A stretch of 64,000 nt of DNA. Origin: Pseudomonas rhizosphaerae (lineage in GTDB: Bacteria; Pseudomonadota; Gammaproteobacteria; Pseudomonadales; Pseudomonadaceae). Shown here piece after piece: positions 1-64,000 of this stretch (its first letter is position 1; each line of letters begins with the position of its first letter). The notes under the pieces were generated by a model, which was not told the DNA's origin, made no database searches, and was given only the letters and a program-made list of their open reading frames with translations. The stretch is taken from the NCBI RefSeq assembly GCF_000761155.1, contig NZ_CP009533.1, positions 3,892,001 to 3,956,000 of the forward strand, written 5' to 3'. The translations under genes and the position numbers were made by a program.

Positions 1-1132
1 CGGCCATGGCCATCCGCGCATGGCCCAGGTGGCGGCGCGACAATGGTCGCTGCTCAATACCAATTCGCGCTTTCACTATGCAGCCATCGCCGAGTTTTCC
101 GAGCGCCTGCTGGCCTTGGCGCCCGAGGGGTTCGACCGGGTGTTTCTGGTCAACAGCGGCACCGAGGCCAACGACCTGGCGATTCGGCTGGCCTGGGCGG
201 CCAGCGGTGGCCGTGACATGCTCAGCATGCTCGAGGCCTACCATGGCTGGTCAGTGGCCACCGATGCCATTTCCACCTCCATCGCCGACAACCCGCAGGC
301 CTTGAGCACGCGTCCGGACTGGGTCCATCCGGTGATGGCGGCCAACAGTTACCGCGGCACCTTCCGCGGTGCCGACAGCACCGCTGGCTACGTACGCAGT
401 GTCGACGAGACCTTGCACCAGCTGGATGCACAAGGCCGTCAGGTGGCCGGTTTCATCTGCGAGCCGGTGTATGGCAACGCTGGTGGCATCGCCTTGCCCG
501 ATGGCTACCTGCAACAGGTCTACGAGCGAGTCCGCGCCCGTGGTGGCCTGTGCATCGCCGACGAAGTGCAGGTTGGCTACGGTCGGCTCGGCGAGTACTT
601 CTGGGGGTTCGAGCAGCAAGGCGTGGTCCCGGACATCATCACCATGGCCAAAGGCATGGGCAATGGTCATCCATTGGGTGCGGTCATCACCCGCCGCGAG
701 ATTGCCGAGGCGCTGGAAGCCGAGGGCTATTTCTTTTCTTCCGCCGGTGGCAGCCCGGTGAGCTGCCGCATCGGCCTGGCGGTGCTCGATGTCATGGCCG
801 AAGAGGGTCTGTGGGAGAACGCCCGGGTGGTCGGCGCGCATTTCAAGGCTCGCCTGCAGGCCCTGGTCGATCACCACCCGTTGGTGGGCGCCGTGCATGG
901 GTCCGGGTTCTACCTTGGGTTGGAACTGGTGCGCGACCGCGACAGCCTGGAGCCGGCGACCCAGGAGACGGCGCTGTTGTGCGAGCGGCTGCGGGAACTG
1001 GGCATCTTCATGCAACCTACCGGTGATCACCTGAACATCCTCAAGATCAAGCCACCGATGGTGACGACGCGGCAGAGCGTGGACTTCTTCGTCGACTGCG
1101 TGGCGCGGGTGCTGGACGAAATGAGCTGCTGA
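1..1132 (+). CDS. Class III (PLP-dependent) aminotransferase, 5' end outside window
   Basis: The reading frame is open from base 2, reading GHGHPR just before the first internal Met, so the true start lies upstream of the window. The visible 376 residues are the fold-type I aminotransferase body. They include the NSGTEAND phosphate-binding segment, an EPVYGNAGG stretch, the IADEVQVGYGR acid-pair region, and MAKGMGNGHP, whose Lys is the expected PLP Schiff-base residue. The sequence resembles the ethanolamine-phosphate / hydroxylysine-phosphate phospho-lyase-like branch, which in some pseudomonads is the C-terminal half of a phosphotransferase-aminotransferase fusion. Whether this copy is fused cannot be seen. 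Substrate unknown. Confidence 0.85.
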   Translation, partial: GHGHPRMAQVAARQWSLLNTNSRFHYAAIAEFSERLLALAPEGFDRVFLVNSGTEANDLAIRLAWAASGGRDMLSMLEAYHGWSVATDAISTSIADNPQALSTRPDWVHPVMAANSYRGTFRGADSTAGYVRSVDETLHQLDAQGRQVAGFICEPVYGNAGGIALPDGYLQQVYERVRARGGLCIADEVQVGYGRLGEYFWGFEQQGVVPDIITMAKGMGNGHPLGAVITRREIAEALEAEGYFFSSAGGSPVSCRIGLAVLDVMAEEGLWENARVVGAHFKARLQALVDHHPLVGAVHGSGFYLGLELVRDRDSLEPATQETALLCERLRELGIFMQPTGDHLNILKIKPPMVTTRQSVDFFVDCVARVLDEMSC

Positions 1133-1233
1133 AACGTCCGTTGGCGCGCCCTGCGGCGGGCGCGTTTCACGATCAGCCCGACAACCTGTAGAGTGCGCCC
1201 ATACCTTTTCATGGACCACCGGAGCCCTGACCC

Positions 1234-2340
1234 ATGACCACGCTCGACAGTACCCCTCGCGCCGACGGTTTCCACATGCCGGCCGAATGGGCGCCCCATA
1301 CCCAGACCTGGATGCTGTGGCCCGAGCGCCCGGACAACTGGCGCCTGGGTGGCAAGCCGGTGCAGGCGGCGCATGTCGCCCTGGCCAAGGCCATCGCGCG
1401 TTTCGAACCGGTCACCGTCGGTGTGTCTGCCGGGCAATACGACAACGCGTGCGCGCGCCTGGACGTGCCCAACATCCGTGTGGTCGAGCTCAGCAGTGAC
1501 GATGCCTGGATGCGCGACACCGGCCCGACTTTCGTCGTCGATCACGGCGGTGAGGTGCGCGGTGTGGACTGGGCCTTCAACGCTTGGGGTGGTTTTCTCG
1601 GCGGCCTGTACGCGCCCTGGAACCGCGACGAGCAGGTCGCCAGCAAGGTCCTGGACATGGAGCGTTGCCAGCGCTATCACACCCAGGATTTCGTGCTCGA
1701 AGGCGGCTCGATCCACGTCGACGGCGAAGGCACGCTGATCACCACCGAAGAGTGCCTGCTCAACCGCAATCGCAATCCGCACCTGAACCGCGAGCAGATT
1801 GAACATATCCTGGCCGATCATCTGGCGGTGGAGAAGATCATCTGGCTGCCCGACGGCCTGTTCAACGACGAGACCGACGGCCACGTCGACAACTTCTGCT
1901 GCTACGTGCGCCCCGGTGAAGTGCTGCTGGCCTGGACCGACGACGCCAGCGACCCGAACTATCCGCGTTGCCAGGCCGCTTTGCAGGTGCTGGAAAACAG
2001 CGTCGATGCCAAGGGACGGGCGCTGGTTGTGCACAAGATGCCGATCCCTGGGCCTCTGTACGCCACTCAAGAGGAATGCGATGGCGTCGATCTGGTTGCC
2101 GGCAGCCAGGAGCGTCACCCGTCGGTGCGTCTGGCCGGCTCCTACGTGAACTTCCTGATCGTCAACGGCGGCATCATCGCCCCAAGCTTCGACGATCCGC
2201 TCGACGGCCAGGCGCAGGCCTTGCTGCAGAAGCTGTTTCCCGAGCATGAAGTAGTGATGGTGCCGGGCCGCGAACTGCTGCTCGGTGGCGGCAACATTCA
2301 CTGCCTGACCCAGCAGCAGCCGGCACCTGTGCGCGGTTGA
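1234..2340 (+). CDS. aguA: Agmatine deiminase
   Basis: The 368-residue protein has the usual length for bacterial AguA. It hydrolyses agmatine to N-carbamoylputrescine and ammonia, a step of the arginine decarboxylase route to putrescine. The guanidine-group-modifying fold is marked by [37 protein letters not shown] and the C-terminal GGGNIHC, whose Cys is the expected nucleophile. The start follows GGAGCCCTGACCC. It sits 101 bases after an aminotransferase and ends at a strong terminator, so it is probably transcribed alone or with the aminotransferase. The partner amidase aguB is not in the window. Confidence 0.95.
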
Positions 2341-2359
2341 GTTGGCCTGAGTCGCCTTG

Positions 2360-2388
2360 AAAAGCCCGGCCTGATGCCGGGCTTTTTC
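2360..2388 (+). terminator. Rho-independent terminator after aguA
   Basis: An A-rich flank, an inverted repeat (AAAGCCCGGC / GCCGGGCTTT) with a 5-base loop, then a T run. It lies 20 bases past the aguA stop. Confidence 0.9.
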
Positions 2389-2442
2389 ATGGGCGTTATT
2401 CCATCGCAAGACCTTCTTATAGCCACAAAGTTTCACGAAATT

Positions 2443-2472
2443 TTGACTTTCGTTGTCCCCCATCGCTAGGAT
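2443..2472 (+). promoter_or_regulatory. Candidate sigma-70 promoter of the porin gene
   Basis: TTGACT at 2443-2448 and TAGGAT at 2467-2472 are separated by 18 bases, about 140 bases before the porin start. The long leader (about 130 bases) leaves room for post-transcriptional control, as is common for porins, but no structured element is obvious. Inferred from consensus match only. Confidence 0.45.
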
Positions 2473-2610
2473 CCGACCCCGCACACGGATCCTCATAGAC
2501 CCTGCCCCACCGTTCGAACGCCTGTTGCAGAGCGCTGCGCAGGCCGCACGAACGACGGAAAACAAGCGGGTGGTCGTGTAGCGTCCTCACTGGTGATTAG
2601 GGAAAACAAG

Positions 2611-3900
2611 ATGTTGAACAAGAAATGGGCTGTCCTCGTCCTGGGCGTGATGGCGGCCACCCAGGCCATGGCCAACGAGCAGGCCGATGCCAAGGGTTTC
2701 GTCGAAGACAGCCACCTCAATGTACTGCTACGCAATGCCTATATCAGCCGTGACTACAAGCATGGCGGGCAGGACAAGGCCGAGTGGGGCCAGGGCGTGA
2801 TCGCCAAGTTCAATTCCGGTTTCACCCAGGGCACGGTCGGCGTGGGCGTCGATGCCTTCGGTCTGTATGCTCTGCGCCTGGATGGCGGCACTGGTCGCGC
2901 CGGTGCTGGCGGTATCGACTTCTTCAAGCGTGGCGGTACTTCGGATGATCCGAGCAGCGCGCCCCACGATCTGGCCCGTGCCGGGGCAGCGGTGAAGGTG
3001 CGCATCTCCAACACTGTGATCAAGTACGGCGACCAGATGCCGGCACTGCCGGTGCTCAACTTCGACGATTCGCGCCTGTTGCCGGAAAGCTTCACCGGCA
3101 CCCTGATCACTTCCAAGGAAATCGACGGCCTGGTGCTCAACGCCGGTCGCTTTACCCAGGAAGCGCGCAAGAGTGCCGAAGCCCGCGACAGCGGCGGCCT
3201 GAAGAAGATCGACGTGTACGGCGGCAGCTACCAGTTCAGCGACAGCTTGAGCGGTGCCCTGTATGCCTCCGATGTCGAAGACCGGCTCAAGAAGCAGTAC
3301 ATCAACCTCAACTACGTGCTGGCCCTGCCGAGCGAGCAATCGCTGACGTTCGACTTCAACGGCTACCGCTCGCACCTGGACAAGGACTACGCCAGCACCC
3401 TGGGCACCGGCCAGGACAACAAGATCTGGAGCCTGGCTGCGACCTGGGCCTTCGGCCCGCACTCGCTGACCCTGGCACACCAGCGCAGCACCGGCGACAC
3501 CGGCTACAACTACGGCTTCTACCAGAACGCCGGCGGTGTGGGCGACGGTGGCTCGACCATCTTCCTGGCCAACTCGTACTGGTCGGACTTCAACGCCGAA
3601 GACGAAGTCTCCTGGCAGTTGGGCTACGGCATCGACTTCCGCACATTCGGCGTGCCGGGGCTGACCTACAAGGTGGCCTACGTGCGTGGCGACAACATCC
3701 GCACCCCGACCGGCGACGGTCAGGAGCGCGAGATCTTCAACCAGCTCCAGTACGTGGTACAGAACGGCCCGGCCAAGGACCTGACCCTGCGCCTGCGCGG
3801 CTCGTGGCTGCGCACCTCGGACAACGTCCGCGCCTCGGGCTACAACGACGACGGCAACGAAGTACGCGCCTTCGTCGAGTACCCGATCAACATCTTCTGA
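2611..3900 (+). CDS. OprD-family outer membrane porin
   Basis: The 429-residue protein starts with a signal peptide (basic N-terminus, hydrophobic core, cleavage expected after ATQAMA) and continues as a mature barrel with EDSHLNVLLRNAYISRDY, WGQGVIAKFNSGFTQGTVGVGVDAFG and a C-terminal ...VEYPINIF ending in Phe, typical for outer membrane insertion. OprD-type porins pass small solutes such as basic amino acids, carboxylates or peptides; the substrate cannot be told here. A GTG six codons upstream (2593) is in frame, but ATG at 2611 has an AGGGAA ribosome site and gives the cleaner signal peptide. It has its own promoter and terminator. Confidence 0.9.
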   Translation: MLNKKWAVLVLGVMAATQAMANEQADAKGFVEDSHLNVLLRNAYISRDYKHGGQDKAEWGQGVIAKFNSGFTQGTVGVGVDAFGLYALRLDGGTGRAGAGGIDFFKRGGTSDDPSSAPHDLARAGAAVKVRISNTVIKYGDQMPALPVLNFDDSRLLPESFTGTLITSKEIDGLVLNAGRFTQEARKSAEARDSGGLKKIDVYGGSYQFSDSLSGALYASDVEDRLKKQYINLNYVLALPSEQSLTFDFNGYRSHLDKDYASTLGTGQDNKIWSLAATWAFGPHSLTLAHQRSTGDTGYNYGFYQNAGGVGDGGSTIFLANSYWSDFNAEDEVSWQLGYGIDFRTFGVPGLTYKVAYVRGDNIRTPTGDGQEREIFNQLQYVVQNGPAKDLTLRLRGSWLRTSDNVRASGYNDDGNEVRAFVEYPINIF

Positions 3901-3917
3901 TGTCGATACGGCGATAA

Positions 3918-3950
3918 CAAAGAACCCCGCATCAGCGGGGTTCTTTGTTT
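3918..3950 (+). terminator. Terminator after porin gene
   Basis: A near-symmetric hairpin ACAAAGAACCCCGC / GCGGGGTTCTTTGT with a 4-base loop and T-rich 3' flank, 17 bases after the porin stop. It could act on both strands. A second G+C-rich hairpin follows at about 3967-4014. Confidence 0.85.
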
Positions 3951-4083
3951 TGTGAGCAGACGCGTACCAGAAACGAAAACCCCGGCTCGAGGCCGGGGCG
4001 GGTGTTTCGTGGTCTTTGCGGTGAGTCGTAAGCTTTCGCCAATTGGAGCTCACTGCCAACCTGTATATCGATGCTACGGTCCG

Positions 4084-4112
4084 TTGACATGCGTGTCAAG
4101 CCGTAGCTATAC
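4084..4112 (+). promoter_or_regulatory. Candidate promoter with overlapping palindrome upstream of the Abi-type gene
   Basis: A perfect -35 hexamer TTGACA at 4084-4089 is followed after 17-18 bases by CTATAC/TATACA, which would start transcription about 30 bases before the ATG at 4147. The -35 hexamer is one arm of a palindrome, TTGACA-TGCG-TGTCAA (4084-4099), so a repressor could compete with RNA polymerase. Operator function is inference. Confidence 0.5.
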
Positions 4113-4146
4113 AGGGAAAAGACGCGTCGCCAGAAGGAAGCTGAGC

Positions 4147-5070
4147 ATGCCACACACCGTTCAATATCGACCTGTGTTGATCGATGATTTGATCAGCACT
4201 CACCGAATCGCCAGTTATAACAGAGTGTTTTCCATCAGCAGTGACTCGGAGTTGGTGGGGGCCTATCTATGGAATTCGCATGTCTGTGCAGCACTGTATC
4301 CGTTGCTCGGTGCAACGGAGATCACGCTCAGAAATGCTATCGATGTGGCCTTGACGGCGGACCTGGGAAAGTTCTGGTGGAGAAAGGGTACGCTGAAATT
4401 CAAGAGTTACACGCCTGGGACTTCAAAGGAACCGTATCCGGTAAGTCACTTGGCCGGGAATTTTGCGTCGGCTTACAACGCCGCACAGCGTGAGCGTTCC
4501 AGGCGAATCGGCAAGACGTTCAAAGGCGCTCCGGATCACCATGAGATCGTTTCGCAGACCGATTTCTCGACGTGGGAATTCATCCTCGAAAGCGAGTACA
4601 TGGGGAACCACCTGATTTGGCCCAAGCATCTGGGTGCGGTCTTCAGAGGAGAGTGGCCCACCACGGCCGCCGCGAGCATGCTCAAGCAATGCAGGGAGCG
4701 TGTCTCACTTGTCCGACACTTTCGAAATCGGATTTTCCATCACGAGCCGGCATGGAAACGCTCTGGAATTACCAATGAGCAGCAGGCAGTGACTCACCTT
4801 CATGAAAAAATCGCCAGGATAAAGCAGCTGCTTTCCTGGATATCGCCCGAGAAAATCGACCTTCTGGAAAAGTGTGGTGCTATCAGAAATGCTTACCGCG
4901 CGTGTTCATTGGACGAGATCGAGAGGTTCAAATACCGGTCGAAAACCACAACCATCAACAGCATGCCCAAGCTTGTCAGAGTCGCGCAGGCTGCCAGTGA
5001 TCATGATCGTGTAATGAGAATCGCGGTTCATGGAAAGCGTAAAGCGGTCTATACCCTGCAACCTGGTTAA
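4147..5070 (+). CDS. Abi family protein (Abi_2-like, HEPN-type), possible abortive-infection factor
   Basis: The 307-residue protein reads like the AbiD/AbiF (Abi_2) family. It has an N-terminal LISTHRIASYNRVF segment, a GATEITLRNAID segment, and near residue 193 RNRIFHHEP, which fits the R(N)x4-6H catalytic motif of HEPN ribonucleases. Family members abort phage growth or act as toxins; whether this one does is unknown. ATG at 4147 has an AAGGAAG ribosome site; the longer upstream frame lacks one. Base composition is clearly lower in G+C than its neighbours (31/60 in 4201-4260, 28/60 in 4801-4860), suggesting acquisition. No antitoxin-like neighbour is visible, and it sits alone between a porin terminator and a convergent antiporter gene. 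Confidence 0.75.
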   Translation: MPHTVQYRPVLIDDLISTHRIASYNRVFSISSDSELVGAYLWNSHVCAALYPLLGATEITLRNAIDVALTADLGKFWWRKGTLKFKSYTPGTSKEPYPVSHLAGNFASAYNAAQRERSRRIGKTFKGAPDHHEIVSQTDFSTWEFILESEYMGNHLIWPKHLGAVFRGEWPTTAAASMLKQCRERVSLVRHFRNRIFHHEPAWKRSGITNEQQAVTHLHEKIARIKQLLSWISPEKIDLLEKCGAIRNAYRACSLDEIERFKYRSKTTTINSMPKLVRVAQAASDHDRVMRIAVHGKRKAVYTLQPG

Positions 5071-5104
5071 AGGCCGCTCGGGCTCGCACCATCATGCTTA
5101 ACGT

Positions 5105-5130
5105 CGAAGGCATCGAGCCTTCGAGCCTTT
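5105..5130 (+). terminator. Possible terminator between Abi-type gene and antiporter
   Basis: A perfect 7-base stem, CGAAGGC / GCCTTCG, with a 5-base loop (5105-5123), then a short T-rich stretch. It lies in the 165-base gap between two convergent genes. A weak T tract makes the call tentative. Confidence 0.4.
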
Positions 5131-5235
5131 GATTGCGCATGCACCGTCGACACGGCACGCGGTGGCAGGGTAAGGCAGCCGGATCAGCAAATTGCTACTT
5201 GTGAACAGGGCTGCCGCTTTCCTTTTATCATTGCC

Positions 5236-6495
5236 TCAGTGCTCGCGCACCGCCTGCGTGTCGGGCTCGCGGGTGACGGCCTTGACCAGCTTGCCGATGC
5301 TCAGGCCTTGCAGCAGGATCGAGGACAGCACGACGATGTAGGTGATGCTCAGCAGCAGGTCGCGCTCCGGGCCGATGGGCAGGGCCAGGGCCAGGGCGAC
5401 CGAGACGCCGCCGCGCAGGCCGCCCCAGGTGAGCACGCGAATGGTGCCGCGCGGGACGCTGCGAAAGCGCCGTAGCAGCAGAATCGCCGGGGCTACGGTG
5501 AGCAGCCGCGAGAGCAGGATCGCCACGGCCAGCAGCGAGGCTGCAAGCAAGTGCAGCCAGGAGAAGGGCAGCAGCAACAGTTCCAGCCCGATCAAGGCGA
5601 ACAGCAACGCGTTGAGGATGTCGTCGAGCAGCTCCCAGAAACCGTCCATGTAGCGCCGGGTCATGTCGTTCATCGCCAGGTTGCGTCCCAGGTTGCCGAT
5701 GATCAGCCCGGCCACCACCATCGCGATCGGCGCCGAGACGTCCAGCTCGGAGGCCATGGCCGAGCCACCGATCACCAGGGCCAGGGTCAGCATGACTTCG
5801 ACCTGGTACTGCTCGATGCTCTTGATCATGCGATAGACGATGTAGCCGATCAGCCCACCGAACAGCACGCCACCCACGGCCTCATGCAGGAACAGCATGG
5901 TCGTCGCGCCGAGCGTCGGGGTTTCGCCCAGCTGGGCGATGCCCAGCAGCACGGTGAACACCACCACCGCTGTGCCGTCGTTGAACAGCGATTCGCCAAC
6001 GATGGTGGTCTTGAGCGGCTTGGAAGCATTGGCCGTGCGCAGCACGCCCAGCACCGCGATCGGGTCGGTCGGTGAAATCAGGGCGCCGAACAGCAGGCAG
6101 TACAGGAAGCTGACGTGCCAGCCGAACATGCCGAAGATCCAGAAGGCCAGGGCACCGATCACGAAGGTGGCAATCAGCACGCCGAAGGTGGCCAGCAAGC
6201 CGATCGGCCAACGGTAGTTGCGCAGGTCGGCCAGGTTCACATGCAGCGCGCCTGCGAACAGCAGGAACGAGAGCATCCAGTTCATCAGCAGATCGCCGAA
6301 GTCGATCTGGTTCATCAGCGCTTCGACGCGATCTTCGAGGCCCGGATAGCCGATGAAACTCAAGCCTTGCAAGATCAACGAGAACAGCAGGGCGGTGACC
6401 ATCACGCCGATGGTGGGTGGCAGGCCGATGAAGCGGAAGTTCACGTAGGTGAGCAGTGTGGTGAGGCAGATGAATGTCGCGACTATCTCGAGCAT
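5236..6495 (-). CDS. CPA1-family Na+/H+ antiporter
   Basis: A 419-residue polytopic inner membrane protein of the NhaP/NHE-like cation:proton antiporter-1 family. Visible family segments include LLFGALISPTDPIAVLGVL (the TDP motif in the ion-binding core), VGESLFNDGTAVVVF (the ND motif), and RVLTWGGLRGGVSVALAL near the C-terminus. It would exchange Na+ (or K+) for protons in pH and salt homeostasis. ATG at 6495 follows GGGAG; an in-frame extension to 6591 lacks a ribosome site and is hydrophilic. It ends convergent with the Abi-type gene. Confidence 0.9.
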   Translation of the reverse strand: MLEIVATFICLTTLLTYVNFRFIGLPPTIGVMVTALLFSLILQGLSFIGYPGLEDRVEALMNQIDFGDLLMNWMLSFLLFAGALHVNLADLRNYRWPIGLLATFGVLIATFVIGALAFWIFGMFGWHVSFLYCLLFGALISPTDPIAVLGVLRTANASKPLKTTIVGESLFNDGTAVVVFTVLLGIAQLGETPTLGATTMLFLHEAVGGVLFGGLIGYIVYRMIKSIEQYQVEVMLTLALVIGGSAMASELDVSAPIAMVVAGLIIGNLGRNLAMNDMTRRYMDGFWELLDDILNALLFALIGLELLLLPFSWLHLLAASLLAVAILLSRLLTVAPAILLLRRFRSVPRGTIRVLTWGGLRGGVSVALALALPIGPERDLLLSITYIVVLSSILLQGLSIGKLVKAVTREPDTQAVREH

Positions 6496-6598
6496 CCGGG
6501 CTCCCAGGGTCAGGTAATTGAAATCTATCGATAGAGGGCGCCTATCAGGCGCCGCAGTATTGTTGGATGTTGCCGCGTGCCTGAACGGCACACTTCAT

Positions 6599-7765
6599 TT
6601 ATCCCGCGGCGTTGACTGCCGCTGGCCGTCTCTGCCAATAGATGAACACCACGGCCAGGGCAAGGGTGCCCAAGCCCGTGACGGCGCCTGTCCATGGCAA
6701 GTCCACCAGCGGTGCACCACTGGCCACCACCAACCCGCCGACCCAGGCGCCTGCCGCATTGCCAAGGTTGAAGGCACTCTGGTTCAGCGTCGAACCCAGG
6801 TTCGGTGCCTCGTGCGCCTGGTCGATGATCAGCAATTGCAGGATCGGGCACAGCGCGAAGGCGAACACGCCCCAGGCCAGCAAGGTGATCGCCGCCGGGA
6901 TCAGCGAGCGGCTGGTCTGGGTGAACAGCGCCAATATCAACACCACCGCGATCGCCATGCCCACCAGCGCGGGCAACAGGCGTGAGTCGGCCAGGCGCCC
7001 GCCGAGCATGCTGCCGATGGTCAAGCCGACGCCGAACAGCAGTAGCATTGCGGTGATGCCATGGGCGCTGACGCCGGTCACGACCTGCAGGATCGGCGCA
7101 ATGTAGGTGAACACACTGAACAGGCTGCACGAGGCCATCGCACTCATGGCCAAGGGCAGCAACACGTTGGGCTTGCGCAGGACACGGAACTCGCGGGCCA
7201 GGTTGCCCCGTTCCATGGGAATGGCCTTGGGCAGCCAGATGAGCTGTGCCAGCAGGGCAATGATGCCAATCACCGCAACGGCGCAGAACGTCGAGCGCCA
7301 ACCCGCAAACTGGCCCAGGGCAGTGCCCAGGGGTACGCCCAGCACGTTGGCCAGGGTCAGGCCCATGAACATCAGGGCAATCGCCTGGGCGCGCTTGTTC
7401 GGCGCCACCAGGCCTGCGGCCACGACCGAGCCGATCCCGAAGAAAGCGCCGTGGCACAGGGCAGTGATCACTCGCGCACCCATCAGCGTGGCGTAGTTGG
7501 GGGCCATTGCGCACAGCACGTTGCCCAGGATGAACATCAAGGTCATGCCCAGCAGGGTGGCCTTGCGCGGCAGGTTGGCGGTGAGTACCGCCAGGAGCGG
7601 CGCGCCGAACACCACGCCCAGGGCATAGCCGGTGATCAACAGGCCCGCGTCCGGGATACTGACGGACAGGTCCTGCGCCACATCGGTCAGCAGGCCCATG
7701 ATGACGAATTCGGTGGTGCCGATGCCGAATGCGGCGACGGCCAATGCAAACAATGCAAGTGGCAT
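6599..7765 (-). CDS. MFS transporter, DHA1 family (sugar efflux / AraJ-YdhP-like)
   Basis: A 388-residue, 12-helix major facilitator beginning MPLALFALAVAAFGIGTTEFVIMGLL, a start characteristic of the AraJ/YdhP/PbuE-type drug or metabolite exporters. The loop 2-3 basic motif region, NLPRKATLLG, is visible. The substrate cannot be predicted. The start codon at 7765 is preceded by GAGAG; a longer frame to 7840 is hydrophilic and lacks a ribosome site. It is followed 103 bases later by the antiporter on the same strand, with a GGCGCC inverted repeat at 6538-6554 between them. Confidence 0.9.
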   Translation of the reverse strand: MPLALFALAVAAFGIGTTEFVIMGLLTDVAQDLSVSIPDAGLLITGYALGVVFGAPLLAVLTANLPRKATLLGMTLMFILGNVLCAMAPNYATLMGARVITALCHGAFFGIGSVVAAGLVAPNKRAQAIALMFMGLTLANVLGVPLGTALGQFAGWRSTFCAVAVIGIIALLAQLIWLPKAIPMERGNLAREFRVLRKPNVLLPLAMSAMASCSLFSVFTYIAPILQVVTGVSAHGITAMLLLFGVGLTIGSMLGGRLADSRLLPALVGMAIAVVLILALFTQTSRSLIPAAITLLAWGVFAFALCPILQLLIIDQAHEAPNLGSTLNQSAFNLGNAAGAWVGGLVVASGAPLVDLPWTGAVTGLGTLALAVVFIYWQRRPAAVNAAG

Positions 7766-7867
7766 ACGGATTCTCTCGAGTAGGAGGTGAGTTGCCCGAT
7801 GAGGGCATGCGCCAGCCTCCGCATGAGCTGCAGAGAACACGATTTATTGGAATGGGTGCGCAAAATG

Positions 7868-7881
7868 CTGTAACGATACAG
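7868..7881. promoter_or_regulatory. Small inverted repeat in the MFS / MAPEG intergenic region
   Basis: CTGTA-ACGA-TACAG, with 5-base arms, lies about 100 bases upstream of the MFS gene start in a region between divergent genes. The shape fits a dimeric regulator site, but none is encoded next door. The rest of 7766-8034 is A+T-richer sequence with no other feature I can support. Confidence 0.3.
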
Positions 7882-8034
7882 CGGGCAATATTATAGGGAG
7901 TGCGCGGGAGCGGACCAAATTGATAATTGCAATGGAACTCCGTGCCGACGAACCTTTCGCGGCAGGTATCCTCTCACTTTATATCGGCTGTGCATGGGCA
8001 CATCGATGTGCACGACTTTGACAAGGAACTGTGT

Positions 8035-8421
8035 ATGACCGTCGCCTTCTGGTGTGTCCTGATCGCTTTGATATTGCCCTATGGCTGCGCGTATATCGCC
8101 AAGTTCACGGGCGGCAAGTTCAGCCTGAAGCAAAACCATGATCCCCGCACGTACCTCGATGCCCTGGAAGGCTTGCCCAAGCGCGCCCACGCCGCCCAGC
8201 TGAACAGTTTCGAGATTCTTCCAGGCTTTATCGCGGCCGTGGTGATTTCCGATATCGTCGGCAATGCGCAGCAAGTGACCCTGGACGTATTGGCGGTGGT
8301 GTTCATCACTTCGCGCCTGCTGTACATCATCTGCTATCTGGCTGACTGGGCAACGTTGCGTTCGCTGGTGTGGTTCGCCGGGTTTGCGATCATCGTCAGT
8401 TACTTCTTCGTCTCGATGTAA
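8035..8421 (+). CDS. MAPEG-family membrane protein
   Basis: A 128-residue protein with about four membrane helices. It shows the MAPEG pattern (membrane-associated proteins in eicosanoid and glutathione metabolism): an N-terminal helix, then NHDPRTYLDALEGLPKRAHAAQLNSFEILPGF, whose ALxGLPKRAxAAxxNxxExxP core is the family signature, and further hydrophobic segments. Some bacterial members have glutathione transferase or peroxidase activity; none is proven here. ATG at 8035 has an AAGGAAC ribosome site; a TTG start at 7927 in the same frame is unlikely. Confidence 0.88.
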   Translation: MTVAFWCVLIALILPYGCAYIAKFTGGKFSLKQNHDPRTYLDALEGLPKRAHAAQLNSFEILPGFIAAVVISDIVGNAQQVTLDVLAVVFITSRLLYIICYLADWATLRSLVWFAGFAIIVSYFFVSM

Positions 8422-8440
8422 TCGGAACTGCGCTTGGAGG

Positions 8441-8467
8441 GCGACGCGTCACTGATGGACGCGTCGC
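8441..8467. terminator. Hairpin between convergent MAPEG and DUF1090 genes
   Basis: Perfect 10-base arms, GCGACGCGTC / GACGCGTCGC, with a 7-base loop. It lies in the short gap between the two stop codons, so it can serve both strands, although there is no T run. Confidence 0.55.
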
Positions 8468-8477
8468 CGCACAATCG

Positions 8478-8885
8478 TTATTTGTCCAGTTCATCCATGG
8501 CTTCTTGCAGTTCCTTGCGCGCTTCGGCGAGCTTGTCCTTGCGCTTGTTGATCTTCTCCGAATCGCCTTTCTTCATGGCCTTGTCCAGATCGCTCTGGCG
8601 CTTGCTGACTTCGCGTTTGGCATCCAGCACCTTGCCTTCACGTTCCTTGCGCAGTCCGTTTTCGGTGCAGTTGTTCTGGATCTCCCGTAGCGCGGTGCTC
8701 AGCCCGTCGACCTGGTTCTGATTGCCGTGCGCCTTGGCGATGTCGATCTGTGCCTGCACTTGCTGCTGCTTGGCAGCGCAGCCGGTGGCCACAGCGGCTG
8801 TGGCGGGAGCGGCAGGGGCGGCCGTGGCTGGGCCGGCCAGCACACCGGCGACCAGTAAGGCACACAGGGAAGAAAACTTGTTCAT
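8478..8885 (-). CDS. DUF1090 periplasmic protein (YqjC-like)
   Basis: A 135-residue exported protein with a signal peptide (MNKFSSLCALLVAGVLAGPATAA) and a mature part that is mostly charged alpha-helix. The sequence GCAAKQQQVQAQIDIAKAHGNQNQVDGLSTALREIQNNC, with two Cys, followed by a lysine/glutamate-rich coiled coil ending EAMDELDK matches DUF1090. E. coli YqjC is a member; function unknown. The start at 8885 is preceded by CGGAG; the upstream frame extension to 9005 is not signal-like. Confidence 0.88.
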   Translation of the reverse strand: MNKFSSLCALLVAGVLAGPATAAPAAPATAAVATGCAAKQQQVQAQIDIAKAHGNQNQVDGLSTALREIQNNCTENGLRKEREGKVLDAKREVSKRQSDLDKAMKKGDSEKINKRKDKLAEARKELQEAMDELDK

Positions 8886-9080
8886 GGTGACTCCGAGAAA
8901 ATGATTCTGAATAGTTGACGATGAATTGACGTAGCTGTCTGTAGGACGCGTCTTATTTACGGCTGGATAGGTCGATGAGCTCGAATAGCCGACGACGTGA
9001 TCCACCTATTGAAGGACCTTTTGCCAGCCAGGTCAAAGCGGTCGCGTCCAAATCGGGCCCGCAGCCTTGGCGCCGACACG

Positions 9081-9119
9081 AAAAAAAGCCCCGGCCAGTC
9101 ACCCGGCCGGGGCTTTTTA
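9081..9119 (-). terminator. Terminator downstream of metK
   Basis: A strong G+C-rich stem, AAAGCCCCGGCC / GGCCGGGGCTTT, flanked by A and T runs on both sides, so it can work in both directions. It lies 18 bases past the metK stop. Confidence 0.92.
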
Positions 9120-9137
9120 CGCGGTACTGCGAGGCGC

Positions 9138-10331
9138 TTATTTCAGGCCAGCGGCGTCGCGCAGGGCGGCGGCACGGTCGGTGCGCTCCCAGGTGAAGGC
9201 AGTGAAAGTGTCGTCACCCACGGTCATTTCAACCGGTGCACGGCCGAAGTGGCCATAGGCTGCGGTGGCCTGGTACATCGGGTGCAGCAGGTCGAGCATG
9301 GTGGTGATGGCATACGGGCGCAGGTCGAAGTGCGCGCGCACCAGCTTGACGATCTGCTCGTCGCTGATCTTGCCGGTGCCGAAGGTGTTGATCGAGATCG
9401 ACGTCGGCTGGGCCACGCCGATGGCGTAGGACACCTGGATCTCGCAGCGCTCGGCCAGGCCGGCGGCAACGATGTTCTTGGCCACGTAGCGGCCGGCGTA
9501 GGCGGCCGAGCGGTCGACCTTGGACGGGTCCTTGCCGGAGAAGGCACCGCCGCCGTGGCGAGCCATGCCGCCGTAGCTGTCGACGATGATCTTGCGCCCG
9601 GTCAGGCCACAGTCGCCCACCGGTCCGCCGATGATGAAGTTGCCGGTCGGGTTGATGTGGAACTGGGTGTCCTTGTGCAGCAGCTCGGCCGGCAGCACGT
9701 GCTTGACGATCAGCTCCATCACGCCTTCGCGCAGGTCGTTGTAGGACACGTCCGGATTGTGCTGGGTCGACAGCACCACCGCGTCGATCCCCACGACCTT
9801 GCCGCCTTCGTACTGGCAGGTGACCTGGGACTTGGCGTCGGGGCGCAGCCACGGCAGCAGGCCGGACTTGCGCGCTTCGGCCTGGCGCTCGACCAGACGG
9901 TGCGAGAAGCAGATCGGAGCGGGCATCAGCACGTCGGTTTCGTTGCTGGCATAGCCGAACATCAGGCCCTGGTCGCCTGCACCCTGGTCTTCCGGCTTGC
10001 TGCGGTCCACGCCCTGGGCGATGTCCACCGACTGCTTGCCGATGATGTTCATGACCGCGCAGGTGGCGCCGTCGAAGCCGACATCGGAGCTGTTGTAGCC
10101 GATGTCGACGATGACCTTGCGCACGATGTCTTCCAGGTCGACCCAGGCCGACGTGCTGACTTCGCCGGCGATGATCGCCACGCCGGTCTTGACCAGGGTT
10201 TCACACGCCACGCGGGCGAACTTGTCCTGGGTGATGATGGCGTCCAGCACCGCGTCGGAAATCTGGTCGGCGATCTTGTCCGGGTGTCCTTCGGAGACGG
10301 ACTCGGAGGTGAAAAGGGAGTATTCGCTCAT
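9138..10331 (-). CDS. metK: S-adenosylmethionine synthetase
   Basis: The 397-residue protein matches the normal length of MetK, which makes S-adenosylmethionine from ATP and methionine. Signatures seen: [17 protein letters not shown] near the N-terminus (ATP-binding GHPDK), [12 protein letters not shown] (substrate loop hexapeptide) and [19 protein letters not shown] (P-loop-like nonapeptide). It starts 12 bases after the stop of the upstream regulator gene, so the two form an operon transcribed from the sahR/tktA intergenic region, and it ends at a strong terminator. Confidence 0.98.
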
Positions 10332-10343
10332 CTCGACGGTTTC

Positions 10344-11345
10344 CTAAATTGACCGATGGTGAGTGTCGCCAGCCGGCCGCGAGAAATGTCGGACCTGAAT
10401 CTGGAAACCATTACGTAAGCCCACGTAGAGGCTCTCTCCGGGAACAAGCCCCGCAGCGGTGGCCCAACGGGCCAGATCTTCCTGTTCGAACCCCAACCAG
10501 AGATCACCGCAGGCCTCCTTGGCCCAACTCTGATTGTGGCTGCACAACTCTGTTACCAAAAGACTGCCGCCCGGCTGCACCCGCTGCGCCAAATGGCCAA
10601 GCGCCTGCGCCGGATCGCTGAAGTGGTGCAGGACCATGTTCAGCACCACGCAATCGGCACGCAGGCTGGTAGGGGCCAAGGCATCGGCCAGTTCCAGGCG
10701 CACGTTGCTCAATTGCTCGCGCTGGCAGACCTGGCGGGCCAGTTCGAGCATCGCCGGGCTGTTGTCCTGCGCGGTGACCTGGGCAAAGCGTCGGGCCAGC
10801 TCAGGCAGGAAGCCACCGTCGCCGGGGCCCACTTCCAGAGCGCTGGCCTGCTGCCCGAAGCTGAGTTTGTCGAGCAGAGCCAGCAGGCTTTCGCGGTACT
10901 GCGGCAGGCCGGCAATGAGGTCCTGCTGGGCACGGAACTTCTCTTCCATGCGCGAGAAGAAATCTTCGCTGGCCGCGGCGCGCTGGCGCTGTACCACCGC
11001 CATGCGCGCCTGGGCCTCGGCCGGCAGGCTCAGCCCGTCGACTTCCTCGAGCAGGGCGCTGTGCAGGCGTCCGCCCAGCACACGACCGTTGGGCAGGGCG
11101 CGACGATAGAAAATCGCGTTGCCTTCACGCCGCGTGGCCACCAGATCGGCCTGGGCCAGCACCTTGAGGTGATGGCTCATGCCCGACTGGCCCACCGCGA
11201 AGATCTGCGCCAGTTCCAGCACGCCGAACGAATCGCTGGCCAGCGCGCGCAGCACGTTCAGGCGCAGGGGGTCGCCACCGGCCTTGCACAGGGCGGCCAG
11301 ATCGTCACTTGCCTGATGGTCGAAAGCAGGGGCGCGCAGGTTCAT
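10344..11345 (-). CDS. sahR: SahR-like ArsR-type regulator fused to a SAM-dependent methyltransferase domain
   Basis: The 333-residue, two-domain protein has residues 10-90 as an ArsR winged helix (CKAGGDPLRLNVLRALASDSFGVLELAQIF, then QSGMSHHLKVLAQADLV as recognition helix). Residues 150-290 form a class I methyltransferase fold with ALEVGPGDGGFLPELA as SAM-binding loop and VLNMVLHHFSDP. This architecture directly upstream of metK matches the SahR family, known to control methionine-cycle genes in Proteobacteria with S-adenosylhomocysteine as proposed effector. The methyltransferase domain probably serves as ligand sensor. A perfect palindrome in the adjoining intergenic region is the likely operator. 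Confidence 0.85.
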   Translation of the reverse strand: MNLRAPAFDHQASDDLAALCKAGGDPLRLNVLRALASDSFGVLELAQIFAVGQSGMSHHLKVLAQADLVATRREGNAIFYRRALPNGRVLGGRLHSALLEEVDGLSLPAEAQARMAVVQRQRAAASEDFFSRMEEKFRAQQDLIAGLPQYRESLLALLDKLSFGQQASALEVGPGDGGFLPELARRFAQVTAQDNSPAMLELARQVCQREQLSNVRLELADALAPTSLRADCVVLNMVLHHFSDPAQALGHLAQRVQPGGSLLVTELCSHNQSWAKEACGDLWLGFEQEDLARWATAAGLVPGESLYVGLRNGFQIQVRHFSRPAGDTHHRSI

Positions 11346-11386
11346 AGGTTCGGCAGTCTAGTGAGCGCAGCCTGCCCTCGCAACAC

Positions 11387-11410
11387 CAATATCAAAAAGT
11401 TTTGATATTG
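11387..11410. promoter_or_regulatory. Perfect 11-bp inverted repeat, likely SahR operator
   Basis: CAATATCAAAA-AG-TTTTGATATTG lies 42 bases upstream of the sahR start and 128 bases before tktA. It is perfectly symmetric with a 2-base centre, as expected for an ArsR-family dimer. The position allows autoregulation of sahR-metK. An effect on tktA is possible but unproven. Confidence 0.7.
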
Positions 11411-11537
11411 CTTTGGGGCGCACTCCGCCCTGCAATTGCCGCTCGGGGCAAATGTCCGATTGCCCAACCCCCTGCCGGTGGGGGAAAATGACCTCCTTTG
11501 TTGTATCCCTGCCTACACAGACCCCAGGAGATAAGCG

Positions 11538-13535
11538 ATGCCCAGCCGTCGTGAGCGCGCCAATGCCATTCGTGCACTGAGCATGGATGCCGTGCAAAAA
11601 GCCAACAGCGGTCACCCAGGTGCCCCCATGGGTATGGCGGATATCGCCGAAGTGCTGTGGCGTGACTTCCTCAAGCACAACCCGGCCAACCCGGCGTTCG
11701 CCAACCGCGACCGTTTCGTCATGTCCAACGGCCATGGCTCGATGCTGGTCTATTCGCTGCTGCACCTCACCGGCTACGACCTGGGCATCGAAGACCTGAA
11801 AAACTTCCGCCAGCTGCACAGCCGCACCCCGGGCCACCCGGAATACGGCTACACCCCAGGCGTGGAGACCACCACCGGTCCGCTGGGCCAGGGCCTGGCC
11901 AATGCGGTGGGCTTCGCCCTCGCGGAAAAAGTGCTGGCGGCGCAGTTCAACCGCGACAGCCACAAGATCGTCGACCACAACACCTACGTGTTCCTCGGCG
12001 ATGGCTGCATGATGGAAGGTATCTCCCACGAAGTGAGCGCGCTGGCCGGTACCCTGGGCCTGGGCAAGCTGATCGCCTTCTACGATGACAACGGCATTTC
12101 CATCGACGGTGAAGTCGAGGGCTGGTTCACCGACGACACGCCGAAACGCTTCGAAGCCTACGGCTGGCAGGTGATTCGCAACGTCGACGGCCACGATGCA
12201 GACGAAATCAAGACCGCCATCGAGACTGCCCGCAAGAGCGAGCAGCCGACGCTGATCTGCTGCAAGACCACCATCGGCTTCGGCTCGCCGAACAAGCAGG
12301 GCAAGGAAGACTGCCACGGCGCGCCACTGGGTGCCGAGGAAATCGCCCTGACCCGCGCAGCATTGAAGTGGAACCACGGCCCGTTCGAAATCCCGGCCGA
12401 CATCTACAAGGAATGGGACGCCAAGGAAGCCGGCGTGGCCCTGGAAGCTGAGTGGAACCAGCGCTTTGTTGCCTATTCCGCCGCCTATCCCGAGCTGGCC
12501 AACGAATTCGTGCGGCGCATGAGCGGTGAACTGCCGGCCGACTTCTCCGAGAAGGCCAGCGCCTACATCGCCGAAGTGGCCGCCAAGGGCGAGACCATCG
12601 CCAGCCGCAAGGCCAGCCAGAACGCGCTGAATGCCTTCGGTCCGTTGCTGCCGGAGATCCTCGGCGGCTCTGCCGACCTGGCCGGTTCCAACCTGACCCT
12701 GTGGAAAGGCTGCAAAGGCGTCGAAGCGGATGACGCCGCCGGTAACTACATCTATTATGGTGTGCGCGAATTCGGCATGAGCGCGATCATGAACGGCATC
12801 GCCCTGCATGGCGGCTTCGTGCCGTACGGCGCGACCTTCCTGATCTTCATGGAATACGCCCGCAACGCGGTGCGCATGTCGGCGCTGATGAAGAAGCGCG
12901 TGATCTACGTGTTCACCCACGACTCCATCGGTCTGGGCGAAGATGGCCCGACTCACCAGCCGATCGAACAGCTGGCAAGCCTGCGCTGCACCCCGAACCT
13001 CGACACCTGGCGTCCTGCCGATGCGGTCGAGTCGGCGGTAGCGTGGAAATTCGCCCTGGAACGCAACGATGGCCCGTCGGCGCTGATCTTCTCGCGCCAG
13101 AACCTCGATCACCAGACCCGCGACCAAGTCCAGTTGGCCGACATCACCCGTGGCGGCTACGTGCTCAAGGACTGCGCCGGCGAGCCTGATCTTATCCTGA
13201 TCGCTACCGGCTCCGAAGTGGGCCTGGCCGTGAAGGCCTTCGACAAGCTGACCGAACAGGGCCGCAACGTGCGCGTCGTGTCGATGCCGTGCACCAGCGT
13301 GTTCGATGCGCAGGACGCAGGTTACAAGCAGTCGGTATTGCCGCTGCAGGTCAGCGCGCGCATCGCCATCGAGGCCGCGCACGCCGACTACTGGTACAAG
13401 TACGTGGGCCTGGAAGGCCGAGTGATCGGCATGACCAGCTTCGGCGAGTCGGCACCGGCTCCGGCGCTGTTCGAAGAGTTCGGCTTCACCCTGGAGAACA
13501 TCCTGGCCACCGCCGAAGAATTGCTCGAAGACTGA
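11538..13535 (+). CDS. tktA: Transketolase
   Basis: The 665-residue enzyme transfers two-carbon units between sugar phosphates in the pentose phosphate pathway using thiamine diphosphate and a divalent metal. Seen: N-terminal [56 protein letters not shown] (the GDG...N ThDP motif), [20 protein letters not shown] and [15 protein letters not shown] in the pyrimidine domain. The start follows AGGAGATAAGCG. It heads a carbon-metabolism block with epd, pgk and fba on the same strand, separated from epd by a duplicated REP. Confidence 0.97.
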
Positions 13536-13545
13536 TCCACATCTC

Positions 13546-13728
13546 GTAGGAGCGGTCGTTGGCCGCGAAGGGCGCACTGCGGTGTGTCAGGCATATCGTG
13601 GTAAGGCTTTCGCGGCCACGGACCGCTCCTACGAGAACGCTGTAGGAGCGGTCGTTGGCCGCGAAGGGTGCACTGCGGTGTGTCAGGCATATCGTGGTAA
13701 GGCTTTCGCGGCCACGGACCGCTCCTAC
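13546..13728 (+). repeat. Two tandem 87-bp REP units (family A)
   Basis: Two units, 13546-13632 and 13642-13728, differ at about one base. Each begins GTAGGAGCGGTCGTTGGCC and ends with the inverted arm closing CGCTCCTAC, so each can fold into a long hairpin. They fill most of the tktA-epd gap. Confidence 0.92.
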
Positions 13729-13773
13729 GCAAGATCTATACAGCTTCCATAACAATTCCAGGCGTAACTCTCC

Positions 13774-14829
13774 ATGTCTCAGAAACGCCCCTACAGAGTC
13801 GCCCTCAACGGTTACGGCCGCATTGGCCGCTGCGTGCTGCGCGCGTTGTGCGAGCGCGGTGAGCAGGCGGACTTCGAGGTAGTGGCGATCAACGACCTGG
13901 CCGACATGGCCAGCCTCGAATACCTGACACGCTTCGACTCGACTCACGGCCGCTTTCCCGGTGAAGTCACGGTCGAAGCCGACCATTTGCTCATCAACGG
14001 GCGACCTATACGGGTCACCCGCAGTGCCACGCCCGAAGCGATCGACTGGGCCGCGTTGGACATCGATCTGGTGCTCGAATGCTCCGGGGCCTACAACACC
14101 CGTGCCGACGGCGAGCGCTTTCTGGCGGCCGGTGCACCGGCCGTGCTGTTTTCCCAGCCCATGGCCAGCGAAGCCGATGTCGATGCCACCATCGTGTTCG
14201 GCATCAATCAGGATTGCCTCACTGGACGCGAAAAGCTGGTTTCCAACGCGTCCTGCACCACCAATTGCGGCGTGCCCTTGTTGCGCCTGCTGGACCAGGC
14301 GATTGGCCTGGAATACGTGTCCATCACCACCATTCACTCGGCCATGAACGACCAGCCGGTGATCGATGCCTACCACCACGAAGACCTGCGCCGCACGCGC
14401 TCGGCCTTTCAGTCGGTCATTCCGGTTTCCACGGGTCTGGCCCGCGGCATCGAACGCCTGCTGCCGGAACTTGCCGGGCGAATCCAGGCCAAAGCTGTGC
14501 GCGTGCCAACCGTCAACGTGTCATGCCTGGACATTACCCTGCAGATGGCGCGCGACACCTGTGCCGTCGAGGTCAACCAGATCCTGCATGAAGCCGCAGG
14601 CAGCGGCCCGCTGCAAGGTCTGCTGGCTTACACTGAACTGCCGCACGCCAGTTGTGATTTCAACCACGACCCCCATTCGGCCATCGTCGATGCCAGCCAG
14701 ACCCGTGTATCCGGGCCGCGCCTGGTGAACCTGCTGGCCTGGTTCGACAACGAATGGGGCTTCGCCAATCGTATGCTCGACGTTGCGGGGCACTACCTGC
14801 GCGTCATGAACAATTCCAAACGAGCTTGA
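13774..14829 (+). CDS. epd: Erythrose-4-phosphate dehydrogenase
   Basis: A 351-residue member of the GAPDH family. It shows [17 protein letters not shown] (NAD-binding Rossmann start), [14 protein letters not shown] with the catalytic Cys, and [15 protein letters not shown]. Placement between tktA and pgk, as in many gammaproteobacteria, and the GAPDH-like but distinct sequence ([20 protein letters not shown]) support Epd, which oxidises erythrose 4-phosphate to 4-phosphoerythronate for pyridoxal phosphate synthesis. Ordinary GAPDH remains a weaker alternative. pgk begins 14 bases after its stop. Confidence 0.9.
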
Positions 14830-14843
14830 AAGGACTGAACGCA

Positions 14844-16007
14844 ATGACCGTGTTGAAGATGACCGACCTCGACCTGCAAGGTAAGCGCGTATTGATTCGC
14901 GAAGACCTCAACGTGCCCGTGAAGGATGGCAAGGTAACCAGCGACGCGCGCATCCTCGCCTCGTTGCCCACCATCAAGCTGGCCCTGGAGAAGGGCGCAG
15001 CGGTAATGGTCTGCTCGCACCTGGGCCGTCCGAGCGAAGGCGAGTTCTCCGCCGAGAACAGCCTCAAGCCGGTGGCCGAGTACCTGAGCAAGGCCCTGGG
15101 CCGCGACGTGCCGCTGGTGGCCGACTATCTGGACGGCGTTCAAGTCGAGTCCGGCTCTGTCGTGCTGTTCGAGAACGTGCGCTTCAACAAGGGTGAAAAG
15201 AAGAACGCCGATGAACTGGCGCAGAAGTACGCCGACCTGTGCGACGTGTTCGTGATGGACGCGTTCGGCACCGCGCATCGCGCCGAAGGCTCCACTCACG
15301 GTGTGGCCAAGTTCGCCAAGGTGGCTGCTGCCGGTCCGCTGCTGGCCGCCGAGTTGGAGGCGCTGGGCAAGGCACTGGGCGCCCCGGCCAAGCCGATGGC
15401 GGCCATCGTCGCCGGTTCCAAGGTGTCGACCAAGCTGGACGTGCTCAACAGCCTCAGCGCCATCTGCGATCAGTTGATCGTCGGCGGTGGCATCGCCAAC
15501 ACCTTCCTGGCCGCGGCCGGGCACAAGGTCGGCAAGTCGCTGTATGAACCCGACCTGCTGGACACCGCGCGCGCCATTGCCGCCAAGGTCAGCGTGCCGT
15601 TGCCGGTCGACGTAGTGGTGGCCAAGGAGTTCGCCGAAAGCGCGGAAGCCACGGTCAAGCTCATCGCCGATGTGGCCGATGACGACATGATCCTCGACAT
15701 CGGCCCACAGACTGCCCAGCAGTTCGCCGAGCTGCTGAAGTCGTCCAAGACCATCCTGTGGAACGGTCCGGTGGGGGTGTTCGAGTTTGATCAGTTCGGC
15801 AACGGCACCCAGGTCCTGGCCAAGGCAATCGCCCAGAGCCCGGCCTTCTCCATCGCCGGGGGCGGCGACACCCTGGCGGCCATCGACAAATACGGCGTGG
15901 CCGATGACATCTCGTACATCTCCACCGGTGGCGGTGCGTTCCTCGAATTCGTCGAGGGCAAAGTGCTGCCAGCCGTAGAAATGCTGGAACAGCGGGCCAA
16001 GGGCTGA
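14844..16007 (+). CDS. pgk: Phosphoglycerate kinase
   Basis: The 387-residue protein has the usual length. It shows [15 protein letters not shown] (3-phosphoglycerate-binding RxDxNVP motif), [41 protein letters not shown], and [15 protein letters not shown] with the C-terminal GGGDTLAA nucleotide-binding glycine loop. It makes ATP from 1,3-bisphosphoglycerate. ATG at 14844 has an AAAGGA ribosome site just past the epd stop; the frame extends upstream but overlaps epd. Confidence 0.98.
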
Positions 16008-16034
16008 GGCCCGGTGAGCTTCGAGGAGAAACGG

Positions 16035-16256
16035 ATGCCCAAGGCACCCACCCTGGCGCTGCTGGTCGGCCTGTTGGCCGGTTGTTCCGGTACGCCGGCA
16101 ACCTCGGTCGACGACGGACCGGCGGCAATCCCAGGCGGCTGTTCACAGTCGCAGTGGCAGGCCGAGAGCATTCCGGTGGTTGGTAAACGCATGGGGCCCG
16201 AGGCGCTGGAGCGCTACGAGCCGGAACAGCAGGCGCAGGCACCTGGTTGCCCTTGA
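16035..16256 (+). CDS. Small putative lipoprotein
   Basis: A 73-residue protein with a type II signal: MPKAPTLALLVGLLAGC, lipobox LLAGC, Cys17 as lipidation site. The mature part is short, Pro/Glu-rich and contains two further Cys. It starts 27 bases after the pgk stop with GAGGAGA as ribosome site, so it is co-transcribed. Hypothetical genes are also found at this position, between pgk and the fructose-bisphosphate aldolase gene, in P. aeruginosa. Function unknown. Confidence 0.75.
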   Translation: MPKAPTLALLVGLLAGCSGTPATSVDDGPAAIPGGCSQSQWQAESIPVVGKRMGPEALERYEPEQQAQAPGCP

Positions 16257-16335
16257 GGGCAACCATTGGCGCTCGCCAGAGGTCTTCTAAGGTGAGTTCA
16301 CACATTATCGTTGCCCCTGGCACCTGGAGTTCACC

Positions 16336-16548
16336 ATGAAGATCGGTTCCGCAACACTCGGTTTGGCCACTCTGCTGGCAGCAGCCTTGTCCAGCGGTTG
16401 CATGAGTTCGGGCGCGAACAGCGCCTGTGAAGTGTTCAGCCCGGTGGCGTTGGTCACGCCGACCACCCAGGATGATCAGCGCGTGCAGACCAACGCCACG
16501 GGCGCGCCGGCCGGTACCCAGAACACGGCGCAGGATTGCGGGTCGTGA
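16336..16548 (+). CDS. Small putative lipoprotein
   Basis: A 70-residue protein with signal sequence MKIGSATLGLATLLAAALSSGC (lipobox LSSGC). The mature part holds two more Cys (ANSACEVF, near the N-terminus, and AQDCGS at the C-terminus), which could form a disulfide. The start follows CTGGAGTTCACC. I recognise no domain. It belongs to the run of three small envelope genes between pgk and fba. Confidence 0.72.
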   Translation: MKIGSATLGLATLLAAALSSGCMSSGANSACEVFSPVALVTPTTQDDQRVQTNATGAPAGTQNTAQDCGS

Positions 16549-16595
16549 GTCAGTGCGTCATGGGGCAGCAGTGCTCTGCGCTCAGAGGTATATGA

Positions 16596-16922
16596 ATGAA
16601 AGGCGGTATGGCGATAATGGTACTGGCGCTGCTGTCTGGTTGTGCCTACATGGACAAACAGATGCCGGTGTCTCCCAACTGGACGCGCTGGCAGTGCGAC
16701 AGCCAGGTCGATGTGCAATGGCGCTATAGCGCTGCCGACAAGAGCACGATGCAAGTGCGCCTGGCGGGCAGTGACAAGGTGTATGCGCTGACCCCTCAGG
16801 CCGGTGCCGAAGGCGAGCTGTTCAGCGATGGCGTGCTGGCGTTCCACAAAAAAGGTGATGAAGGCCTGGTGTACTGGGTTGCCACCGACGATTTGATTGG
16901 CCGGGGTTGCAAGGCTCCGTGA
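16596..16922 (+). CDS. MliC-like lipoprotein (membrane-bound C-type lysozyme inhibitor)
   Basis: A 108-residue lipoprotein with lipobox LLSGC. The mature sequence has WQCDSQVDVQWRYSAADKSTMQVRLAGSDKVYALTPQAGAEGELFSDGVLAFHKKGDEGLVYWV, typical of the MliC/PliC fold: an eight-stranded barrel whose central loop plugs the lysozyme active site, with paired Cys (WQCDS and the C-terminal GRGCKAP). It would protect peptidoglycan against host or predator lysozyme from the inner face of the outer membrane. Inhibitor activity is by family resemblance only. Confidence 0.8.
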   Translation: MKGGMAIMVLALLSGCAYMDKQMPVSPNWTRWQCDSQVDVQWRYSAADKSTMQVRLAGSDKVYALTPQAGAEGELFSDGVLAFHKKGDEGLVYWVATDDLIGRGCKAP

Positions 16923-17028
16923 CGGCTGGGCCCACTGCGCCAGACCGATGATAGGCATTACTTCAAGAGCGGCCGCCGGTGCGGCGAGCTGCAACGATCA
17001 ACGACCCTGAACCGGGAGACACAAGACA

Positions 17029-18093
17029 ATGGCACTTATCAGCATGCGTCAGATGCTGGATCACGCCGCCGAATTCGGCTACGGCGTACCAGCTTTCAAC
17101 GTCAACAACCTCGAGCAAATGCGCGCCATCATGGAAGCGGCCGACAAGACCGACTCCCCGGTCATCGTCCAGGCGTCCGCCGGTGCCCGCAAATACGCCG
17201 GTGCGCCGTTCCTGCGCCACCTGATTCTGGCAGCGATCGAGGAATTCCCGCACATCCCGGTGTGCATGCACCAGGACCACGGCACCAGCCCGGACATCTG
17301 CCAGCGTTCGATCCAGCTGGGCTTCAGTTCGGTGATGATGGACGGCTCGCTCGGCGTCGACGGCAAGACCCCCACCGACTACGACTACAACGTGCGCGTG
17401 ACCTCGCAGACCGTTTCCTTCGCCCATGCCTGCGGCGTGTCGGTAGAAGGCGAGCTGGGTTGCCTGGGTTCGCTGGAGACCGGCCAGGCCGGTGAAGAAG
17501 ACGGCGTCGGTGCCGAGGGCATCCTGGATCACAGCCAGATGCTGACCGATCCGGAAGAAGCCGCCGACTTCGTGGCCAAGACCCAAGTCGACGCCTTGGC
17601 CATCGCCATCGGCACCAGCCACGGCGCCTACAAGTTCACCAAGCCGCCCACCGGCGACATCCTGGCCATCGATCGCATCAAGGCGATCCATGCGCGCATC
17701 CCCAACACTCACCTGGTCATGCACGGCTCCTCGTCGGTGCCGCAGGAATGGCTGGCGATCATCAACGAGTACGGTGGCGCCATCAAGGAAACCTACGGCG
17801 TGCCGGTCGAGGAAATCGTCGAAGGCATCAAGTACGGCGTGCGCAAGGTCAACATCGACACCGACCTGCGCCTGGCGTCCACCGGCGCGATCCGCCGTTT
17901 CATGGCGCAGAACCCGGCCGAGTTCGACCCACGCAAGTATTTCGCCGAAACCGTGAAAGCCATGCGTGACGTGTGCATTGCCCGTTACGAAGCCTTCGGT
18001 ACTGCCGGCAACGCCTCGAAGATCAAGCCGATCTCCCTGGAAGGCATGTTCCAACGCTACGCCAGCGGCGAGTTGAACGCCAAGGTCAACTAA
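17029..18093 (+). CDS. fba: Class II fructose-bisphosphate aldolase
   Basis: The 354-residue zinc-dependent aldolase belongs to the subtype often called Calvin-cycle type. [28 protein letters not shown] carries the catalytic Asp and a zinc-binding His; [14 protein letters not shown] and KINIDTD-like [12 protein letters not shown] complete the site. It cleaves fructose 1,6-bisphosphate, here mainly in gluconeogenesis, as pseudomonads use Entner-Doudoroff glycolysis. The start follows GGGAGACACAAGACA. It ends at a terminator. Confidence 0.97.
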
Positions 18094-18110
18094 GCTTCAG
18101 CGTTACGAAG

Positions 18111-18137
18111 GAACCCGCCCGCTGGCGGGTTTTTTCG
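18111..18137 (+). terminator. Terminator after fba
   Basis: AACCCGCC / GGCGGGTT stem with a 4-base loop followed by six T. It lies 18 bases past the fba stop. The following stretch to 18320 holds no other element I can support. Confidence 0.93.
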
Positions 18138-18320
18138 TTCCAGTCGGAGCGTTTCGATGTCGGGGCTATCCTCAATACAAGTGCGCCGTCTATCGGCCAG
18201 AGGCCAGGCATAGGGCAAACTGGGGGAAATTGTCCTACAGCTTTGGGTGATGGCCGTCTAAAGTGATGCATGTCATCTCCGGGTCCCTCCGGACTCAGCC
18301 ACGTCTGAACGAGTAGTAGC

Positions 18321-20450
18321 ATGGAATGCGTCTCTTATCCGTCCACGGACGGCGGATCTACGTTGTTGGTGGTCGATGATTACCCGGAAAACCTGTTAAG
18401 CATGAGAGCACTGCTCGAACGCCAGGATTGGCAGGTGGTCACTGCGGCCTCGGGTGTCGAAGCGCTGGGCAAACTGCTCGAGCACGAAGTCGATCTGGTT
18501 TTACTGGACGTGCAGATGCCGGGCATGGACGGTTTCGAAGTGGCTCGCCTGATGCGCGGTAGCCAGCGCACGCGCCTGACCCCGATCATCTTCCTGACCG
18601 CCAACGAGCAGTCACAGGCCGCCGTGCTCAAGGGCTACGCCACGGGCGCCGTGGATTATCTGTTCAAGCCGTTCGATCCTCAAATTCTGCGGCCCAAGGT
18701 TCAGGCACTGCTCGAGCAGCAGCGCAACCGACGCGACCTGCAACGCTTGAGTCGGGAGCTGGAAACGGCTCGCGCCTTCAATGCCTCGGTACTCGAAAAC
18801 GCCGGAGAAGGCATTCTGGTGGTCAGCGAACAGGGTCTGATCACCTTCGCCAACCCGGCTATCTCGCGCCTGCTCGGCGCCAATGTCGAGCAATTGCAGC
18901 GCGGAGCCTTGACCGACTACCTGCACAAACCGCATGTCCCCGAGTGGTTCGAATCCGACTTCTACCGCGCCTACAGCACGCGCACGACCTACCGCGTTCA
19001 TGATGCGCTCCTGCGCACGGCGAACGGCCAGCAATTGCCGGTGGCCTTGTCGTGCGCGCCGTTGCCGGGCGAGCAGCGCGCGATGGTGGTGACGATCCTG
19101 GACATGTCGGTGGTGCGCAGCCTGCACCAGCAGCTCGAATACCAGGCGGTCACCGATCCGCTGACCGGGCTGCTCAACCGCCGTGGTTTCTATCAGGCCG
19201 TAGAGAGTGCGCTGGTGCGCAACGAGCGTGCGGAAAAGGCCCAGGCCCTGCTGTATCTGGACCTCGACGGTTTCAAGCGAATCAACGACAGCCATGGCCA
19301 TGACGCTGGCGATCGAGCCCTGCGCTGGGTGGCCGAACAGCTCAAGGCGGTCCTGCGCCCCTTCGACGTGGTGGCGCGTCTGGGTGGCGACGAGTTCACA
19401 GCGTTGCTGGACAACCTCGACTACCCGGAGCAGGCGGCCAAGGTGGCGGAAAAGCTCATGGAACGCATCGCCATGGAGCAGACCGTGGAGGGCGTGGACA
19501 TCAGCCTGGGCGTCAGCATTGGTATCGCCACCTACCCCGAATGCGGGGCCAACCTGGACAGCCTGCTGCGTGCGGCCGATATCGCCATGTACGCTGCGAA
19601 GCAGGCCGGCCGCCAGCAATACCGCTACTACGACCAGGATCTGAATGGCCGGGCGCGGTCGCGTCTACTGCTCGAAACCAGTGTCGGCGAAGCCATCGAG
19701 AACCGTGATTTCAGTTTGGTCTACCAGCCGCAGGTGTCGCTGCTCGACGGCCGTCTGCGAGGTTTCGAGGCGCTGTTGCGCTGGTGCCATCCCAGCGTGG
19801 GCGACGTGCAGCCGGGGCTGTTCATTCCCCTGCTCGAACAGGCGCGGCTGATCAATCGCCTGTCGAGCTGGATCTACACCCAGGGTGCGGCTCAGCGGCA
19901 GGCCTGGTCCAGCCGGTTTCCTGCCGAGCTTGTGCTCAGCATCAGCTTGAGCAATGCCCAGTTCGCCATGCCCAACCTGATTGCCGAACTGCAGCGCGCG
20001 ATCGCCTTGCATGGGCTGCGCCCGCAACAGCTCGAAGTGGAAGTGGTGGAATGTTCGCTGATGCACAACCTGCCCCAGGCCACTACGCAACTGCATCAGC
20101 TGCGCAACCTGGGCGTACGCATTGCCCTGGACGATTTCGGCACGGGCCCGTGCTCGCTGAAGCTGCTGCGCGACTTGCCCATCGATACGCTCAAGCTGGA
20201 CCGCCACCTGATCGCCAGGCTGCCCGACTCACACCCCGACGGTGTCTTCGCCCGCAGCGTGATCCAGGCCTGCAACGCCTTCGACATCACGGTGATCGCC
20301 GAGGGCGTGGAAACCGCCGAGCAATGCCAGTGGTTACGCGCCGCCGGTTGCGAATGGATCCAGGGCTTTGTGATTGCCCGGCCGTTGACTGCACAGGCTG
20401 CCAGCGACTTCCCACTGGTCAGCACGGGGGTGCAGCCTGCGGTGGTGTGA
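18321..20450 (+). CDS. Response regulator with PAS, GGDEF and EAL domains (cyclic-di-GMP turnover)
   Basis: A 709-residue cytoplasmic protein. Residues 14-125 are a receiver domain (acidic pair D19 D20, phosphoacceptor D63 in LLDVQMPGMDG, T93, K116). Residues 150-265 are PAS-like. GGDEF follows, with an intact GGDEF at 355-359 and the inhibitory RxxD site (RPFD, 346-349) exactly five residues before it. From about 450 an EAL domain carries EAL at 483-485, DDFGTG at 604-609, LKLD and IAEGVET. The Asn normally found in the SVNLS metal-binding strand is Ser (S542), so phosphodiesterase activity may be weak or lost. No kinase is adjacent. Confidence 0.95.
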   Translation: MECVSYPSTDGGSTLLVVDDYPENLLSMRALLERQDWQVVTAASGVEALGKLLEHEVDLVLLDVQMPGMDGFEVARLMRGSQRTRLTPIIFLTANEQSQAAVLKGYATGAVDYLFKPFDPQILRPKVQALLEQQRNRRDLQRLSRELETARAFNASVLENAGEGILVVSEQGLITFANPAISRLLGANVEQLQRGALTDYLHKPHVPEWFESDFYRAYSTRTTYRVHDALLRTANGQQLPVALSCAPLPGEQRAMVVTILDMSVVRSLHQQLEYQAVTDPLTGLLNRRGFYQAVESALVRNERAEKAQALLYLDLDGFKRINDSHGHDAGDRALRWVAEQLKAVLRPFDVVARLGGDEFTALLDNLDYPEQAAKVAEKLMERIAMEQTVEGVDISLGVSIGIATYPECGANLDSLLRAADIAMYAAKQAGRQQYRYYDQDLNGRARSRLLLETSVGEAIENRDFSLVYQPQVSLLDGRLRGFEALLRWCHPSVGDVQPGLFIPLLEQARLINRLSSWIYTQGAAQRQAWSSRFPAELVLSISLSNAQFAMPNLIAELQRAIALHGLRPQQLEVEVVECSLMHNLPQATTQLHQLRNLGVRIALDDFGTGPCSLKLLRDLPIDTLKLDRHLIARLPDSHPDGVFARSVIQACNAFDITVIAEGVETAEQCQWLRAAGCEWIQGFVIARPLTAQAASDFPLVSTGVQPAVV

Positions 20451-20506
20451 CGCCAACGCCGGGCAGGCGTTACACTGCACGCTTCTTTCCCGTTGAAACA
20501 GGCATC

Positions 20507-21007
20507 ATGACCGCGCTGAAGTACCTGCAAGCCTACCCACCCGCACTGCAGGAGCAGGTACGGCAACTGATCGAGCGCGGCCAACTGGCGGACTATCTCA
20601 GCCAGCGTTACCCCGGGCGCCACGCCGTGCAGAGCGACAAGGCGCTGTACAGCTATGCCATGGCGTTGAAGCAGGAGCACCTGCGCAATGCGCCGGCCAT
20701 CGACAAGGTCCTGTTCGACAACCGCCTGGACCTGACGCATCGCGCGCTGGGCCTGCACACGGCGGTGTCGCGGGTACAGGGCGGCAAGCTCAAGGCCAAG
20801 AAGGAAATCCGCATCGCTTCATTGTTCAAGGACGCAGCGCCGCAGTTTCTCCAGATGATCGTGGTGCATGAGCTGGCGCACTTCCGTGAGAGCGACCACA
20901 ACAAGGCGTTCTACCAGCTGTGCGAGCACATGCTGCCCGGTTACCACCAGTTGGAATTCGACCTGCGCGTCTACCTGACCTACCGTGATCTACCCCCGCC
21001 GACGTGA
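20507..21007 (+). CDS. YgjP-like metallopeptidase domain protein (DUF45)
   Basis: A 166-residue protein with zincin motif VVHELAHFRESDHNKAFYQLCEHMLP: HELAH plus a third His (DHNKAF), as in the YgjP/WLM-like M48-related family. The first half is basic and helical. Members are cytoplasmic; E. coli YgjP was described as a possible nucleotidase, so a protease role should not be assumed. ATG at 20507 lacks a strong ribosome site. The reading frame is open far upstream, but that part is antisense-like overlap with the EAL gene. Confidence 0.8.
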   Translation: MTALKYLQAYPPALQEQVRQLIERGQLADYLSQRYPGRHAVQSDKALYSYAMALKQEHLRNAPAIDKVLFDNRLDLTHRALGLHTAVSRVQGGKLKAKKEIRIASLFKDAAPQFLQMIVVHELAHFRESDHNKAFYQLCEHMLPGYHQLEFDLRVYLTYRDLPPPT

Positions 21008-21018
21008 AGGACATTCCC

Positions 21019-21315
21019 ATGCAAGTCAGCAAGACCCGCAGCAGTTTCTACCGTCGGCTCTACGTAGCCTGGCTGATCGACAGCGGCCAGGCGGCCACCG
21101 TGCCGGCCCTGATCGAGGCCACGGGCATGCCTCGGCGCACCGCCCAGGACACCATTGCAGCGCTGGCCGATCTGGACATCACCTGCGAGTTCGAGCAGCA
21201 GGACGGTGAGCGCAATCACATCGGCCGCTATGTGATCAGGCAGTGGGGTGCAATCGACCGGGAATGGATCGGCCAGAACCTGGGGCAGATCCGGCAGGTC
21301 CTGGGCTACCCCTGA
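21019..21315 (+). CDS. Small winged helix-turn-helix protein
   Basis: A 98-residue protein whose PALIEATGMPRRTAQDTIAALADLDITCEF reads as an HTH with wing, followed by HIGRYVIRQWGAIDREW. It is probably DNA-binding, but no ligand domain or target is visible. ATG at 21019 has a GAAGGA ribosome site 7 bases upstream; a GTG at 21004 overlapping the previous stop is possible. It is closely linked to the YgjP-like gene (probable operon), and its last 10 bases overlap the convergent acetyltransferase gene. Confidence 0.7.
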   Translation: MQVSKTRSSFYRRLYVAWLIDSGQAATVPALIEATGMPRRTAQDTIAALADLDITCEFEQQDGERNHIGRYVIRQWGAIDREWIGQNLGQIRQVLGYP

Positions 21316-21776
21316 GCAGCTTCGTTCTCGCGGCGCATGGCGATGTGCGGGATGTTGTCCTCGAGGTATTCCTCGCCCTGGGCGATGAAACCGTAGCGGC
21401 CGTAATAGCCCTGCAGATGGGCCTGGGCCGATAGCTGGATCGGCACCTGCGGCCAGCGTTGGGCGGCCTGCTCCAGTGCGTTGGACAGCAACGTGTGGCC
21501 CAATCCCGTGCCGCGAGCCGATGCGGCGGTGATCACCCGGCCGATCACCACGTCGCCGTCCTGGGTCGACGGGTCGAGCAGACGCAGGTAGGCCACCAGC
21601 TGCCCGTCACTCCACGCCAGCAGATGGCAGGTGTCGGCGTACAGGTCCTGCCCGTCGACGTCCTGGTAGGGGCATTGCTGCTCGACCACGAAGACTTCGC
21701 TGCGCAGGCGCAGGATTTCGTACAGCTGGCGCACGTCCAGCTCGCTGTGGTGCATGCACATCCATTCGACGGCCAT
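21306..21776 (-). CDS. ElaA-type GNAT family N-acetyltransferase
   Basis: A 156-residue protein starting MAVEWMCMHHSELDVRQLYEILRLRSEVFVVEQQCPYQDVDGQD, the ElaA signature, with the acetyl-CoA loop VITAASARGTGLGHTLL (R/Q-x-x-G-x-G/A pattern) and GYYGRYGFIAQGEEYLEDNIPHI near the C-terminus. Substrate unknown. ATG at 21776 follows GAGGTAACT. It converges with, and overlaps, the winged-helix gene. Confidence 0.9.
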   Translation of the reverse strand: MAVEWMCMHHSELDVRQLYEILRLRSEVFVVEQQCPYQDVDGQDLYADTCHLLAWSDGQLVAYLRLLDPSTQDGDVVIGRVITAASARGTGLGHTLLSNALEQAAQRWPQVPIQLSAQAHLQGYYGRYGFIAQGEEYLEDNIPHIAMRRENEAAQG

Positions 21777-21820
21777 AGTTACCTCGTTCAACGTTTCGAT
21801 TCGGGCAGGCTGCAGCGCCG

Positions 21821-24010
21821 CTAGGGGGCGACCGCGGTCGGCCCCTTGATCAGGTGCGCGGCCAGGGTTCGCAGTGGCCCCAGTTGCCGACAGATCAACG
21901 CCAGTTGGGTCTGGACCAGGCGCTGGCCTTCGTCGACCTCGTCGGGCATCTGCTCCAGCGCGTCGGCCAACGCTTCCTCACTGTCGCTCTGCACCTGCAC
22001 CGGTTCGCGCGTGGCCAGGCCCGTCGCGATTTCATCGATGCTGCGCGCCAGGCTTTCGCCGGCCTCGCCGATCAGTTGCTCACGCGCCTCGCCTGGCAAC
22101 TCGGTGCCACGGTGAGCACCCAGGCCGGACAGGTAGCTGAGCAAGGTGTGCGACAGCACCAGGAAGCGGAAGCCGACGTCGGCTTCCTTGCGGAAGTGCC
22201 CCGGCTCCATGAGCATGTTGGCCAGGGTGGTGGAGAGCGCGGCATCGGCGTTGTGCGCGTTGCGCCGGGCCAGGCGGTAGGCGAGGTCGTCGCTCTTGCC
22301 ATTGGCGTACTGTTGCATGATCTGGCGCAGGTAGATGCTGTTGCAGGTCAGGGTATTGGCCAGCACCTTGTTCAGTTTGCGGCCCTGCCAGTCGGGCAGG
22401 AACAGGAACACCGCCAGGCCGGCGATCAGGCTACCGAGCAGGGTGTCGAACAGCCGTGGCAGGAACAGGCCGTAGCCGTCGCCGGTCTGGTTGAAGCAGA
22501 ACAGCACCATCAAAGTGATGGCCGCAGTGGCCAGGGTGTAGCGCGTGGTGCGGTTGACAAAGAACACCAGGCCGGCGCCGATGGCGAACAGCGATTGCAC
22601 GATGGGGCTGGGGAACAGATCGAACAGCGCCCAGCCCACGGTCAGGCCGATGGCGGTGCCGATGATGCGCTGGCCCAGCTTGCGGCGGGTGGCACCGTAG
22701 CTGGGCTGGCACACGAACAGGGTGGTCAGCATGATCCAGTAGCCCTGGCTGGGGTGGATCAGATGAACCATGGCGTAGCAGATCACCAGCGCCAGGGGCA
22801 GGCGCAAGGCGTGGCGGAACAGCAGCGAGGTGGGCGTGAGGTTCTGCCGAATGCGGCCCCAGAAGTCCTTGAGGGTGTGCGGCGAGCGGTCCAGCAGGCT
22901 GCTGTCGCGGGCATCGGCCAGACGGTCGGGGTTGCCGGCGTCGCTGAGCAATCGGTCGAGGGTGCCAAGGTTGGCCGCCAGTGCGCGCAGCGAACGCAGC
23001 AGCCCACGCCAGGCCGGGTTGCTCTGGATGCGCAGGTGTTCGAGCGAGGCGCGCAGGTCGCTCAGGGCTTCGGCGAAGCTGTCGTCGTAGATGAACGGCT
23101 GGCGCAACTGGATCGACTCGCCCAGGCGCTGGCAGGCGACGCCTTGCTGGCGCAGCAAGCGCTGGCAACGGAACAGCACGTCGCTGTGGAAAAAGGCTTC
23201 GGCCAGCGCGTTGTAGGGGTAGTGGGAAGAGCTGGCGCGTTCGTGGATGTCCTGGGCGAGGAAATACAGCTTCAGGTAACGACTGACCTTGGAGCCGGGA
23301 CGGCCGTTGCCGACCCGGTGCAGGATGATTTCCTTGGCGGCGTTGAGCGCCGCCACGACCCGACCGTTCTGCTTGGCCAGCTCCAGGCGGCGGGCTTCCA
23401 CATCCAGTTGGCGAATCGGTTCGAACAGGCTCGACTTGAGTTTGAGGTACTGCCCCAGTTCGCTGAACAGTCGCGCCAGGGCCTGTTGCACCGGCTGGTT
23501 GGAAAACAGCACCTGCCACAGCACCGAAAGCAGGCCGTACCAGGCGGCACCGGCCACCAGCAGCAGCGGCTCGCGCCACAGGTTGCTGACTTCGCCGCCG
23601 CGCTGGTCGACGCCAATCATGGTGTAGACCGAGAGGATCAGGGTGGCGTAGGCGATCGCCCCGTAGCGCTCGCCCAGCGCGCCGAGCATGGTCAGGGCGA
23701 AGCTGGCCACGGCCAGGGCGGTGACAAAGACGTAGGGGTAGGGGAACAGCAATTCCACGGCGAAGGCGGCGACGGTGAAGCAGGACAATGTGGCCGCCAG
23801 GGCGCGGATGCGGCCTTGCCAGTTGTCGTCGGTCTCGGCCAGGGCGCAGGCGATGATGCCCAGGAACAGCGGGACCAGCAGGCGCATCTCGTTTTCATAC
23901 CAGCACAGCGCCATGCTGCCGGACAGGGCGATGAACACCCGTACGCTGTAGCTGAACTTGTCCAGTGCCCACAAGCGGCGCATGGATTGGCGGAACGACC
24001 TGGATGCCAT
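21821..24010 (-). CDS. FUSC-family inner membrane protein (YccS/YhfK-like)
   Basis: A 729-residue protein with two blocks of membrane helices (about residues 20-150 and 400-520), each followed by a large cytoplasmic helical region: the duplicated FUSC / aromatic acid exporter layout. Seen: ALSGSMALCWYENEMRLLVPLFLGIIACALAETDDNW at the start, and HPSQGYWIMLTTLFVCQPSYGATRRKLGQRIIGTAIG at the second block, typical of YccS. Proposed to export aromatic or other toxic organic acids; substrate unknown. Divergent partner absent; a cluster of REPs lies just upstream. Confidence 0.88.
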   Translation of the reverse strand: MASRSFRQSMRRLWALDKFSYSVRVFIALSGSMALCWYENEMRLLVPLFLGIIACALAETDDNWQGRIRALAATLSCFTVAAFAVELLFPYPYVFVTALAVASFALTMLGALGERYGAIAYATLILSVYTMIGVDQRGGEVSNLWREPLLLVAGAAWYGLLSVLWQVLFSNQPVQQALARLFSELGQYLKLKSSLFEPIRQLDVEARRLELAKQNGRVVAALNAAKEIILHRVGNGRPGSKVSRYLKLYFLAQDIHERASSSHYPYNALAEAFFHSDVLFRCQRLLRQQGVACQRLGESIQLRQPFIYDDSFAEALSDLRASLEHLRIQSNPAWRGLLRSLRALAANLGTLDRLLSDAGNPDRLADARDSSLLDRSPHTLKDFWGRIRQNLTPTSLLFRHALRLPLALVICYAMVHLIHPSQGYWIMLTTLFVCQPSYGATRRKLGQRIIGTAIGLTVGWALFDLFPSPIVQSLFAIGAGLVFFVNRTTRYTLATAAITLMVLFCFNQTGDGYGLFLPRLFDTLLGSLIAGLAVFLFLPDWQGRKLNKVLANTLTCNSIYLRQIMQQYANGKSDDLAYRLARRNAHNADAALSTTLANMLMEPGHFRKEADVGFRFLVLSHTLLSYLSGLGAHRGTELPGEAREQLIGEAGESLARSIDEIATGLATREPVQVQSDSEEALADALEQMPDEVDEGQRLVQTQLALICRQLGPLRTLAAHLIKGPTAVAP

Positions 24011-24085
24011 GAAGAGGGAATAGACCTGTAGGCGAGGGAGCTGATGAACGGCGTCAATCTATCACTGTCGGCGGTCGACGGGTAC

Positions 24086-24240
24086 TGCGCGGTGGCCCCG
24101 ACGCGGCTCGCGCCGCTGCTACAAGAGCGGTGGTGGGTCGATGGTGCGCGGTGGCTCCGACGCGGCTTGCGCCGCTGCTACGGGGGTGGTGGTGGATCGA
24201 TGGGGTGTGGGGACTCTGTAGCAGCGGCGCGAGCCGCGTC
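24086..24240 (+). repeat. Three REP units (family B), two direct and one inverted
   Basis: Units at 24086-24122 and 24145-24181 end GCGCCGCTGCTAC. A third, in opposite orientation, starts GTAGCAGCGGCGCGAGCC at 24218. They occupy the gap between the FUSC gene start and the flavoprotein stop, so the 24011-24266 region is essentially repeat. Confidence 0.88.
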
Positions 24241-24266
24241 CGGGGGCGCTGCGCACTGGCGTCGTG

Positions 24267-25445
24267 CTACACGTACTGCGCTGCTGCGTAACCCGAGGCC
24301 CAGGCCCACTGGAAATTGAACCCGCCCAGGTGCCCGCTGACGTCGAGCACCTCGCCGATGAAATACAGACCCGGGCTCTTCAACGATTCCATCGTCTTGG
24401 AGGACACCTCGCGGGTATCGACCCCGCCCAGGGTCACCTCGGCGGTGCGGTAGCCCTCGGTGCCGGCGGGCACCAGTTGCCAGGCGCCCAAGGTGTTCGC
24501 CACCGCCTGCAACTCCACCGGGGTGTACTGCTTCATCGGCTTGGACACGAACCAGTGTTCGGCCAGCAGGTTGGCCATTTTCTTGGTGAAGACTTCGCCC
24601 AGCAGGGTCTTGAGCTCCGAATTGGGTCGTTCGGCCTGCTGTTGCTGCAACCAGGCCAGCGCATCGTGATCGGGCAGCAGATTGATCTCGACGCTGTCGC
24701 CAGGCTGCCAGAACGAGGAAATCTGCAAGATCGCCGGGCCGCTCAGACCACGATGGGTAAACAGCAGGTTCTCGCGAAACGCCTGATCGTTGCAGCTCAC
24801 CAGGCAATCCACCGAAGTCCCCGACAGCTCGGCGCAGATATCCTTGAGCTGGTCGGTGATGGTGAACGGCACCAGGCCGGCGCGGGTGGGCAGGACGCTG
24901 TGGCCGAACTGGCGAGCGATCTGGTAACCGAAGCCGGTGGCACCCAGGGTCGGAATCGACAGGCCACCGGTGGCCACCACCAACGACTGGCACGCCAACG
25001 GCCCCATTGAAGTCTGCAAGCGATAGCCTTCGGCGGTTTTCTCGATGGCCTGCACCGAGGTGTCCATGCGCAACTCGACGCCTGCGCTTTCACATTCGGC
25101 CAGCAGCAGGCCAAGGATGTCGCTGGACTTGTTGTCGCAGAACAGTTGGCCGAGTTTCTTCTCGTGGTAGGGCACGGCGTGCTTGGCCACCAAGGCGATG
25201 AAGTCCCATTGGGTGTAGCGGGCCAGGGCCGACTTGCAGAAATGCGGGTTCTGCGAGAGGAAGTTGGCAGGTTCGGTGTACATGTTGGTGAAGTTGCAGC
25301 GACCGCCGCCGGACATGAGGATCTTCTTGCCAGGCTTGTTGGCGTGATCGATCAGCAGCACTTCGCGGCCCCGCTGTGCGGCACTCAGGGCGCACATGAG
25401 GCCGGCGGCACCGGCGCCGATGATGATGACGGGGGTAGAGCGCAC
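24267..25445 (-). CDS. NAD(P)/FAD-dependent oxidoreductase, BaiN/HI0933 family
   Basis: A 392-residue flavoprotein with an N-terminal FAD-binding GAGAAGLMCALSAAQRGREVLLID and the family hallmark KILMSGGGRCNFTN at about residue 45. Further on are LVVATGGLSIPTLGATGFGYQIARQFGH, and the C-terminal LYFIGEVLDVSGHLGGFNFQWAWASGYAAA that closes the FAD site. Family members are annotated as YhiN/BaiN; the reaction for the enterobacterial and pseudomonad forms is unknown. Length and domain order are normal. Confidence 0.92.
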   Translation of the reverse strand: MRSTPVIIIGAGAAGLMCALSAAQRGREVLLIDHANKPGKKILMSGGGRCNFTNMYTEPANFLSQNPHFCKSALARYTQWDFIALVAKHAVPYHEKKLGQLFCDNKSSDILGLLLAECESAGVELRMDTSVQAIEKTAEGYRLQTSMGPLACQSLVVATGGLSIPTLGATGFGYQIARQFGHSVLPTRAGLVPFTITDQLKDICAELSGTSVDCLVSCNDQAFRENLLFTHRGLSGPAILQISSFWQPGDSVEINLLPDHDALAWLQQQQAERPNSELKTLLGEVFTKKMANLLAEHWFVSKPMKQYTPVELQAVANTLGAWQLVPAGTEGYRTAEVTLGGVDTREVSSKTMESLKSPGLYFIGEVLDVSGHLGGFNFQWAWASGYAAAQYV

Positions 25446-25480
25446 TGCTGGGTCCTCTTGCTTCGTGGGGTGTCAGGGGT

Positions 25481-25536
25481 GGCCTCTTCGCGGGCAGAGA
25501 CCCGCTCCCACAGGGTCGTGTGGGAGCGAAGAGGCC
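25481..25536 (+). repeat. REP element (family C), one arm internally shortened
   Basis: A left arm of the family found at 40524 and 44593 (GGCCTCTTCGCGGGCAGAG...) faces a right arm that lacks its middle part and reads GTGGGAGCGAAGAGGCC. It sits between the dbpA stop and the flavoprotein start. Confidence 0.8.
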
Positions 25537-25546
25537 TAGCCTGCAG

Positions 25547-26932
25547 TCAGAGAATCCGCACGCGCAGCGAACGGCCCTTGATCTTGCCGCTGTTCAGCCG
25601 CTGCAACGCCTGCTGGGCGATCCCGCGTTCCACGGCCACGAAGGCCTGGAAATCAAAGATGGCGATCTTGCCGACCTGGGTGCCGGGGATGCCCGCATCG
25701 CCGGTGAGTGCGCCGAGGATATCGCCCGGACGCACCTTGTCCTTGCGCCCGGCACCAATGCACAGGGTGCTCATCGGCGGCAGCAGTGGCTCGCCGCCCT
25801 TGGACGTCAGGCTGTCGAGCTCGGCCCAGGCCAGTGGCGATTTCTGCAGTTGCTCGATGGCCTGCGCCCGATGCGCCTCGGCCGGAGCGACGAAGCTGAT
25901 CGCCAAACCTTTCTCCCCGGCGCGACCGGTACGGCCCACACGGTGGATGTGGATTTCCGAATCGCGCGCCAGCTCGACGTTGATCACCATGTCCAGGGCA
26001 TCGATGTCCAGGCCGCGGGCGGCCACATCGGTCGCCACCAGCACCGAAGTGCTGCGGTTGGCGAACATGGCCAGAACCTGGTCGCGGTCGCGCTGCTCCA
26101 GGTCGCCATGCAGCGCCACGGCGCTGATGCCCTTGCTGGTCAGGTGATCGACCACTTCCTGGCACTGCTGCTTGGTGTAGCAGAACGCCACGCACGACTG
26201 CGGGCGGAAGTGGCCCAGGGCGCGCACCACGGCGGCCATGCGGTCATCCGGCGAAATCTCGTAGAAACGCTGCTCGATCTGGCTGTCGGCATGCAGAGCC
26301 TCGGCCTTGACCTGCTGCGGATCGCGCATGAACTTGGACGACAGCTGCTTGATCCCGACCGGGTAGGTGGCCGAGAACAGCAGGGTCTGCCGGCGTTCCG
26401 GAGTCTGCTCGATGATGTCGGCGATGGAATCGTAGAAACCCATGTCGAGCATGCGGTCAGCTTCGTCGAGCACCAGGGTGTTGAGCCCGTCGAGCACCAG
26501 CGAACCCTTGCGCAGGTGCTGCTGGATACGTCCCGGCGTGCCGACGATGATGTGCGCGCCGTGCTCCAGCGAAGCGATCTGCGGGCCGAACGACACGCCG
26601 CCGCACAGGGTCAGCACCTTGATGTTGTCTTCGGCACGCGCCAGGCGGCGGATTTCCTTGGCCACCTGGTCGGCCAGCTCGCGGGTGGGGCACATGATCA
26701 GCGCCTGGCAGCCGAAATAGCGCGGGTTGATCGGGTTCAGCAGGCCGATGCCGAACGCGGCCGTCTTGCCGCTGCCGGTCTTGGCTTGGGCGATCAGGTC
26801 CATGCCCTTGAGAATCACCGGCAAGCTCTGCGCCTGGATCGGCGTCATCTGGGCATACCCGAGGGATTCAAGGTTGGCCAGCATGGCGGCGGACAGGGGC
26901 AGCGTGTTGAAAGCAGTGGCAATGGTGGTCAC
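25547..26932 (-). CDS. dbpA: ATP-dependent RNA helicase DbpA
   Basis: A 461-residue DEAD-box helicase. The Q motif is FNTLPLSAAMLANLESLGYAQMTPIQ; motif I AKTGSGKT; PTRELADQVAKE; VGTPGRI; motif II DEAD; motif III SAT; then HGDLEQRDRD, VATDVAARGLD and HRVGRTGRAG (motif VI). The C-terminal domain, ending SGKIKGRSLRVRIL, is the DbpA RNA-binding (RRM-like) module that recognises hairpin 92 of 23S rRNA. It acts in 50S assembly. I chose GTG at 26932 (MTTIATAFNTLP); a TTG five codons upstream is also in frame. No ATG is suitably placed. Confidence 0.94.
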   Translation of the reverse strand: MTTIATAFNTLPLSAAMLANLESLGYAQMTPIQAQSLPVILKGMDLIAQAKTGSGKTAAFGIGLLNPINPRYFGCQALIMCPTRELADQVAKEIRRLARAEDNIKVLTLCGGVSFGPQIASLEHGAHIIVGTPGRIQQHLRKGSLVLDGLNTLVLDEADRMLDMGFYDSIADIIEQTPERRQTLLFSATYPVGIKQLSSKFMRDPQQVKAEALHADSQIEQRFYEISPDDRMAAVVRALGHFRPQSCVAFCYTKQQCQEVVDHLTSKGISAVALHGDLEQRDRDQVLAMFANRSTSVLVATDVAARGLDIDALDMVINVELARDSEIHIHRVGRTGRAGEKGLAISFVAPAEAHRAQAIEQLQKSPLAWAELDSLTSKGGEPLLPPMSTLCIGAGRKDKVRPGDILGALTGDAGIPGTQVGKIAIFDFQAFVAVERGIAQQALQRLNSGKIKGRSLRVRIL

Positions 26933-26999
26933 GGGACGGGCCTGCAAAACAAAATGTCGCGCAGTGTATCAGTCCCGTGGCCTTTCGCCCTAAACCTCC

Positions 27000-28427
27000 C
27001 TAGTGCTCGACCGGAGGTTCCTGACGAGGTGCGCGCCGTCCATCGCTGTCGGACAGCTGCACGAAGATCCCGGCGGCGAGCATTGCCATCAGCCCGATGG
27101 TCAGGAAGGTGGCCTGGAAGGCGCCCAGCACCGTGTCCACGCCCTCGTTGCCCAAAGACGCGGTGAAGCCACCCAACAGGGCGCCGGCGCAGGCCACGCC
27201 CAGGCCCAGGGAGAGCTGTGCCACCACCGAGAGCAGGCCGTTGCCGCTGCTGGCGCTTTCGTCGTCCAGATCGATCAGGGTCACGGTGTTCATCGCCGCG
27301 AACTGCAGCGAGTTGACTGCGCCGAGCAGGCCCAGCTGGGTCAGCAGCAGCCAGTAGGGCGTGCTTTCCGAGACCAGGCCGAGGCTGGCCAGTAGCAAGC
27401 CCAGCAGCAAGGTGTTGCCAGTGAGCACGATGCGATAGCCGAAGTGCTCGATGATCGGCCGGGAAAATGATTTGGCCACCATGGCCGCAGCCGCCAGCGG
27501 AATCATGCTCATGCCGGCTTCCGAAGGCGAGTGCCCCAGGGCCACTTGCAACAGCAGCGGCACCATGAAGGGCAGGGCGCCGCTGCCCAGGCGCGCGAAC
27601 AGGTTGCCGAGGATGCCGATGGCGAAGGTTCGCGTGTGGAACAGTTTCGGCGAGAACAGCGGGTTGTCGATCTTTCCCGCCCGCAGCCAGTAGGCGGCCA
27701 GGCAAGCCATGCCGACGAACAGCAGCAGCATCACCCGCAGGTGCGGCAGGTGCAGCTCGCCCAGGCCTTCCATGGCGATGGTGATGAGCACCATGGCGGC
27801 ACCGAACAGCAGGAACCCGATGCCGTCGAAGCGCGTCCGCTCGGCGCCGCGCAGGTCGGGCACGAAGTGCCACACCGCCCAGCAGCCCAGCGCGCCCACC
27901 GGCAGGTTGATGAGGAAGATCCAGTGCCAGCTCAACCATTCGACCATCCAGCCGCCCAACGTCGGGCCGAGCAGGGGGCCGAGCAGCGCTGGCACGGTGA
28001 TGAAGCTGAGGATGCGCACCAGCTCCGAGCGCGGGTAGGCACGCAGCACCACCAGCCGGCCCACCGGCAGCATCAAGGCACCGCCCAGGCCCTGGATGAC
28101 CCGTGCCACCACCAGCATCGCCAGGCTCTGGGACAGCGCGCACAGCAGCGAGCCGATGCTGAACAGCATGATGGCGCTGAAGAACACCTTGCGCGTGCCG
28201 AAGCGATCGGAAATCCACCCGGACGCCGGGATCAGCAACGCCACCGTCAGCATGTAGGCGATGATCACCGACTGCATGCGCAACGGGTTTTCCGCAAGAT
28301 CGCTGGCCATGGCCGGCAGCGCGGTGTTGAGGATGGTGCCGTCCAGGGCCTGCATGAAGAAGGCAATGGCGATGACCCAGGGCAGCCAGCGAGCGGTAGC
28401 GGGATCCAGTGTTGGGCGCGTGGACAT
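27000..28427 (-). CDS. MFS multidrug transporter, DHA2 family (MdtD-like)
   Basis: A 475-residue, 14-helix exporter. Seen: MQALDGTILNTALPAMASDL (family motif D1), LIPASGWISDRFGTRKVFF (motif A), RVIQGLGGALMLPVGRLVV and GPLLGPTLGGWMVEW (motif C, antiporter signature). It resembles E. coli MdtD/HsrA. ATG at 28427 has an AGAGG ribosome site. The frame is open upstream through a REP element, whose translated residues (FAADDRSYR) should not be counted as protein. Regulator not adjacent. Confidence 0.88.
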   Translation of the reverse strand: MSTRPTLDPATARWLPWVIAIAFFMQALDGTILNTALPAMASDLAENPLRMQSVIIAYMLTVALLIPASGWISDRFGTRKVFFSAIMLFSIGSLLCALSQSLAMLVVARVIQGLGGALMLPVGRLVVLRAYPRSELVRILSFITVPALLGPLLGPTLGGWMVEWLSWHWIFLINLPVGALGCWAVWHFVPDLRGAERTRFDGIGFLLFGAAMVLITIAMEGLGELHLPHLRVMLLLFVGMACLAAYWLRAGKIDNPLFSPKLFHTRTFAIGILGNLFARLGSGALPFMVPLLLQVALGHSPSEAGMSMIPLAAAAMVAKSFSRPIIEHFGYRIVLTGNTLLLGLLLASLGLVSESTPYWLLLTQLGLLGAVNSLQFAAMNTVTLIDLDDESASSGNGLLSVVAQLSLGLGVACAGALLGGFTASLGNEGVDTVLGAFQATFLTIGLMAMLAAGIFVQLSDSDGRRAPRQEPPVEH

Positions 28428-28475
28428 GGGGCCTCTTGTTGTTTGAGGTTGATGATGGATGTTCATGGCCAGCCG

Positions 28476-28562
28476 GTAAGAGCGGTCATCGGCCGCGAAG
28501 GGTACGTTGCGGTGTGCCTGATACACCGCGGTGTGGTTTTCGCAGCCAGAGACCGCTCCTAC
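28476..28562 (+). repeat. REP element (family A)
   Basis: An 87-base unit like the tandem pair at 13546, with base changes near both ends (GTAAGAGCGGTCATCGGCC at the left). It spans the gap between the mdtD-like start and the TldE-type stop, touching the latter's last codons. Confidence 0.85.
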
Positions 28563-29887
28563 AGGGTCAACAGCAACCGCTTCACCAACGCGCCGGGCAG
28601 CAGGCTGGAGCTGGTCTGGCGCTCGCCGTAGGTGCTGGTCGAGAGAATCAGCTCGCGCTCGGCCGTCAAGGCTTCCAGCTGGTCACCCAGGACACTGTAG
28701 ACGCTGTCGTCGAAACGCATGGTATTGACCGGTGCAACGATGTGACCGTCCTCCACCCAGAAAGTGGCAAAGCGGGTCAGCCCGGTCATGCGCGCCGCCG
28801 GCATGTCGGAGTAGTTCAGGTACCACAGGTTGCTGATGTACAACCCGGTCCCCAGCCGTTGCAGCGCGTCGGCCAACGGCAGGTCACCGGCGGCCATCTG
28901 CAGCGCCCCCGGCATTTCCGAGTTGTCCGCGCCGTTGCCTTGCAGGCCGTATTCGGCGGCGCTGCGCGAGTCCACCAGGCGTTCGCCGGCCAGCCCGTGG
29001 CGGACCAGCGAAAGATCCTTGCGTGGATAGCCTTCCTGGGAAAACGCCGGGGTCAACGAATCGCTGATGCGTTCCTCGAAGCTCACCTGCGCGCTCAACC
29101 GGGCTTCGCCTGCATACAGCCGCTGCAAAGGGCTGTTCTTGCTGGCAATGGCCTGCGCCGAGAAGCCGCCCCAGCCCAGCATGCCGATGATTTCATCCAG
29201 GGCCGCTGGCGCCAAATACGCGCGATAGGCCCCCGGAGGCAGCACCTTGAGCGGACGGCCCAGGTGCTCCAGTTGCTCGCGGGCCTGGGCCAGGCGATCG
29301 GCGAAAGCCTGCGCCTGCCACTGCTGGCCAGCGTAGTTGGCCTTCACCGCTTCGCCATTGGCATGGAACAGGCTGAAATCGAAATTGAAGCTGTTGGCCT
29401 GATGCCAGCCAGTGGCTCCATCGCTGTTGGCAAAACCCCGGCAGATCGTGCCCGCAGCATAGATGCCGACCAGATCCAGGCCACGGGCCGACGTGCCGAT
29501 TTGCTCGACGACTTCAGCCGCATCGGGCAATGGCGTGTCGTCGACGTGGTGCGTCTGCCACTGCGCGGCGTTGAGTTGCAGGTACGGGTCAGGTTGCAGC
29601 AGCGGCAGGGTCTGACTCAGCTGTTGCACCGCCTGGGTCAGACGCTGTCGGTCTACCTCCAGATCCTCGGACAGGGTCAACTGCAACTCGGCCTGTCGGC
29701 CGTTTTCGATCAGCTTCAGCGACACTGTGGCCTGGGCCACCTGGCCCGCCTGGCGCACCTTGGCATGGTTGAAGCGGATGAAATCCGAAGCTTCGGCGTT
29801 GTAGCTCAGGGTAAAGCGCTGGCTCGGGGCGACGGCTTGCCGCAACCACTGTACCAGTGCCTGGAAATGCTCGGCGTGATGGCTCAT
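28559..29887 (-). CDS. TldE/PmbA-type subunit of a TldD/TldE-like peptidase pair
   Basis: A 442-residue member of the PmbA/TldE fold lacking a HExxxH metal site, as expected for the non-catalytic partner. Its start overlaps the stop of the TldD-type gene by 4 bases (ATGA), so the two are translationally coupled and probably form a heterodimer. The N-terminal half (SYNAEASDFIRFNHAKVRQAGQ) and the C-terminal GLTRFATFWVEDGHIVAPVNTMRFDDSVYSVLG match the family. The last few codons run into a REP. Substrate unknown. Confidence 0.82.
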   Translation of the reverse strand: MSHHAEHFQALVQWLRQAVAPSQRFTLSYNAEASDFIRFNHAKVRQAGQVAQATVSLKLIENGRQAELQLTLSEDLEVDRQRLTQAVQQLSQTLPLLQPDPYLQLNAAQWQTHHVDDTPLPDAAEVVEQIGTSARGLDLVGIYAAGTICRGFANSDGATGWHQANSFNFDFSLFHANGEAVKANYAGQQWQAQAFADRLAQAREQLEHLGRPLKVLPPGAYRAYLAPAALDEIIGMLGWGGFSAQAIASKNSPLQRLYAGEARLSAQVSFEERISDSLTPAFSQEGYPRKDLSLVRHGLAGERLVDSRSAAEYGLQGNGADNSEMPGALQMAAGDLPLADALQRLGTGLYISNLWYLNYSDMPAARMTGLTRFATFWVEDGHIVAPVNTMRFDDSVYSVLGDQLEALTAERELILSTSTYGERQTSSSLLPGALVKRLLLTL

Positions 29888-31326
29888 GCGTCACCTCCGA
29901 ACACGTCGATCTGGCTGAACACGCAGCTGGGCGATGCATGCCCCACACGGATCACCTGGTTGGGTTCGCCCTTGCCGCAGTTAGGCGTACCCAACACCTG
30001 CAGGGTGCTGGTGTCACCGACCGCCCGCAGGTTTTTCCAGAAGCTGGCGGAGATACCGCGGTAGTTGGGGTTCTTGACCACGCCCTTGAGTTCGCCGTTT
30101 TCGATCAGTTGGCCCCATTCGCAGCCGAACTGGAATTTGTTGCGTGCGTCATCGATCGACCAGGAACGGTTGGTGGACATCAGGATGCCGTGCTCGATAC
30201 CCGCGATCAGTTGCGCCTGGCTGTGCTCGCCCGGCTCGATGTTCAGATTGGCCATGCGATCGATCGGGGCCCGGTTCCAGCTGCTGGCACGGCTGTTGGC
30301 GACGCCATCCATGCCGCTGCGGTATTGCGACAGCGCGCCGCCCAAGGGGCGTACCAGCACGCCGTCACGAATCAGCCACTGTTTGCTGGCTGCGGTGCCA
30401 TCGTCGTCGTGGGCATAGCTGGCCAGCTCGTGCGGGATGTCGGGGTCGAAGGTCACGTTGAGCAACGGCGAACCATAATGCAGGTGGCCGAAGTCCTCGA
30501 CCTTGACGAAGCTGGTGCCCGCATAGTTGCGCTCGTCGCCCAGAATGCGATCCAGTTCCAGCGGGTGGCCGATGGACTCATGGATCTGCAGCATCATCTG
30601 GTCGGGCGTGAGCAGCAGATCGCGCGGGCCTTGCGGGGCATTGGGGGCCAGCAGCAATTGCAGGGCCTGGTCGGCGACCTGGCGGCCCGCGCCGATGATG
30701 CCGCAGCGCTCGATCACGTCGACACCGCCTTGCTGGCCGAAGTTGTCGCGGCCCAGGCTGCGGGTCTGGCTGTCGCTGCCATCGAAGGCCGTCACGCTCA
30801 GGCCGGGGAAGACGAAGCGCTGCGCCTGGCGAATCTGCGCGCCGGCGCTGTTCAGGTAGATCTGTTCGACGTCGGTGACGCTCAGGCCGGCATACCAGCT
30901 GACCAGCCGCGGATCGTCCGGCACGCTGGCGGATTCGTCGGCGAGCAATTGGTAGCACTGGGCAATAGACGGAAAAGCCGTTTGTACATCGGGCGAGAGG
31001 TAGTCGCTGCGGGCACTGCTGACCGGGTGTTGGTGCAGGTCGAGCAGGGCATGGGCGGCGATTGCGCCTGCCTGTCGTTCGGCGCGTTCCAGTGCTTGCT
31101 GCAGACCGCGTACGGACAGATCGCCGGTGGCCGCATAGGCTTCCACGCCGTTCACGCGAACGGTGATCATCACCCCTTCGTCGAGACTCAGGCTCGGCGG
31201 TTCGGCGATGTTCTTGCGTACGGCCAGGTGCTGGCTGGATTGGCGCACGTGGCGCAGGGAGAAGAATTCGGCGCGGGTGCGCAGGGCGGCGAAGCGTTGT
31301 TGCAACAGGGCGGTGGAATCGAACAT
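29884..31326 (-). CDS. TldD-type metallopeptidase subunit
   Basis: A 480-residue protein with the TldD metal motif HESIGH (HExxxH, residues 249-254) inside LTPDQMMLQIHESIGHPLELDRILGDERNYAGTSFV, and the C-terminal NKFQFGCEWGQLIENGELKGVVKNPNYRG. Canonical TldD/TldE, a heterodimer that trims modified or unstructured peptides (for example in microcin B17 and CcdA processing), is normally encoded by separate loci; this adjacent pair looks like a diverged second copy. No precursor peptide gene or modification enzyme is next to it. Confidence 0.85.
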   Translation of the reverse strand: MFDSTALLQQRFAALRTRAEFFSLRHVRQSSQHLAVRKNIAEPPSLSLDEGVMITVRVNGVEAYAATGDLSVRGLQQALERAERQAGAIAAHALLDLHQHPVSSARSDYLSPDVQTAFPSIAQCYQLLADESASVPDDPRLVSWYAGLSVTDVEQIYLNSAGAQIRQAQRFVFPGLSVTAFDGSDSQTRSLGRDNFGQQGGVDVIERCGIIGAGRQVADQALQLLLAPNAPQGPRDLLLTPDQMMLQIHESIGHPLELDRILGDERNYAGTSFVKVEDFGHLHYGSPLLNVTFDPDIPHELASYAHDDDGTAASKQWLIRDGVLVRPLGGALSQYRSGMDGVANSRASSWNRAPIDRMANLNIEPGEHSQAQLIAGIEHGILMSTNRSWSIDDARNKFQFGCEWGQLIENGELKGVVKNPNYRGISASFWKNLRAVGDTSTLQVLGTPNCGKGEPNQVIRVGHASPSCVFSQIDVFGGDA

Positions 31327-31354
31327 TCAGAGGCCTCTGTGGTGGGGCAGTTTC

Positions 31355-31433
31355 GGCCCTTTCGCGGCTGCTAGCCGCTCCTACAGAGGAAACGCGATCT
31401 CATGTAGGAGCGGCTAGCAGCCGCGAAGGGGCC
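31355..31433 (+). repeat. REP pair forming a near-perfect 30-bp inverted repeat
   Basis: Arms 31355-31384 and 31404-31433 are complementary except at one position (left arm ends GCTAGCCGCTCCTAC). A 19-base loop separates them. It lies between the betA stop and the TldD-type start. Confidence 0.9.
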
Positions 31434-31500
31434 GGCATGCAGAGCCGGGTTGAGCAGGCCCACAGCTTAGGCCCCACCGCCGCCATGGGGCAAATCTGGA

Positions 31501-33207
31501 TCAGCCGTGGGCGGTCGCACCCACTTCGCGCATCGGCTTGCCACGCACCGGCGCGTCGCCTGCCACGTAGTAGGCCGCGGTCGAGCGTGCTTCGGGCTTG
31601 CGGCCACGAATGCGGTCGGCGATTTTCTCGGCGATCATGATGGTCGGCGCGTTCAGGTTGCCGGTGGTGATGATCGGCATGATCGAGGCGTCGACCACGC
31701 GCAGGCCTTGCAGGCCATGCACGCGACCCTGGCCATCGACCACGGCCATCTCATCGGTGCCCATCTTGCACGAGCACGACGGGTGATAGGCGGTTTCGGC
31801 ATGCTCGCGGATGAACCGGTCCAACTGCTCGTCCGTCTGCACCTCGATGCCGGGGCTGATCTCGCGGCCACGGTACTGATCCAGCGCGGGTTGCTGCATG
31901 ATTTCGCGGGTCAGGCGGATGCCGTCGCGGAATTCCTGCCAATCCTGCTCGCTGGCCATATAGTTGAACAGGATGCTTGGGTACTCGCGCGGGTTCTTCG
32001 ACTTGACGTTGACCCGGCCACGGCTCGGCGAGCGCATGGAGCCGACGTGGGCCTGGAAACCGTGCTCCTGAACACCCTTGGTGCCGTTGTAATTGATCGC
32101 CACCGGCAGGAAGTGGTACTGGATATTCGGCCATTCGAACTCAGGGCGCGAACGGATGAAACCACCGGCCTCGAACTGGTTGCTGGCGCCGATACCGGTG
32201 CCCAGGAACATCCATTCGGCGCCGATCTGCGGCTGGTTCCACCACTTCAGCGACGGGTACAGCGAAACCGGCTGGGTGCAGCTGTATTGCAGGTACATTT
32301 CCAGGTGGTCCTGCAGGTTCTGGCCCACGCCTGGCAGGTCATGCACGACGTCGATGCCCAGCGGCTGCAGCACCTCGGCAGGGCCGACGCCGGAGCGCTG
32401 GAGAATCTGTGGCGAGGCGATGGCGCCACCGCACAGCAGGACTTCCTTGCGGGCCCGGGCCTGGATGCGTTCGTCGCTGTCACCAACCAGGTAGCTGACG
32501 CCGACCGCACGCTTGCCTTCGAAGACGATCTTGTCGGTCAAGGCGTGGGTGACGATGGTCAGGGTGTCGCGCTGCTTGGCCTGGTCCAGGTAGCCGCGTG
32601 CGGTGCTGGCGCGGCGGCCCTTGGGCGTCACGGTGCGGTCCATGGGACCGAAGCCTTCCTGCTGGTAGCCGTTGAGGTCGTCGGTGCGCGGAAAACCGGC
32701 CTGCACGCCGGCTTCGACCATGGCGGCGAACAACGGGTTGTTGCCGGCCTTGGGCGTGGTGACACTGACCGGGCCTTCGCCGCCGTGGTAATCGTTGGGG
32801 CCGATGTCGCGGGTTTCGGCCTTGCGGAAGTACGGCAGGCAGTCCAGGTAGCTCCAGTCTTCAAGGCCCGGCAGTTTGGCCCAGCCGTCGTAGTCCATGG
32901 CGTTGCCGCGGATGTAGCACATGCCGTTGATCAGCGAAGAGCCACCCAGGCCCTTGCCACGGCCACATTCCATGCGACGGTTGTCCATGTGCGGCTCGGG
33001 CTCGGTTTCGTAGGCCCAGTTGTAGCGGCGGCCCTGCAGCGGAAAGGCGAGGGCGGCGGGCATCTGGGTACGGAAGTCCAGGCGATAGTCGGGGCCGCCG
33101 GCTTCGAGCAGCAGGACGGTGACGCCTGGATCTTCGGTCAGGCGCGTGGCCAGGGTGTTACCGGCCGAGCCAGCGCCGATGATGATGTAGTCGAATTCCT
33201 GGGACAT
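31501..33207 (-). CDS. betA: Choline dehydrogenase
   Basis: A 568-residue GMC flavoprotein oxidising choline to betaine aldehyde at the inner membrane. Seen: N-terminal FAD site [23 protein letters not shown] signature [29 protein letters not shown], and C-terminal [12 protein letters not shown] with the catalytic His, then [26 protein letters not shown]. It is the last gene of betI-betB-betA. The start follows AGAGGGAACCTTC, 90 bases past betB, with a REP half-unit in the gap. Confidence 0.96.
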
Positions 33208-33253
33208 GAAGGTTCCCTCTTTGAAAAAATGGGTCGGTGGGGCCGATCACCCT

Positions 33254-33277
33254 GTAGGAGCGGTCATCGGCCGCGAA
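33254..33277 (+). repeat. Single REP half (family A) in the betB-betA gap
   Basis: One arm only, GTAGGAGCGGTCATCGGCC..., with no matching inverted arm nearby. It lies within the operon, so it may be transcribed as part of the mRNA. Confidence 0.75.
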
Positions 33278-33297
33278 CGGCGCGCTGCGGTCTCGGC

Positions 33298-34770
33298 TCA
33301 GAACACCGAAACGTAATCGCCCAGTTCCACCTGCACCGATTTGATCCGGGTGTATTGCGCCAGCGAGCTGATGCCGTTTTCGCGGCCCACGCCGGATTGC
33401 TTGTAGCCACCCACCGGCATCTTCGCATCGGACTCGCCCCAGGCGTTGATCCAGCAGATGCCTGCTTCGAGCTGATGGATCACTCGGTGCGCACGGTTCA
33501 GGTCACGGGTGACCACACCGGCAGCCAGACCCATTTCGGTGGCGTTGGCGCGGCGGATCACTTCGTCTTCGCTGTCATAGCCGAGGATGCTCATCACCGG
33601 GCCGAAGATTTCTTCGCGCACGATGGTCATCTCGTCGCTGCAATCGGTGAACACGGTCGGTGCGACGAACGCGCCCTGGCCCAGTTCACCCTCGGTCAGC
33701 CGCTCGCCGCCGCACAGCAGGCGCGCACCTTCGGCCTTGCCCTTGGCGATATGACCCAGCACGTTTTCCATGTGGGCGAAGCTCACCAGCGGACCGAAAT
33801 TGGTGTTCTCGTCTTCCGGGTCGCCGATGCGGATGCGCTGGACGCGCTCCAGGATCTTGGCTTCCAGCTGGGCCTTCAGCGCATTGGGCACGAACACCCG
33901 AGTGCCGTTGGTGCAGACCTGACCGGAGCTGTAGAAGTTGGCCATCATGGCGATGTCGGCGGCCTTGTCGAGGTCGGCATCGTCGAAGATGATCAGCGGC
34001 GACTTGCCGCCCAGTTCCATGGTCACTTCCTTGAGCGAGGAGCTCGAGGCGCTGGCCATGACTTTCTTGCCGGTGCTGACGCCGCCGGTGAACGAGATTT
34101 TCTCGATGCGCGGGTGCTCGGTGAGCCAGGCGCCGACTTCGCTGCCGCTGCCGGTCAGCACGTTGAACACGCCAGCGGGCAGGCCGGCTTCGGTGTAGAT
34201 CTCGGCCAGCTTGAGGGTGGTCAGCGAGGTGACTTCGCTGGGCTTGAAGATCATCGCGTTGCCGGCGGCCAGGGCCGGGGCGGACTTCCACAGAGCGATC
34301 TGGATCGGGTAGTTCCAGGCACCGATACCGGCGGTCACGCCCAGGGGCTCGCGACGGGTATAAACGAAGGAGGTGTCGCGCAGCGGGATCTGCTCGCCTT
34401 CGATGGCGGGCACCAGGCCGGCGTAGTATTCGAGCACGTCGGCACCGGTGACGATGTCCACGTAGCGGGTCTCCGAGTAGGCCTTGCCGGTGTCCAGGGT
34501 TTCCAGCAGGGCCAGTTCGTCGTTGCGCTCACGCAGGATGTCGACGGCTTTGCGCAGCACGCGCGAGCGCTCCATGGCGGTCATCGCGGCCCAGATCTTC
34601 TGGCCCTTTTCGGCGCTGGCGACGGCTTTCTCGACGTCTTCAGCGGTGGCGCGCTGGACTTGCGCCAGCACTTCACCGGTGGCCGGGTTGACGGCATCGA
34701 AGGTGCCGCTGCCACTGGCGTCCACGTAGCCGCCATCGATGTAGAGTTTTTGCGTTGGGAAACGGGCCAT
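33298..34770 (-). CDS. betB: Betaine aldehyde dehydrogenase
   Basis: A 490-residue NAD(P)-dependent aldehyde dehydrogenase turning betaine aldehyde into glycine betaine. Key parts: PWNYP-like [32 protein letters not shown], catalytic Glu in MELGGKSPL, catalytic Cys in [15 protein letters not shown], and the C-terminal [26 protein letters not shown]. Length is normal. It starts 48 bases after betI with a GAGGATCTT ribosome site, supporting one betI-betB-betA transcript. Confidence 0.97.
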
Positions 34771-34818
34771 AAGATCCTCGCGGTGCAGTTAAGGTGGCAG
34801 CAGGCGAGGCGCGAAGCT

Positions 34819-35412
34819 TCAGCGCTGCTGTTTTGCCAGTTGCATGTCCATGTATTCGCAGGCGATGCGATGTGCCTGCGCGGTATCGAAAGCATCGCCC
34901 GACAGGGCGCCGCGCAACCACAGACCGTCGATCAGTGCAGCCAGGCCGCGTGCGGCGCTGCGTGCCTGTTCCACCGGCAATTCACGGCGGAACTGGCAGC
35001 ACAGGTTGGAATACAGGCGGTGGTCGTTGATCCGCTGCAACCTGTGCAAAGACGGCTGATGCATGCTGGTGGCCCAGAAGGCCAGCCAGGTCTTCATGGC
35101 TGGGGCGTTGACCTGGCTGGCGTCGAAGTTGCCTTCGATGATCACCTGCAGGTGCGCCCTGGCGCTGTCGTCGGTCAAGGCCTGTCGGCGCGTGGCGACG
35201 TTGTCGATCAGCATGTTCATCAGGTGGCGCATGGTCGCTGCGATCAGGCCGTTCTTGTCCTGAAAGTAGTGACTGATGATGCCGTTCGACACACCCGCCA
35301 GGCGGGCGATCAGAGCAATGCTGGCGTCACTCATGCCGACCTGATCGACAGCCTGGAGCGTGGCTTCGATCAACTGTTGGCGGCGGATGGGTTGCATACC
35401 GACCTTGGGCAT
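34819..35412 (-). CDS. betI: Choline-responsive TetR-type repressor BetI
   Basis: A 197-residue regulator starting [65 protein letters not shown], the BetI signature with the TetR HTH at residues 25-60. The C-terminal ligand domain ([31 protein letters not shown]) matches the family. It represses its own operon until choline is present. The start has an AAGGAG ribosome site; a palindromic site lies 70 bases upstream. Confidence 0.97.
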
Positions 35413-35481
35413 TGCGCGAATCTCCTTGGGCCTGCAGTACGGGCAGTGAGTGACAGCCGACTGAAGCCAGTCTAGTTTATT

Positions 35482-35501
35482 TTGATTGAACGATCAATCA
35501 A
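35482..35501. promoter_or_regulatory. BetI-like operator
   Basis: TTGATTGAACGATCAATCAA: perfect 8-base arms around ACGA, in an A+T-rich stretch 70 bases before betI. Position and sequence type fit the known BetI operator. The rest of the 35413-35724 gap holds a REP and nothing else I can support. Confidence 0.75.
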
Positions 35502-35602
35502 TAAAAAAGGATGGGTGAATGTGTGCAGGGTTTTTAGAGGATCGGGGAGGGGAAGGCAATAAAGTTTGAGCGGGGGGGTGTCAGGGAGATTGCGGTGATG
35601 CA

Positions 35603-35676
35603 TTCGCGGGCAGAGACCCGCTCCCACAGGGTTCACGCAAACCTTGTGGGAGCGGGTCTCTGCCCTCGAAGAGGCC
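35603..35676 (+). repeat. REP pair (family C)
   Basis: A left arm (TTCGCGGGCAGAGACC..., 35603-35627) faces a right arm starting GTGGGAGCGGGTCTCTGCCC (35646-35676). It can form a hairpin between the choV stop and the betI promoter and may insulate the two. Confidence 0.85.
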
Positions 35677-35724
35677 GGCGCGGTTGTGACAGGCAGGCCG
35701 CGTCAGGACTCCTGCCAGCGAGGC

Positions 35725-36906
35725 TCAGCCCAGGTTCTTGCCCAGCAGAGCATGGTACAGCTCGGTATCCCCGAGAATGCCCACCACCTGTTTGTCGCTG
35801 TCGTGCAGCACCAGCTTATGACCGGTCTGGTAGCGGATCTGCAAGGCGTCGCGCATGCCGATGTCGGCATTGACCAGCGTTGGCCTGCGGCCCAGGCCTT
35901 CCAGAGCCTGCCCTGGCGCCCAGCCTTGCAGGTCGAGCACGGCATCGCCCTGGCGCGCGCTGGTCAGCGAGTTGCCGGCGCCCAGGTTCAGCCATGAATC
36001 CACGCCCGGGTCCAGGCACACCGAGCCATTGACGCGGGTGCACTTGTCCAGCGTGCGCATCAGGCTGCGCCCGCACAGCACGTTGAGCGGATTGGTGTGA
36101 GCCACGAAAGTACGCACGTAATCGTCGGCCGGGTTGAGCACGATTTCCTCGGGCACGCTGTACTGGATGATCCGCCCGTCCTTCATGATGGCGATGCGGC
36201 TGCCCAGCTTGAGTGCCTCGTCCAGGTCATGGCTGACGAACACGATGGTCTTGTTCAGCTTGCGTTGCAGCTCCAGCAACTCGTCTTGCAGACCTTGACG
36301 GATCAACGGGTCGAGCGCCGAAAACGGTTCATCCATCAGCAGGATGTCGGCGTCCATCGCCAGCGCCCGGGCCAGGCCCACACGCTGCTGCATGCCACCG
36401 GACAGCTCGTCGGGTTTCTTGTTGCGCCACTGGGTCAGCCCCACCAGCTCGAGCTTCTCGTCGACCAGCTTGCGCCGTTCCTTTTCCGGACGGCCCTGCA
36501 TCTCCAGGCCGAAACTGATGTTCTCGCGCACCGTCAGCCAGGGCATCAGGGCGAACTTCTGGAACACCATGGCGATGCGTTGGGTGCGCATCATCTTCAG
36601 TTCCGCTGGCGTGCACGAGGCGATGTCGATCTGGCGGTCTTCATGCTCGACGAACAGCTTGCCGCGGCTCACCGTGTTCAGCCCATTGATGCAGCGCAGC
36701 AGGCTCGACTTGCCCGAGCCGGACAGGCCCATCAGCACGCAGATCTCGCCCTTGTTGATGTCCAGGCTGGCCTTTTCCACGCCGACGATCTGCCCGGTCT
36801 TCTTCAGGATCTCGTTGCGGGTCAGACCTTGGTCGAGCAGCTTCAGCGCTTCGCGTGGATCCTTGGCGAAGATCACATCGACGTTGTCGAATCGAATAAT
36901 GCTCAT
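35725..36906 (-). CDS. choV: Choline ABC transporter ATP-binding protein
   Basis: A 393-residue ATPase of the ProV/OpuAA type. Walker A is GLSGSGKSS, signature DELSGGMQQRVGLARALA, Walker B DILLMDEPFSALD, followed by the H-loop FVSHDLDEAL and a C-terminal CBS-type segment ending LHDSDKQVVGILGDTELYHALLGKNLG. The N-terminal EALKLLDQGLTRNEILKKTG is typical of this branch. It overlaps choW by 4 bases. It energises import of choline, and probably of betaine and carnitine through alternative binding proteins. Confidence 0.95.
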   Translation of the reverse strand: MSIIRFDNVDVIFAKDPREALKLLDQGLTRNEILKKTGQIVGVEKASLDINKGEICVLMGLSGSGKSSLLRCINGLNTVSRGKLFVEHEDRQIDIASCTPAELKMMRTQRIAMVFQKFALMPWLTVRENISFGLEMQGRPEKERRKLVDEKLELVGLTQWRNKKPDELSGGMQQRVGLARALAMDADILLMDEPFSALDPLIRQGLQDELLELQRKLNKTIVFVSHDLDEALKLGSRIAIMKDGRIIQYSVPEEIVLNPADDYVRTFVAHTNPLNVLCGRSLMRTLDKCTRVNGSVCLDPGVDSWLNLGAGNSLTSARQGDAVLDLQGWAPGQALEGLGRRPTLVNADIGMRDALQIRYQTGHKLVLHDSDKQVVGILGDTELYHALLGKNLG

Positions 36907-37748
36907 GCATCACCCCCTATCTTGACGTCGGGTTGTTTGCAGATACGGTCCAGCATGATTGCCAGCAACACGATGGCCAGGCCGGCTTCGAAGCCCAGCG
37001 CGATGTCGGCGGTGTTCAGCGCGTTGACCACCGGCTTGCCCAAGCCATCGGCGCCGACCAGGGCCGCGATCACCACCATCGACAGCGAGAGCATGATGCA
37101 CTGGGTGATGCCGGCGGCGATGCTCGGCATGGCGTGGGGCAACTCGATGCGCGACAGCAGCTGGCGTCGCGAGCAGCCAAAGGCCTTGCCGGCATCCATC
37201 AGTTCCTGCGGGACGTCGCGGATGCCCAGGTAGGTCAGGCGAATCGGCGCGGCGATGGCGAACACCACCGTGGAAATCAGGCCCGGCACCACACCTAGCC
37301 CGAACAGGGTGAGCGTGGGGATCAGGTAGACGAAGGTCGGTACCGTCTGCATCAGGTCGAGGACCGGACGCATCATGGTGTAGAACATGGGTTTGTGTGC
37401 GGCGACGATGCCCAGCGGCACGCCGATGATTACGCAGACCAAGGTGGCGAACAACACTTGCGCCAGGGTCTCCATGGTTTCCTGCCAGTACCCCAGGTTG
37501 AGGATCAGCAGGAACGACAACGCCACGAACAGCGTCAGCCCCCATTTGCGCTGGATGAAGTGCGCCAGCGCGGCGATCAGGGCGGTCAGTACGTAGGGGT
37601 TGAACCAGGTGAGGCCGGCGGTGAAACCATGAATGATCGCTTCGAGCGTGGATGCGATGGCATCGAACGTCGAAGCCCCGTGTTGGGTGAGCCAGTCGAC
37701 GAACGCCGCGATGTACTCGCCCAGGGGGATCTTGTGGTCTGTCAGCAT
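36903..37748 (-). CDS. choW: Choline ABC transporter permease
   Basis: A 281-residue inner membrane protein with about six helices and the BPD-type coupling motif QELMDAGKAFGCSRRQLLSRIELPHAMPSIAAGITQ (EAA loop). It is homologous to ProW/OpuAB. I chose MLTDHKIPLGEYIAAF at 37748; a Met at 37766 is also in frame and neither has a strong ribosome site. Its stop overlaps the choV start. Confidence 0.94.
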   Translation of the reverse strand: MLTDHKIPLGEYIAAFVDWLTQHGASTFDAIASTLEAIIHGFTAGLTWFNPYVLTALIAALAHFIQRKWGLTLFVALSFLLILNLGYWQETMETLAQVLFATLVCVIIGVPLGIVAAHKPMFYTMMRPVLDLMQTVPTFVYLIPTLTLFGLGVVPGLISTVVFAIAAPIRLTYLGIRDVPQELMDAGKAFGCSRRQLLSRIELPHAMPSIAAGITQCIMLSLSMVVIAALVGADGLGKPVVNALNTADIALGFEAGLAIVLLAIMLDRICKQPDVKIGGDA

Positions 37749-37823
37749 GGTAGTGAGTGTCCGCATGCGAGGGAACAAAGTGCCGGCCAGTGAGGCCGGC
37801 AACTGCCGGCCTGCGGGTCAGCG

Positions 37824-38771
37824 TTATTGCGCGAGCTTGGCCTTGACGGCTTCAAGACCCGGCTTGCCATCGATGGTGGTGACGCCAGCGAGCCAGGTGT
37901 CGAGCACCTGCGGGTTGTTTTTCAGCCAGGCCCGAGCAGCCGCGTCGGGTTTCTGCTTGTCGTCCAGGACGTTGCCCATCAGCGTGCTTTCCATGGCCAG
38001 GCTGAACTGCAGGTTTTTCAGCAACTGGCCAACGTTGCTGCATTCTTGGGTGTAGCCCTTGCGGGTGTTGGTGTAGATGGTGGCCTGGCCGAAGTTGGGG
38101 CCGAAGTAGTCGTCGCCGCCGGTCAGGTACTGCACCTTGAAGCGGGTGTTCATCGGGTGCGGTTCCCAGCCCAGGAAAACCACGTCGGTGTTGCGCCGCT
38201 GCGCGCGGTCGACCTGGGACAGCATGCCGGCCTCGCTCGATTCGACCACCTTGAAACCGGCGTCCTTGAGGCCGAAGGCGTTCTTGTCGATCATGCTCTG
38301 GATCAGGCGGTTGCCGTCGTTGCCCGGCTCGATGCCGTAGATCTTGCCGTCCAGCTGGTCCTTGAACTTGACGATATCGGAGAAATCTTTCAGGCCCTTG
38401 TCGTACAGCGCCTGGGGCACGGCCAGGGTGTACTTGGCGTTTTCCAGGTTGGCGCGCACCGTTTCCACCGTACCGGCGTCGCGGTAGGGCTTGATGTCGT
38501 TTTCCATGGTCGGCATCCAGTTGCCGAGGAAGACGTCCATGTTCTTGCCGTCGGCCAGGGACTTGTAGGTCACGGGTACGGAAATCATGGTGGTCTTGGT
38601 CTTGTAGCCCAGCGACTGCAGCACCGCACTGGTGACGGCGGTGGTGACGGTGATGTCGGTCCAGCCGACATCGGAGAAATTCACAGTGGCGCATCGCGCC
38701 GGTTCCGCTGCTTGAGCCAGTACAGGCAGGCCCAGCAGGGTGGCCAGCAGAATCGATGTTGGACCTTTCAT
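37824..38771 (-). CDS. choX: Choline ABC transporter substrate-binding protein
   Basis: A 315-residue periplasmic protein with signal peptide MKGPTSILLATLLGLPVLAQAAEPA and the quaternary-ammonium-binding fold. Aromatic and acidic residues expected in the choline cage lie in FSDVGWTDI, VFLGNWMP and GWEPHPMN. It leads the choX-choW-choV operon, as in P. aeruginosa cbcXWV. It differs clearly from the carnitine-type protein at 45728, which has no permease of its own. Confidence 0.94.
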   Translation of the reverse strand: MKGPTSILLATLLGLPVLAQAAEPARCATVNFSDVGWTDITVTTAVTSAVLQSLGYKTKTTMISVPVTYKSLADGKNMDVFLGNWMPTMENDIKPYRDAGTVETVRANLENAKYTLAVPQALYDKGLKDFSDIVKFKDQLDGKIYGIEPGNDGNRLIQSMIDKNAFGLKDAGFKVVESSEAGMLSQVDRAQRRNTDVVFLGWEPHPMNTRFKVQYLTGGDDYFGPNFGQATIYTNTRKGYTQECSNVGQLLKNLQFSLAMESTLMGNVLDDKQKPDAAARAWLKNNPQVLDTWLAGVTTIDGKPGLEAVKAKLAQ

Positions 38772-38928
38772 GGTGTGCTCCCGGTTTTTCTCGGCGTGTG
38801 ACCCGAAGGCTCGACACGCTTGTTTGAATGCTCGATAGCCGTGCCCGTGGTCGGTGCGCCGCCACGGTGCCAGGCGATCGAGCCGTGAGTGATCATGTAC
38901 CAGCGCAAATCAGCCGCCTACAGGGTGC

Positions 38929-38962
38929 GTCGTATCCAGTGCGGGCAGAGTCGTATCCAGTG
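38929..38962 (-). promoter_or_regulatory. Tandem 13-bp direct repeat with 21-bp period upstream of choX, candidate GbdR site
   Basis: GTCGTATCCAGTG occurs identically at 38929-38941 and 38950-38962, start-to-start 21 bases, that is two helical turns. That is how AraC-family activators contact DNA as tandem half-sites. It lies 158 bases upstream of choX, next to the GbdR gene. Identity of the binding protein is inferred. Confidence 0.6.
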
Positions 38963-39322
38963 TCGGTGACGTCGCTTACAGCTCATGGGGCTTGCAGCAG
39001 CGACCTTACCTGCGACACCTGCGCACATCCACTTATATGAAGTTGCCACACGAACGTGCAGGCGTGGGTTGAACGCCTCTTTTTCGCGCGCACCTTTGGC
39101 CAGGCTGCGGTGGACGCGCGCCAGTGGCGGCCACAACGGTCGACGTGCTTGCGGTGACACTTGCCGGTGCAATGCCTCACCCATTGCTACCAAATTGCTC
39201 AGACACCACGGCAGGTATGCTTTTGGCGAGAATCGAAGGGTGCCGACATCGACCGCTTGCGTCGCTCTGCATAGCCCTGCGCGACGTCGTTTTCAGGCGC
39301 CCTGGAGTTCCCGACCAATTGT

Positions 39323-39338
39323 CGGCATGGCGTTTGCG
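39323..39338 (+). promoter_or_regulatory. Candidate sigma-54 promoter of gbdR
   Basis: CGGCATGGCGTTTGCG aligns to the -24/-12 consensus with GG and GC exactly 10 bases apart; two consensus positions differ. It ends 86 bases before the gbdR ATG. Nitrogen or carbon control of choline catabolism through NtrC/CbrB and RpoN is known in P. aeruginosa, so the match is plausible. Confidence 0.45.
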
Positions 39339-39424
39339 TAGCAAAGCAAAGCCCCTGTTAAACAGAGGGCAATAACAAGAGCCTGCCTGAGGCCACCATC
39401 CGCTTCGCGTTAGGAGATACCGCA

Positions 39425-40519
39425 ATGACGTCCTTCACCACCGGCGCTCAACCGCAGCCTCGCAGCCCGCAGTCCATCGGCTTCCTGTTGCTCGACAACT
39501 TCACCCTGATCTCCCTGGCCTCGGCAGTCGAACCCCTGCGCATGGCCAATCAGTTGTCCGGGCGCGAGCTGTATCGATGGACCACACTGAGCGCCGACGG
39601 TGGCCAGGTATGGGCCAGTGACGGCCTGCAGATCACTCCGGATTCGGCCATGCACAAGGCCGCACCGATGGACACGGTGATCGTCTGTGGTGGTGTGGGT
39701 ATCCAGCGCGCGGTGGGCCGTGATCACGTCAGCTGGCTGCAGAGCCAGGCGCGGCAGTCCAAGCGCCTGGGCGCGGTCTGTACTGGCAGTTGGGCGCTGG
39801 CCTGCGCCGGTCTGCTCGATGGCTTCGAGTGCAGCGTGCACTGGGAGTGCCTGGCCTCGATGCAGGAGGCTTTTCCGCGCGTGGCGATGAGTACGCGTCT
39901 GTTCACCCTCGACCGCAACCGTTTCACCAGTTCGGGCGGCACGGCGCCGCTGGACATGATGCTGCACCTGATCAGCCGCGACCATGGCCGCGAGCTCTCG
40001 GCGGCGATTTCCGAGATGTTCGTCTACGAGCGCATCCGCAACGAGCAGGATCATCAGCGTGTACCGCTCAAGCACATGCTGGGTACCAACCAGCCCAAGC
40101 TGCAGGAGATCGTCGCGCTGATGGAGGCCAACCTGGAAGAGCCGATCGACCTGGACGAGTTGGCGGTGTATGTGGCGGTGTCGCGGCGCCAGCTGGAGCG
40201 GCTGTTCCAGAAGTACCTGCATTGTTCGCCGTCGCGCTATTACCTCAAGTTGCGCCTGATCCGGGCACGGCAGTTGCTCAAGCAGACACCCATGTCGATC
40301 ATCGAGGTGGCGTCGGTGTGCGGCTTCGTGTCGACGCCGCATTTTTCCAAATGCTATCGCGAGTACTTCGGTATTCCGCCGCGTGACGAGCGCGTCGGCT
40401 CAAATACGACCCAGCAGGTGGCGATGCTGCCGATCCCTCAGGCCATGGTCTTGGCCGGACCATTGTCGGCACTGAGCCAGGCGCGCAACGAATCGACGTT
40501 TGCCAGTGTAAGAATCTGA
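39425..40519 (+). CDS. gbdR: Glycine betaine / dimethylglycine-responsive AraC-family activator GbdR
   Basis: A 364-residue regulator. The N-terminal GATase1/DJ-1-like sensing domain (residues 17-190, with IGFLLLDNFTLISLASAVEPLRMAN and GAVCTGSWALACAGLLDG) is followed by a C-terminal AraC double HTH (PIDLDELAVYVAVSRRQLERLFQKYLHCSPSRYYLKLRLIRARQLLKQTPMSIIEVASVCGFVSTPHFSKCYREYFGIPPRDER). P. aeruginosa GbdR activates betaine, dimethylglycine and choline uptake genes; neighbours here fit. The start follows TAGGAGATACCGCA. It is transcribed away from choX. Confidence 0.94.
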   Translation: MTSFTTGAQPQPRSPQSIGFLLLDNFTLISLASAVEPLRMANQLSGRELYRWTTLSADGGQVWASDGLQITPDSAMHKAAPMDTVIVCGGVGIQRAVGRDHVSWLQSQARQSKRLGAVCTGSWALACAGLLDGFECSVHWECLASMQEAFPRVAMSTRLFTLDRNRFTSSGGTAPLDMMLHLISRDHGRELSAAISEMFVYERIRNEQDHQRVPLKHMLGTNQPKLQEIVALMEANLEEPIDLDELAVYVAVSRRQLERLFQKYLHCSPSRYYLKLRLIRARQLLKQTPMSIIEVASVCGFVSTPHFSKCYREYFGIPPRDERVGSNTTQQVAMLPIPQAMVLAGPLSALSQARNESTFASVRI

Positions 40520-40523
40520 TACC

Positions 40524-40629
40524 GCGGCGCGGCCTTCGCGGGCAGAGCCCCGCTCCCACAGGGTTTACATCACACAGAGCTTGCATCACACCTGTGGGAG
40601 CGGGCTCTGCCCGCGAAGAGCGCGCCGCG
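40524..40629 (+). repeat. REP pair (family C) after gbdR
   Basis: Arms 40524-40559 and 40594-40628 are largely complementary (right arm starts GTGGGAGCGGGCTCTGCCC). A 34-base loop lies between. It is placed between the gbdR stop and a convergent small gene, so it may double as a terminator. Confidence 0.85.
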
Positions 40630-40671
40630 ATAGGTCAGACTACCCGCCATCAGCAGGGGTTGCGCTGGAAT

Positions 40672-40929
40672 TCAGGCCTGCTTGAAATGCTGGGCCAACG
40701 CCGGCAGCAAGGTCCGGTCGATCGCCTGGCGGACGGCCGGCAGGATGGTCGCGCTGCCCGTCAGCATCTGTTCCACCATCTTGCGCAGGGCCTGGGCGCG
40801 GCCGCGGTCCAGGCCGCGCACTGCGCATTCACAGGCCTGCTCGGCCGTGGCGCCTGCGGGCATCTCGAAGCCCAGGGCGCGCAGCTGGCCCAGCAGGTCA
40901 TCCTGATCAATCAAGTCTGCATGCATCAT
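40672..40929 (-). CDS. Small hypothetical protein
   Basis: An 85-residue acidic/helical protein beginning MMHADLIDQDDLLGQLRALGFEMPAGATAEQACECAVRGLDRGRAQALRKMVEQML, with no signal peptide or membrane segment. An AAGGA ribosome site lies 8 bases before the first of two adjacent ATG codons. I recognise no family. It is divergent from the ATPase/HNH pair, with 158 bases between starts, and could be an accessory gene of that pair or an unrelated Pseudomonas gene. Confidence 0.55.
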   Translation of the reverse strand: MMHADLIDQDDLLGQLRALGFEMPAGATAEQACECAVRGLDRGRAQALRKMVEQMLTGSATILPAVRQAIDRTLLPALAQHFKQA

Positions 40930-41087
40930 GGTGTCGATCCTTCTTCGAATAGGGGAACGCTGTCCGGATTCTGTAAGCCGCAAACGCGCTCGGCAAGAGG
41001 CGCTGGTCGCCATGGCCGGATTGCACACAAGCAGGTCGTTTTTGGCCTGTTCGGCCAAGGCCCGAGCGAACCGTGTAGCACTGGGGT

Positions 41088-42383
41088 ATGGCACCCAGCG
41101 ACGCCGCCCTGAATACCCTTGCCGTTCACTTTCAATGGACGGCAATGGACATGCTCGATTTTCTCTCCTTTCAGGGCGTCGGCCCTGCTTCTGCCCTGGG
41201 CCCCATCGGCCTGGCGCCACGGCTGAACTTCATCACCGGCGACAACGGCCTGGGCAAGAGTTTCGTGCTCGACACGGCCTGGTGGGTGCTGACCCGTACC
41301 TGGGCGGCGGGCAGGCCCATCAAGGCGCGCGACCAGGCCGCATTGCCGGTCATCGACTATCGGTTCACGGGTGCAGCCCACAGCGCCGGACAATGGGCCT
41401 GGCAGAAAGACCGCTGGACGCCAGTAGGGGATGTCGCCCCAAGCCGCGCGCTGGTGGTGTATGCCCACGCCAACGGCACCTTCAGCGCCTGGGACCCGGT
41501 GCGCAACGCAGGTGAACTAGCGGCCTATCATTTCGATGAGACCCAGCTGTGGCGAGGTACGCCGATGGCAGGACAGGGGCGCCTGTGCAATGGGCTGCTC
41601 AACGACTGGGTACGCTGGCAGCGAACCCACGGCTGCAAGGCATTCGCGGCCTTGAAGCAGGTCCTGCGCGCACTGTCGCCGTCGCGCGAAGAACTGTTGC
41701 TGCCCGGCCGACCGTGCCACATCGGCCTGCTGGATGAAACCGAATACCCGACGCTGCAGCGGCCTCAGGGACGGGTGCCTTTGCCCGAAACTTCCAGTGC
41801 GATCCGCCGCGTGGTGGCCCTGGCCTACATGTTGGTCTGGAGCTGGGAGGGGCATCGCCGCGCCTGCCGTCTGGCCGGTGTGCAGCCGAGCGATGAATTG
41901 GTGTTTCTGGTGGACGAGGTCGAGTGCCATCTGCACGCTCAGTGGCAACGCCGGATCGTGCCTGCGTTGATGAACGTCGTCGGCGCGCTGACCCGCCAAC
42001 GCCTGGCGGTGCAGATGATCGTGGCCACTCACTCGCCACTGGTGCTGGCTTCCATGGAGAGCCAGTTCGTCGAATCTCGCGACGCGCTCTTCACCCTGGG
42101 TTTGCAGGCCGGCGAAGTGCAGCTGCACCAGCAACCCTGGGCGCCCCAGGGTGATGCGGTGAACTGGCTGGTGTCCGAGAGCTTCGGCCTGCGCCAGGCA
42201 CGCTCGGTGGAAGCGGAAGCGGCGATTGGCGCTGCCGAAGCCTGGATGCGCGGTGAGCGATCGGGCCTGCCCGAGGGGCTGGACAGTGAAGAGGCGATTC
42301 AGACGCAGCTGCTGCAAACCCTGCCCACGGGGGATCACTTCTGGCCGACCTGGGTCGTGGCCAAGGCGGGGGTGCCAGCATGA
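41088..42383 (+). CDS. ABC-type AAA ATPase, PtuA-like candidate of a Septu-like pair
   Basis: A 431-residue cytoplasmic ATPase of the RecF/OLD-like ABC class: Walker A GDNGLGKS (51-58), a degenerate signature ETSSAIRRVVALAY (about 234-247), Walker B LVFLVDEVECHLH (271-283), H-loop VATHSPLVL (His315). No transmembrane segment or second ABC half. Its stop overlaps the start of an HNH-like gene by 4 bases, the organisation of PtuA-PtuB defence pairs. The start is uncertain: ATG 41088 or ATG 41145 (MDMLDFLSFQG), neither with a strong ribosome site. Base composition is host-like (38/60 G+C in 41221-41280). A DNA-repair or regulatory ATPase is an alternative. Confidence 0.7.
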   Translation: MAPSDAALNTLAVHFQWTAMDMLDFLSFQGVGPASALGPIGLAPRLNFITGDNGLGKSFVLDTAWWVLTRTWAAGRPIKARDQAALPVIDYRFTGAAHSAGQWAWQKDRWTPVGDVAPSRALVVYAHANGTFSAWDPVRNAGELAAYHFDETQLWRGTPMAGQGRLCNGLLNDWVRWQRTHGCKAFAALKQVLRALSPSREELLLPGRPCHIGLLDETEYPTLQRPQGRVPLPETSSAIRRVVALAYMLVWSWEGHRRACRLAGVQPSDELVFLVDEVECHLHAQWQRRIVPALMNVVGALTRQRLAVQMIVATHSPLVLASMESQFVESRDALFTLGLQAGEVQLHQQPWAPQGDAVNWLVSESFGLRQARSVEAEAAIGAAEAWMRGERSGLPEGLDSEEAIQTQLLQTLPTGDHFWPTWVVAKAGVPA

Positions 42384-43006
42384 TCGAGCTCGCTCACCCA
42401 CTGCCCGAACCCAATGGCTTCGACCAGCGCTGCCGCCAGCGCGGCAATGCCTGGTTGCAGGACAACCCGGACGTCGGCAGGCCGCGGGACTACTGGTCGC
42501 CGTTCCGCCCGGAGCTGGGCGAGGGCTTCGCCAACCGTTGCGCCTTCGGCGCCATGTACATTCCCAGCGGCACTGTGGAGCATTTCATCAGCTGTGATCA
42601 GGACCGCGGCATGGCCTACGAGTGGAGCAACTACCGCTATGTCGATGCGTGGATGAACAGTGCCAAGGGCAGCAAGAAGGCCGAGGATTTTCTCGATCCG
42701 TTCGAGGTGCGCGAGGGCTGGTTCGAGGTGCTGCTGCCGTCGTTGCAATTGGTGCTGACCGACCGGGTGCCGGAAGCGGTCAGAGCGCGGGCTGAGTACA
42801 CCCTCAAGCACCTGCCGCTGCGCGACGACGAGCGCGTGATGCGTGTGCGGCGGCAGTGGTTGCGCTTGTTCGAGGAGGGCAAGATCGGCCTCGAAGGGCT
42901 GCGCGAGATGGCGCCGCTGATTGCCGCAGCGGTGGAGCGGCGGGAAGTGCGTGGTGCAGCTTTCGCGGCCGATGACCGCTCCTACGGCCCAACCCAAACC
43001 CCGTAG
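42380..43006 (+). CDS. HNH-like nuclease, PtuB-like candidate partner of the ATPase
   Basis: A 208-residue protein. Residues 52-108 follow the HNH pattern of the TIGR02646/PtuB type: NRCAFGAMYIPSG, then VEHF with His68, AYEWSNYRY with Asn84, WMNSAKGSKK with Asn93, and the trailing LDPFEV. The Cys pairs that normally hold a structural zinc are missing: C53 stands alone where CxxC is usual, and no Cys flanks MNSAKG. It could be a zinc-free HNH enzyme or inactive. Translationally coupled to the ATPase. The last 14 codons (FAADDRSYGPTQTP) and the TAG stop come from a REP element, so the natural C-terminus has been replaced or extended. Confidence 0.6.
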   Translation: MIELAHPLPEPNGFDQRCRQRGNAWLQDNPDVGRPRDYWSPFRPELGEGFANRCAFGAMYIPSGTVEHFISCDQDRGMAYEWSNYRYVDAWMNSAKGSKKAEDFLDPFEVREGWFEVLLPSLQLVLTDRVPEAVRARAEYTLKHLPLRDDERVMRVRRQWLRLFEEGKIGLEGLREMAPLIAAAVERREVRGAAFAADDRSYGPTQTP

Positions 43007-43143
43007 GAGCGGTCCGTGGCCGCGAAGGGCGCGACGTGGTGTGTCAGGCAGACCCCAGTGCAGCTTTTGCGGCCGATGACCGCTCCTACGGTGAAACCCA
43101 AACGTCGTAGGAGCGGTCCGTGGCCGCGAAGGGCGCGACGTGG
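42959..43143 (+). repeat. REP cluster (family A), four arms, overlapping the end of the HNH-like gene
   Basis: Arms in alternating orientation: ...GACCGCTCCTAC at 42961-42985, GTAGGAGCGGTCCGTGGCC at 43003, the reverse arm at about 43066-43089, and a further forward arm at 43108. The segment between reads like the duplicated unit at 13546. The first arm is translated as the C-terminus of the HNH-like protein. Confidence 0.9.
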
Positions 43144-43146
43144 TAT

Positions 43147-43599
43147 TCAGCCGGGCAACGCAATCCGTCGCCCGGCATACTCGGCTGCAGGCTGTTGCCG
43201 CTGCGCCTCGAAAGCCTCGGCCAGGACCGCCAGCGAAGCCTCCCCGAACACCGCCGACCTCGGCCCCTGCAAATCCACATGCAACAGCATCTGCTCGCTG
43301 GCCGCCAGCACCTCGTCCGCGTTTTGCAGGTGCAGCGTGTGGTACACCTGCACCCGCTTGCGGTCATGGGCCAGCACCCGTGTGCGCACCTGCACCTCGG
43401 CCCCCAATTTTACCTCGTGCAGGTAGTTAAGGTGGCATTCCAGGGTGAACAGCGAGTGCTGGTCACGCTGCGGATCGATCCCGATGCGGGCCATGAACGC
43501 GTCGGTGGCGTAGCTGAAGATCAACAGGTAGAACGCGTCGCGCAGATGGCCGTTGTAGTCCACCCACTCCGCGAGCACGGGCGTTTGATAGGTGATCAT
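43147..43599 (-). CDS. cdhB: Betainyl-CoA thioesterase of carnitine catabolism
   Basis: A 150-residue hot-dog fold acyl-CoA thioesterase: [28 protein letters not shown] carries the 4-hydroxybenzoyl-CoA-type active-site region (the usual Asp falls in YNGH-D context), followed by [34 protein letters not shown]. It would release glycine betaine from betainyl-CoA, the last step from carnitine. Its start overlaps the cdhA stop by 4 bases, so it is coupled to the dehydrogenase; in some bacteria the two are fused. Confidence 0.88.
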
Positions 43600-44561
43600 T
43601 CGGCGAAGCTCATGCCGTGACGGGCCTTGGTCACCCGTACCGCGTCCAGCACCGCCAGCAGGCAATCGTCGCGGTAACGCTCCAGGGCGCCGATGCTGTG
43701 TTCCCCCAGTTGCGCCGAGGTCCCAGCCACGACATCGTTGATCAGCGTGTCGGTTAGTTCCGGCGCGGGCAGGTAGGTCCAGGGTAGCTTCAGGGCCGGG
43801 CCGAACTGGTTCATGAAATGGCGCATGCCGGCGTCGCCGCCGGCCAGGGTGTAGGTCAGGAAAGTGCCCATGAACGACCAGCGCAAGCCGGCGCCGAAAC
43901 GAATGGCGTCGTCGATCTCACCCGTGGTGGCCACACCGTCGTTGACCAGGTGCAAGGCTTCGCGCCACAGCGCTTCGAGCAGGCGGTCGGCGATGAAGCC
44001 GGGCACTTCCTTGCGCACGTGCAGCGGGCGCATGCCCAGGTTTTCATAAACGCTGATGGCCGCCTGGATTGCCTCGGGTGCAGTGTGTCGGCCGCCGACC
44101 ACCTCCACCAACGGCAGCAGGTAGACCGGGTTGAACGGGTGCCCGACCACGCAGCGTTCCGGGTGTGTGGCGCCCTCGTAGAATGCACTGGGCAGCAGGC
44201 CAGAGGTGCTGGAACCGATCAAGGCGTCGGGCTTGGCGGCGGCGCTGATGCGGGCGTGCAGTTCCAGCTTGAGTTCCAGCCGCTCTGGAGCGCTTTCCTG
44301 GATGAAGTCGGCGTCGCGCACGCAGTCCTCGACGGTGGCCACGAAGCGCAGCCGCGACTGCGCTGCACCCGCCGCCAGACCTTGCTTGACCAGCGCGGGC
44401 CAGGCATTGGCGATGCGCTGGCGCAAGGCAGCTTCGGCGCCTGGCGCCGGGTCCCAGGCGACGACGTCCAGGCCATGGGCGAGGGCGCGGGCAACCCAGC
44501 CGCTGCCGATGACTCCGCTGCCCAGGGCGGCGAAGGTGTTGATGTGGGTGATGTAGGTCAT
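43596..44561 (-). CDS. cdhA: L-carnitine 3-dehydrogenase
   Basis: A 321-residue NAD-dependent enzyme of the 3-hydroxyacyl-CoA dehydrogenase family: Rossmann [34 protein letters not shown] (catalytic-core Glu region), SSTSGLLPS, and [18 protein letters not shown] with the catalytic His. It oxidises L-carnitine to 3-dehydrocarnitine. ATG at 44561 has a CAGGAAC ribosome site; the frame runs further upstream into a REP. Organised cdhC-cdhA-cdhB after caiX. Confidence 0.94.
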
Positions 44562-44592
44562 GGGTTGTTCCTGGAGAAGTGTGTGGGGTGAG

Positions 44593-44660
44593 GGCCTCTT
44601 CGCGCTCCCACAAGATGAGTACGAACCGTGTGGGAGCGGGTCTCTGCCCGCGAAGAGGCC
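44593..44660 (+). repeat. REP pair (family C), left arm shortened
   Basis: Left arm 44593-44611 lacks the middle part of the family sequence, right arm 44630-44660 is complete (GTGGGAGCGGGTCTCTGCCC...). It lies between cdhC and cdhA inside the carnitine operon. Confidence 0.82.
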
Positions 44661-44680
44661 CTCTGGAGGCACCAAAGAAA

Positions 44681-45565
44681 TCACCGTCGAACGAGGTTCA
44701 TCTTTTGCCGCCCCTCGGCCGGCGTCAGCACCCGTGCCCCGAGCCGGGTCAGAATCTCGCTGGCCCGTTCCACCAGTTGACCGTTGGTGGCCAGCACGCC
44801 TTTCTCAAGCCAGATGTTGTCTTCCAGCCCGACCCGCACGTTGCCGCCAAGCAGCACGGCCTGCGCGGCCATGGGCATCTGCATGCGGCCGATACCGAAA
44901 CCGGCCCACACCGCATCTGCTGGCAAGTTGTCGACCATGGCCTTCATGGTAGTGGTATCGGCCGGCGCCCCCCAGGGGATGCCCAGGCACAGTTGGAACA
45001 GCGGATCGTGCAGCAGTCCTTCCTTGATCATCTGCTTGGCGAACCACAGGTGACCGGTGTCGAAGATTTCCAGTTCTGCCTTCACGCCCAGCTCGGTGAT
45101 GCGTTGTGCGCCGGCGCGCAGCTGCGCGGGGGTGGACACGTAGATGCTGTTGCCGTCGCCGAAATTCAGGGTGCCGCAGTCCAGGGTGCAGATCTCCGGC
45201 AGCAGCGCTTCGACATGGGCCAGACGCGCCAGTGGACCAATCAGGTCGGTGCCGGGGCCGAACGCCATCGGAGTTTCCCCTGGGCCGATTTCCAGGTCGC
45301 CGCCCATGCCGGCGGTGAGGTTGACGATGATGTCGATATCGGCCTCGCGAATGCGCTCCATCACTTCCCGGTACAGCGCCACGTCGCGGCTGAAGCGGCC
45401 AGTCTGCGGATCGCGCACATGGCAGTGCACCACGGTGGCCCCGGCCTTGGCCGCTTCGACGGCGGCAGCGGCGATCTGTTTCGGCGTAACGGGCACGTGA
45501 GGGCTTTTGGCGGTGGTATCGCCCGCACCGGTCAGGGCGCAGGTGATGATGACGTCGTGGTTCAT
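44681..45565 (-). CDS. cdhC: 3-dehydrocarnitine cleavage enzyme (BKACE / DUF849)
   Basis: A 294-residue beta-keto acid cleavage enzyme: N-terminal [17 protein letters not shown], zinc-binding VVHCHVRDP (HxH), [25 protein letters not shown] (third zinc ligand) and [12 protein letters not shown]. Family members condense a beta-keto acid with acetyl-CoA; here 3-dehydrocarnitine plus acetyl-CoA would give betainyl-CoA and acetoacetate. The neighbourhood (carnitine dehydrogenase and thioesterase) fixes the substrate by inference. ATG at 45565 follows AAGGAT. Confidence 0.92.
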
Positions 45566-45630
45566 TGCAGGGATCCTTGAGGTGTGTGTGGTCTTGGCAG
45601 CGCGGTCATCCAAACGCGAACGGGGAGCGT

Positions 45631-45718
45631 GTAGCAGCGGCGCGAGCCGCGTCGGCGGTGAATGCGGTGTGGCTGATGCAGCGCGGCCGGCCCCGGACGC
45701 GGCTTGCGCCGCTGCTAC
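45631..45718 (+). repeat. REP pair (family B)
   Basis: GTAGCAGCGGCGCGAGCC (45631) and its inverted partner ending CGCCGCTGCTAC (45718) bracket about 45 bases. It lies between the caiX stop and the cdhC start. Confidence 0.87.
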
Positions 45719-45727
45719 AGGAATTGC

Positions 45728-46648
45728 TCAGGAGGCGGGTTTGCCGTCGAAGGTGGTCACGCCCTGCAGCCAGCGCTGTCGGTCCTGGGGGTGGTCCTTG
45801 AGCCATTGCCGGGCCGAGTCGAAGGCGTCCTTGTGCTCCAGCAGCGGTTGCATCATTCGGCTCTCGTCGGCCGCGGTGAAGGTCAGGTTGCCCAGCAGTT
45901 TGTCCACGTTCGGGCAGCGGCTGGCGTAGTCCGGCGCGGTCACCGTCCACACCGTGGCCATGCCTTCGTTCGGGCCAAGGGCGTCTTCGCTGCCGCTCAG
46001 GTAGGTCATGTCCTGGTTGACGTTCATCGGGTGCGGCGCCCAGCCGAAGAACACGATGGCCTCGTTGCGCTTCACCGCGCGGGTCACCGCCGACAGCATC
46101 CCGGCCTCGCTGGACTCCACCAGTTGAAAGTCGCCCAGGCCGAAGCGGTTCTTGGCGATCATGTCCTTGATCTGGGTGTTGGCACCCGAGCCCGGCTCGA
46201 TGCCGTAGATTTTGCCGCCCAGTTCCTTTTTGAACCTGGCGATGTCGGCGAAGCTTTTCAGGCCCTTGTCGGCCAGGTAGGTCGGCACGGCCAAGGTGGC
46301 GCGGGCGTCTTTCAAGCTGGGCTGGTCCAACACGCGTACCTGCTTCTGTTCCACGAACGGGGTGATGGTCTGGGTCATCAGCGGATTCCAGTAGCCCAGG
46401 AACATGTCCAGGCGCTGGTCGCGGATGCCGGCGAAGATGATCTGCTGGGAGGCGCTGGTCTGCTTGACGTTGTAGCCCAAGTCGTCGAGCAATACGTTGG
46501 TCATGGCGCTGGTGGCGATCACATCGGTCCAGTTGACCACGCCCAGGCGCACGTTCTTGCAACTGGCCGGTTCCGCGGCGCTGGCCGTGCCGGTCAACAG
46601 CGCGGTACCGGTGAGCATCAGCAGGCAGCAGCTGATCAATCTATTCAT
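45728..46648 (-). CDS. caiX: Carnitine-binding periplasmic protein
   Basis: A 306-residue exported binding protein with signal peptide MNRLISCCLLMLTGTALLTGTASAAEPA. It is of the same fold as choX (NVRLGVVNWTDVIATSAMTNVLLDDLGY, DMFLGYWNPLM, FFGWAPHPMN) but clearly diverged. With no permease or ATPase gene beside it, it must use a shared transporter, as P. aeruginosa CaiX does with CbcWV (here choWV). It leads the carnitine operon, divergent from cdhR. Confidence 0.92.
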   Translation of the reverse strand: MNRLISCCLLMLTGTALLTGTASAAEPASCKNVRLGVVNWTDVIATSAMTNVLLDDLGYNVKQTSASQQIIFAGIRDQRLDMFLGYWNPLMTQTITPFVEQKQVRVLDQPSLKDARATLAVPTYLADKGLKSFADIARFKKELGGKIYGIEPGSGANTQIKDMIAKNRFGLGDFQLVESSEAGMLSAVTRAVKRNEAIVFFGWAPHPMNVNQDMTYLSGSEDALGPNEGMATVWTVTAPDYASRCPNVDKLLGNLTFTAADESRMMQPLLEHKDAFDSARQWLKDHPQDRQRWLQGVTTFDGKPAS

Positions 46649-46740
46649 GATGGCTCCCTCAAGCGGCAGTTCGAATTGTTATGGGGGCGGCGTCTGTGCG
46701 CCGTTTGCATAAGGTACGCAGGGCCTCCGGGGAAAAATCG

Positions 46741-46773
46741 CACTGCAGCGACCGGCTCTTGCACAGTGGCGAC
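46741..46773. promoter_or_regulatory. Tandem half-sites with 21-bp period between caiX and cdhR
   Basis: CACTGCAGCGAC at 46741 and CACAGTGGCGAC at 46762 agree at 9 of 12 positions and start exactly 21 bases apart. They lie 93 bases upstream of caiX and about 104 before cdhR. An AraC-family protein (CdhR, possibly GbdR) is the likely ligand. The reverse complement of the choX repeat, CACTGGATACGAC, begins and ends similarly. Confidence 0.55.
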
Positions 46774-46800
46774 GTGGTAGGTATTAGTGGTGTCCCATAG

Positions 46801-46824
46801 GCCCTCTTCGCGGGCAGAGGGCTC
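46801..46824 (+). repeat. Partial REP (family C)
   Basis: One degenerate arm, GCCCTCTTCGCGGGCAGAG, without a clear partner, in the cdhR leader. Confidence 0.6.
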
Positions 46825-46876
46825 GCCGCCCGCCACGCCCTCACAGGATCGCGCCGCAGAAATCACCGAGCACACC

Positions 46877-47824
46877 ATGGCCCAAGACTTCCACTTCCTG
46901 CTGCTGCCCGGCTTTTCTGCGATGGGTTTCATCTCGGCCATCGAGCCGCTGCGTGTGGCCAACCGCTTCCGCGGCGAGCTGTATCGCTGGCAGGTGCTGA
47001 GCCTGGACGGCGGCGCGGTGTTGGCCAGCAACGGCATGTCGGTGAATGCCGACGGCGGGCTGACCGCGTTGGCCCCGGGGGCGACGCTGCTGGTGGTGGC
47101 CGGTTTCGAGCCGCTCGCCACCTTCGATGGGGCACTGCGCGACTGGCTGCGCCGTCTGGATCGCGAAGGGGTGACGCTGGGCGGCATCGACACCGGCAGC
47201 TTTGTCCTCGCCGAAGCGGGCCTGCTCGAGCGCCACCGTGTGGCGCTGCATTGGGAGGCTCTGGATGCCTTTCGCGAATCCTATCCGGCATTGAGCGCCA
47301 GCCAGGAGCTGTTCGAAACCGACAGTGCGCGCATCACCTGCGCCGGTGGTACCGCCTGCATCGACCTGATGCTCGATCTGATCGGCCAGGCCCACGGCAG
47401 CGAGCTGGCGATCCAGGTCTCGGAGCAATTCGTGGTCGGCCGCATCCGGCCGCGCAAGGATCACCAGCGCATGCAGATCGCCTCGCGCTACGGCATCGGC
47501 AACAAGAAGCTGGTGCAGGTGATCGGCGAAATGGAGCAGCACACCGAGCCGCCGCTGAGCACGCTGCAGTTGGCCGAGCTGGCCAAGGTCACGCGACGCC
47601 AATTGGAGCGCTTGTTCCGGCTGCACTTGAACGACACGCCGAGTAATTTCTACCTGCGCCTGCGTCTGGAGAAAGCCCGGCAACTGCTGCGCCAGACGCC
47701 GATGAGCGTGCTGGAGGTCAGCATCGCCTGTGGTTTCGATTCACCGTCGTATTTCACCCGCAGCTATCGGGCGCGGTTTGCCCGCTGCCCGCGGGAAGAT
47801 CGGCGTGGCCGCGAGTCGGGGTAG
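46877..47824 (+). CDS. cdhR: Carnitine-responsive AraC-family activator CdhR
   Basis: A 315-residue paralogue of GbdR: N-terminal GATase1-like domain (FHFLLLPGFSAMGFISAIEPLRVANRF; GIDTGSFVLAEAGLLE) and C-terminal AraC HTH pair (STLQLAELAKVTRRQLERLFRLHLNDTPSNFYLRLRLEKARQLLRQTPMSVLEVSIACGFDSPSYFTRSYRARF). It is divergent from caiX-cdhCAB, which it should activate with carnitine as inducer. The ribosome site before ATG 46877 is weak. Confidence 0.93.
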   Translation: MAQDFHFLLLPGFSAMGFISAIEPLRVANRFRGELYRWQVLSLDGGAVLASNGMSVNADGGLTALAPGATLLVVAGFEPLATFDGALRDWLRRLDREGVTLGGIDTGSFVLAEAGLLERHRVALHWEALDAFRESYPALSASQELFETDSARITCAGGTACIDLMLDLIGQAHGSELAIQVSEQFVVGRIRPRKDHQRMQIASRYGIGNKKLVQVIGEMEQHTEPPLSTLQLAELAKVTRRQLERLFRLHLNDTPSNFYLRLRLEKARQLLRQTPMSVLEVSIACGFDSPSYFTRSYRARFARCPREDRRGRESG

Positions 47825-47856
47825 ATCATTGCTCATGCAGCGGCTGGGCTGAATCA

Positions 47857-47926
47857 TTCGCGGCCACTGGCCGCTCCCACGGATGGAATGTGTTTGTCCG
47901 GTGGGAGCGGTCTGTGGCCGCGAAGG
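47857..47926 (+). repeat. REP pair
   Basis: TTCGCGGCCACTGGCCGCTC (47857) and GTGGGAGCGGTCTGTGGCC (47901) form imperfect inverted arms with a 20-base loop, mixing family A and C ends. Located after cdhR. Confidence 0.82.
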
Positions 47927-48015
47927 CGTCAGTAAGGCTAATGCATATGTACCGTTCTTGCGCGCCACACGGCCGCTAACCTGCGCGCTCATTCATCGAT
48001 AAAGGAATCATCGAA

Positions 48016-48273
48016 ATGGGCAAGCACGTCATGGCATCGAGCCTAGTTACTGCGGCGCTTCTGACTCTGGCCGGACCGGCATCGGCCGCCTGGTACGACT
48101 GTCGCGTCATCGACAATCAGGCCACCGACGCCTGGGACAACACCCTGGTGGATCTGCCCGTGGAGGCCGACAGCCTGGCGGAGGCCGAGCGCAAGACCCG
48201 CGCCTTCGTGGCGCAGGACCCTGGCAATCCGACCGACATCAGCCTGAACTGCCGGGTGAACGAGGAGGAATGA
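48016..48273 (+). CDS. Small exported hypothetical protein
   Basis: An 85-residue protein with a signal peptide (MGKHVMASSLVTAALLTLAGPASAA) and a short mature domain starting WYDCRVIDNQATDAWDNTLVDLPVEADSLAEAERKTRAFVAQ, ending NCRVNEEE. Two Cys could pair. The start has an AAAGGA ribosome site. I recognise no family. It converges with the DUF3010 gene, 10 bases apart. Confidence 0.72.
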   Translation: MGKHVMASSLVTAALLTLAGPASAAWYDCRVIDNQATDAWDNTLVDLPVEADSLAEAERKTRAFVAQDPGNPTDISLNCRVNEEE

Positions 48274-48283
48274 AAGGCAGCTC

Positions 48284-48700
48284 TCAACGAGCTTTGAGCA
48301 GTACTGCGCAAGCGGCCTTGTAGGCTTCGTGCTGGTACTTGTTCAGGCTGCCCGGCAACTCGGCCAGCTTCTTGGCCTGGGCACTGATGGTCTGCGGGGA
48401 CACCAGCACCGCCTCGCAGCCATCGAGCAGTTGCAGCACGCCTTCAATCTTGAAGGTGGTCGGCCCGCCGGCGAATTCACCCTTCTTGCCGCGTTTCTTG
48501 ATGGCAAGCATCTTCAACCCGTTATCGCTGATGAACGCGGCGACTTGCGTGCGGAACTGCCGCACGTTTGCGGCGATGTCATCGTCTTCCAGGGCAATCT
48601 TCTTGACGGTAGCGGGTACGTGCGCCAGATCGGCGTCGACGTACTCCACCACGGCGAAGATCGCTTCGCTGCCCTTGATCTCGACCCCGGCTATTTTCAC
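48284..48700 (-). CDS. DUF3010 family protein
   Basis: A 138-residue cytoplasmic protein, MKIAGVEIKGSEAIFAVVEYVD...NGLKMLAIKKRGKKGEFAGGPTTFKIEGVLQLL, matching DUF3010, whose function is unknown. It starts with GTG at 48700 behind a GGAG ribosome site, two bases after the stop of the LprI-like gene, so both are probably one transcript. Confidence 0.82.
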   Translation of the reverse strand: MKIAGVEIKGSEAIFAVVEYVDADLAHVPATVKKIALEDDDIAANVRQFRTQVAAFISDNGLKMLAIKKRGKKGEFAGGPTTFKIEGVLQLLDGCEAVLVSPQTISAQAKKLAELPGSLNKYQHEAYKAACAVLLKAR

Positions 48701-48702
48701 GC

Positions 48703-49104
48703 TCACTCCAGGCCCACCGACTGCAGGAACTCGGAGCGCTCGTCGCTTTTCTGCGCGCGACAATCGTTCTGCGCGATCTCATACGCCTGGGTGCCTTTGC
48801 CGGCATTGACCGTGTACACGTCGCAATCGGCTTCGCGCGACTTGGCCCACAGGTCCTGGGCGGCCTTGAGCTTGCCGGTGAATGCCTTGAGCTCGGGCGA
48901 GTCTGCGGGGAACTGGGACTTGATGCGATCGAGCAGGTCGGTGTACGACCCGCTCATCTCGGCTTCCGAGGTCTTGCGGTTGTAGGCCGAGCAATCGTAG
49001 CTCTGCTGATCGGTTTCGACGTTATCGCACGGGGTGGGGCTGTCGGACTCTTCGGCCTGGGCGGCGAAGGACAGCAGGGCAAGCATCAGCAGCGTGAATC
49101 TCAT
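48703..49104 (-). CDS. LprI/DUF1311-type periplasmic protein, possible lysozyme inhibitor
   Basis: A 133-residue exported protein with signal peptide MRFTLLMLALLSFAAQAEE and the LprI N-terminal-like pattern CDNVETDQQSYDCSAYNRKTSEAEMSGSYTDLLDRI...FTGKLKAAQDLWAKSREADCDVYTVNAGKGTQAYEIAQNDCRAQKSDERSEFL, with the conserved Cys and the W/R/C region. M. tuberculosis LprI inhibits lysozyme; activity here is not shown. Probable operon with DUF3010. Confidence 0.8.
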   Translation of the reverse strand: MRFTLLMLALLSFAAQAEESDSPTPCDNVETDQQSYDCSAYNRKTSEAEMSGSYTDLLDRIKSQFPADSPELKAFTGKLKAAQDLWAKSREADCDVYTVNAGKGTQAYEIAQNDCRAQKSDERSEFLQSVGLE

Positions 49105-49478
49105 GAGAATCTACCTAACCCGTTAAGCAGGACAATGCCGCTGATTCTGTCTCAGCAGCGGTGCAAAGCATAGGGGCAGAGCGATGGCATGCGGTATTTT
49201 TCATGCAGTGGCCGGTGGTGGCATGGACAGGTCCACCGTAGGAGCGGTCATTGGCCGCGAAGAGCCCGCCGCGCAATGCCTGATTCACCACGGCGATCCT
49301 TTCGCGGCCGAGGACCGCTCCCACGGGGAAGTTGGCTATCGTTTGGATCGGGCGTTGACGCTTTCGGCAATTCCCCTGTCGTTTTTGCATCCGGTCGCCG
49401 GTTCGCGCAGGCATATGCTGGCCCCATGAAGCGCCGACATACGATTCGGCGCCTGACTTGCCTGATGGGGACCGCCCG
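49105..49478. other. 374-bp intergenic region with one REP
   Basis: Divergent start region between the LprI-like gene and the dipeptidase. It holds the REP at 49238-49324 and no gene. I could not find a 21-bp-period repeat like those at choX and caiX. Confidence 0.6.
49238..49324 (+). repeat. REP element (family A)
   Basis: An 87-base unit starting GTAGGAGCGGTCATTGGCC with an inverted arm ending CCGCTCCCAC. Confidence 0.87.
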
Positions 49479-50456
49479 ATGAGCCCAGCCGAACTGCACG
49501 CCGACAGCATCGTTATCGACGGGCTGATCATTGCCAAATGGAACCGTGAGCTGTTCGAGGACATGCGCAAGGGCGGTCTGACCATGGCCAACTGCACCGT
49601 ATCGGTGTGGGAAGGCTTTCAGGCCACCGTCGACAGCATCTGCAAGAGCCAGAAGCTGATGCGCGAGAACAGCGACCTGGTCATGCCGGTGCGCACCACC
49701 GCCGACATCCGCAAGGCCAAGGAAATCGGCAAGACCGGCATCCTCTTCGGTTTCCAGAACGCTCACGCCTACGAGGACCAGATCGGCTACGTGGAAGTGT
49801 TCAAGCAGCTGGGCGTGGGCATCGTGCAGATGTGCTACAACACCCAGAATCTAGTGGGGACCGGCTGCTACGAGCGCGACGGCGGGCTGTCCGGATTCGG
49901 TCGCGAAATCGTCGCCGAGATGAACCGCGTCGGCGTGATGTGCGACCTGTCCCACGTCGGCTCGAAAACCAGTGAAGAAGTCATTCTCGAATCGAAGAAG
50001 CCGGTGTGCTATTCGCACTGCCTGCCCTCGGGCCTCAAGGAACACCCGCGCAACAAGTCCGATGAAGAGCTGAAGTTCATCGCCGACCATGGCGGCTTCG
50101 TCGGCGTGACCATGTTCGCGCCGTTCCTGGCCAAGGGCATCGATTCGACCATCGACGACTACGCCGAAGCCATCGAATACACCATGAACATCGTTGGCGA
50201 AGACGCCATCGGCATCGGCACCGACTTCACCCAGGGCCATGGCCAGGACTTCTTCGAATACCTGACCCACGACAAGGGCTACGCGCGGCGCCTGACCAGC
50301 TTCGGCAAGATCATCAACCCGCTGGGCATCCGCACCGTGGGCGAATTCCCCAACCTCACCGAAACCCTGCTCAAACGCGGCCACAGCGAACGCGTGGTGC
50401 GCAAGATCATGGGCGAGAACTGGGTCAATGTCCTGCGCGACGTCTGGGGAGAATAA
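49479..50456 (+). CDS. Membrane dipeptidase family (renal dipeptidase-like) protein of the betaine cluster
   Basis: A 325-residue zinc amidohydrolase of peptidase family M19: ADSIVIDGLIIAKWN replaces the usual HxD start, GILFGFQNAHA, VGVMCDLSHVG (zinc His), YSHCLPSGLKEHPRNKSDEELK (zinc His and Arg loop) and GIGTDFTQGHG. The missing first HxD pair suggests an altered metal site. An orthologue is next to dgcA in P. aeruginosa and belongs to the GbdR regulon; its substrate is unclear. ATG at 49479 follows GGGGA. Confidence 0.88.
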   Translation: MSPAELHADSIVIDGLIIAKWNRELFEDMRKGGLTMANCTVSVWEGFQATVDSICKSQKLMRENSDLVMPVRTTADIRKAKEIGKTGILFGFQNAHAYEDQIGYVEVFKQLGVGIVQMCYNTQNLVGTGCYERDGGLSGFGREIVAEMNRVGVMCDLSHVGSKTSEEVILESKKPVCYSHCLPSGLKEHPRNKSDEELKFIADHGGFVGVTMFAPFLAKGIDSTIDDYAEAIEYTMNIVGEDAIGIGTDFTQGHGQDFFEYLTHDKGYARRLTSFGKIINPLGIRTVGEFPNLTETLLKRGHSERVVRKIMGENWVNVLRDVWGE

Positions 50457-50486
50457 ACCCCGGATCCCTCATTCACCCCTTGCCCC

Positions 50487-50510
50487 GTAGGAGCGGTCAT
50501 CGGCCGCGAA
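50487..50510 (+). repeat. Single REP half (family A)
   Basis: One arm, GTAGGAGCGGTCATCGGCC..., between the dipeptidase and DUF5943 genes. No inverted partner follows. Confidence 0.75.
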
Positions 50511-50575
50511 CACCGCCACGCGGTGCCATCCCCCGTGGGCAAGGGCAAACCATCGTTTTCCGGAGTTACCGAAGC

Positions 50576-51106
50576 ATGGCCAAGATCGCCCCGCAACTGC
50601 CCATCGAAGTCGACAGCGAAACCGGCGTCTGGACCTCCGACGCCTTGCCGATGCTGTACGTGCCACGCCACTTCTTCGTCAACAACCATATGGGTATCGA
50701 AGAAGTGCTGGGCGCCGACGCCTACGCCGAGATTCTCTACAAGGCCGGCTACAAATCCGCCTGGCACTGGTGCGAGAAAGAGGCCGAATGCCATGGCCTG
50801 GAAGGCGTCGCGGTGTTCGAGCACTACATGAAGCGTCTGTCGCAGCGCGGCTGGGGGTTGTTCAAGATCCAGGACATCGACCTGGATAAAGGCACCTGCA
50901 GCGTCAAGCTGGAACATTCCGCCTTCGTCTACGTGTACGGCAAGGTCGGGCGCAAGGTCGACTACATGTTCACCGGCTGGTTCGCCGGGGCCATGGACCA
51001 GATTCTCGCCGCTCGCGGCAGCAGCATTCGTACCGTCGCCGAGCAAGTCTACGGCGGCTCCGAAGAAGGCCACGAAGATGGCCTCTTCACCGTGAAACCG
51101 TTGTAA
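50576..51106 (+). CDS. DUF5943 domain protein of the dimethylglycine cluster
   Basis: A 176-residue protein, PMLYVPRHFFVNNHMGIEEVLGADAYAEILYKAGYKSAWHWCEKEAECHGLEGVAVFEHYMKRLSQRGWG, which reads like the V4R-type small-molecule-binding fold found in DUF5943. Orthologues precede dgcA in pseudomonads; function unknown. It ends 18 bases before dgcA, so it is part of that operon. Confidence 0.85.
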   Translation: MAKIAPQLPIEVDSETGVWTSDALPMLYVPRHFFVNNHMGIEEVLGADAYAEILYKAGYKSAWHWCEKEAECHGLEGVAVFEHYMKRLSQRGWGLFKIQDIDLDKGTCSVKLEHSAFVYVYGKVGRKVDYMFTGWFAGAMDQILAARGSSIRTVAEQVYGGSEEGHEDGLFTVKPL

Positions 51107-51124
51107 GTCGAGGAAGACGCCGCC

Positions 51125-53185
51125 ATGGCTTTCGAAGCGATGTTCCAGCCGATCCAGATCGGCAAGCTGACGATCCGCAACCGCGTGCTCAGCACCGCGC
51201 ACGCCGAGGTCTACGCCACCGATGGCGGCATGACCACTGATCGTTACGTCAAATACTACGAAGAGAAAGCCCGTGGTGGTATCGGCTTGGCCATCTGCGG
51301 CGGTTCCTCCAGCGTGGCCATCGACAGCCCCCAGGGCTGGTGGAAATCGGTGAACCTGGCCACCGACAAGATCATTCCGCACTTCCAGAACCTGGCCGAC
51401 GCCATGCACAAGCATGGCGCCAAGATCATGATCCAGATCACCCACATGGGCCGTCGCTCGCGCTGGGACGGCGAGCATTGGCCCACGCTGATGTCGCCCT
51501 CGGGCATTCGCGAGCCGGTGCACCGCGCTACCTGCAAGACCATCGAGCCTGAAGAGATCTGGCGCGTGATCGGCAACTACGCCAGCGCCGCGGCGCGGGC
51601 CAAGGCCGGTGGCCTGGACGGCGTGGAGCTGTCGGCGGTGCATCAGCACATGATCGACCAGTTCTGGAGCCCGCGGGTCAACAAGCGGACCGACGAATGG
51701 GGCGGCAGCTTCGAGAACCGCATGCGCTTCGGCATCGAGGTGATCAAGGCCGTGCGCAAGGAAGTCGGCGACGACTTCTGCGTGGGCCTGCGCATCTGCG
51801 GCGACGAATTCCATCCCGATGGCTTGAGCCACGAGGACATGAAGGAAATCGCCAAGTACTACAGCGACACCGGCATGCTCGATTTCCTCGGCGTAGTGGG
51901 CTCGGGTTGCGACACCCACAACACCCTGGCCAACGTCATCCCCAACATGAGCTATCCACCGGAGCCGTTCCTGCACCTGGCGGCCGGCATCAAGGAAGTG
52001 GTGAACATCCCGGTGCTGCACGCACAGAACATCAAGGACCCGAACCAGGCCACGCGCATTCTGGAAGGCGGCTACGTCGACATGGTCGGCATGACTCGCG
52101 CGCACATCGCCGACCCGCACCTGATCGCCAAGATCAAGATGGGCCAGGTCGACCAGATCAAGCAGTGCGTGGGCGCCAACTACTGCATCGACCGGCAGTA
52201 TCAAGGGCTGGACGTACTGTGCATCCAGAACGCGGCCACGTCGCGGGAATACATGGGTGTGCCGCACATCATCGAAAAATCCACCGGCGTGAAGCGCAAG
52301 GTGGTGGTGGTCGGTGCCGGCCCGGCCGGCATGGAGGCGGCGCGGGTGTCGGCCGAGCGCGGCCACGACGTGACCCTGTTCGAGAAGAAGGAATTCATCG
52401 GCGGCCAGATCACCACGGCGTCCAAGGCGCCGCAGCGTGACCAGATCGCCGGCATCACCCGCTGGTTCCAGCTAGAACTGGCACGTTTGAAAGTCGATCT
52501 GCGCCTGGGCACTGCTGCCGATGCCGACACCCTCATGGATCTGCGTCCGGACATCGTCGTACTGGCCGTGGGTGGCCATCCGTTTCTCGAGCAGGGCGAG
52601 CACTGGGGCGCCGATGAAGGCCTGGTGGTCAGCAGCTGGGACGTGCTCGACGGCAAGGTCGCGCCGGGCAAGAACGTCCTGGTGTACGACACCATCTGCG
52701 AATTCACCGGCATGTCGGTGGCCGACTTCCTGGCCGACAAGGGCTGCCAGGTCGAGATCGTCACCGACGACATCAAGCCGGGCGTGGCCATCGGCGGTAC
52801 GTCGTTCCCGACCTACTACCGCAGCATGTACCCCAAGGAAGTGATCATGACCGGCGACCTGATGCTGGAAAAGGTCTACCGCGAGGGCGACAAGCTGGTG
52901 GCGGTGCTGGAGAACGAATACACCGGTGCCAAGGAAGAACGGGTGGTCGACCAGGTGGTGGTGGAGAACGGCGTGCGTCCCGACGAGAAGCTCTATTACG
53001 AGCTCAAGCAGGGTTCGCGCAACAAGGGCCAGATGGACATCGACGCTCTGTTCGCCATCCAGCCGCAACCGTCGTTGAGCACAACGGGTGACGACTACCT
53101 GCTGTTCCGCATCGGCGACTGCGTGGCCCAGCGCAACACCCACGCGGCGATCTACGACGCGCTGCGCCTGTGCAAGGATTTTTGA
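51125..53185 (+). CDS. dgcA: Dimethylglycine demethylation protein DgcA
   Basis: A 686-residue flavoprotein of the trimethylamine dehydrogenase / 2,4-dienoyl-CoA reductase type. Residues 1-370 form an FMN TIM barrel (FQPIQIGKLTIRNRVLSTAHAEVYA; GVELSAVHQHMIDQFWSP). The 4Fe-4S Cys cluster is in CVGANYCIDRQYQGLDVLCIQN. A C-terminal FAD/NAD module begins VVVVGAGPAGMEAARVSAERGHDVTLFE. With DgcB it converts dimethylglycine to sarcosine. The start follows GAGGAAGACGCCGCC. Confidence 0.95.
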   Translation: MAFEAMFQPIQIGKLTIRNRVLSTAHAEVYATDGGMTTDRYVKYYEEKARGGIGLAICGGSSSVAIDSPQGWWKSVNLATDKIIPHFQNLADAMHKHGAKIMIQITHMGRRSRWDGEHWPTLMSPSGIREPVHRATCKTIEPEEIWRVIGNYASAAARAKAGGLDGVELSAVHQHMIDQFWSPRVNKRTDEWGGSFENRMRFGIEVIKAVRKEVGDDFCVGLRICGDEFHPDGLSHEDMKEIAKYYSDTGMLDFLGVVGSGCDTHNTLANVIPNMSYPPEPFLHLAAGIKEVVNIPVLHAQNIKDPNQATRILEGGYVDMVGMTRAHIADPHLIAKIKMGQVDQIKQCVGANYCIDRQYQGLDVLCIQNAATSREYMGVPHIIEKSTGVKRKVVVVGAGPAGMEAARVSAERGHDVTLFEKKEFIGGQITTASKAPQRDQIAGITRWFQLELARLKVDLRLGTAADADTLMDLRPDIVVLAVGGHPFLEQGEHWGADEGLVVSSWDVLDGKVAPGKNVLVYDTICEFTGMSVADFLADKGCQVEIVTDDIKPGVAIGGTSFPTYYRSMYPKEVIMTGDLMLEKVYREGDKLVAVLENEYTGAKEERVVDQVVVENGVRPDEKLYYELKQGSRNKGQMDIDALFAIQPQPSLSTTGDDYLLFRIGDCVAQRNTHAAIYDALRLCKDF

Positions 53186-53195
53186 TCCTTCCCCT

Positions 53196-53282
53196 GTAGG
53201 AGCGGTCATCGGCCGCGAAAGAAGCACTGCGGTGTACCTGATACAACGCAGTGGCCGTTTCGCGGCCGATGACCGCTCCTAC
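53196..53282 (+). repeat. REP element (family A) in the dgcA-dgcB gap
   Basis: An 87-base unit, GTAGGAGCGGTCATCGGCC to GACCGCTCCTAC, complete and well conserved. It lies inside the probable operon, 22 bases before the dgcB start. Confidence 0.9.
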
Positions 53283-53304
53283 GAGGGTCCAAAGAGGCTT
53301 CACC

Positions 53305-55257
53305 ATGCTCGACACACTGCTTCCCATCCTGCTGTTCGCCGCCCTCGCCCTGGCTGTCATGGGCGCCGTGCGGCGAATCAATATGTGGCGCCGCGGCCGG
53401 CCTTCACAGGTCGACCTGCTGGGCGGCCTGTTGGCCATGCCCAAGCGCTACATGGTCGACCTGCACCACGTGGTCGCTCGCGACAAATACATCGCCAACA
53501 CCCACGTGGCCACCGCCGGTGGTGCGGTGCTGGCGGCGGTGCTGGCGGTGCTCGTCCACGGCTTCGGCCTGCACAACCGCATTCTTGGCTACGCGCTGCT
53601 GTTGGCCACGGCGCTGATGTTCGTCGGTGCCTGCTTCGTCTACGCCCGCCGCCTCAACCCGCCTGCGCGCCTGTCCAAAGGCCCGTGGATGCGCCTGCCG
53701 AAAAGCCTGCTGATGTTCTCGGCGACCTTCTTCATCGCCACTTTGCCGGTGGCCGGTATCTTGCCGATGAACTTCGGTGGCTGGGTACTGGCCGTGGTGC
53801 TGGGCATTGGTGTGGCCTGGGGCGTATCCGAGTTGTTTCTCGGGCTGACCTGGGGCGGACCGATGAAGCACGCTTTCGCCGGCGCCTTGCACCTGGCCTG
53901 GCACCGCCGCGCCGAGCGCTTCGGCGGCGGTCGCTCGACCGGCCTGAAACCGCTGGACCTGAACGACCCCACGGCACCGCTGGGTGTGGAAAAGCCCAAG
54001 GACTTCACCTGGAACCAGTTGCTGGGCTTCGATGCCTGCGTGCAATGCGGTAAATGCGAGGCCGCCTGCCCGGCGTTCGCCGCCGGCCAGCCGTTGAACC
54101 CCAAGAAGCTCATTCAGGACATGGTCGTGGGCCTGGCGGGCGGTACCGATGCCAAGTTCGCTGGCAGCCCGTACCCTGGCAAAGCCATCGGCGAGCACGC
54201 CGGCAATCCGCACCAGCCGATCGTCAATGGCCTGGTCGATGCCGACACGCTGTGGTCGTGCACCACCTGCCGCGCCTGTGTGGAAGAGTGCCCGATGATG
54301 ATCGAGCACGTCGATGCCATCGTCGACATGCGCCGCCACCTGACCCTGGAAAAAGGCGCCACGCCCAACAAGGGCGCCGAAGTGCTGGACAACCTGATTG
54401 CCACCGACAACCCCGGCGGCTTCAACCCCGGCGGCCGCATGAACTGGGCCGCGGACCTGAATCTGCAGCTGTTCGGCGACAAAAAAAACGCCGACGTGCT
54501 GTTCTGGGTTGGCGACGGCGCTTTCGACATGCGCAACCAGCGCACCCTGCGCGCCTTCGTCAAAGTGCTGAAAGCTGCCAAGGTCGACTTCGCCGTTCTG
54601 GGGCTTGAGGAACGCGACAGTGGCGACGTGGCCCGGCGACTGGGTGACGAGGCGACTTTCCAACTACTGGCCAAGCGCAATATCGGCACCTTGGCCAAGT
54701 ACGGCTTCAAGCGCATCGTCACCTGCGATCCGCACAGCTTCCACGTATTGAAGAATGAATACGGCGCGTTGGGCGGCAATTATCAGGTGTTGCACCACAG
54801 CACCTTCATGGCCGAACTGGTCGGCGCCGGCCAGCTCCGACTGGGCCAGCACAAGGGCGCCAGCGTGACCTACCACGACCCGTGCTACCTCGGTCGCTAC
54901 AACGGTGAGTACCAGGCACCGCGCGATGTGCTCAAGGCACTGGGCATCGAGGTCAGGGAAATGCAGCGCTCGGGTTTTCGTTCCCGCTGCTGCGGTGGCG
55001 GTGGCGGGGCACCCATCACCGACATCCCGGGCAAGCAACGGATTCCGGACATGCGCATGGAGGACATCCGCGAAACCCAGGCCGATGTGGTGGCCGTCGG
55101 CTGCCCGCAGTGCACCGCCATGCTCGAAGGCGTGGTGGAGCCGCGGCCATTGATCAAGGACATCGCCGAACTGGTGGCCGAGGCGCTGATAGAGGACACC
55201 GTTGCGCCCGCCAAACCGGCACCGGTCAAACGTGAACTGGCCGAGGAGGCGCATTGA
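53305..55257 (+). CDS. dgcB: Dimethylglycine demethylation protein DgcB (membrane Fe-S protein)
   Basis: A 650-residue protein with N-terminal membrane helices (residues 1-220), then two CxxCxxC...CP ferredoxin-type motifs (CVQCGKCEAACPAF, CTTCRACVEECPMM), and a C-terminal heterodisulfide-reductase-like half with CCG-type motifs (YHDPCYLGRYNGEY; CCGGGGGAP; CPQC). It carries electrons from DgcA toward the quinone pool. ATG at 53305 follows AAAGAGG. Its stop overlaps the next start by one base. Confidence 0.94.
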   Translation: MLDTLLPILLFAALALAVMGAVRRINMWRRGRPSQVDLLGGLLAMPKRYMVDLHHVVARDKYIANTHVATAGGAVLAAVLAVLVHGFGLHNRILGYALLLATALMFVGACFVYARRLNPPARLSKGPWMRLPKSLLMFSATFFIATLPVAGILPMNFGGWVLAVVLGIGVAWGVSELFLGLTWGGPMKHAFAGALHLAWHRRAERFGGGRSTGLKPLDLNDPTAPLGVEKPKDFTWNQLLGFDACVQCGKCEAACPAFAAGQPLNPKKLIQDMVVGLAGGTDAKFAGSPYPGKAIGEHAGNPHQPIVNGLVDADTLWSCTTCRACVEECPMMIEHVDAIVDMRRHLTLEKGATPNKGAEVLDNLIATDNPGGFNPGGRMNWAADLNLQLFGDKKNADVLFWVGDGAFDMRNQRTLRAFVKVLKAAKVDFAVLGLEERDSGDVARRLGDEATFQLLAKRNIGTLAKYGFKRIVTCDPHSFHVLKNEYGALGGNYQVLHHSTFMAELVGAGQLRLGQHKGASVTYHDPCYLGRYNGEYQAPRDVLKALGIEVREMQRSGFRSRCCGGGGGAPITDIPGKQRIPDMRMEDIRETQADVVAVGCPQCTAMLEGVVEPRPLIKDIAELVAEALIEDTVAPAKPAPVKRELAEEAH

Positions 55258-56477
55258 TGAGCGACCTTATTCGTCGTGATCCGCGAGCCGAGTGGATCGC
55301 TCGCAACCGGCTGCATCCGTTGCACAGCGCCATGCAGCCTCAGGCCAGCACGTGGATGGGGCCCAACGGGGTCATGCGCAAGAACCCCCATGGCATCGGC
55401 TTCATCGGCCCCAATGGGGTCAAGCGCATCGACCGCAGCGGGGCCCAGCAGGGCGGTAGCGGCAAGCGCTCGACAGCCGTTGAAGTTAAGTTGCCGCTGC
55501 ACCAGGTGGCCGTACCGGCGTTCTACATTGCCGTGGTGCCGGACATGATCGGCGGCCGCCTGAGCAGTCACGACCGCGACGTGCTGGGCCTGGCCCATCA
55601 GTTGGCCGGCCAGGCGGGTGCGGTGTTGGCCATCGTCTTCGGCGAGCACAAGGAAAGCGCCTTCGACACGGCCGGTGTGGATCGCTTGCTGGTACTGGAC
55701 GGCGTCGAATTCGACGGCTATGCCCCCGAGCAGCGTATCCAAGGCCTGCAGGCGGTGGACAATCAATTCGCACCGCGTCACTGGCTGCTGCCAGACAGTC
55801 GCACCGGTGGCGGTGAACTGGGTCGGCGCTTCGCCGCGCGCGTGGGCGAACGCCCCGCAACGCGTGTGTGGCAGGTCAAGGACGGGCAGTGCATCAGCCG
55901 CGCCGGTGCCGGCCAGCAGGACATCGCCCGGCCGCTGCCGCGCTTGATCCTGGCGGCCGCCGAATGCGCCGAGCCGGTGGATGAAAGCCGCCACGAAGTG
56001 CTGCCGGTGGCGTTGTCCGCAGCGGCGCCACGCAGCCTGCCGCGCATCGAAGATTTGGGTGCAGTGGCGGTCGACCCTGCCGCAATTCCCATGGCCGAAT
56101 CGGAATTCATTTTTTCCGGTGGCAATGGGGTGAAGGATTGGCAGCTGTTCCACCGCACCGCCCAGGCCCTGGGTGCAACCGAAGGTGCCTCGCGGGTGGC
56201 GGTGGACGATGGCTTCATGCTGCGCGACCGTCAGGTCGGCGCCAGTGGTACCTGGGTAACCGCGCGGGTCTATGTGGCGGTGGGCATTTCCGGTGCGATC
56301 CAGCATTTGCAGGGTATCGGCGGGTGCGACAAGGTCATTGCCGTCAACCTCGATGCCAACTGCGACATGGTCAAGCGGGCGGATCTGTCGGTGATCGGCG
56401 ACAGCCAGGCGATCATGCAGGCCCTGATCGCCGCCATTGAAGCCTGGCGCAACCCAGCCAAACGCGACGCCGCCTGA
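55257..56477 (+). CDS. Electron transfer flavoprotein alpha-type subunit (EtfA/FixB-like) of the dgc operon
   Basis: A 406-residue protein, longer than ordinary EtfA because of an N-terminal extension (residues 1-80). The C-terminal FAD domain shows SEFIFSGGNGVKDW, VAVDDGFMLRDRQVGASGTWVTARVYVAVGISGAIQHLQGI and KVIAVNLDANCDMVKRADLSVIGD. It begins at TGATG overlapping dgcB with a GAGGAGG ribosome site, so it is translationally coupled. It would pair with the next gene in moving electrons from dimethylglycine oxidation. Confidence 0.92.
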   Translation: MSDLIRRDPRAEWIARNRLHPLHSAMQPQASTWMGPNGVMRKNPHGIGFIGPNGVKRIDRSGAQQGGSGKRSTAVEVKLPLHQVAVPAFYIAVVPDMIGGRLSSHDRDVLGLAHQLAGQAGAVLAIVFGEHKESAFDTAGVDRLLVLDGVEFDGYAPEQRIQGLQAVDNQFAPRHWLLPDSRTGGGELGRRFAARVGERPATRVWQVKDGQCISRAGAGQQDIARPLPRLILAAAECAEPVDESRHEVLPVALSAAAPRSLPRIEDLGAVAVDPAAIPMAESEFIFSGGNGVKDWQLFHRTAQALGATEGASRVAVDDGFMLRDRQVGASGTWVTARVYVAVGISGAIQHLQGIGGCDKVIAVNLDANCDMVKRADLSVIGDSQAIMQALIAAIEAWRNPAKRDAA

Positions 56478-56505
56478 AGGGCGCCTCGATGAGAGAGACG
56501 AAGTC

Positions 56506-57276
56506 ATGAACACGAAAGTCATCAGTCTGGTTTCCATCGGAGCCCACCCGACCTCCGGCCGTCCTCGACGCGCCGACCAGGACTCGCGCGCGGTGGAACT
56601 GGGCCTGCAACTGGCTGGGGACGACTTGCAGGTGCTGCACGCCGGCGATGTGGCCGAGCCGGCCCTGCGTGCCTACCTGGGCATGGGGCTGCACCAGTTG
56701 CATGTGCTCGAACAACCCCAGGGCGCCGACGCCTTGCCGGCATTGTGCGAATACCTGCAAGGCGCCGGCGCGCAACTGGTGCTGACCGGGACCCAGGCCG
56801 AAACCGGCGAAGGCTCGGGCATGCTGCCGTTTCTGCTGGCCGAAAAGCTCGGCTGGCCGATGATCGTCGGCCTGGCGGAAGTGGAGTCCATCGACAACGG
56901 CGTGGCTCAGGTGCTGCAGGCTTTGCCCCGTGGCCAGCGACGGCGCCTCAAGGTGCGTCTGCCAATGCTGGCCACGGTCGACAACGCTGCCCCCAAACCA
57001 CGGCAGAGTGCCTATGGCCCTGCCCAGCGTGGGCGGCTGGCGGTGGACGATGTGGAAGTGATCAACGACGCGCTGTTCGACAGCGCCGAACTGCAACCGG
57101 CCAAACCTCGGCCAAAGCGTTTGAAAGTGATCAAGGCCAAGAGTGGCGCCGACCGCATGAAAGCCGCCACGGCCAAGGCCAGTGGTGGTGGCGGGCAGGT
57201 GCTCAAGGGCTTGAGCGCCGAAGATGGCGCTCAGGCGATCCTCAAGGCGTTGATCGAAGAGGGGGTGGTGCGTTGA
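56506..57276 (+). CDS. Electron transfer flavoprotein beta-type subunit (EtfB/FixA-like) of the dgc operon
   Basis: A 256-residue partner of the alpha subunit: VISLVSIGAHPTSGRPRRADQDSRAVELGLQLA at the N-terminus, TGTQAETGEGSGMLPFLLAEKLGWPMIVGLAEVE (beta-subunit core), RRRLKVRLPMLATVDN, then a Lys-rich linker and AEDGAQAILKALIEEGVVR. I chose ATG at 56506; a longer frame upstream overlaps the alpha gene. This is the last gene before synteny with other pseudomonads appears to break. Confidence 0.91.
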   Translation: MNTKVISLVSIGAHPTSGRPRRADQDSRAVELGLQLAGDDLQVLHAGDVAEPALRAYLGMGLHQLHVLEQPQGADALPALCEYLQGAGAQLVLTGTQAETGEGSGMLPFLLAEKLGWPMIVGLAEVESIDNGVAQVLQALPRGQRRRLKVRLPMLATVDNAAPKPRQSAYGPAQRGRLAVDDVEVINDALFDSAELQPAKPRPKRLKVIKAKSGADRMKAATAKASGGGGQVLKGLSAEDGAQAILKALIEEGVVR

Positions 57277-57311
57277 TATTGTTGCGCGTTGCTGCAGTGC
57301 CAACGCGCTGA

Positions 57312-57336
57312 CCCCGGACGCGGCTCGCGCCGCTAC
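57312..57336 (+). repeat. REP half (family B), degenerate
   Basis: GGACGCGGCTCGCGCCGC with a shortened tail, between the EtfB-like stop and the acyltransferase stop; it overlaps the latter's last codons. Confidence 0.7.
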
Positions 57337-59357
57337 AGAGGGCGGTAGAGATTTATCAGGAACTGCGTGAACGAAGGCTCCAGCACTCGGTTGCCGTGAC
57401 CGCTGAGGTGGTCTGCATCGGCGAACAAAGGGTCGCCTTTCTCGTCATAGGCCGAGCACAGGTGGCCAGGGCACAGGATCGGCAACGGGTCCCAGATCTT
57501 CAGCACCGGGTACTCCCGGGCCAATTGGGTCAGCAAATGCATCTGCGGCGCGCGTAGCTGCAATAACCGATCCCGCTCCACGGTCAGCCCGGGTGCGCAG
57601 ATCGGGTTCATGCGGTTGAACGCGTCCGAACAACGGTTGGCCGGCGCCTTGAAGACCGGCGACGGTGCGTCGATCAGCACCGTCAGCCCAGCCGCCTGCA
57701 AAGGGGCGAGCACCGCATCGGCGGCAGTGCGAGCAGCTTGGGCCTGTTGCGCGGTGCGTTCGCCCAGCGCTTGAGCAAAGAGAACATCTTCATCCTTCCA
57801 ACCGTCGCGTCCCGCCAGTTCCGGCATGCGCAGGGACGCCAGGAACACCACGTCGCCGGGTTTGGCACGGGCCTGGATATCGGCCAGTGCATCGTTCTTC
57901 CACTCACCACAGGCCGCCGGATCGGCCGCCAAGAGGCTGACTACCGCACAGCCACCGCGCTCGTATTCCACCACCTCGATCCCCAGGCGCAACGAGACGA
58001 TATTCAACATCGTGCGGTAGGCCGCCGTGTGCGAATCGCCCAGCACGAACAATTGACGTCCTTGCAGGGCAGGGTCCTCGACCACTTCGATGGGTTCACG
58101 AGGGTAGTGTTTGTAGGCGTGCCAGACGTAGCTGTCGGCAACGCGGCTCAAGGACAGGCGCTCGGTGTTGTCCACCGTCCACATGGCAGCCCCGGCAGAC
58201 AGCCCCACGGCCAGCAGGGCCGCGCTGATCGTCAGGCCGGCACGGCATTGAAGCATTCTGCGGCCACGGCGCATGGGTTGTTCGATCCAGTGGTAGGAAG
58301 CGGCAGCCAGACCCAGCACGACCAGTGGGTACAGCACCTGTACGAGCACTGTCTCCAAGCCAACGGTCCAGCGCAGAAACACCGCCACTGGCCAGTGCCA
58401 CAGGTACAGCGAATAGGACAGGCGTCCGAAATAGGTCACTGGCCACGCACTCAAGACGCGGTGCAACACACCAGCCCGCCCGCCGCCGCCGCCGGCGAGC
58501 ACGATGCCGGCGATGGCCAACGCAGTTCCGGCCACAGTGACCAATGCCCAGGGAAAGGGGAATTCGCGTGCAGGTGTCCATACAAACCCTGCCACCAGCA
58601 GCCCCAGCCCTGCGCCCAGCAGAACCAACGGCCATGTTGCCCTGCGTCGAGCATCGGTTGTGTTGTCCAACATCTGAAACAACAGCGCTCCGGCCGCGAG
58701 CTCCCAGAACCGGCTGGGCAATAGGTAGAACGCCGACAACGGCGCGGCCTGGGTTTGCATCGCGCACCACGCCAGCGAAGCGAGGGTCAGCAGCGGCAAT
58801 GCGATCCGGGCCAGCAGGTGGGTGGTGTGGTAGCGCAGCCAGCAGAAGAACAGTACTGGAAAGATCACGTAGAACTGCTCCTCCACGGCCAATGACCAGG
58901 TGTGCAGGTAGGGATTGAACTCGGCACTGGGGGAGAAATACGTGTTGCTTTGCCACGCCAGGGTGAAGTTGCTGACGCCCAGAAACGCGGTCAGGCCGGT
59001 GTCGGCATTGTGGTTGCTGAGCCACACCGGCGGTACCAGCAGGGCGGACACCAGCACGCTGACCAGCAATACCACCAACAGCGCCGGCAGGATGCGCAGG
59101 GCCCGGCGGCGGTAGAAATCCAATAGGTAGTCACGCAAAGCCCGGTGGCGTCTTTCGGCCAAGGACTGGCTGATGACATAACCGGAAATGACGAAGAACA
59201 TGTCCACGCCAGTGAAGCCCCCTGGAAGGAACCCGAGAAACTCGACGTGGAAGACGATCACGGCAAGGACCGCGATGGCGCGCAGGCCGTCGATGCCGGG
59301 TAGATAGCCCCCGGCGGGTCGACGGTCTGTGCTGGGCAGATGAAAGGTGGATGACAT
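57333..59357 (-). CDS. OafA/YrhL-type O-acyltransferase with SGNH domain
   Basis: A 674-residue protein. Residues 15-390 are an acyltransferase-3 membrane domain of about ten helices (YLPGIDGLRAIAVLAVIVFHVEFLGFLPGGFTGVDMFFVISGYVIS; RRRALRILPALLVVLL; HTWSLAVEEQFYVIFPVLF). Residues 430-674 are a periplasmic SGNH hydrolase-like domain (LFVLGDSHTAAYRTM with catalytic Ser; DADHLSGHGN with Asp and His). Such proteins acetylate O-antigen or other surface glycans. Nothing else of a glycan locus is adjacent. The catalytic residues look intact. Confidence 0.93.
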   Translation of the reverse strand: MSSTFHLPSTDRRPAGGYLPGIDGLRAIAVLAVIVFHVEFLGFLPGGFTGVDMFFVISGYVISQSLAERRHRALRDYLLDFYRRRALRILPALLVVLLVSVLVSALLVPPVWLSNHNADTGLTAFLGVSNFTLAWQSNTYFSPSAEFNPYLHTWSLAVEEQFYVIFPVLFFCWLRYHTTHLLARIALPLLTLASLAWCAMQTQAAPLSAFYLLPSRFWELAAGALLFQMLDNTTDARRRATWPLVLLGAGLGLLVAGFVWTPAREFPFPWALVTVAGTALAIAGIVLAGGGGGRAGVLHRVLSAWPVTYFGRLSYSLYLWHWPVAVFLRWTVGLETVLVQVLYPLVVLGLAAASYHWIEQPMRRGRRMLQCRAGLTISAALLAVGLSAGAAMWTVDNTERLSLSRVADSYVWHAYKHYPREPIEVVEDPALQGRQLFVLGDSHTAAYRTMLNIVSLRLGIEVVEYERGGCAVVSLLAADPAACGEWKNDALADIQARAKPGDVVFLASLRMPELAGRDGWKDEDVLFAQALGERTAQQAQAARTAADAVLAPLQAAGLTVLIDAPSPVFKAPANRCSDAFNRMNPICAPGLTVERDRLLQLRAPQMHLLTQLAREYPVLKIWDPLPILCPGHLCSAYDEKGDPLFADADHLSGHGNRVLEPSFTQFLINLYRPL

Positions 59358-59401
59358 GGTGACGCCCCTGTTTTTTTATTGTCGGGGCGACACTAGTTCA
59401 C

Positions 59402-59433
59402 GGATCCTGTGGAGCAAATGTTCTACAGTATCC
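59402..59433. promoter_or_regulatory. Imperfect inverted repeat upstream of the acyltransferase gene
   Basis: GGATCCTGTGGA and TCTACAGTATCC are complementary at 10 of 12 positions with an 8-base spacer, 45 bases before the start codon. A second stem, CGCCCC / GGGGCG, is at 59364-59389. The site could be an operator or the end of the upstream rhs transcript; undecided. Confidence 0.35.
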
Positions 59434-59477
59434 GGATATTTCCTCTTTCGATTCAGGGCTTTTCAGGCGTGCCGAAA

Positions 59478-62400
59478 TCAAGCCGCCTGCATCGCGCCTG
59501 GATGTCGTTGGCGGAACGCTGCCACCGCTGCGCCAGCCTCCTGCAGGCTATCGATGGCTGCACCGAACTTGGCCGCAACATCACCCAACGTCATGGTTTG
59601 TGACACGCCTTCATACAGCCCAGGCAACGGGTCATCCGCCTCGGTAGCGCCGTACATTTTCGCCACGCGCAGCGTGCGTTCGTACAGCTCGGCGAAGGCT
59701 TGGTCTGGACCGGCTTCCAGGCGATCCAGCTTGGCCGGGTCCTTGTCTTGTTGCGACTTGTACACTTCATAGCCGGCCTTCACCGAGTCCACACCCATCT
59801 TGAAGGCAACGCCGTAAGGGCCCAAGACCTTGGAACCCGTAGTTTTCACAACTTCGGTCGTCAGGTTTACGCCGTTCTTGGTGCTGTCCGGCACCAAGCC
59901 GCGGAATTTGGCGTACGCCTTGCCGGGTATGCCGTTCTTGCGGATCTTGGCATCGTTGACGATCGATGACGGTCCCAGGCTGCCAGAATGGAGGTCGAGA
60001 GTTGCCGTATTACCCGCTTTTTCCATACCTTTTTCAGCGGCAACACTCGCCAGCTTGCCGACCACCATACCGATGCCTGTGCCGACCACGGTGCCAGGAC
60101 CAGGCAGTACCATAGTTCCGAGTACGGCACCTGTAGCCGCACCCACGCCTGTGGACGCCAGGTTAGAGACGGCAATCGTTGCCCCGCGCAGGGCTACCGA
60201 CTTGGCCAGTTCGCTTTTGCTTTCCATGTTTTTCAATGCCTGGATGACTCCAGCGCTGCGAGTATGGGCGATTTCGAACGACGCCAGCAGTACCCGTGCT
60301 CGTGAGTCTCTGGCGCGGTTGAACCACGTTTTGCAGTGGCCTTTCCAGTTGTCGTACTTACGCTTCTGCTCTTTCGCCGAACCTCGCCCCCAACTGGGCT
60401 GACCCTCCAGGTATTCGGCAGTCGGGCCTGCAGCGATCATGTCCTCGAGTGTGTCGTAGTGAGTCTTGGCGCGGCCGTCGCTGTCGACCATGGAGACCGG
60501 GTTGTTGCCCACCATGGCATACAGATTCAAGCCATCGATGTCGCCGCCTGGATCGGGGTTGATCCAGCGCATCAGCCAAGGGGCGTAGTAGCGCAGGCCG
60601 TAGTAGTACAGTCCGCTGGCATCGCGCTCCTTGCCCGAGTAGCGCACCGTCTTGTACTTGGCTTCCAGTGCGCTGCGCCCGGCCCAGCAGGCCGTGCCGC
60701 CGAAGGGGTAATACTCTTCACGGCTGAGCAGGTGCCCATCCTTGTCGACTTCCAGGGTGCACGAACCCAGATGGTTGCTCAGGTTGTAGCGCAGTTGGTC
60801 ATTGGGCAATGCCTCAGGCTTGCCCTCTGCCCAATGCAGCAGCCGTACGCTGCTATTGCCGGCCTGGGCCAGGATCACGTGCAGTCGTTCGCCGCTGCGG
60901 CTATCGGTACGAATTTCAAGGCCAGGCAGGTAGCGCACTTCGCACACACGCGAGCCCTGGCTCTGCATCGCCGTGGACTGCTTGCGTACCCGAGCGCCGG
61001 ACGCATCGTAGACATAGCGCTCGTAGTCGTTCTGGCCGTCATCGCGGCGCACGGTCGCCACTTCGTGCAGCTGATTGTACTCGTCCCAGGCCAGTGCCTG
61101 GCCTGCCTCCAAGGCGTGGCCGTTGCCGTTGCGGTCGAATGCGGCAGCAAGTTGCGCTTCGTCGGGCAACTGCCCATTGCGCTCGGCCAAAGACCGATTG
61201 TTGGCGCGTGCCACAGCCATGCGCTGGGTCCGGTTACGTTGGCCGTTGACGTGCCGAAGTTCCACCAGATTGCCGGCTTCGTCGTAACTCAAGTGTTGCG
61301 TGTAGTTGAGCAGCAACGAAGCATCCTGGGGCAGGGCCAGTAGCGGGGGTAGCAGCGGCCCGTCACCGCCGGTATTGGCCGCTTCGCGACCGCAGGCTTC
61401 GATCAGTTGGCCGAATGAGTCATAGCGGTAAAGGTTGGTCGGCTCGGTGCGCTGATTGGCGAAATGTCGAACCGGTTGGGCGTCATCGCTGATCTGCACG
61501 ACGTTGCCTACTGGATCGTACAGATAACGCAGATCCTGCAGCACCGAGTTGTCGGCGCGCCTGGAGATCGAGCGTTGCAACCTCAAGTCGACAGGGTCGT
61601 ACTCGTTGCGGCTGGTCACCCCATTGCCCGCGGTCTGCGACACCACACAGTCGGCAGCATCGCGTACCGTGGCTCGCAGCAGTTCGTGCTCTGTGCCTTG
61701 GGCGGTGATCAACCGTGCGGTGTGCTGTGCTCCGCTGGCATCGTGGCCGAAGTGCTGGACATTGCCCAGCGCATCGGTATGGCTCAGCAGTTGGCCGGTT
61801 GCATCATGCCGGTACGTGCTGTGATAGCCCGCACCGGGTTCGAGCAACGCATCGCGTTCACTGTGGGGTTGCGGCCAATCGGCAGCCACCGTGCCGGCCA
61901 GGTAGTGGCGCGTCGTGCTGATGATCTGGTTCTGGATGTCCAACGCTTCGGTGAACACGCTTCCGGCGTCGTCATCGTGGCGGTAGATGGCGCCGCACAG
62001 ATTGCGTGAAGCCTGCTCGGCATTCGCTGCGGCGTAGCTGACCCGCTGTGCAGTGCGTGGCTGGCCTTCGGCGGTGCATTTGACCGTGGTCACCAGGCGC
62101 GCAATATCATCATAGTGGCAATGGGTTGCGATACCGCGACTGTCCCACGTAGAGGTAGGTAGCCCATGACGGTCATGCAGCATGATCTTCCAGCCCGAAT
62201 CGACATTGTGCTGGCGAAGGGTGGCGCCGGAAAGGCTGAATGTCGTGCGCTGATTGGATGTCTCGCTGTTGCCGGCGCAGAACTGGGCGAACTGGCGTGG
62301 ATCCCATTGAGCGATGGGACGCCCGGCGCAGTCATGCCATTGGGCATTGATGCGAGGCACTGCCGGGGTGTCGGCTTGTCGGCGATAGTAACCGATACTG

Positions 62401-62492
62401 CGAACGGCTAAACCTCGAGGGTCGCAAACCGCCAGTGCAGGCGTGCGGCTGTGGATGGTCAGTTGATCGGATGAACGGGGGTGAGGCGACAT
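59478..62492 (-). CDS. TccC-like RHS repeat-associated core protein
   Basis: A 1004-residue protein. The N-terminal part (PRGLAVRSIGYYRRQADTPAVPRINAQWHDCAGRPIAQWDPRQFAQF) is the start typical of TccC-type components of insecticidal Tc toxins. It is followed by YD repeats (YRHDATGQLLSHTDALGNVQHF; YRYDSFGQLIEACGR; YDEAGNLVELRH). The RHS core runs about residues 580-660 (NHLGSCTLEVDKDGHLLSREEYYPFGGTA, KYKTVRYSGKERDASGLYYYGLRYYAPWLMRWINPDPGG, NLYAMVGNNPVSMVDSDG). The variable C-terminus of about 340 residues includes Gly/Ala-rich helices (VGAATGAVLGTMVLPGPGTVVGTGIGMVVG), perhaps membrane-inserting. I recognise no enzymatic motif. The ribosome site before ATG 62492 is AGGACC. Confidence 0.88.
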   Translation of the reverse strand: MSPHPRSSDQLTIHSRTPALAVCDPRGLAVRSIGYYRRQADTPAVPRINAQWHDCAGRPIAQWDPRQFAQFCAGNSETSNQRTTFSLSGATLRQHNVDSGWKIMLHDRHGLPTSTWDSRGIATHCHYDDIARLVTTVKCTAEGQPRTAQRVSYAAANAEQASRNLCGAIYRHDDDAGSVFTEALDIQNQIISTTRHYLAGTVAADWPQPHSERDALLEPGAGYHSTYRHDATGQLLSHTDALGNVQHFGHDASGAQHTARLITAQGTEHELLRATVRDAADCVVSQTAGNGVTSRNEYDPVDLRLQRSISRRADNSVLQDLRYLYDPVGNVVQISDDAQPVRHFANQRTEPTNLYRYDSFGQLIEACGREAANTGGDGPLLPPLLALPQDASLLLNYTQHLSYDEAGNLVELRHVNGQRNRTQRMAVARANNRSLAERNGQLPDEAQLAAAFDRNGNGHALEAGQALAWDEYNQLHEVATVRRDDGQNDYERYVYDASGARVRKQSTAMQSQGSRVCEVRYLPGLEIRTDSRSGERLHVILAQAGNSSVRLLHWAEGKPEALPNDQLRYNLSNHLGSCTLEVDKDGHLLSREEYYPFGGTACWAGRSALEAKYKTVRYSGKERDASGLYYYGLRYYAPWLMRWINPDPGGDIDGLNLYAMVGNNPVSMVDSDGRAKTHYDTLEDMIAAGPTAEYLEGQPSWGRGSAKEQKRKYDNWKGHCKTWFNRARDSRARVLLASFEIAHTRSAGVIQALKNMESKSELAKSVALRGATIAVSNLASTGVGAATGAVLGTMVLPGPGTVVGTGIGMVVGKLASVAAEKGMEKAGNTATLDLHSGSLGPSSIVNDAKIRKNGIPGKAYAKFRGLVPDSTKNGVNLTTEVVKTTGSKVLGPYGVAFKMGVDSVKAGYEVYKSQQDKDPAKLDRLEAGPDQAFAELYERTLRVAKMYGATEADDPLPGLYEGVSQTMTLGDVAAKFGAAIDSLQEAGAAVAAFRQRHPGAMQAA

Positions 62493-62600
62493 GGGGTCCT
62501 GCCTTGATCGGATAGATTTCCCTCTTTATCTACGATCGATCAGCCTCCAGCCATGAACCTCTATGGTATGCACTTCTTGCACAACTGCAGTGAGGTCCGG

Positions 62601-62651
62601 CGCGCCGGCCACTGGCGCGGTTCATTGAGAACCTGAGCAGTGGCCGACGCG
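62601..62651. repeat. 14-bp inverted repeat between the two rhs frames
   Basis: CGCGCCGGCCACTG (62601-62614) and CAGTGGCCGACGCG (62638-62651) differ from perfect symmetry at one position, with a 23-base loop. It lies just past the stop of the broken rhs gene and may end its transcript. Confidence 0.6.
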
Positions 62652-62665
62652 CCGGGCGCGGTTGC

Positions 62666-64000
62666 CTACGCTGCCTTACGGTTTTCCAGGTGCTGGCGCA
62701 AGTTGGTCTGAGTCGTGTGTATCTGATTGATCAAACCGTCTTTCCTGCGTTCCAGAGAGTCGAGGCTCTTGGCTGCCGGCAGTGCCTTGAACTGCGTCTC
62801 GATGCTCGGGTACTGCGCCCCGTCCTGGGCCAGCAACGCCTTGATCTCGGCAAAATCCCACTCGATGTAGTTCACCAAGACGTCCCCCTGGTTGATCAGG
62901 TAGTTGATCTTCTCATCGCTCTTGGGGCCTTTGGCCAGTTCCACGCCCAGCGTGATGGCGGAGGAGCACCACCGAGGCGACCACATACTGTGTGCTAACG
63001 ACTTCGCCGAAGGGCAGGGCGCGCTCGGTAACGTCCTTGAAGGTATCGGCCCACTCGGCCTCCGTCTCCGGCTTGAGTGAGCGGATGCGATCTTTGATCC
63101 GCCGGCCCTGGGTGAGAAAATCCTGCTGCTCATGGGAGTCATAGTCCCAGTCGAATGCGTGAGACATGATATTGAGCGGTGCGCCCAAGCCTATTTCATC
63201 GGCCAGCTTGCCTGCTGACTGGGCGAAGATTTCACCCATCACCAAGGTACCCGCAACTCCGCCAACCGCTGCGCCAAACGGACTGGCCACAAAGCCAACT
63301 GCGGCTCCTGCCACGCCACCGCGCGCTTTCCTGCCCGGTTATGTCGTAGCTCGGCGTTTGTCGGTTGCCTTTGGCATCCGTCATGCTCAGCGGTGCACCA
63401 CTGGCATCGAATTGACTGAGGCTCAGGTAACCGTCGCCGGGTTCGAGCAGGGCATCGCGCGCGACGATCTCGGCAGGCCAGTCCGACGCCGCGAGATCGC
63501 TGAGGAAGCGCTGTCGCTGGGCGCTGGTTTCTCCCCGCAGCGTGTAGCTGTCGAACAACAGCGTACCGCTGTCGTCGTCATGCCGGCAGATGCGCCCGCA
63601 CTGGTTGCGTGCCGCAGACGCTGCATCTGCCGGACCGTAGCTCAGGCGTTGAGTGGTCCGCATGCTGCCATCGGATCCCGACTGAAGAATGGCGACCGGC
63701 CTTGCGCAGTCGTCGTACCGGTATTGCCTGACGGTGCCTTTGGCATTCCAGTTGTCAGCCGGACGACCGGCCACATCGTACAAATTGGTCCTGCTCGCGC
63801 TGTCCACATTGTGTTCGAGTACAACGTTGCCCGTCAGGCTATATACAGTGTGCTGGTTGGGCGTCGTACGGGTACCGGCCTGAAAGTGGGCGAACTGACG
63901 TGCATCCCATTGATCGGTCGGACGTCCGGCGTGGTCATGCCACTGAGCGTTGATTCGTGGTTCTGCAGCGGTACCGGCCTGGCTTCGGTAGTAGTCGATG
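62666..64000 (-). pseudogene. Broken TccC-like rhs gene, 5' end outside window
   Basis: From the right edge the frame reads IDYYRSQAGTAAEPRINAQWHDHAGRPTDQWDARQFAHF and YD repeats, paralogous to the intact neighbour, as far as SYDITGQESA (about 63335). Homologous reading then stops: the frame ends at 63232, while another frame continues with KARGGVAGAAVGFVASPFGAAVGGVAGTLVMGEIF... from about 63325. No RHS core lies between. Near 62965 a further one-base shift (CTCCTCC for an expected CTCC) is needed to pass from VVSTQYVVASVVL to SAITLGVELAKGPKSDEKINYL, which ends at 62666. So it is a core-deleted, twice-shifted remnant with a different C-terminal region from its neighbour. Confidence 0.82.

Follow-up and report, generated by a model that had tools for sequence, protein, structure and literature searches.

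Gene content of the locus

The window (the whole 64-kb stretch of Pseudomonas rhizosphaerae DNA that was analysed) carries two overlapping genes, ptuA and ptuB, in the gap between a regulator gene and a thioesterase gene, which we take to be gbdR and cdhB, respectively. The features of the locus are as follows.

39425..40519, + strand: GbdR-like regulator (DJ-1/PfpI and AraC HTH domains; Pfam), upstream flank
40672..40929, − strand: conserved 85-aa protein without assigned function, divergent from ptuA (no Pfam match; 91–94% identical in the two nearest relatives)
41145..42383, + strand: ptuA, Septu ABC/SMC-like ATPase, 412 aa (PADLOC, Pfam, Foldseek)
41238..41261, + strand: Walker A GDNGLGKS (K38) of PtuA (sequence and alignment)
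41898..41918, + strand: Walker B LVFLVDE (D257, E258) of PtuA (sequence and alignment)
42030..42032, + strand: H-loop His296 (THSP) of PtuA (sequence and alignment)
42380..43006, + strand: ptuB, predicted HNH-type Septu nuclease, 208 aa, 4-base overlap with ptuA
42539..42700, + strand: HNH core of PtuB (C54, H68, N84, N93, D106-P107; alignments A2 and A4)
42581–42583, 42629–42631 and 42656–42658, + strand: catalytic-position codons H68, N84 and N93 in ptuB
42932..43139, no strand: two tandem 104-nt units with REP-like palindromes (repeat search)
43147..43599, − strand: CdhB-like 4HBT thioesterase, downstream flank, convergent with ptuB (Pfam)

An in-frame ATG upstream of ptuA, at 41088, yields a 431-aa reading. 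The start of ptuA is probably at 41145 (MDMLDF), since the match to the PADLOC Septu model PDLC00307 (545.9 bits, residues 22–426 of 431) opens at residue 22 of the longer reading, and many relatives begin at the corresponding MLK. PtuA also matches Pfam AAA_21, and the top Foldseek match of its predicted fold in the PDB is 8eea_C, from an E. coli Septu complex (E = 1.5e-14). An earlier, sequence-only reading of this DNA had proposed an ABC-type ATPase with Walker A GDNGLGKS, Walker B LVFLVDE and an H-loop, and all three motifs were confirmed; the H-loop histidine, then numbered His315, is real and becomes His296 when translation begins at 41145. Among the 32 branch PtuAs, Walker A is present with small variation in 31 (the exception is the G496 ORF, whose called start lies past the motif), and D257, E258 and His296 are kept in all 32. 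An ABC/SMC-like ATPase that carries all three motifs is what is expected of a type I Septu PtuA. In the window PtuA, the ABC signature (41790–41815) is degenerate, reading TSSAIRR versus ASAGMRR in several relatives.

The ATG of ptuB (42380) sits inside the ATGA that closes ptuA (42383), giving the 4-base overlap noted before, and both ORFs are as then described; the two genes are adjacent in the ptuA–ptuB order of type I Septu. About 15 codons at the 3′ end of ptuB, including the stop, sit in the first REP-like palindrome (42962–43026), and the PtuB tails of G043 and G249 are alike in the alignment. Against the two nearest relatives, dN/dS was 0.113 and 0.116 for ptuA, and 0.081 and 0.073 for ptuB. 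Judged from these values, both genes are under purifying selection, which marks them as genuine genes and not chance ORFs.

Profile and structural comparison with Septu and retron I-A

PtuB matched the PADLOC Septu model PDLC00348 with 226.5 bits over residues 1–190 of 208. Comparison with PtuA/PtuB and TIGR02646 models had been proposed in the sequence-only reading; the PADLOC Septu models match both proteins nearly full length, whereas TIGR02646 was not matched by the window proteins at E up to 1. The NCBIfam models for retron Ec78 PtuA and PtuB (NF041760/NF041761) reached 46.8 of 500 and 13.5 of 150 bits, far under cut-off. The window PtuB had no match in Pfam, and Pfam HNH at E ≤ 0.01 was matched by only 5 of 33 branch PtuBs (28 without), all 33 of which match PDLC00348.

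The ten best PDB matches of the predicted PtuB structure are all PtuB chains, from Septu or retron I-A, with modest TM-scores (0.34–0.42 by query; VIA Z < 8). A search of the PDB with a PtuB profile built from the branch alone gave, at E ≤ 0.1, 7 distinct sequences, each of them labelled as PtuB, TIGR02646 or HNH protein in a Septu or retron I-A entry; for 6 of these 7 the best stretch is the C-terminal half, outside the HNH core. The motifs VEHF, YEWSN, MNSAKG and LDPF, from which an HNH-like layout had been proposed, are all four present in the 208-aa protein. A fold other than HNH had been named as grounds for dropping the Septu reading; the predicted fold is that of PtuB/HNH, and together with the catalytic His and Asn positions it agrees with a type I Septu PtuB.

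The pair resembles Septu type I of E. coli (structures 8ee4, 8ee7, 8eea and 8sux) in the order of the genes, the SMC/ABC-like ATPase, the HNH fold of the partner, the H-x15-N spacing and the patchy distribution, but differs in its 12–17% identity in structural alignments, the loss of PtuB zinc Cys2–4 and its site between catabolic operons. The PtuAB effectors of retron I-A (Ec78/Eco7, Ec83), a class equated with PADLOC's Septu type II (PMC8565338), likewise share the PtuA and PtuB folds and the gene order. The nearest solved structures include retron I-A PtuAB besides Septu, which could suggest orphan retron effectors that depend on an RT and msDNA encoded elsewhere. We regard this as extremely improbable: unlike retron I-A, the pair has no RT among its flanking genes (the neighbours are the GbdR-like regulator, the 85-aa ORF and the thioesterase gene), and no msr-msd RNA was found by Rfam in the 64-kb window, although Rfam may not cover retron RNAs. 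Most PtuA chains of retrons in the PDB list have 542–552 aa (one has 456), compared with the 412 aa of the window PtuA.

Zinc cysteines and catalytic residues

A zinc CxxC...CxxC motif round the HNH core is typical of Septu PtuB and, to our knowledge, does not define it. Alignment A2 comprises 37 PtuBs, 4 canonical and 33 of the diverged branch, the latter drawn from 12 Pseudomonas genomes, one Lentisphaeria MAG, the plasmid collection (4), one viral-contig locus and the phylum sample (15). The 15 phylum-sample proteins were picked through their PtuA, so that they were not selected on PtuB sequence. A2 and A4 do not include L065 (113-aa PtuB) or L035 (G348), and of the Azotobacter records the second (H4) was set aside.

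All four zinc cysteines are present in the 4 canonical rows, whereas the window PtuB retains one of the four: Cys1 is kept as C54, and Cys2–4 are replaced by G57, D89 and M92. The earlier description of a protein lacking the zinc Cys pairs thus stands for three cysteines and fails for the first. Across the branch, all 33 proteins keep Cys1 and none keeps Cys2 or Cys4; Cys3, lost in the window protein, is kept in 15 of 33. H68, W82, N84, N93 and P107 are identical in all 37 aligned PtuBs, K96 is also invariant in the 33 of the branch, and an H-to-N spacing of 16 is shared by 36 of the 37. In E. coli B88 PtuB, H75 and N91 lie at the same spacing, and mutating them abolished Septu immunity; phage protection by that system needs both ATPase and nuclease residues (PMC13096335).

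Judging from these alignments, we treat the missing zinc knuckle as a subfamily trait, since PADLOC still scores the branch as PtuB (33/33) and the PtuB of retron Ec78, with its first CxxC in place, shows another arrangement of the second pair in the alignment, which indicates that the knuckle is not rigid in other PtuBs either. Alternatively, the pair could be Septu-derived with a PtuB devoid of nuclease activity, acting by binding or decaying, so that cysteine loss equals loss of function. The loss of Cys2 and Cys4 throughout the branch and the 28 PtuBs without a Pfam HNH match would suit such a protein; we nevertheless judge it improbable, given the invariance of H68, N84, N93, K96 and P107 in 33 of 33, the ptuB dN/dS of 0.07–0.08 between nearest relatives, and a cysteine loss common to every aligned member of the branch. 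Knuckle-free HNH nucleases also exist, among them Cas9 HNH and the colicin DNases.

Distribution of the pair

PtuB was found at E ≤ 1e-3 in 12 of 298 Pseudomonas genomes (own included), and PtuA at E ≤ 1e-30 in the same 12, the pair of G006 being split by contig ends. Paired occurrence and sporadic presence, which the sequence-only reading had named as support for a defence pair, are therefore both observed. In the phylum sample, PDLC00307 PtuA occurs at E ≤ 1e-40 in 16 of 299 genomes (own included) at 17 places, and a PtuB ORF adjoins it at all 17, two of these ORFs being short (L065, 113 aa; L076, 130 aa). The plasmid collection gave PtuB matches in 5 records and PtuA matches in 6; at 4.9 Mb, the Aeromonas record among these carriers could be a chromosome. 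Phage records held no PtuAB match. Viral contigs held two loci, L058 of this branch and L059 of the canonical kind. A scan of genome contigs with a single protein as query gave 3 loci. An order-level scan with PDLC00348 matched 4 of 194 genomes at E ≤ 0.001, strongly (226 bits) in the own genome alone; the weak matches in G477 and G318 are four-cysteine PtuBs, and the third, in G348, lies outside the alignment. Among the 14 control genomes of the order-level search, Bacteroides ihuae matched.

The same genome holds a second, canonical Septu outside the window (G000:C1 3371753-3373730; L036:189-2166, L037). It is the same two-gene system and differs by its four-cysteine PtuB, which has a Pfam HNH match and is 18% identical to the window PtuB; it lies in a G+C-poorer stretch (L037, 0.554).

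The genomic site

The placement between two catabolic regulons given in the sequence-only reading was correct: the site is the gbdR–cdhB gap, and the window ptuAB lies outside any visible defence island, among catabolic genes. With the cut-offs used, gbdR is present in 282 and cdhA in 258 of 298 Pseudomonas genomes. Among the matches listed, at least 107 genomes have both genes on one contig (G182, where they are far apart, was left out), and the two genes are convergent and 1.06–5.02 kb apart in 106 of the 107 listed; they are far apart in G050. The pair sits inside the gbdR–cdhB gap in six genomes (G000, which is the own genome, G043, G249, G101, G139 and, by contig ends, G006), and at other sites in the other six of the 12 Pseudomonas carriers. 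In 20 other Pseudomonas genomes, the gbdR–cdhA gap holds varied genes; the 386–387-aa protein found in 8 of these gaps we take, by eye, for a gamma-butyrobetaine hydroxylase. Other contents of these gaps (L038–L057) include a DUF2806 protein in L040 and, by eye, a PAAR-like protein in L043 and MFS-like transporters in L044 and L045.

Universal conservation at this locus, which would have spoken for a role other than defence, was not found. A housekeeping ATPase–nuclease tied to choline/carnitine use and kept for metabolism would be in keeping with the host-like G+C and the place between two regulons, and the sequence-only reading had offered a conserved housekeeping role as its alternative. 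The sporadic distribution does not support that role, with 12 carriers in 298 genomes and six of them here: 286 genomes have no match for the pair, yet 282 hold gbdR and 258 cdhA. Half of the carriers have it elsewhere, and relatives lie beside BREX genes and in plasmid-collection records. We therefore consider a housekeeping role very unlikely.

The host-like G+C reported earlier holds in the G000 lineage (ptuA 0.664 and ptuB 0.657 in G000, window 0.634), but the same-site ptuA of G101 and G139 is G+C-poor (0.52 versus ~0.60 for their loci). Between G000 and G101/G139, PtuA is 53% and PtuB 59% identical, compared with 94% for gbdR and 88% for cdhA. The G+C contrast might point to independent insertions of the window and G101/G139 copies, but the PtuA tree makes the G000 group and G101/G139 sisters (support 100/98; G006 absent, long outgroup branches), so that a single ancient insertion followed by losses, or recombination in the flanks that transferred the pair, is just as likely. 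No tRNA and no Rfam RNA that could point to a mobile element at the site was found in the 64-kb window, and the flanking ORFs inspected at ptuAB include no integrase. The tandem units that we label REP-like (42932–43139) may mark the insertion junction. These results describe the convergent gbdR–cdhB gap as a small variable site in Pseudomonas, in which ptuAB is found in 6 of 298 genomes.

Defence context of relatives

Among the chosen genes scanned, a defence-family neighbour or domain was found at 5 of the 16 non-own phylum-sample loci. In G581 (L092:2326-12084), the order is PglX–PtuA–PtuB–PglZ–BrxL, tightly packed on one strand; PglZ scores 1028.8 bits and BrxL 971.6 bits, and PglX shares 77% identity with its scanned counterpart in G562. 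From this arrangement, PtuAB looks like part of one BREX operon. The order in G562 is PglX, an AbiU/AIPR protein, PtuA, PtuB, a Ppl-like protein and a Schlafen/AlbA_2 protein. An AbiU-like protein precedes PtuAB in G545. In G565, the upstream protein shares the PADLOC matches of the G562 Schlafen-like protein, and the ORF preceding it resembles, by eye, the Ppl-like protein. In G489 (L077 / L081), a TIR domain lies inside PtuA (Pfam TIR_2, E = 5.7e-31, residues 413–533), inserted ahead of the C-terminal part, and this PtuA adjoins a knuckle-less PtuB.

Dyads of an HNH protein and an OLD-ABC ATPase are described as backup effectors in BREX loci (PMC12839542). By that description, the HNH gene is tied to an ABC ATPase, like the G581 pair between PglX and PglZ, and the window pair differs in standing alone, without BREX genes.

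Two further loci have additions of their own. On an Allocoleopsis plasmid typed as conjugative (L060:3133-6567), branch PtuA–PtuB is directly preceded by a SLOG (YpsA) protein, whose macro-domain match falls just short of the Pfam cut-off; in G494 (L079:760-1479), branch PtuA has a 240-aa N-terminal extension without a Pfam match, common to PADLOC PDLC00270.

Discussion

The diverged Septu-like pair of the sequence-only reading is backed by the PADLOC profiles, both predicted folds and the paired, sporadic occurrence. We read ptuAB as very probably a working type I Septu module of two genes, directed against phages and belonging to a diverged branch. The system itself is not new, since both of its families are already among the Septu models of PADLOC. 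In the literature searched (titles, abstract openings and passages), we found no account of a branch-wide zinc-cysteine loss with catalytic residues retained, nor of a TIR-inserted PtuA, which is not a claim of absence from print, and no phage experiment on this branch.

By analogy with characterised relatives, PtuA oligomers would hold PtuB and restrain it; phage infection would lift this restraint, and the freed PtuB would cut nucleic acid, DNA or RNA, halting phage production at a probable cost to the cell. In this branch, the PtuB nuclease core would have to stand without the four-cysteine zinc knuckle. The target of E. coli B88 Septu is tRNA-Tyr, at its variable loop, and nicked DNA is reported for ATCC 25922 Septu. 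The chief reason for doubting that the E. coli mechanism simply carries over is the lost knuckle. More tentatively, and with a good deal of doubt, the branch (PDLC00307 and PDLC00348) might represent a separate Septu type, whose knuckle-free HNH has an altered metal need and substrate (for example, a different RNA), which serves as a lone pair or as a plug-in BREX backup effector, and in which one lineage took TIR as a second effector.

Septu pairs are counted by profile, but the mechanistic accounts that we found come from a small number of E. coli systems (B88, ATCC 25922 and retron Eco7). A branch in which H-N-N is kept and the knuckle lost in all aligned members offers a natural test of what the knuckle does, and of whether the DNA or tRNA target follows it; with a canonical and a knuckle-less Septu in one genome, the two can be set side by side in the same host.
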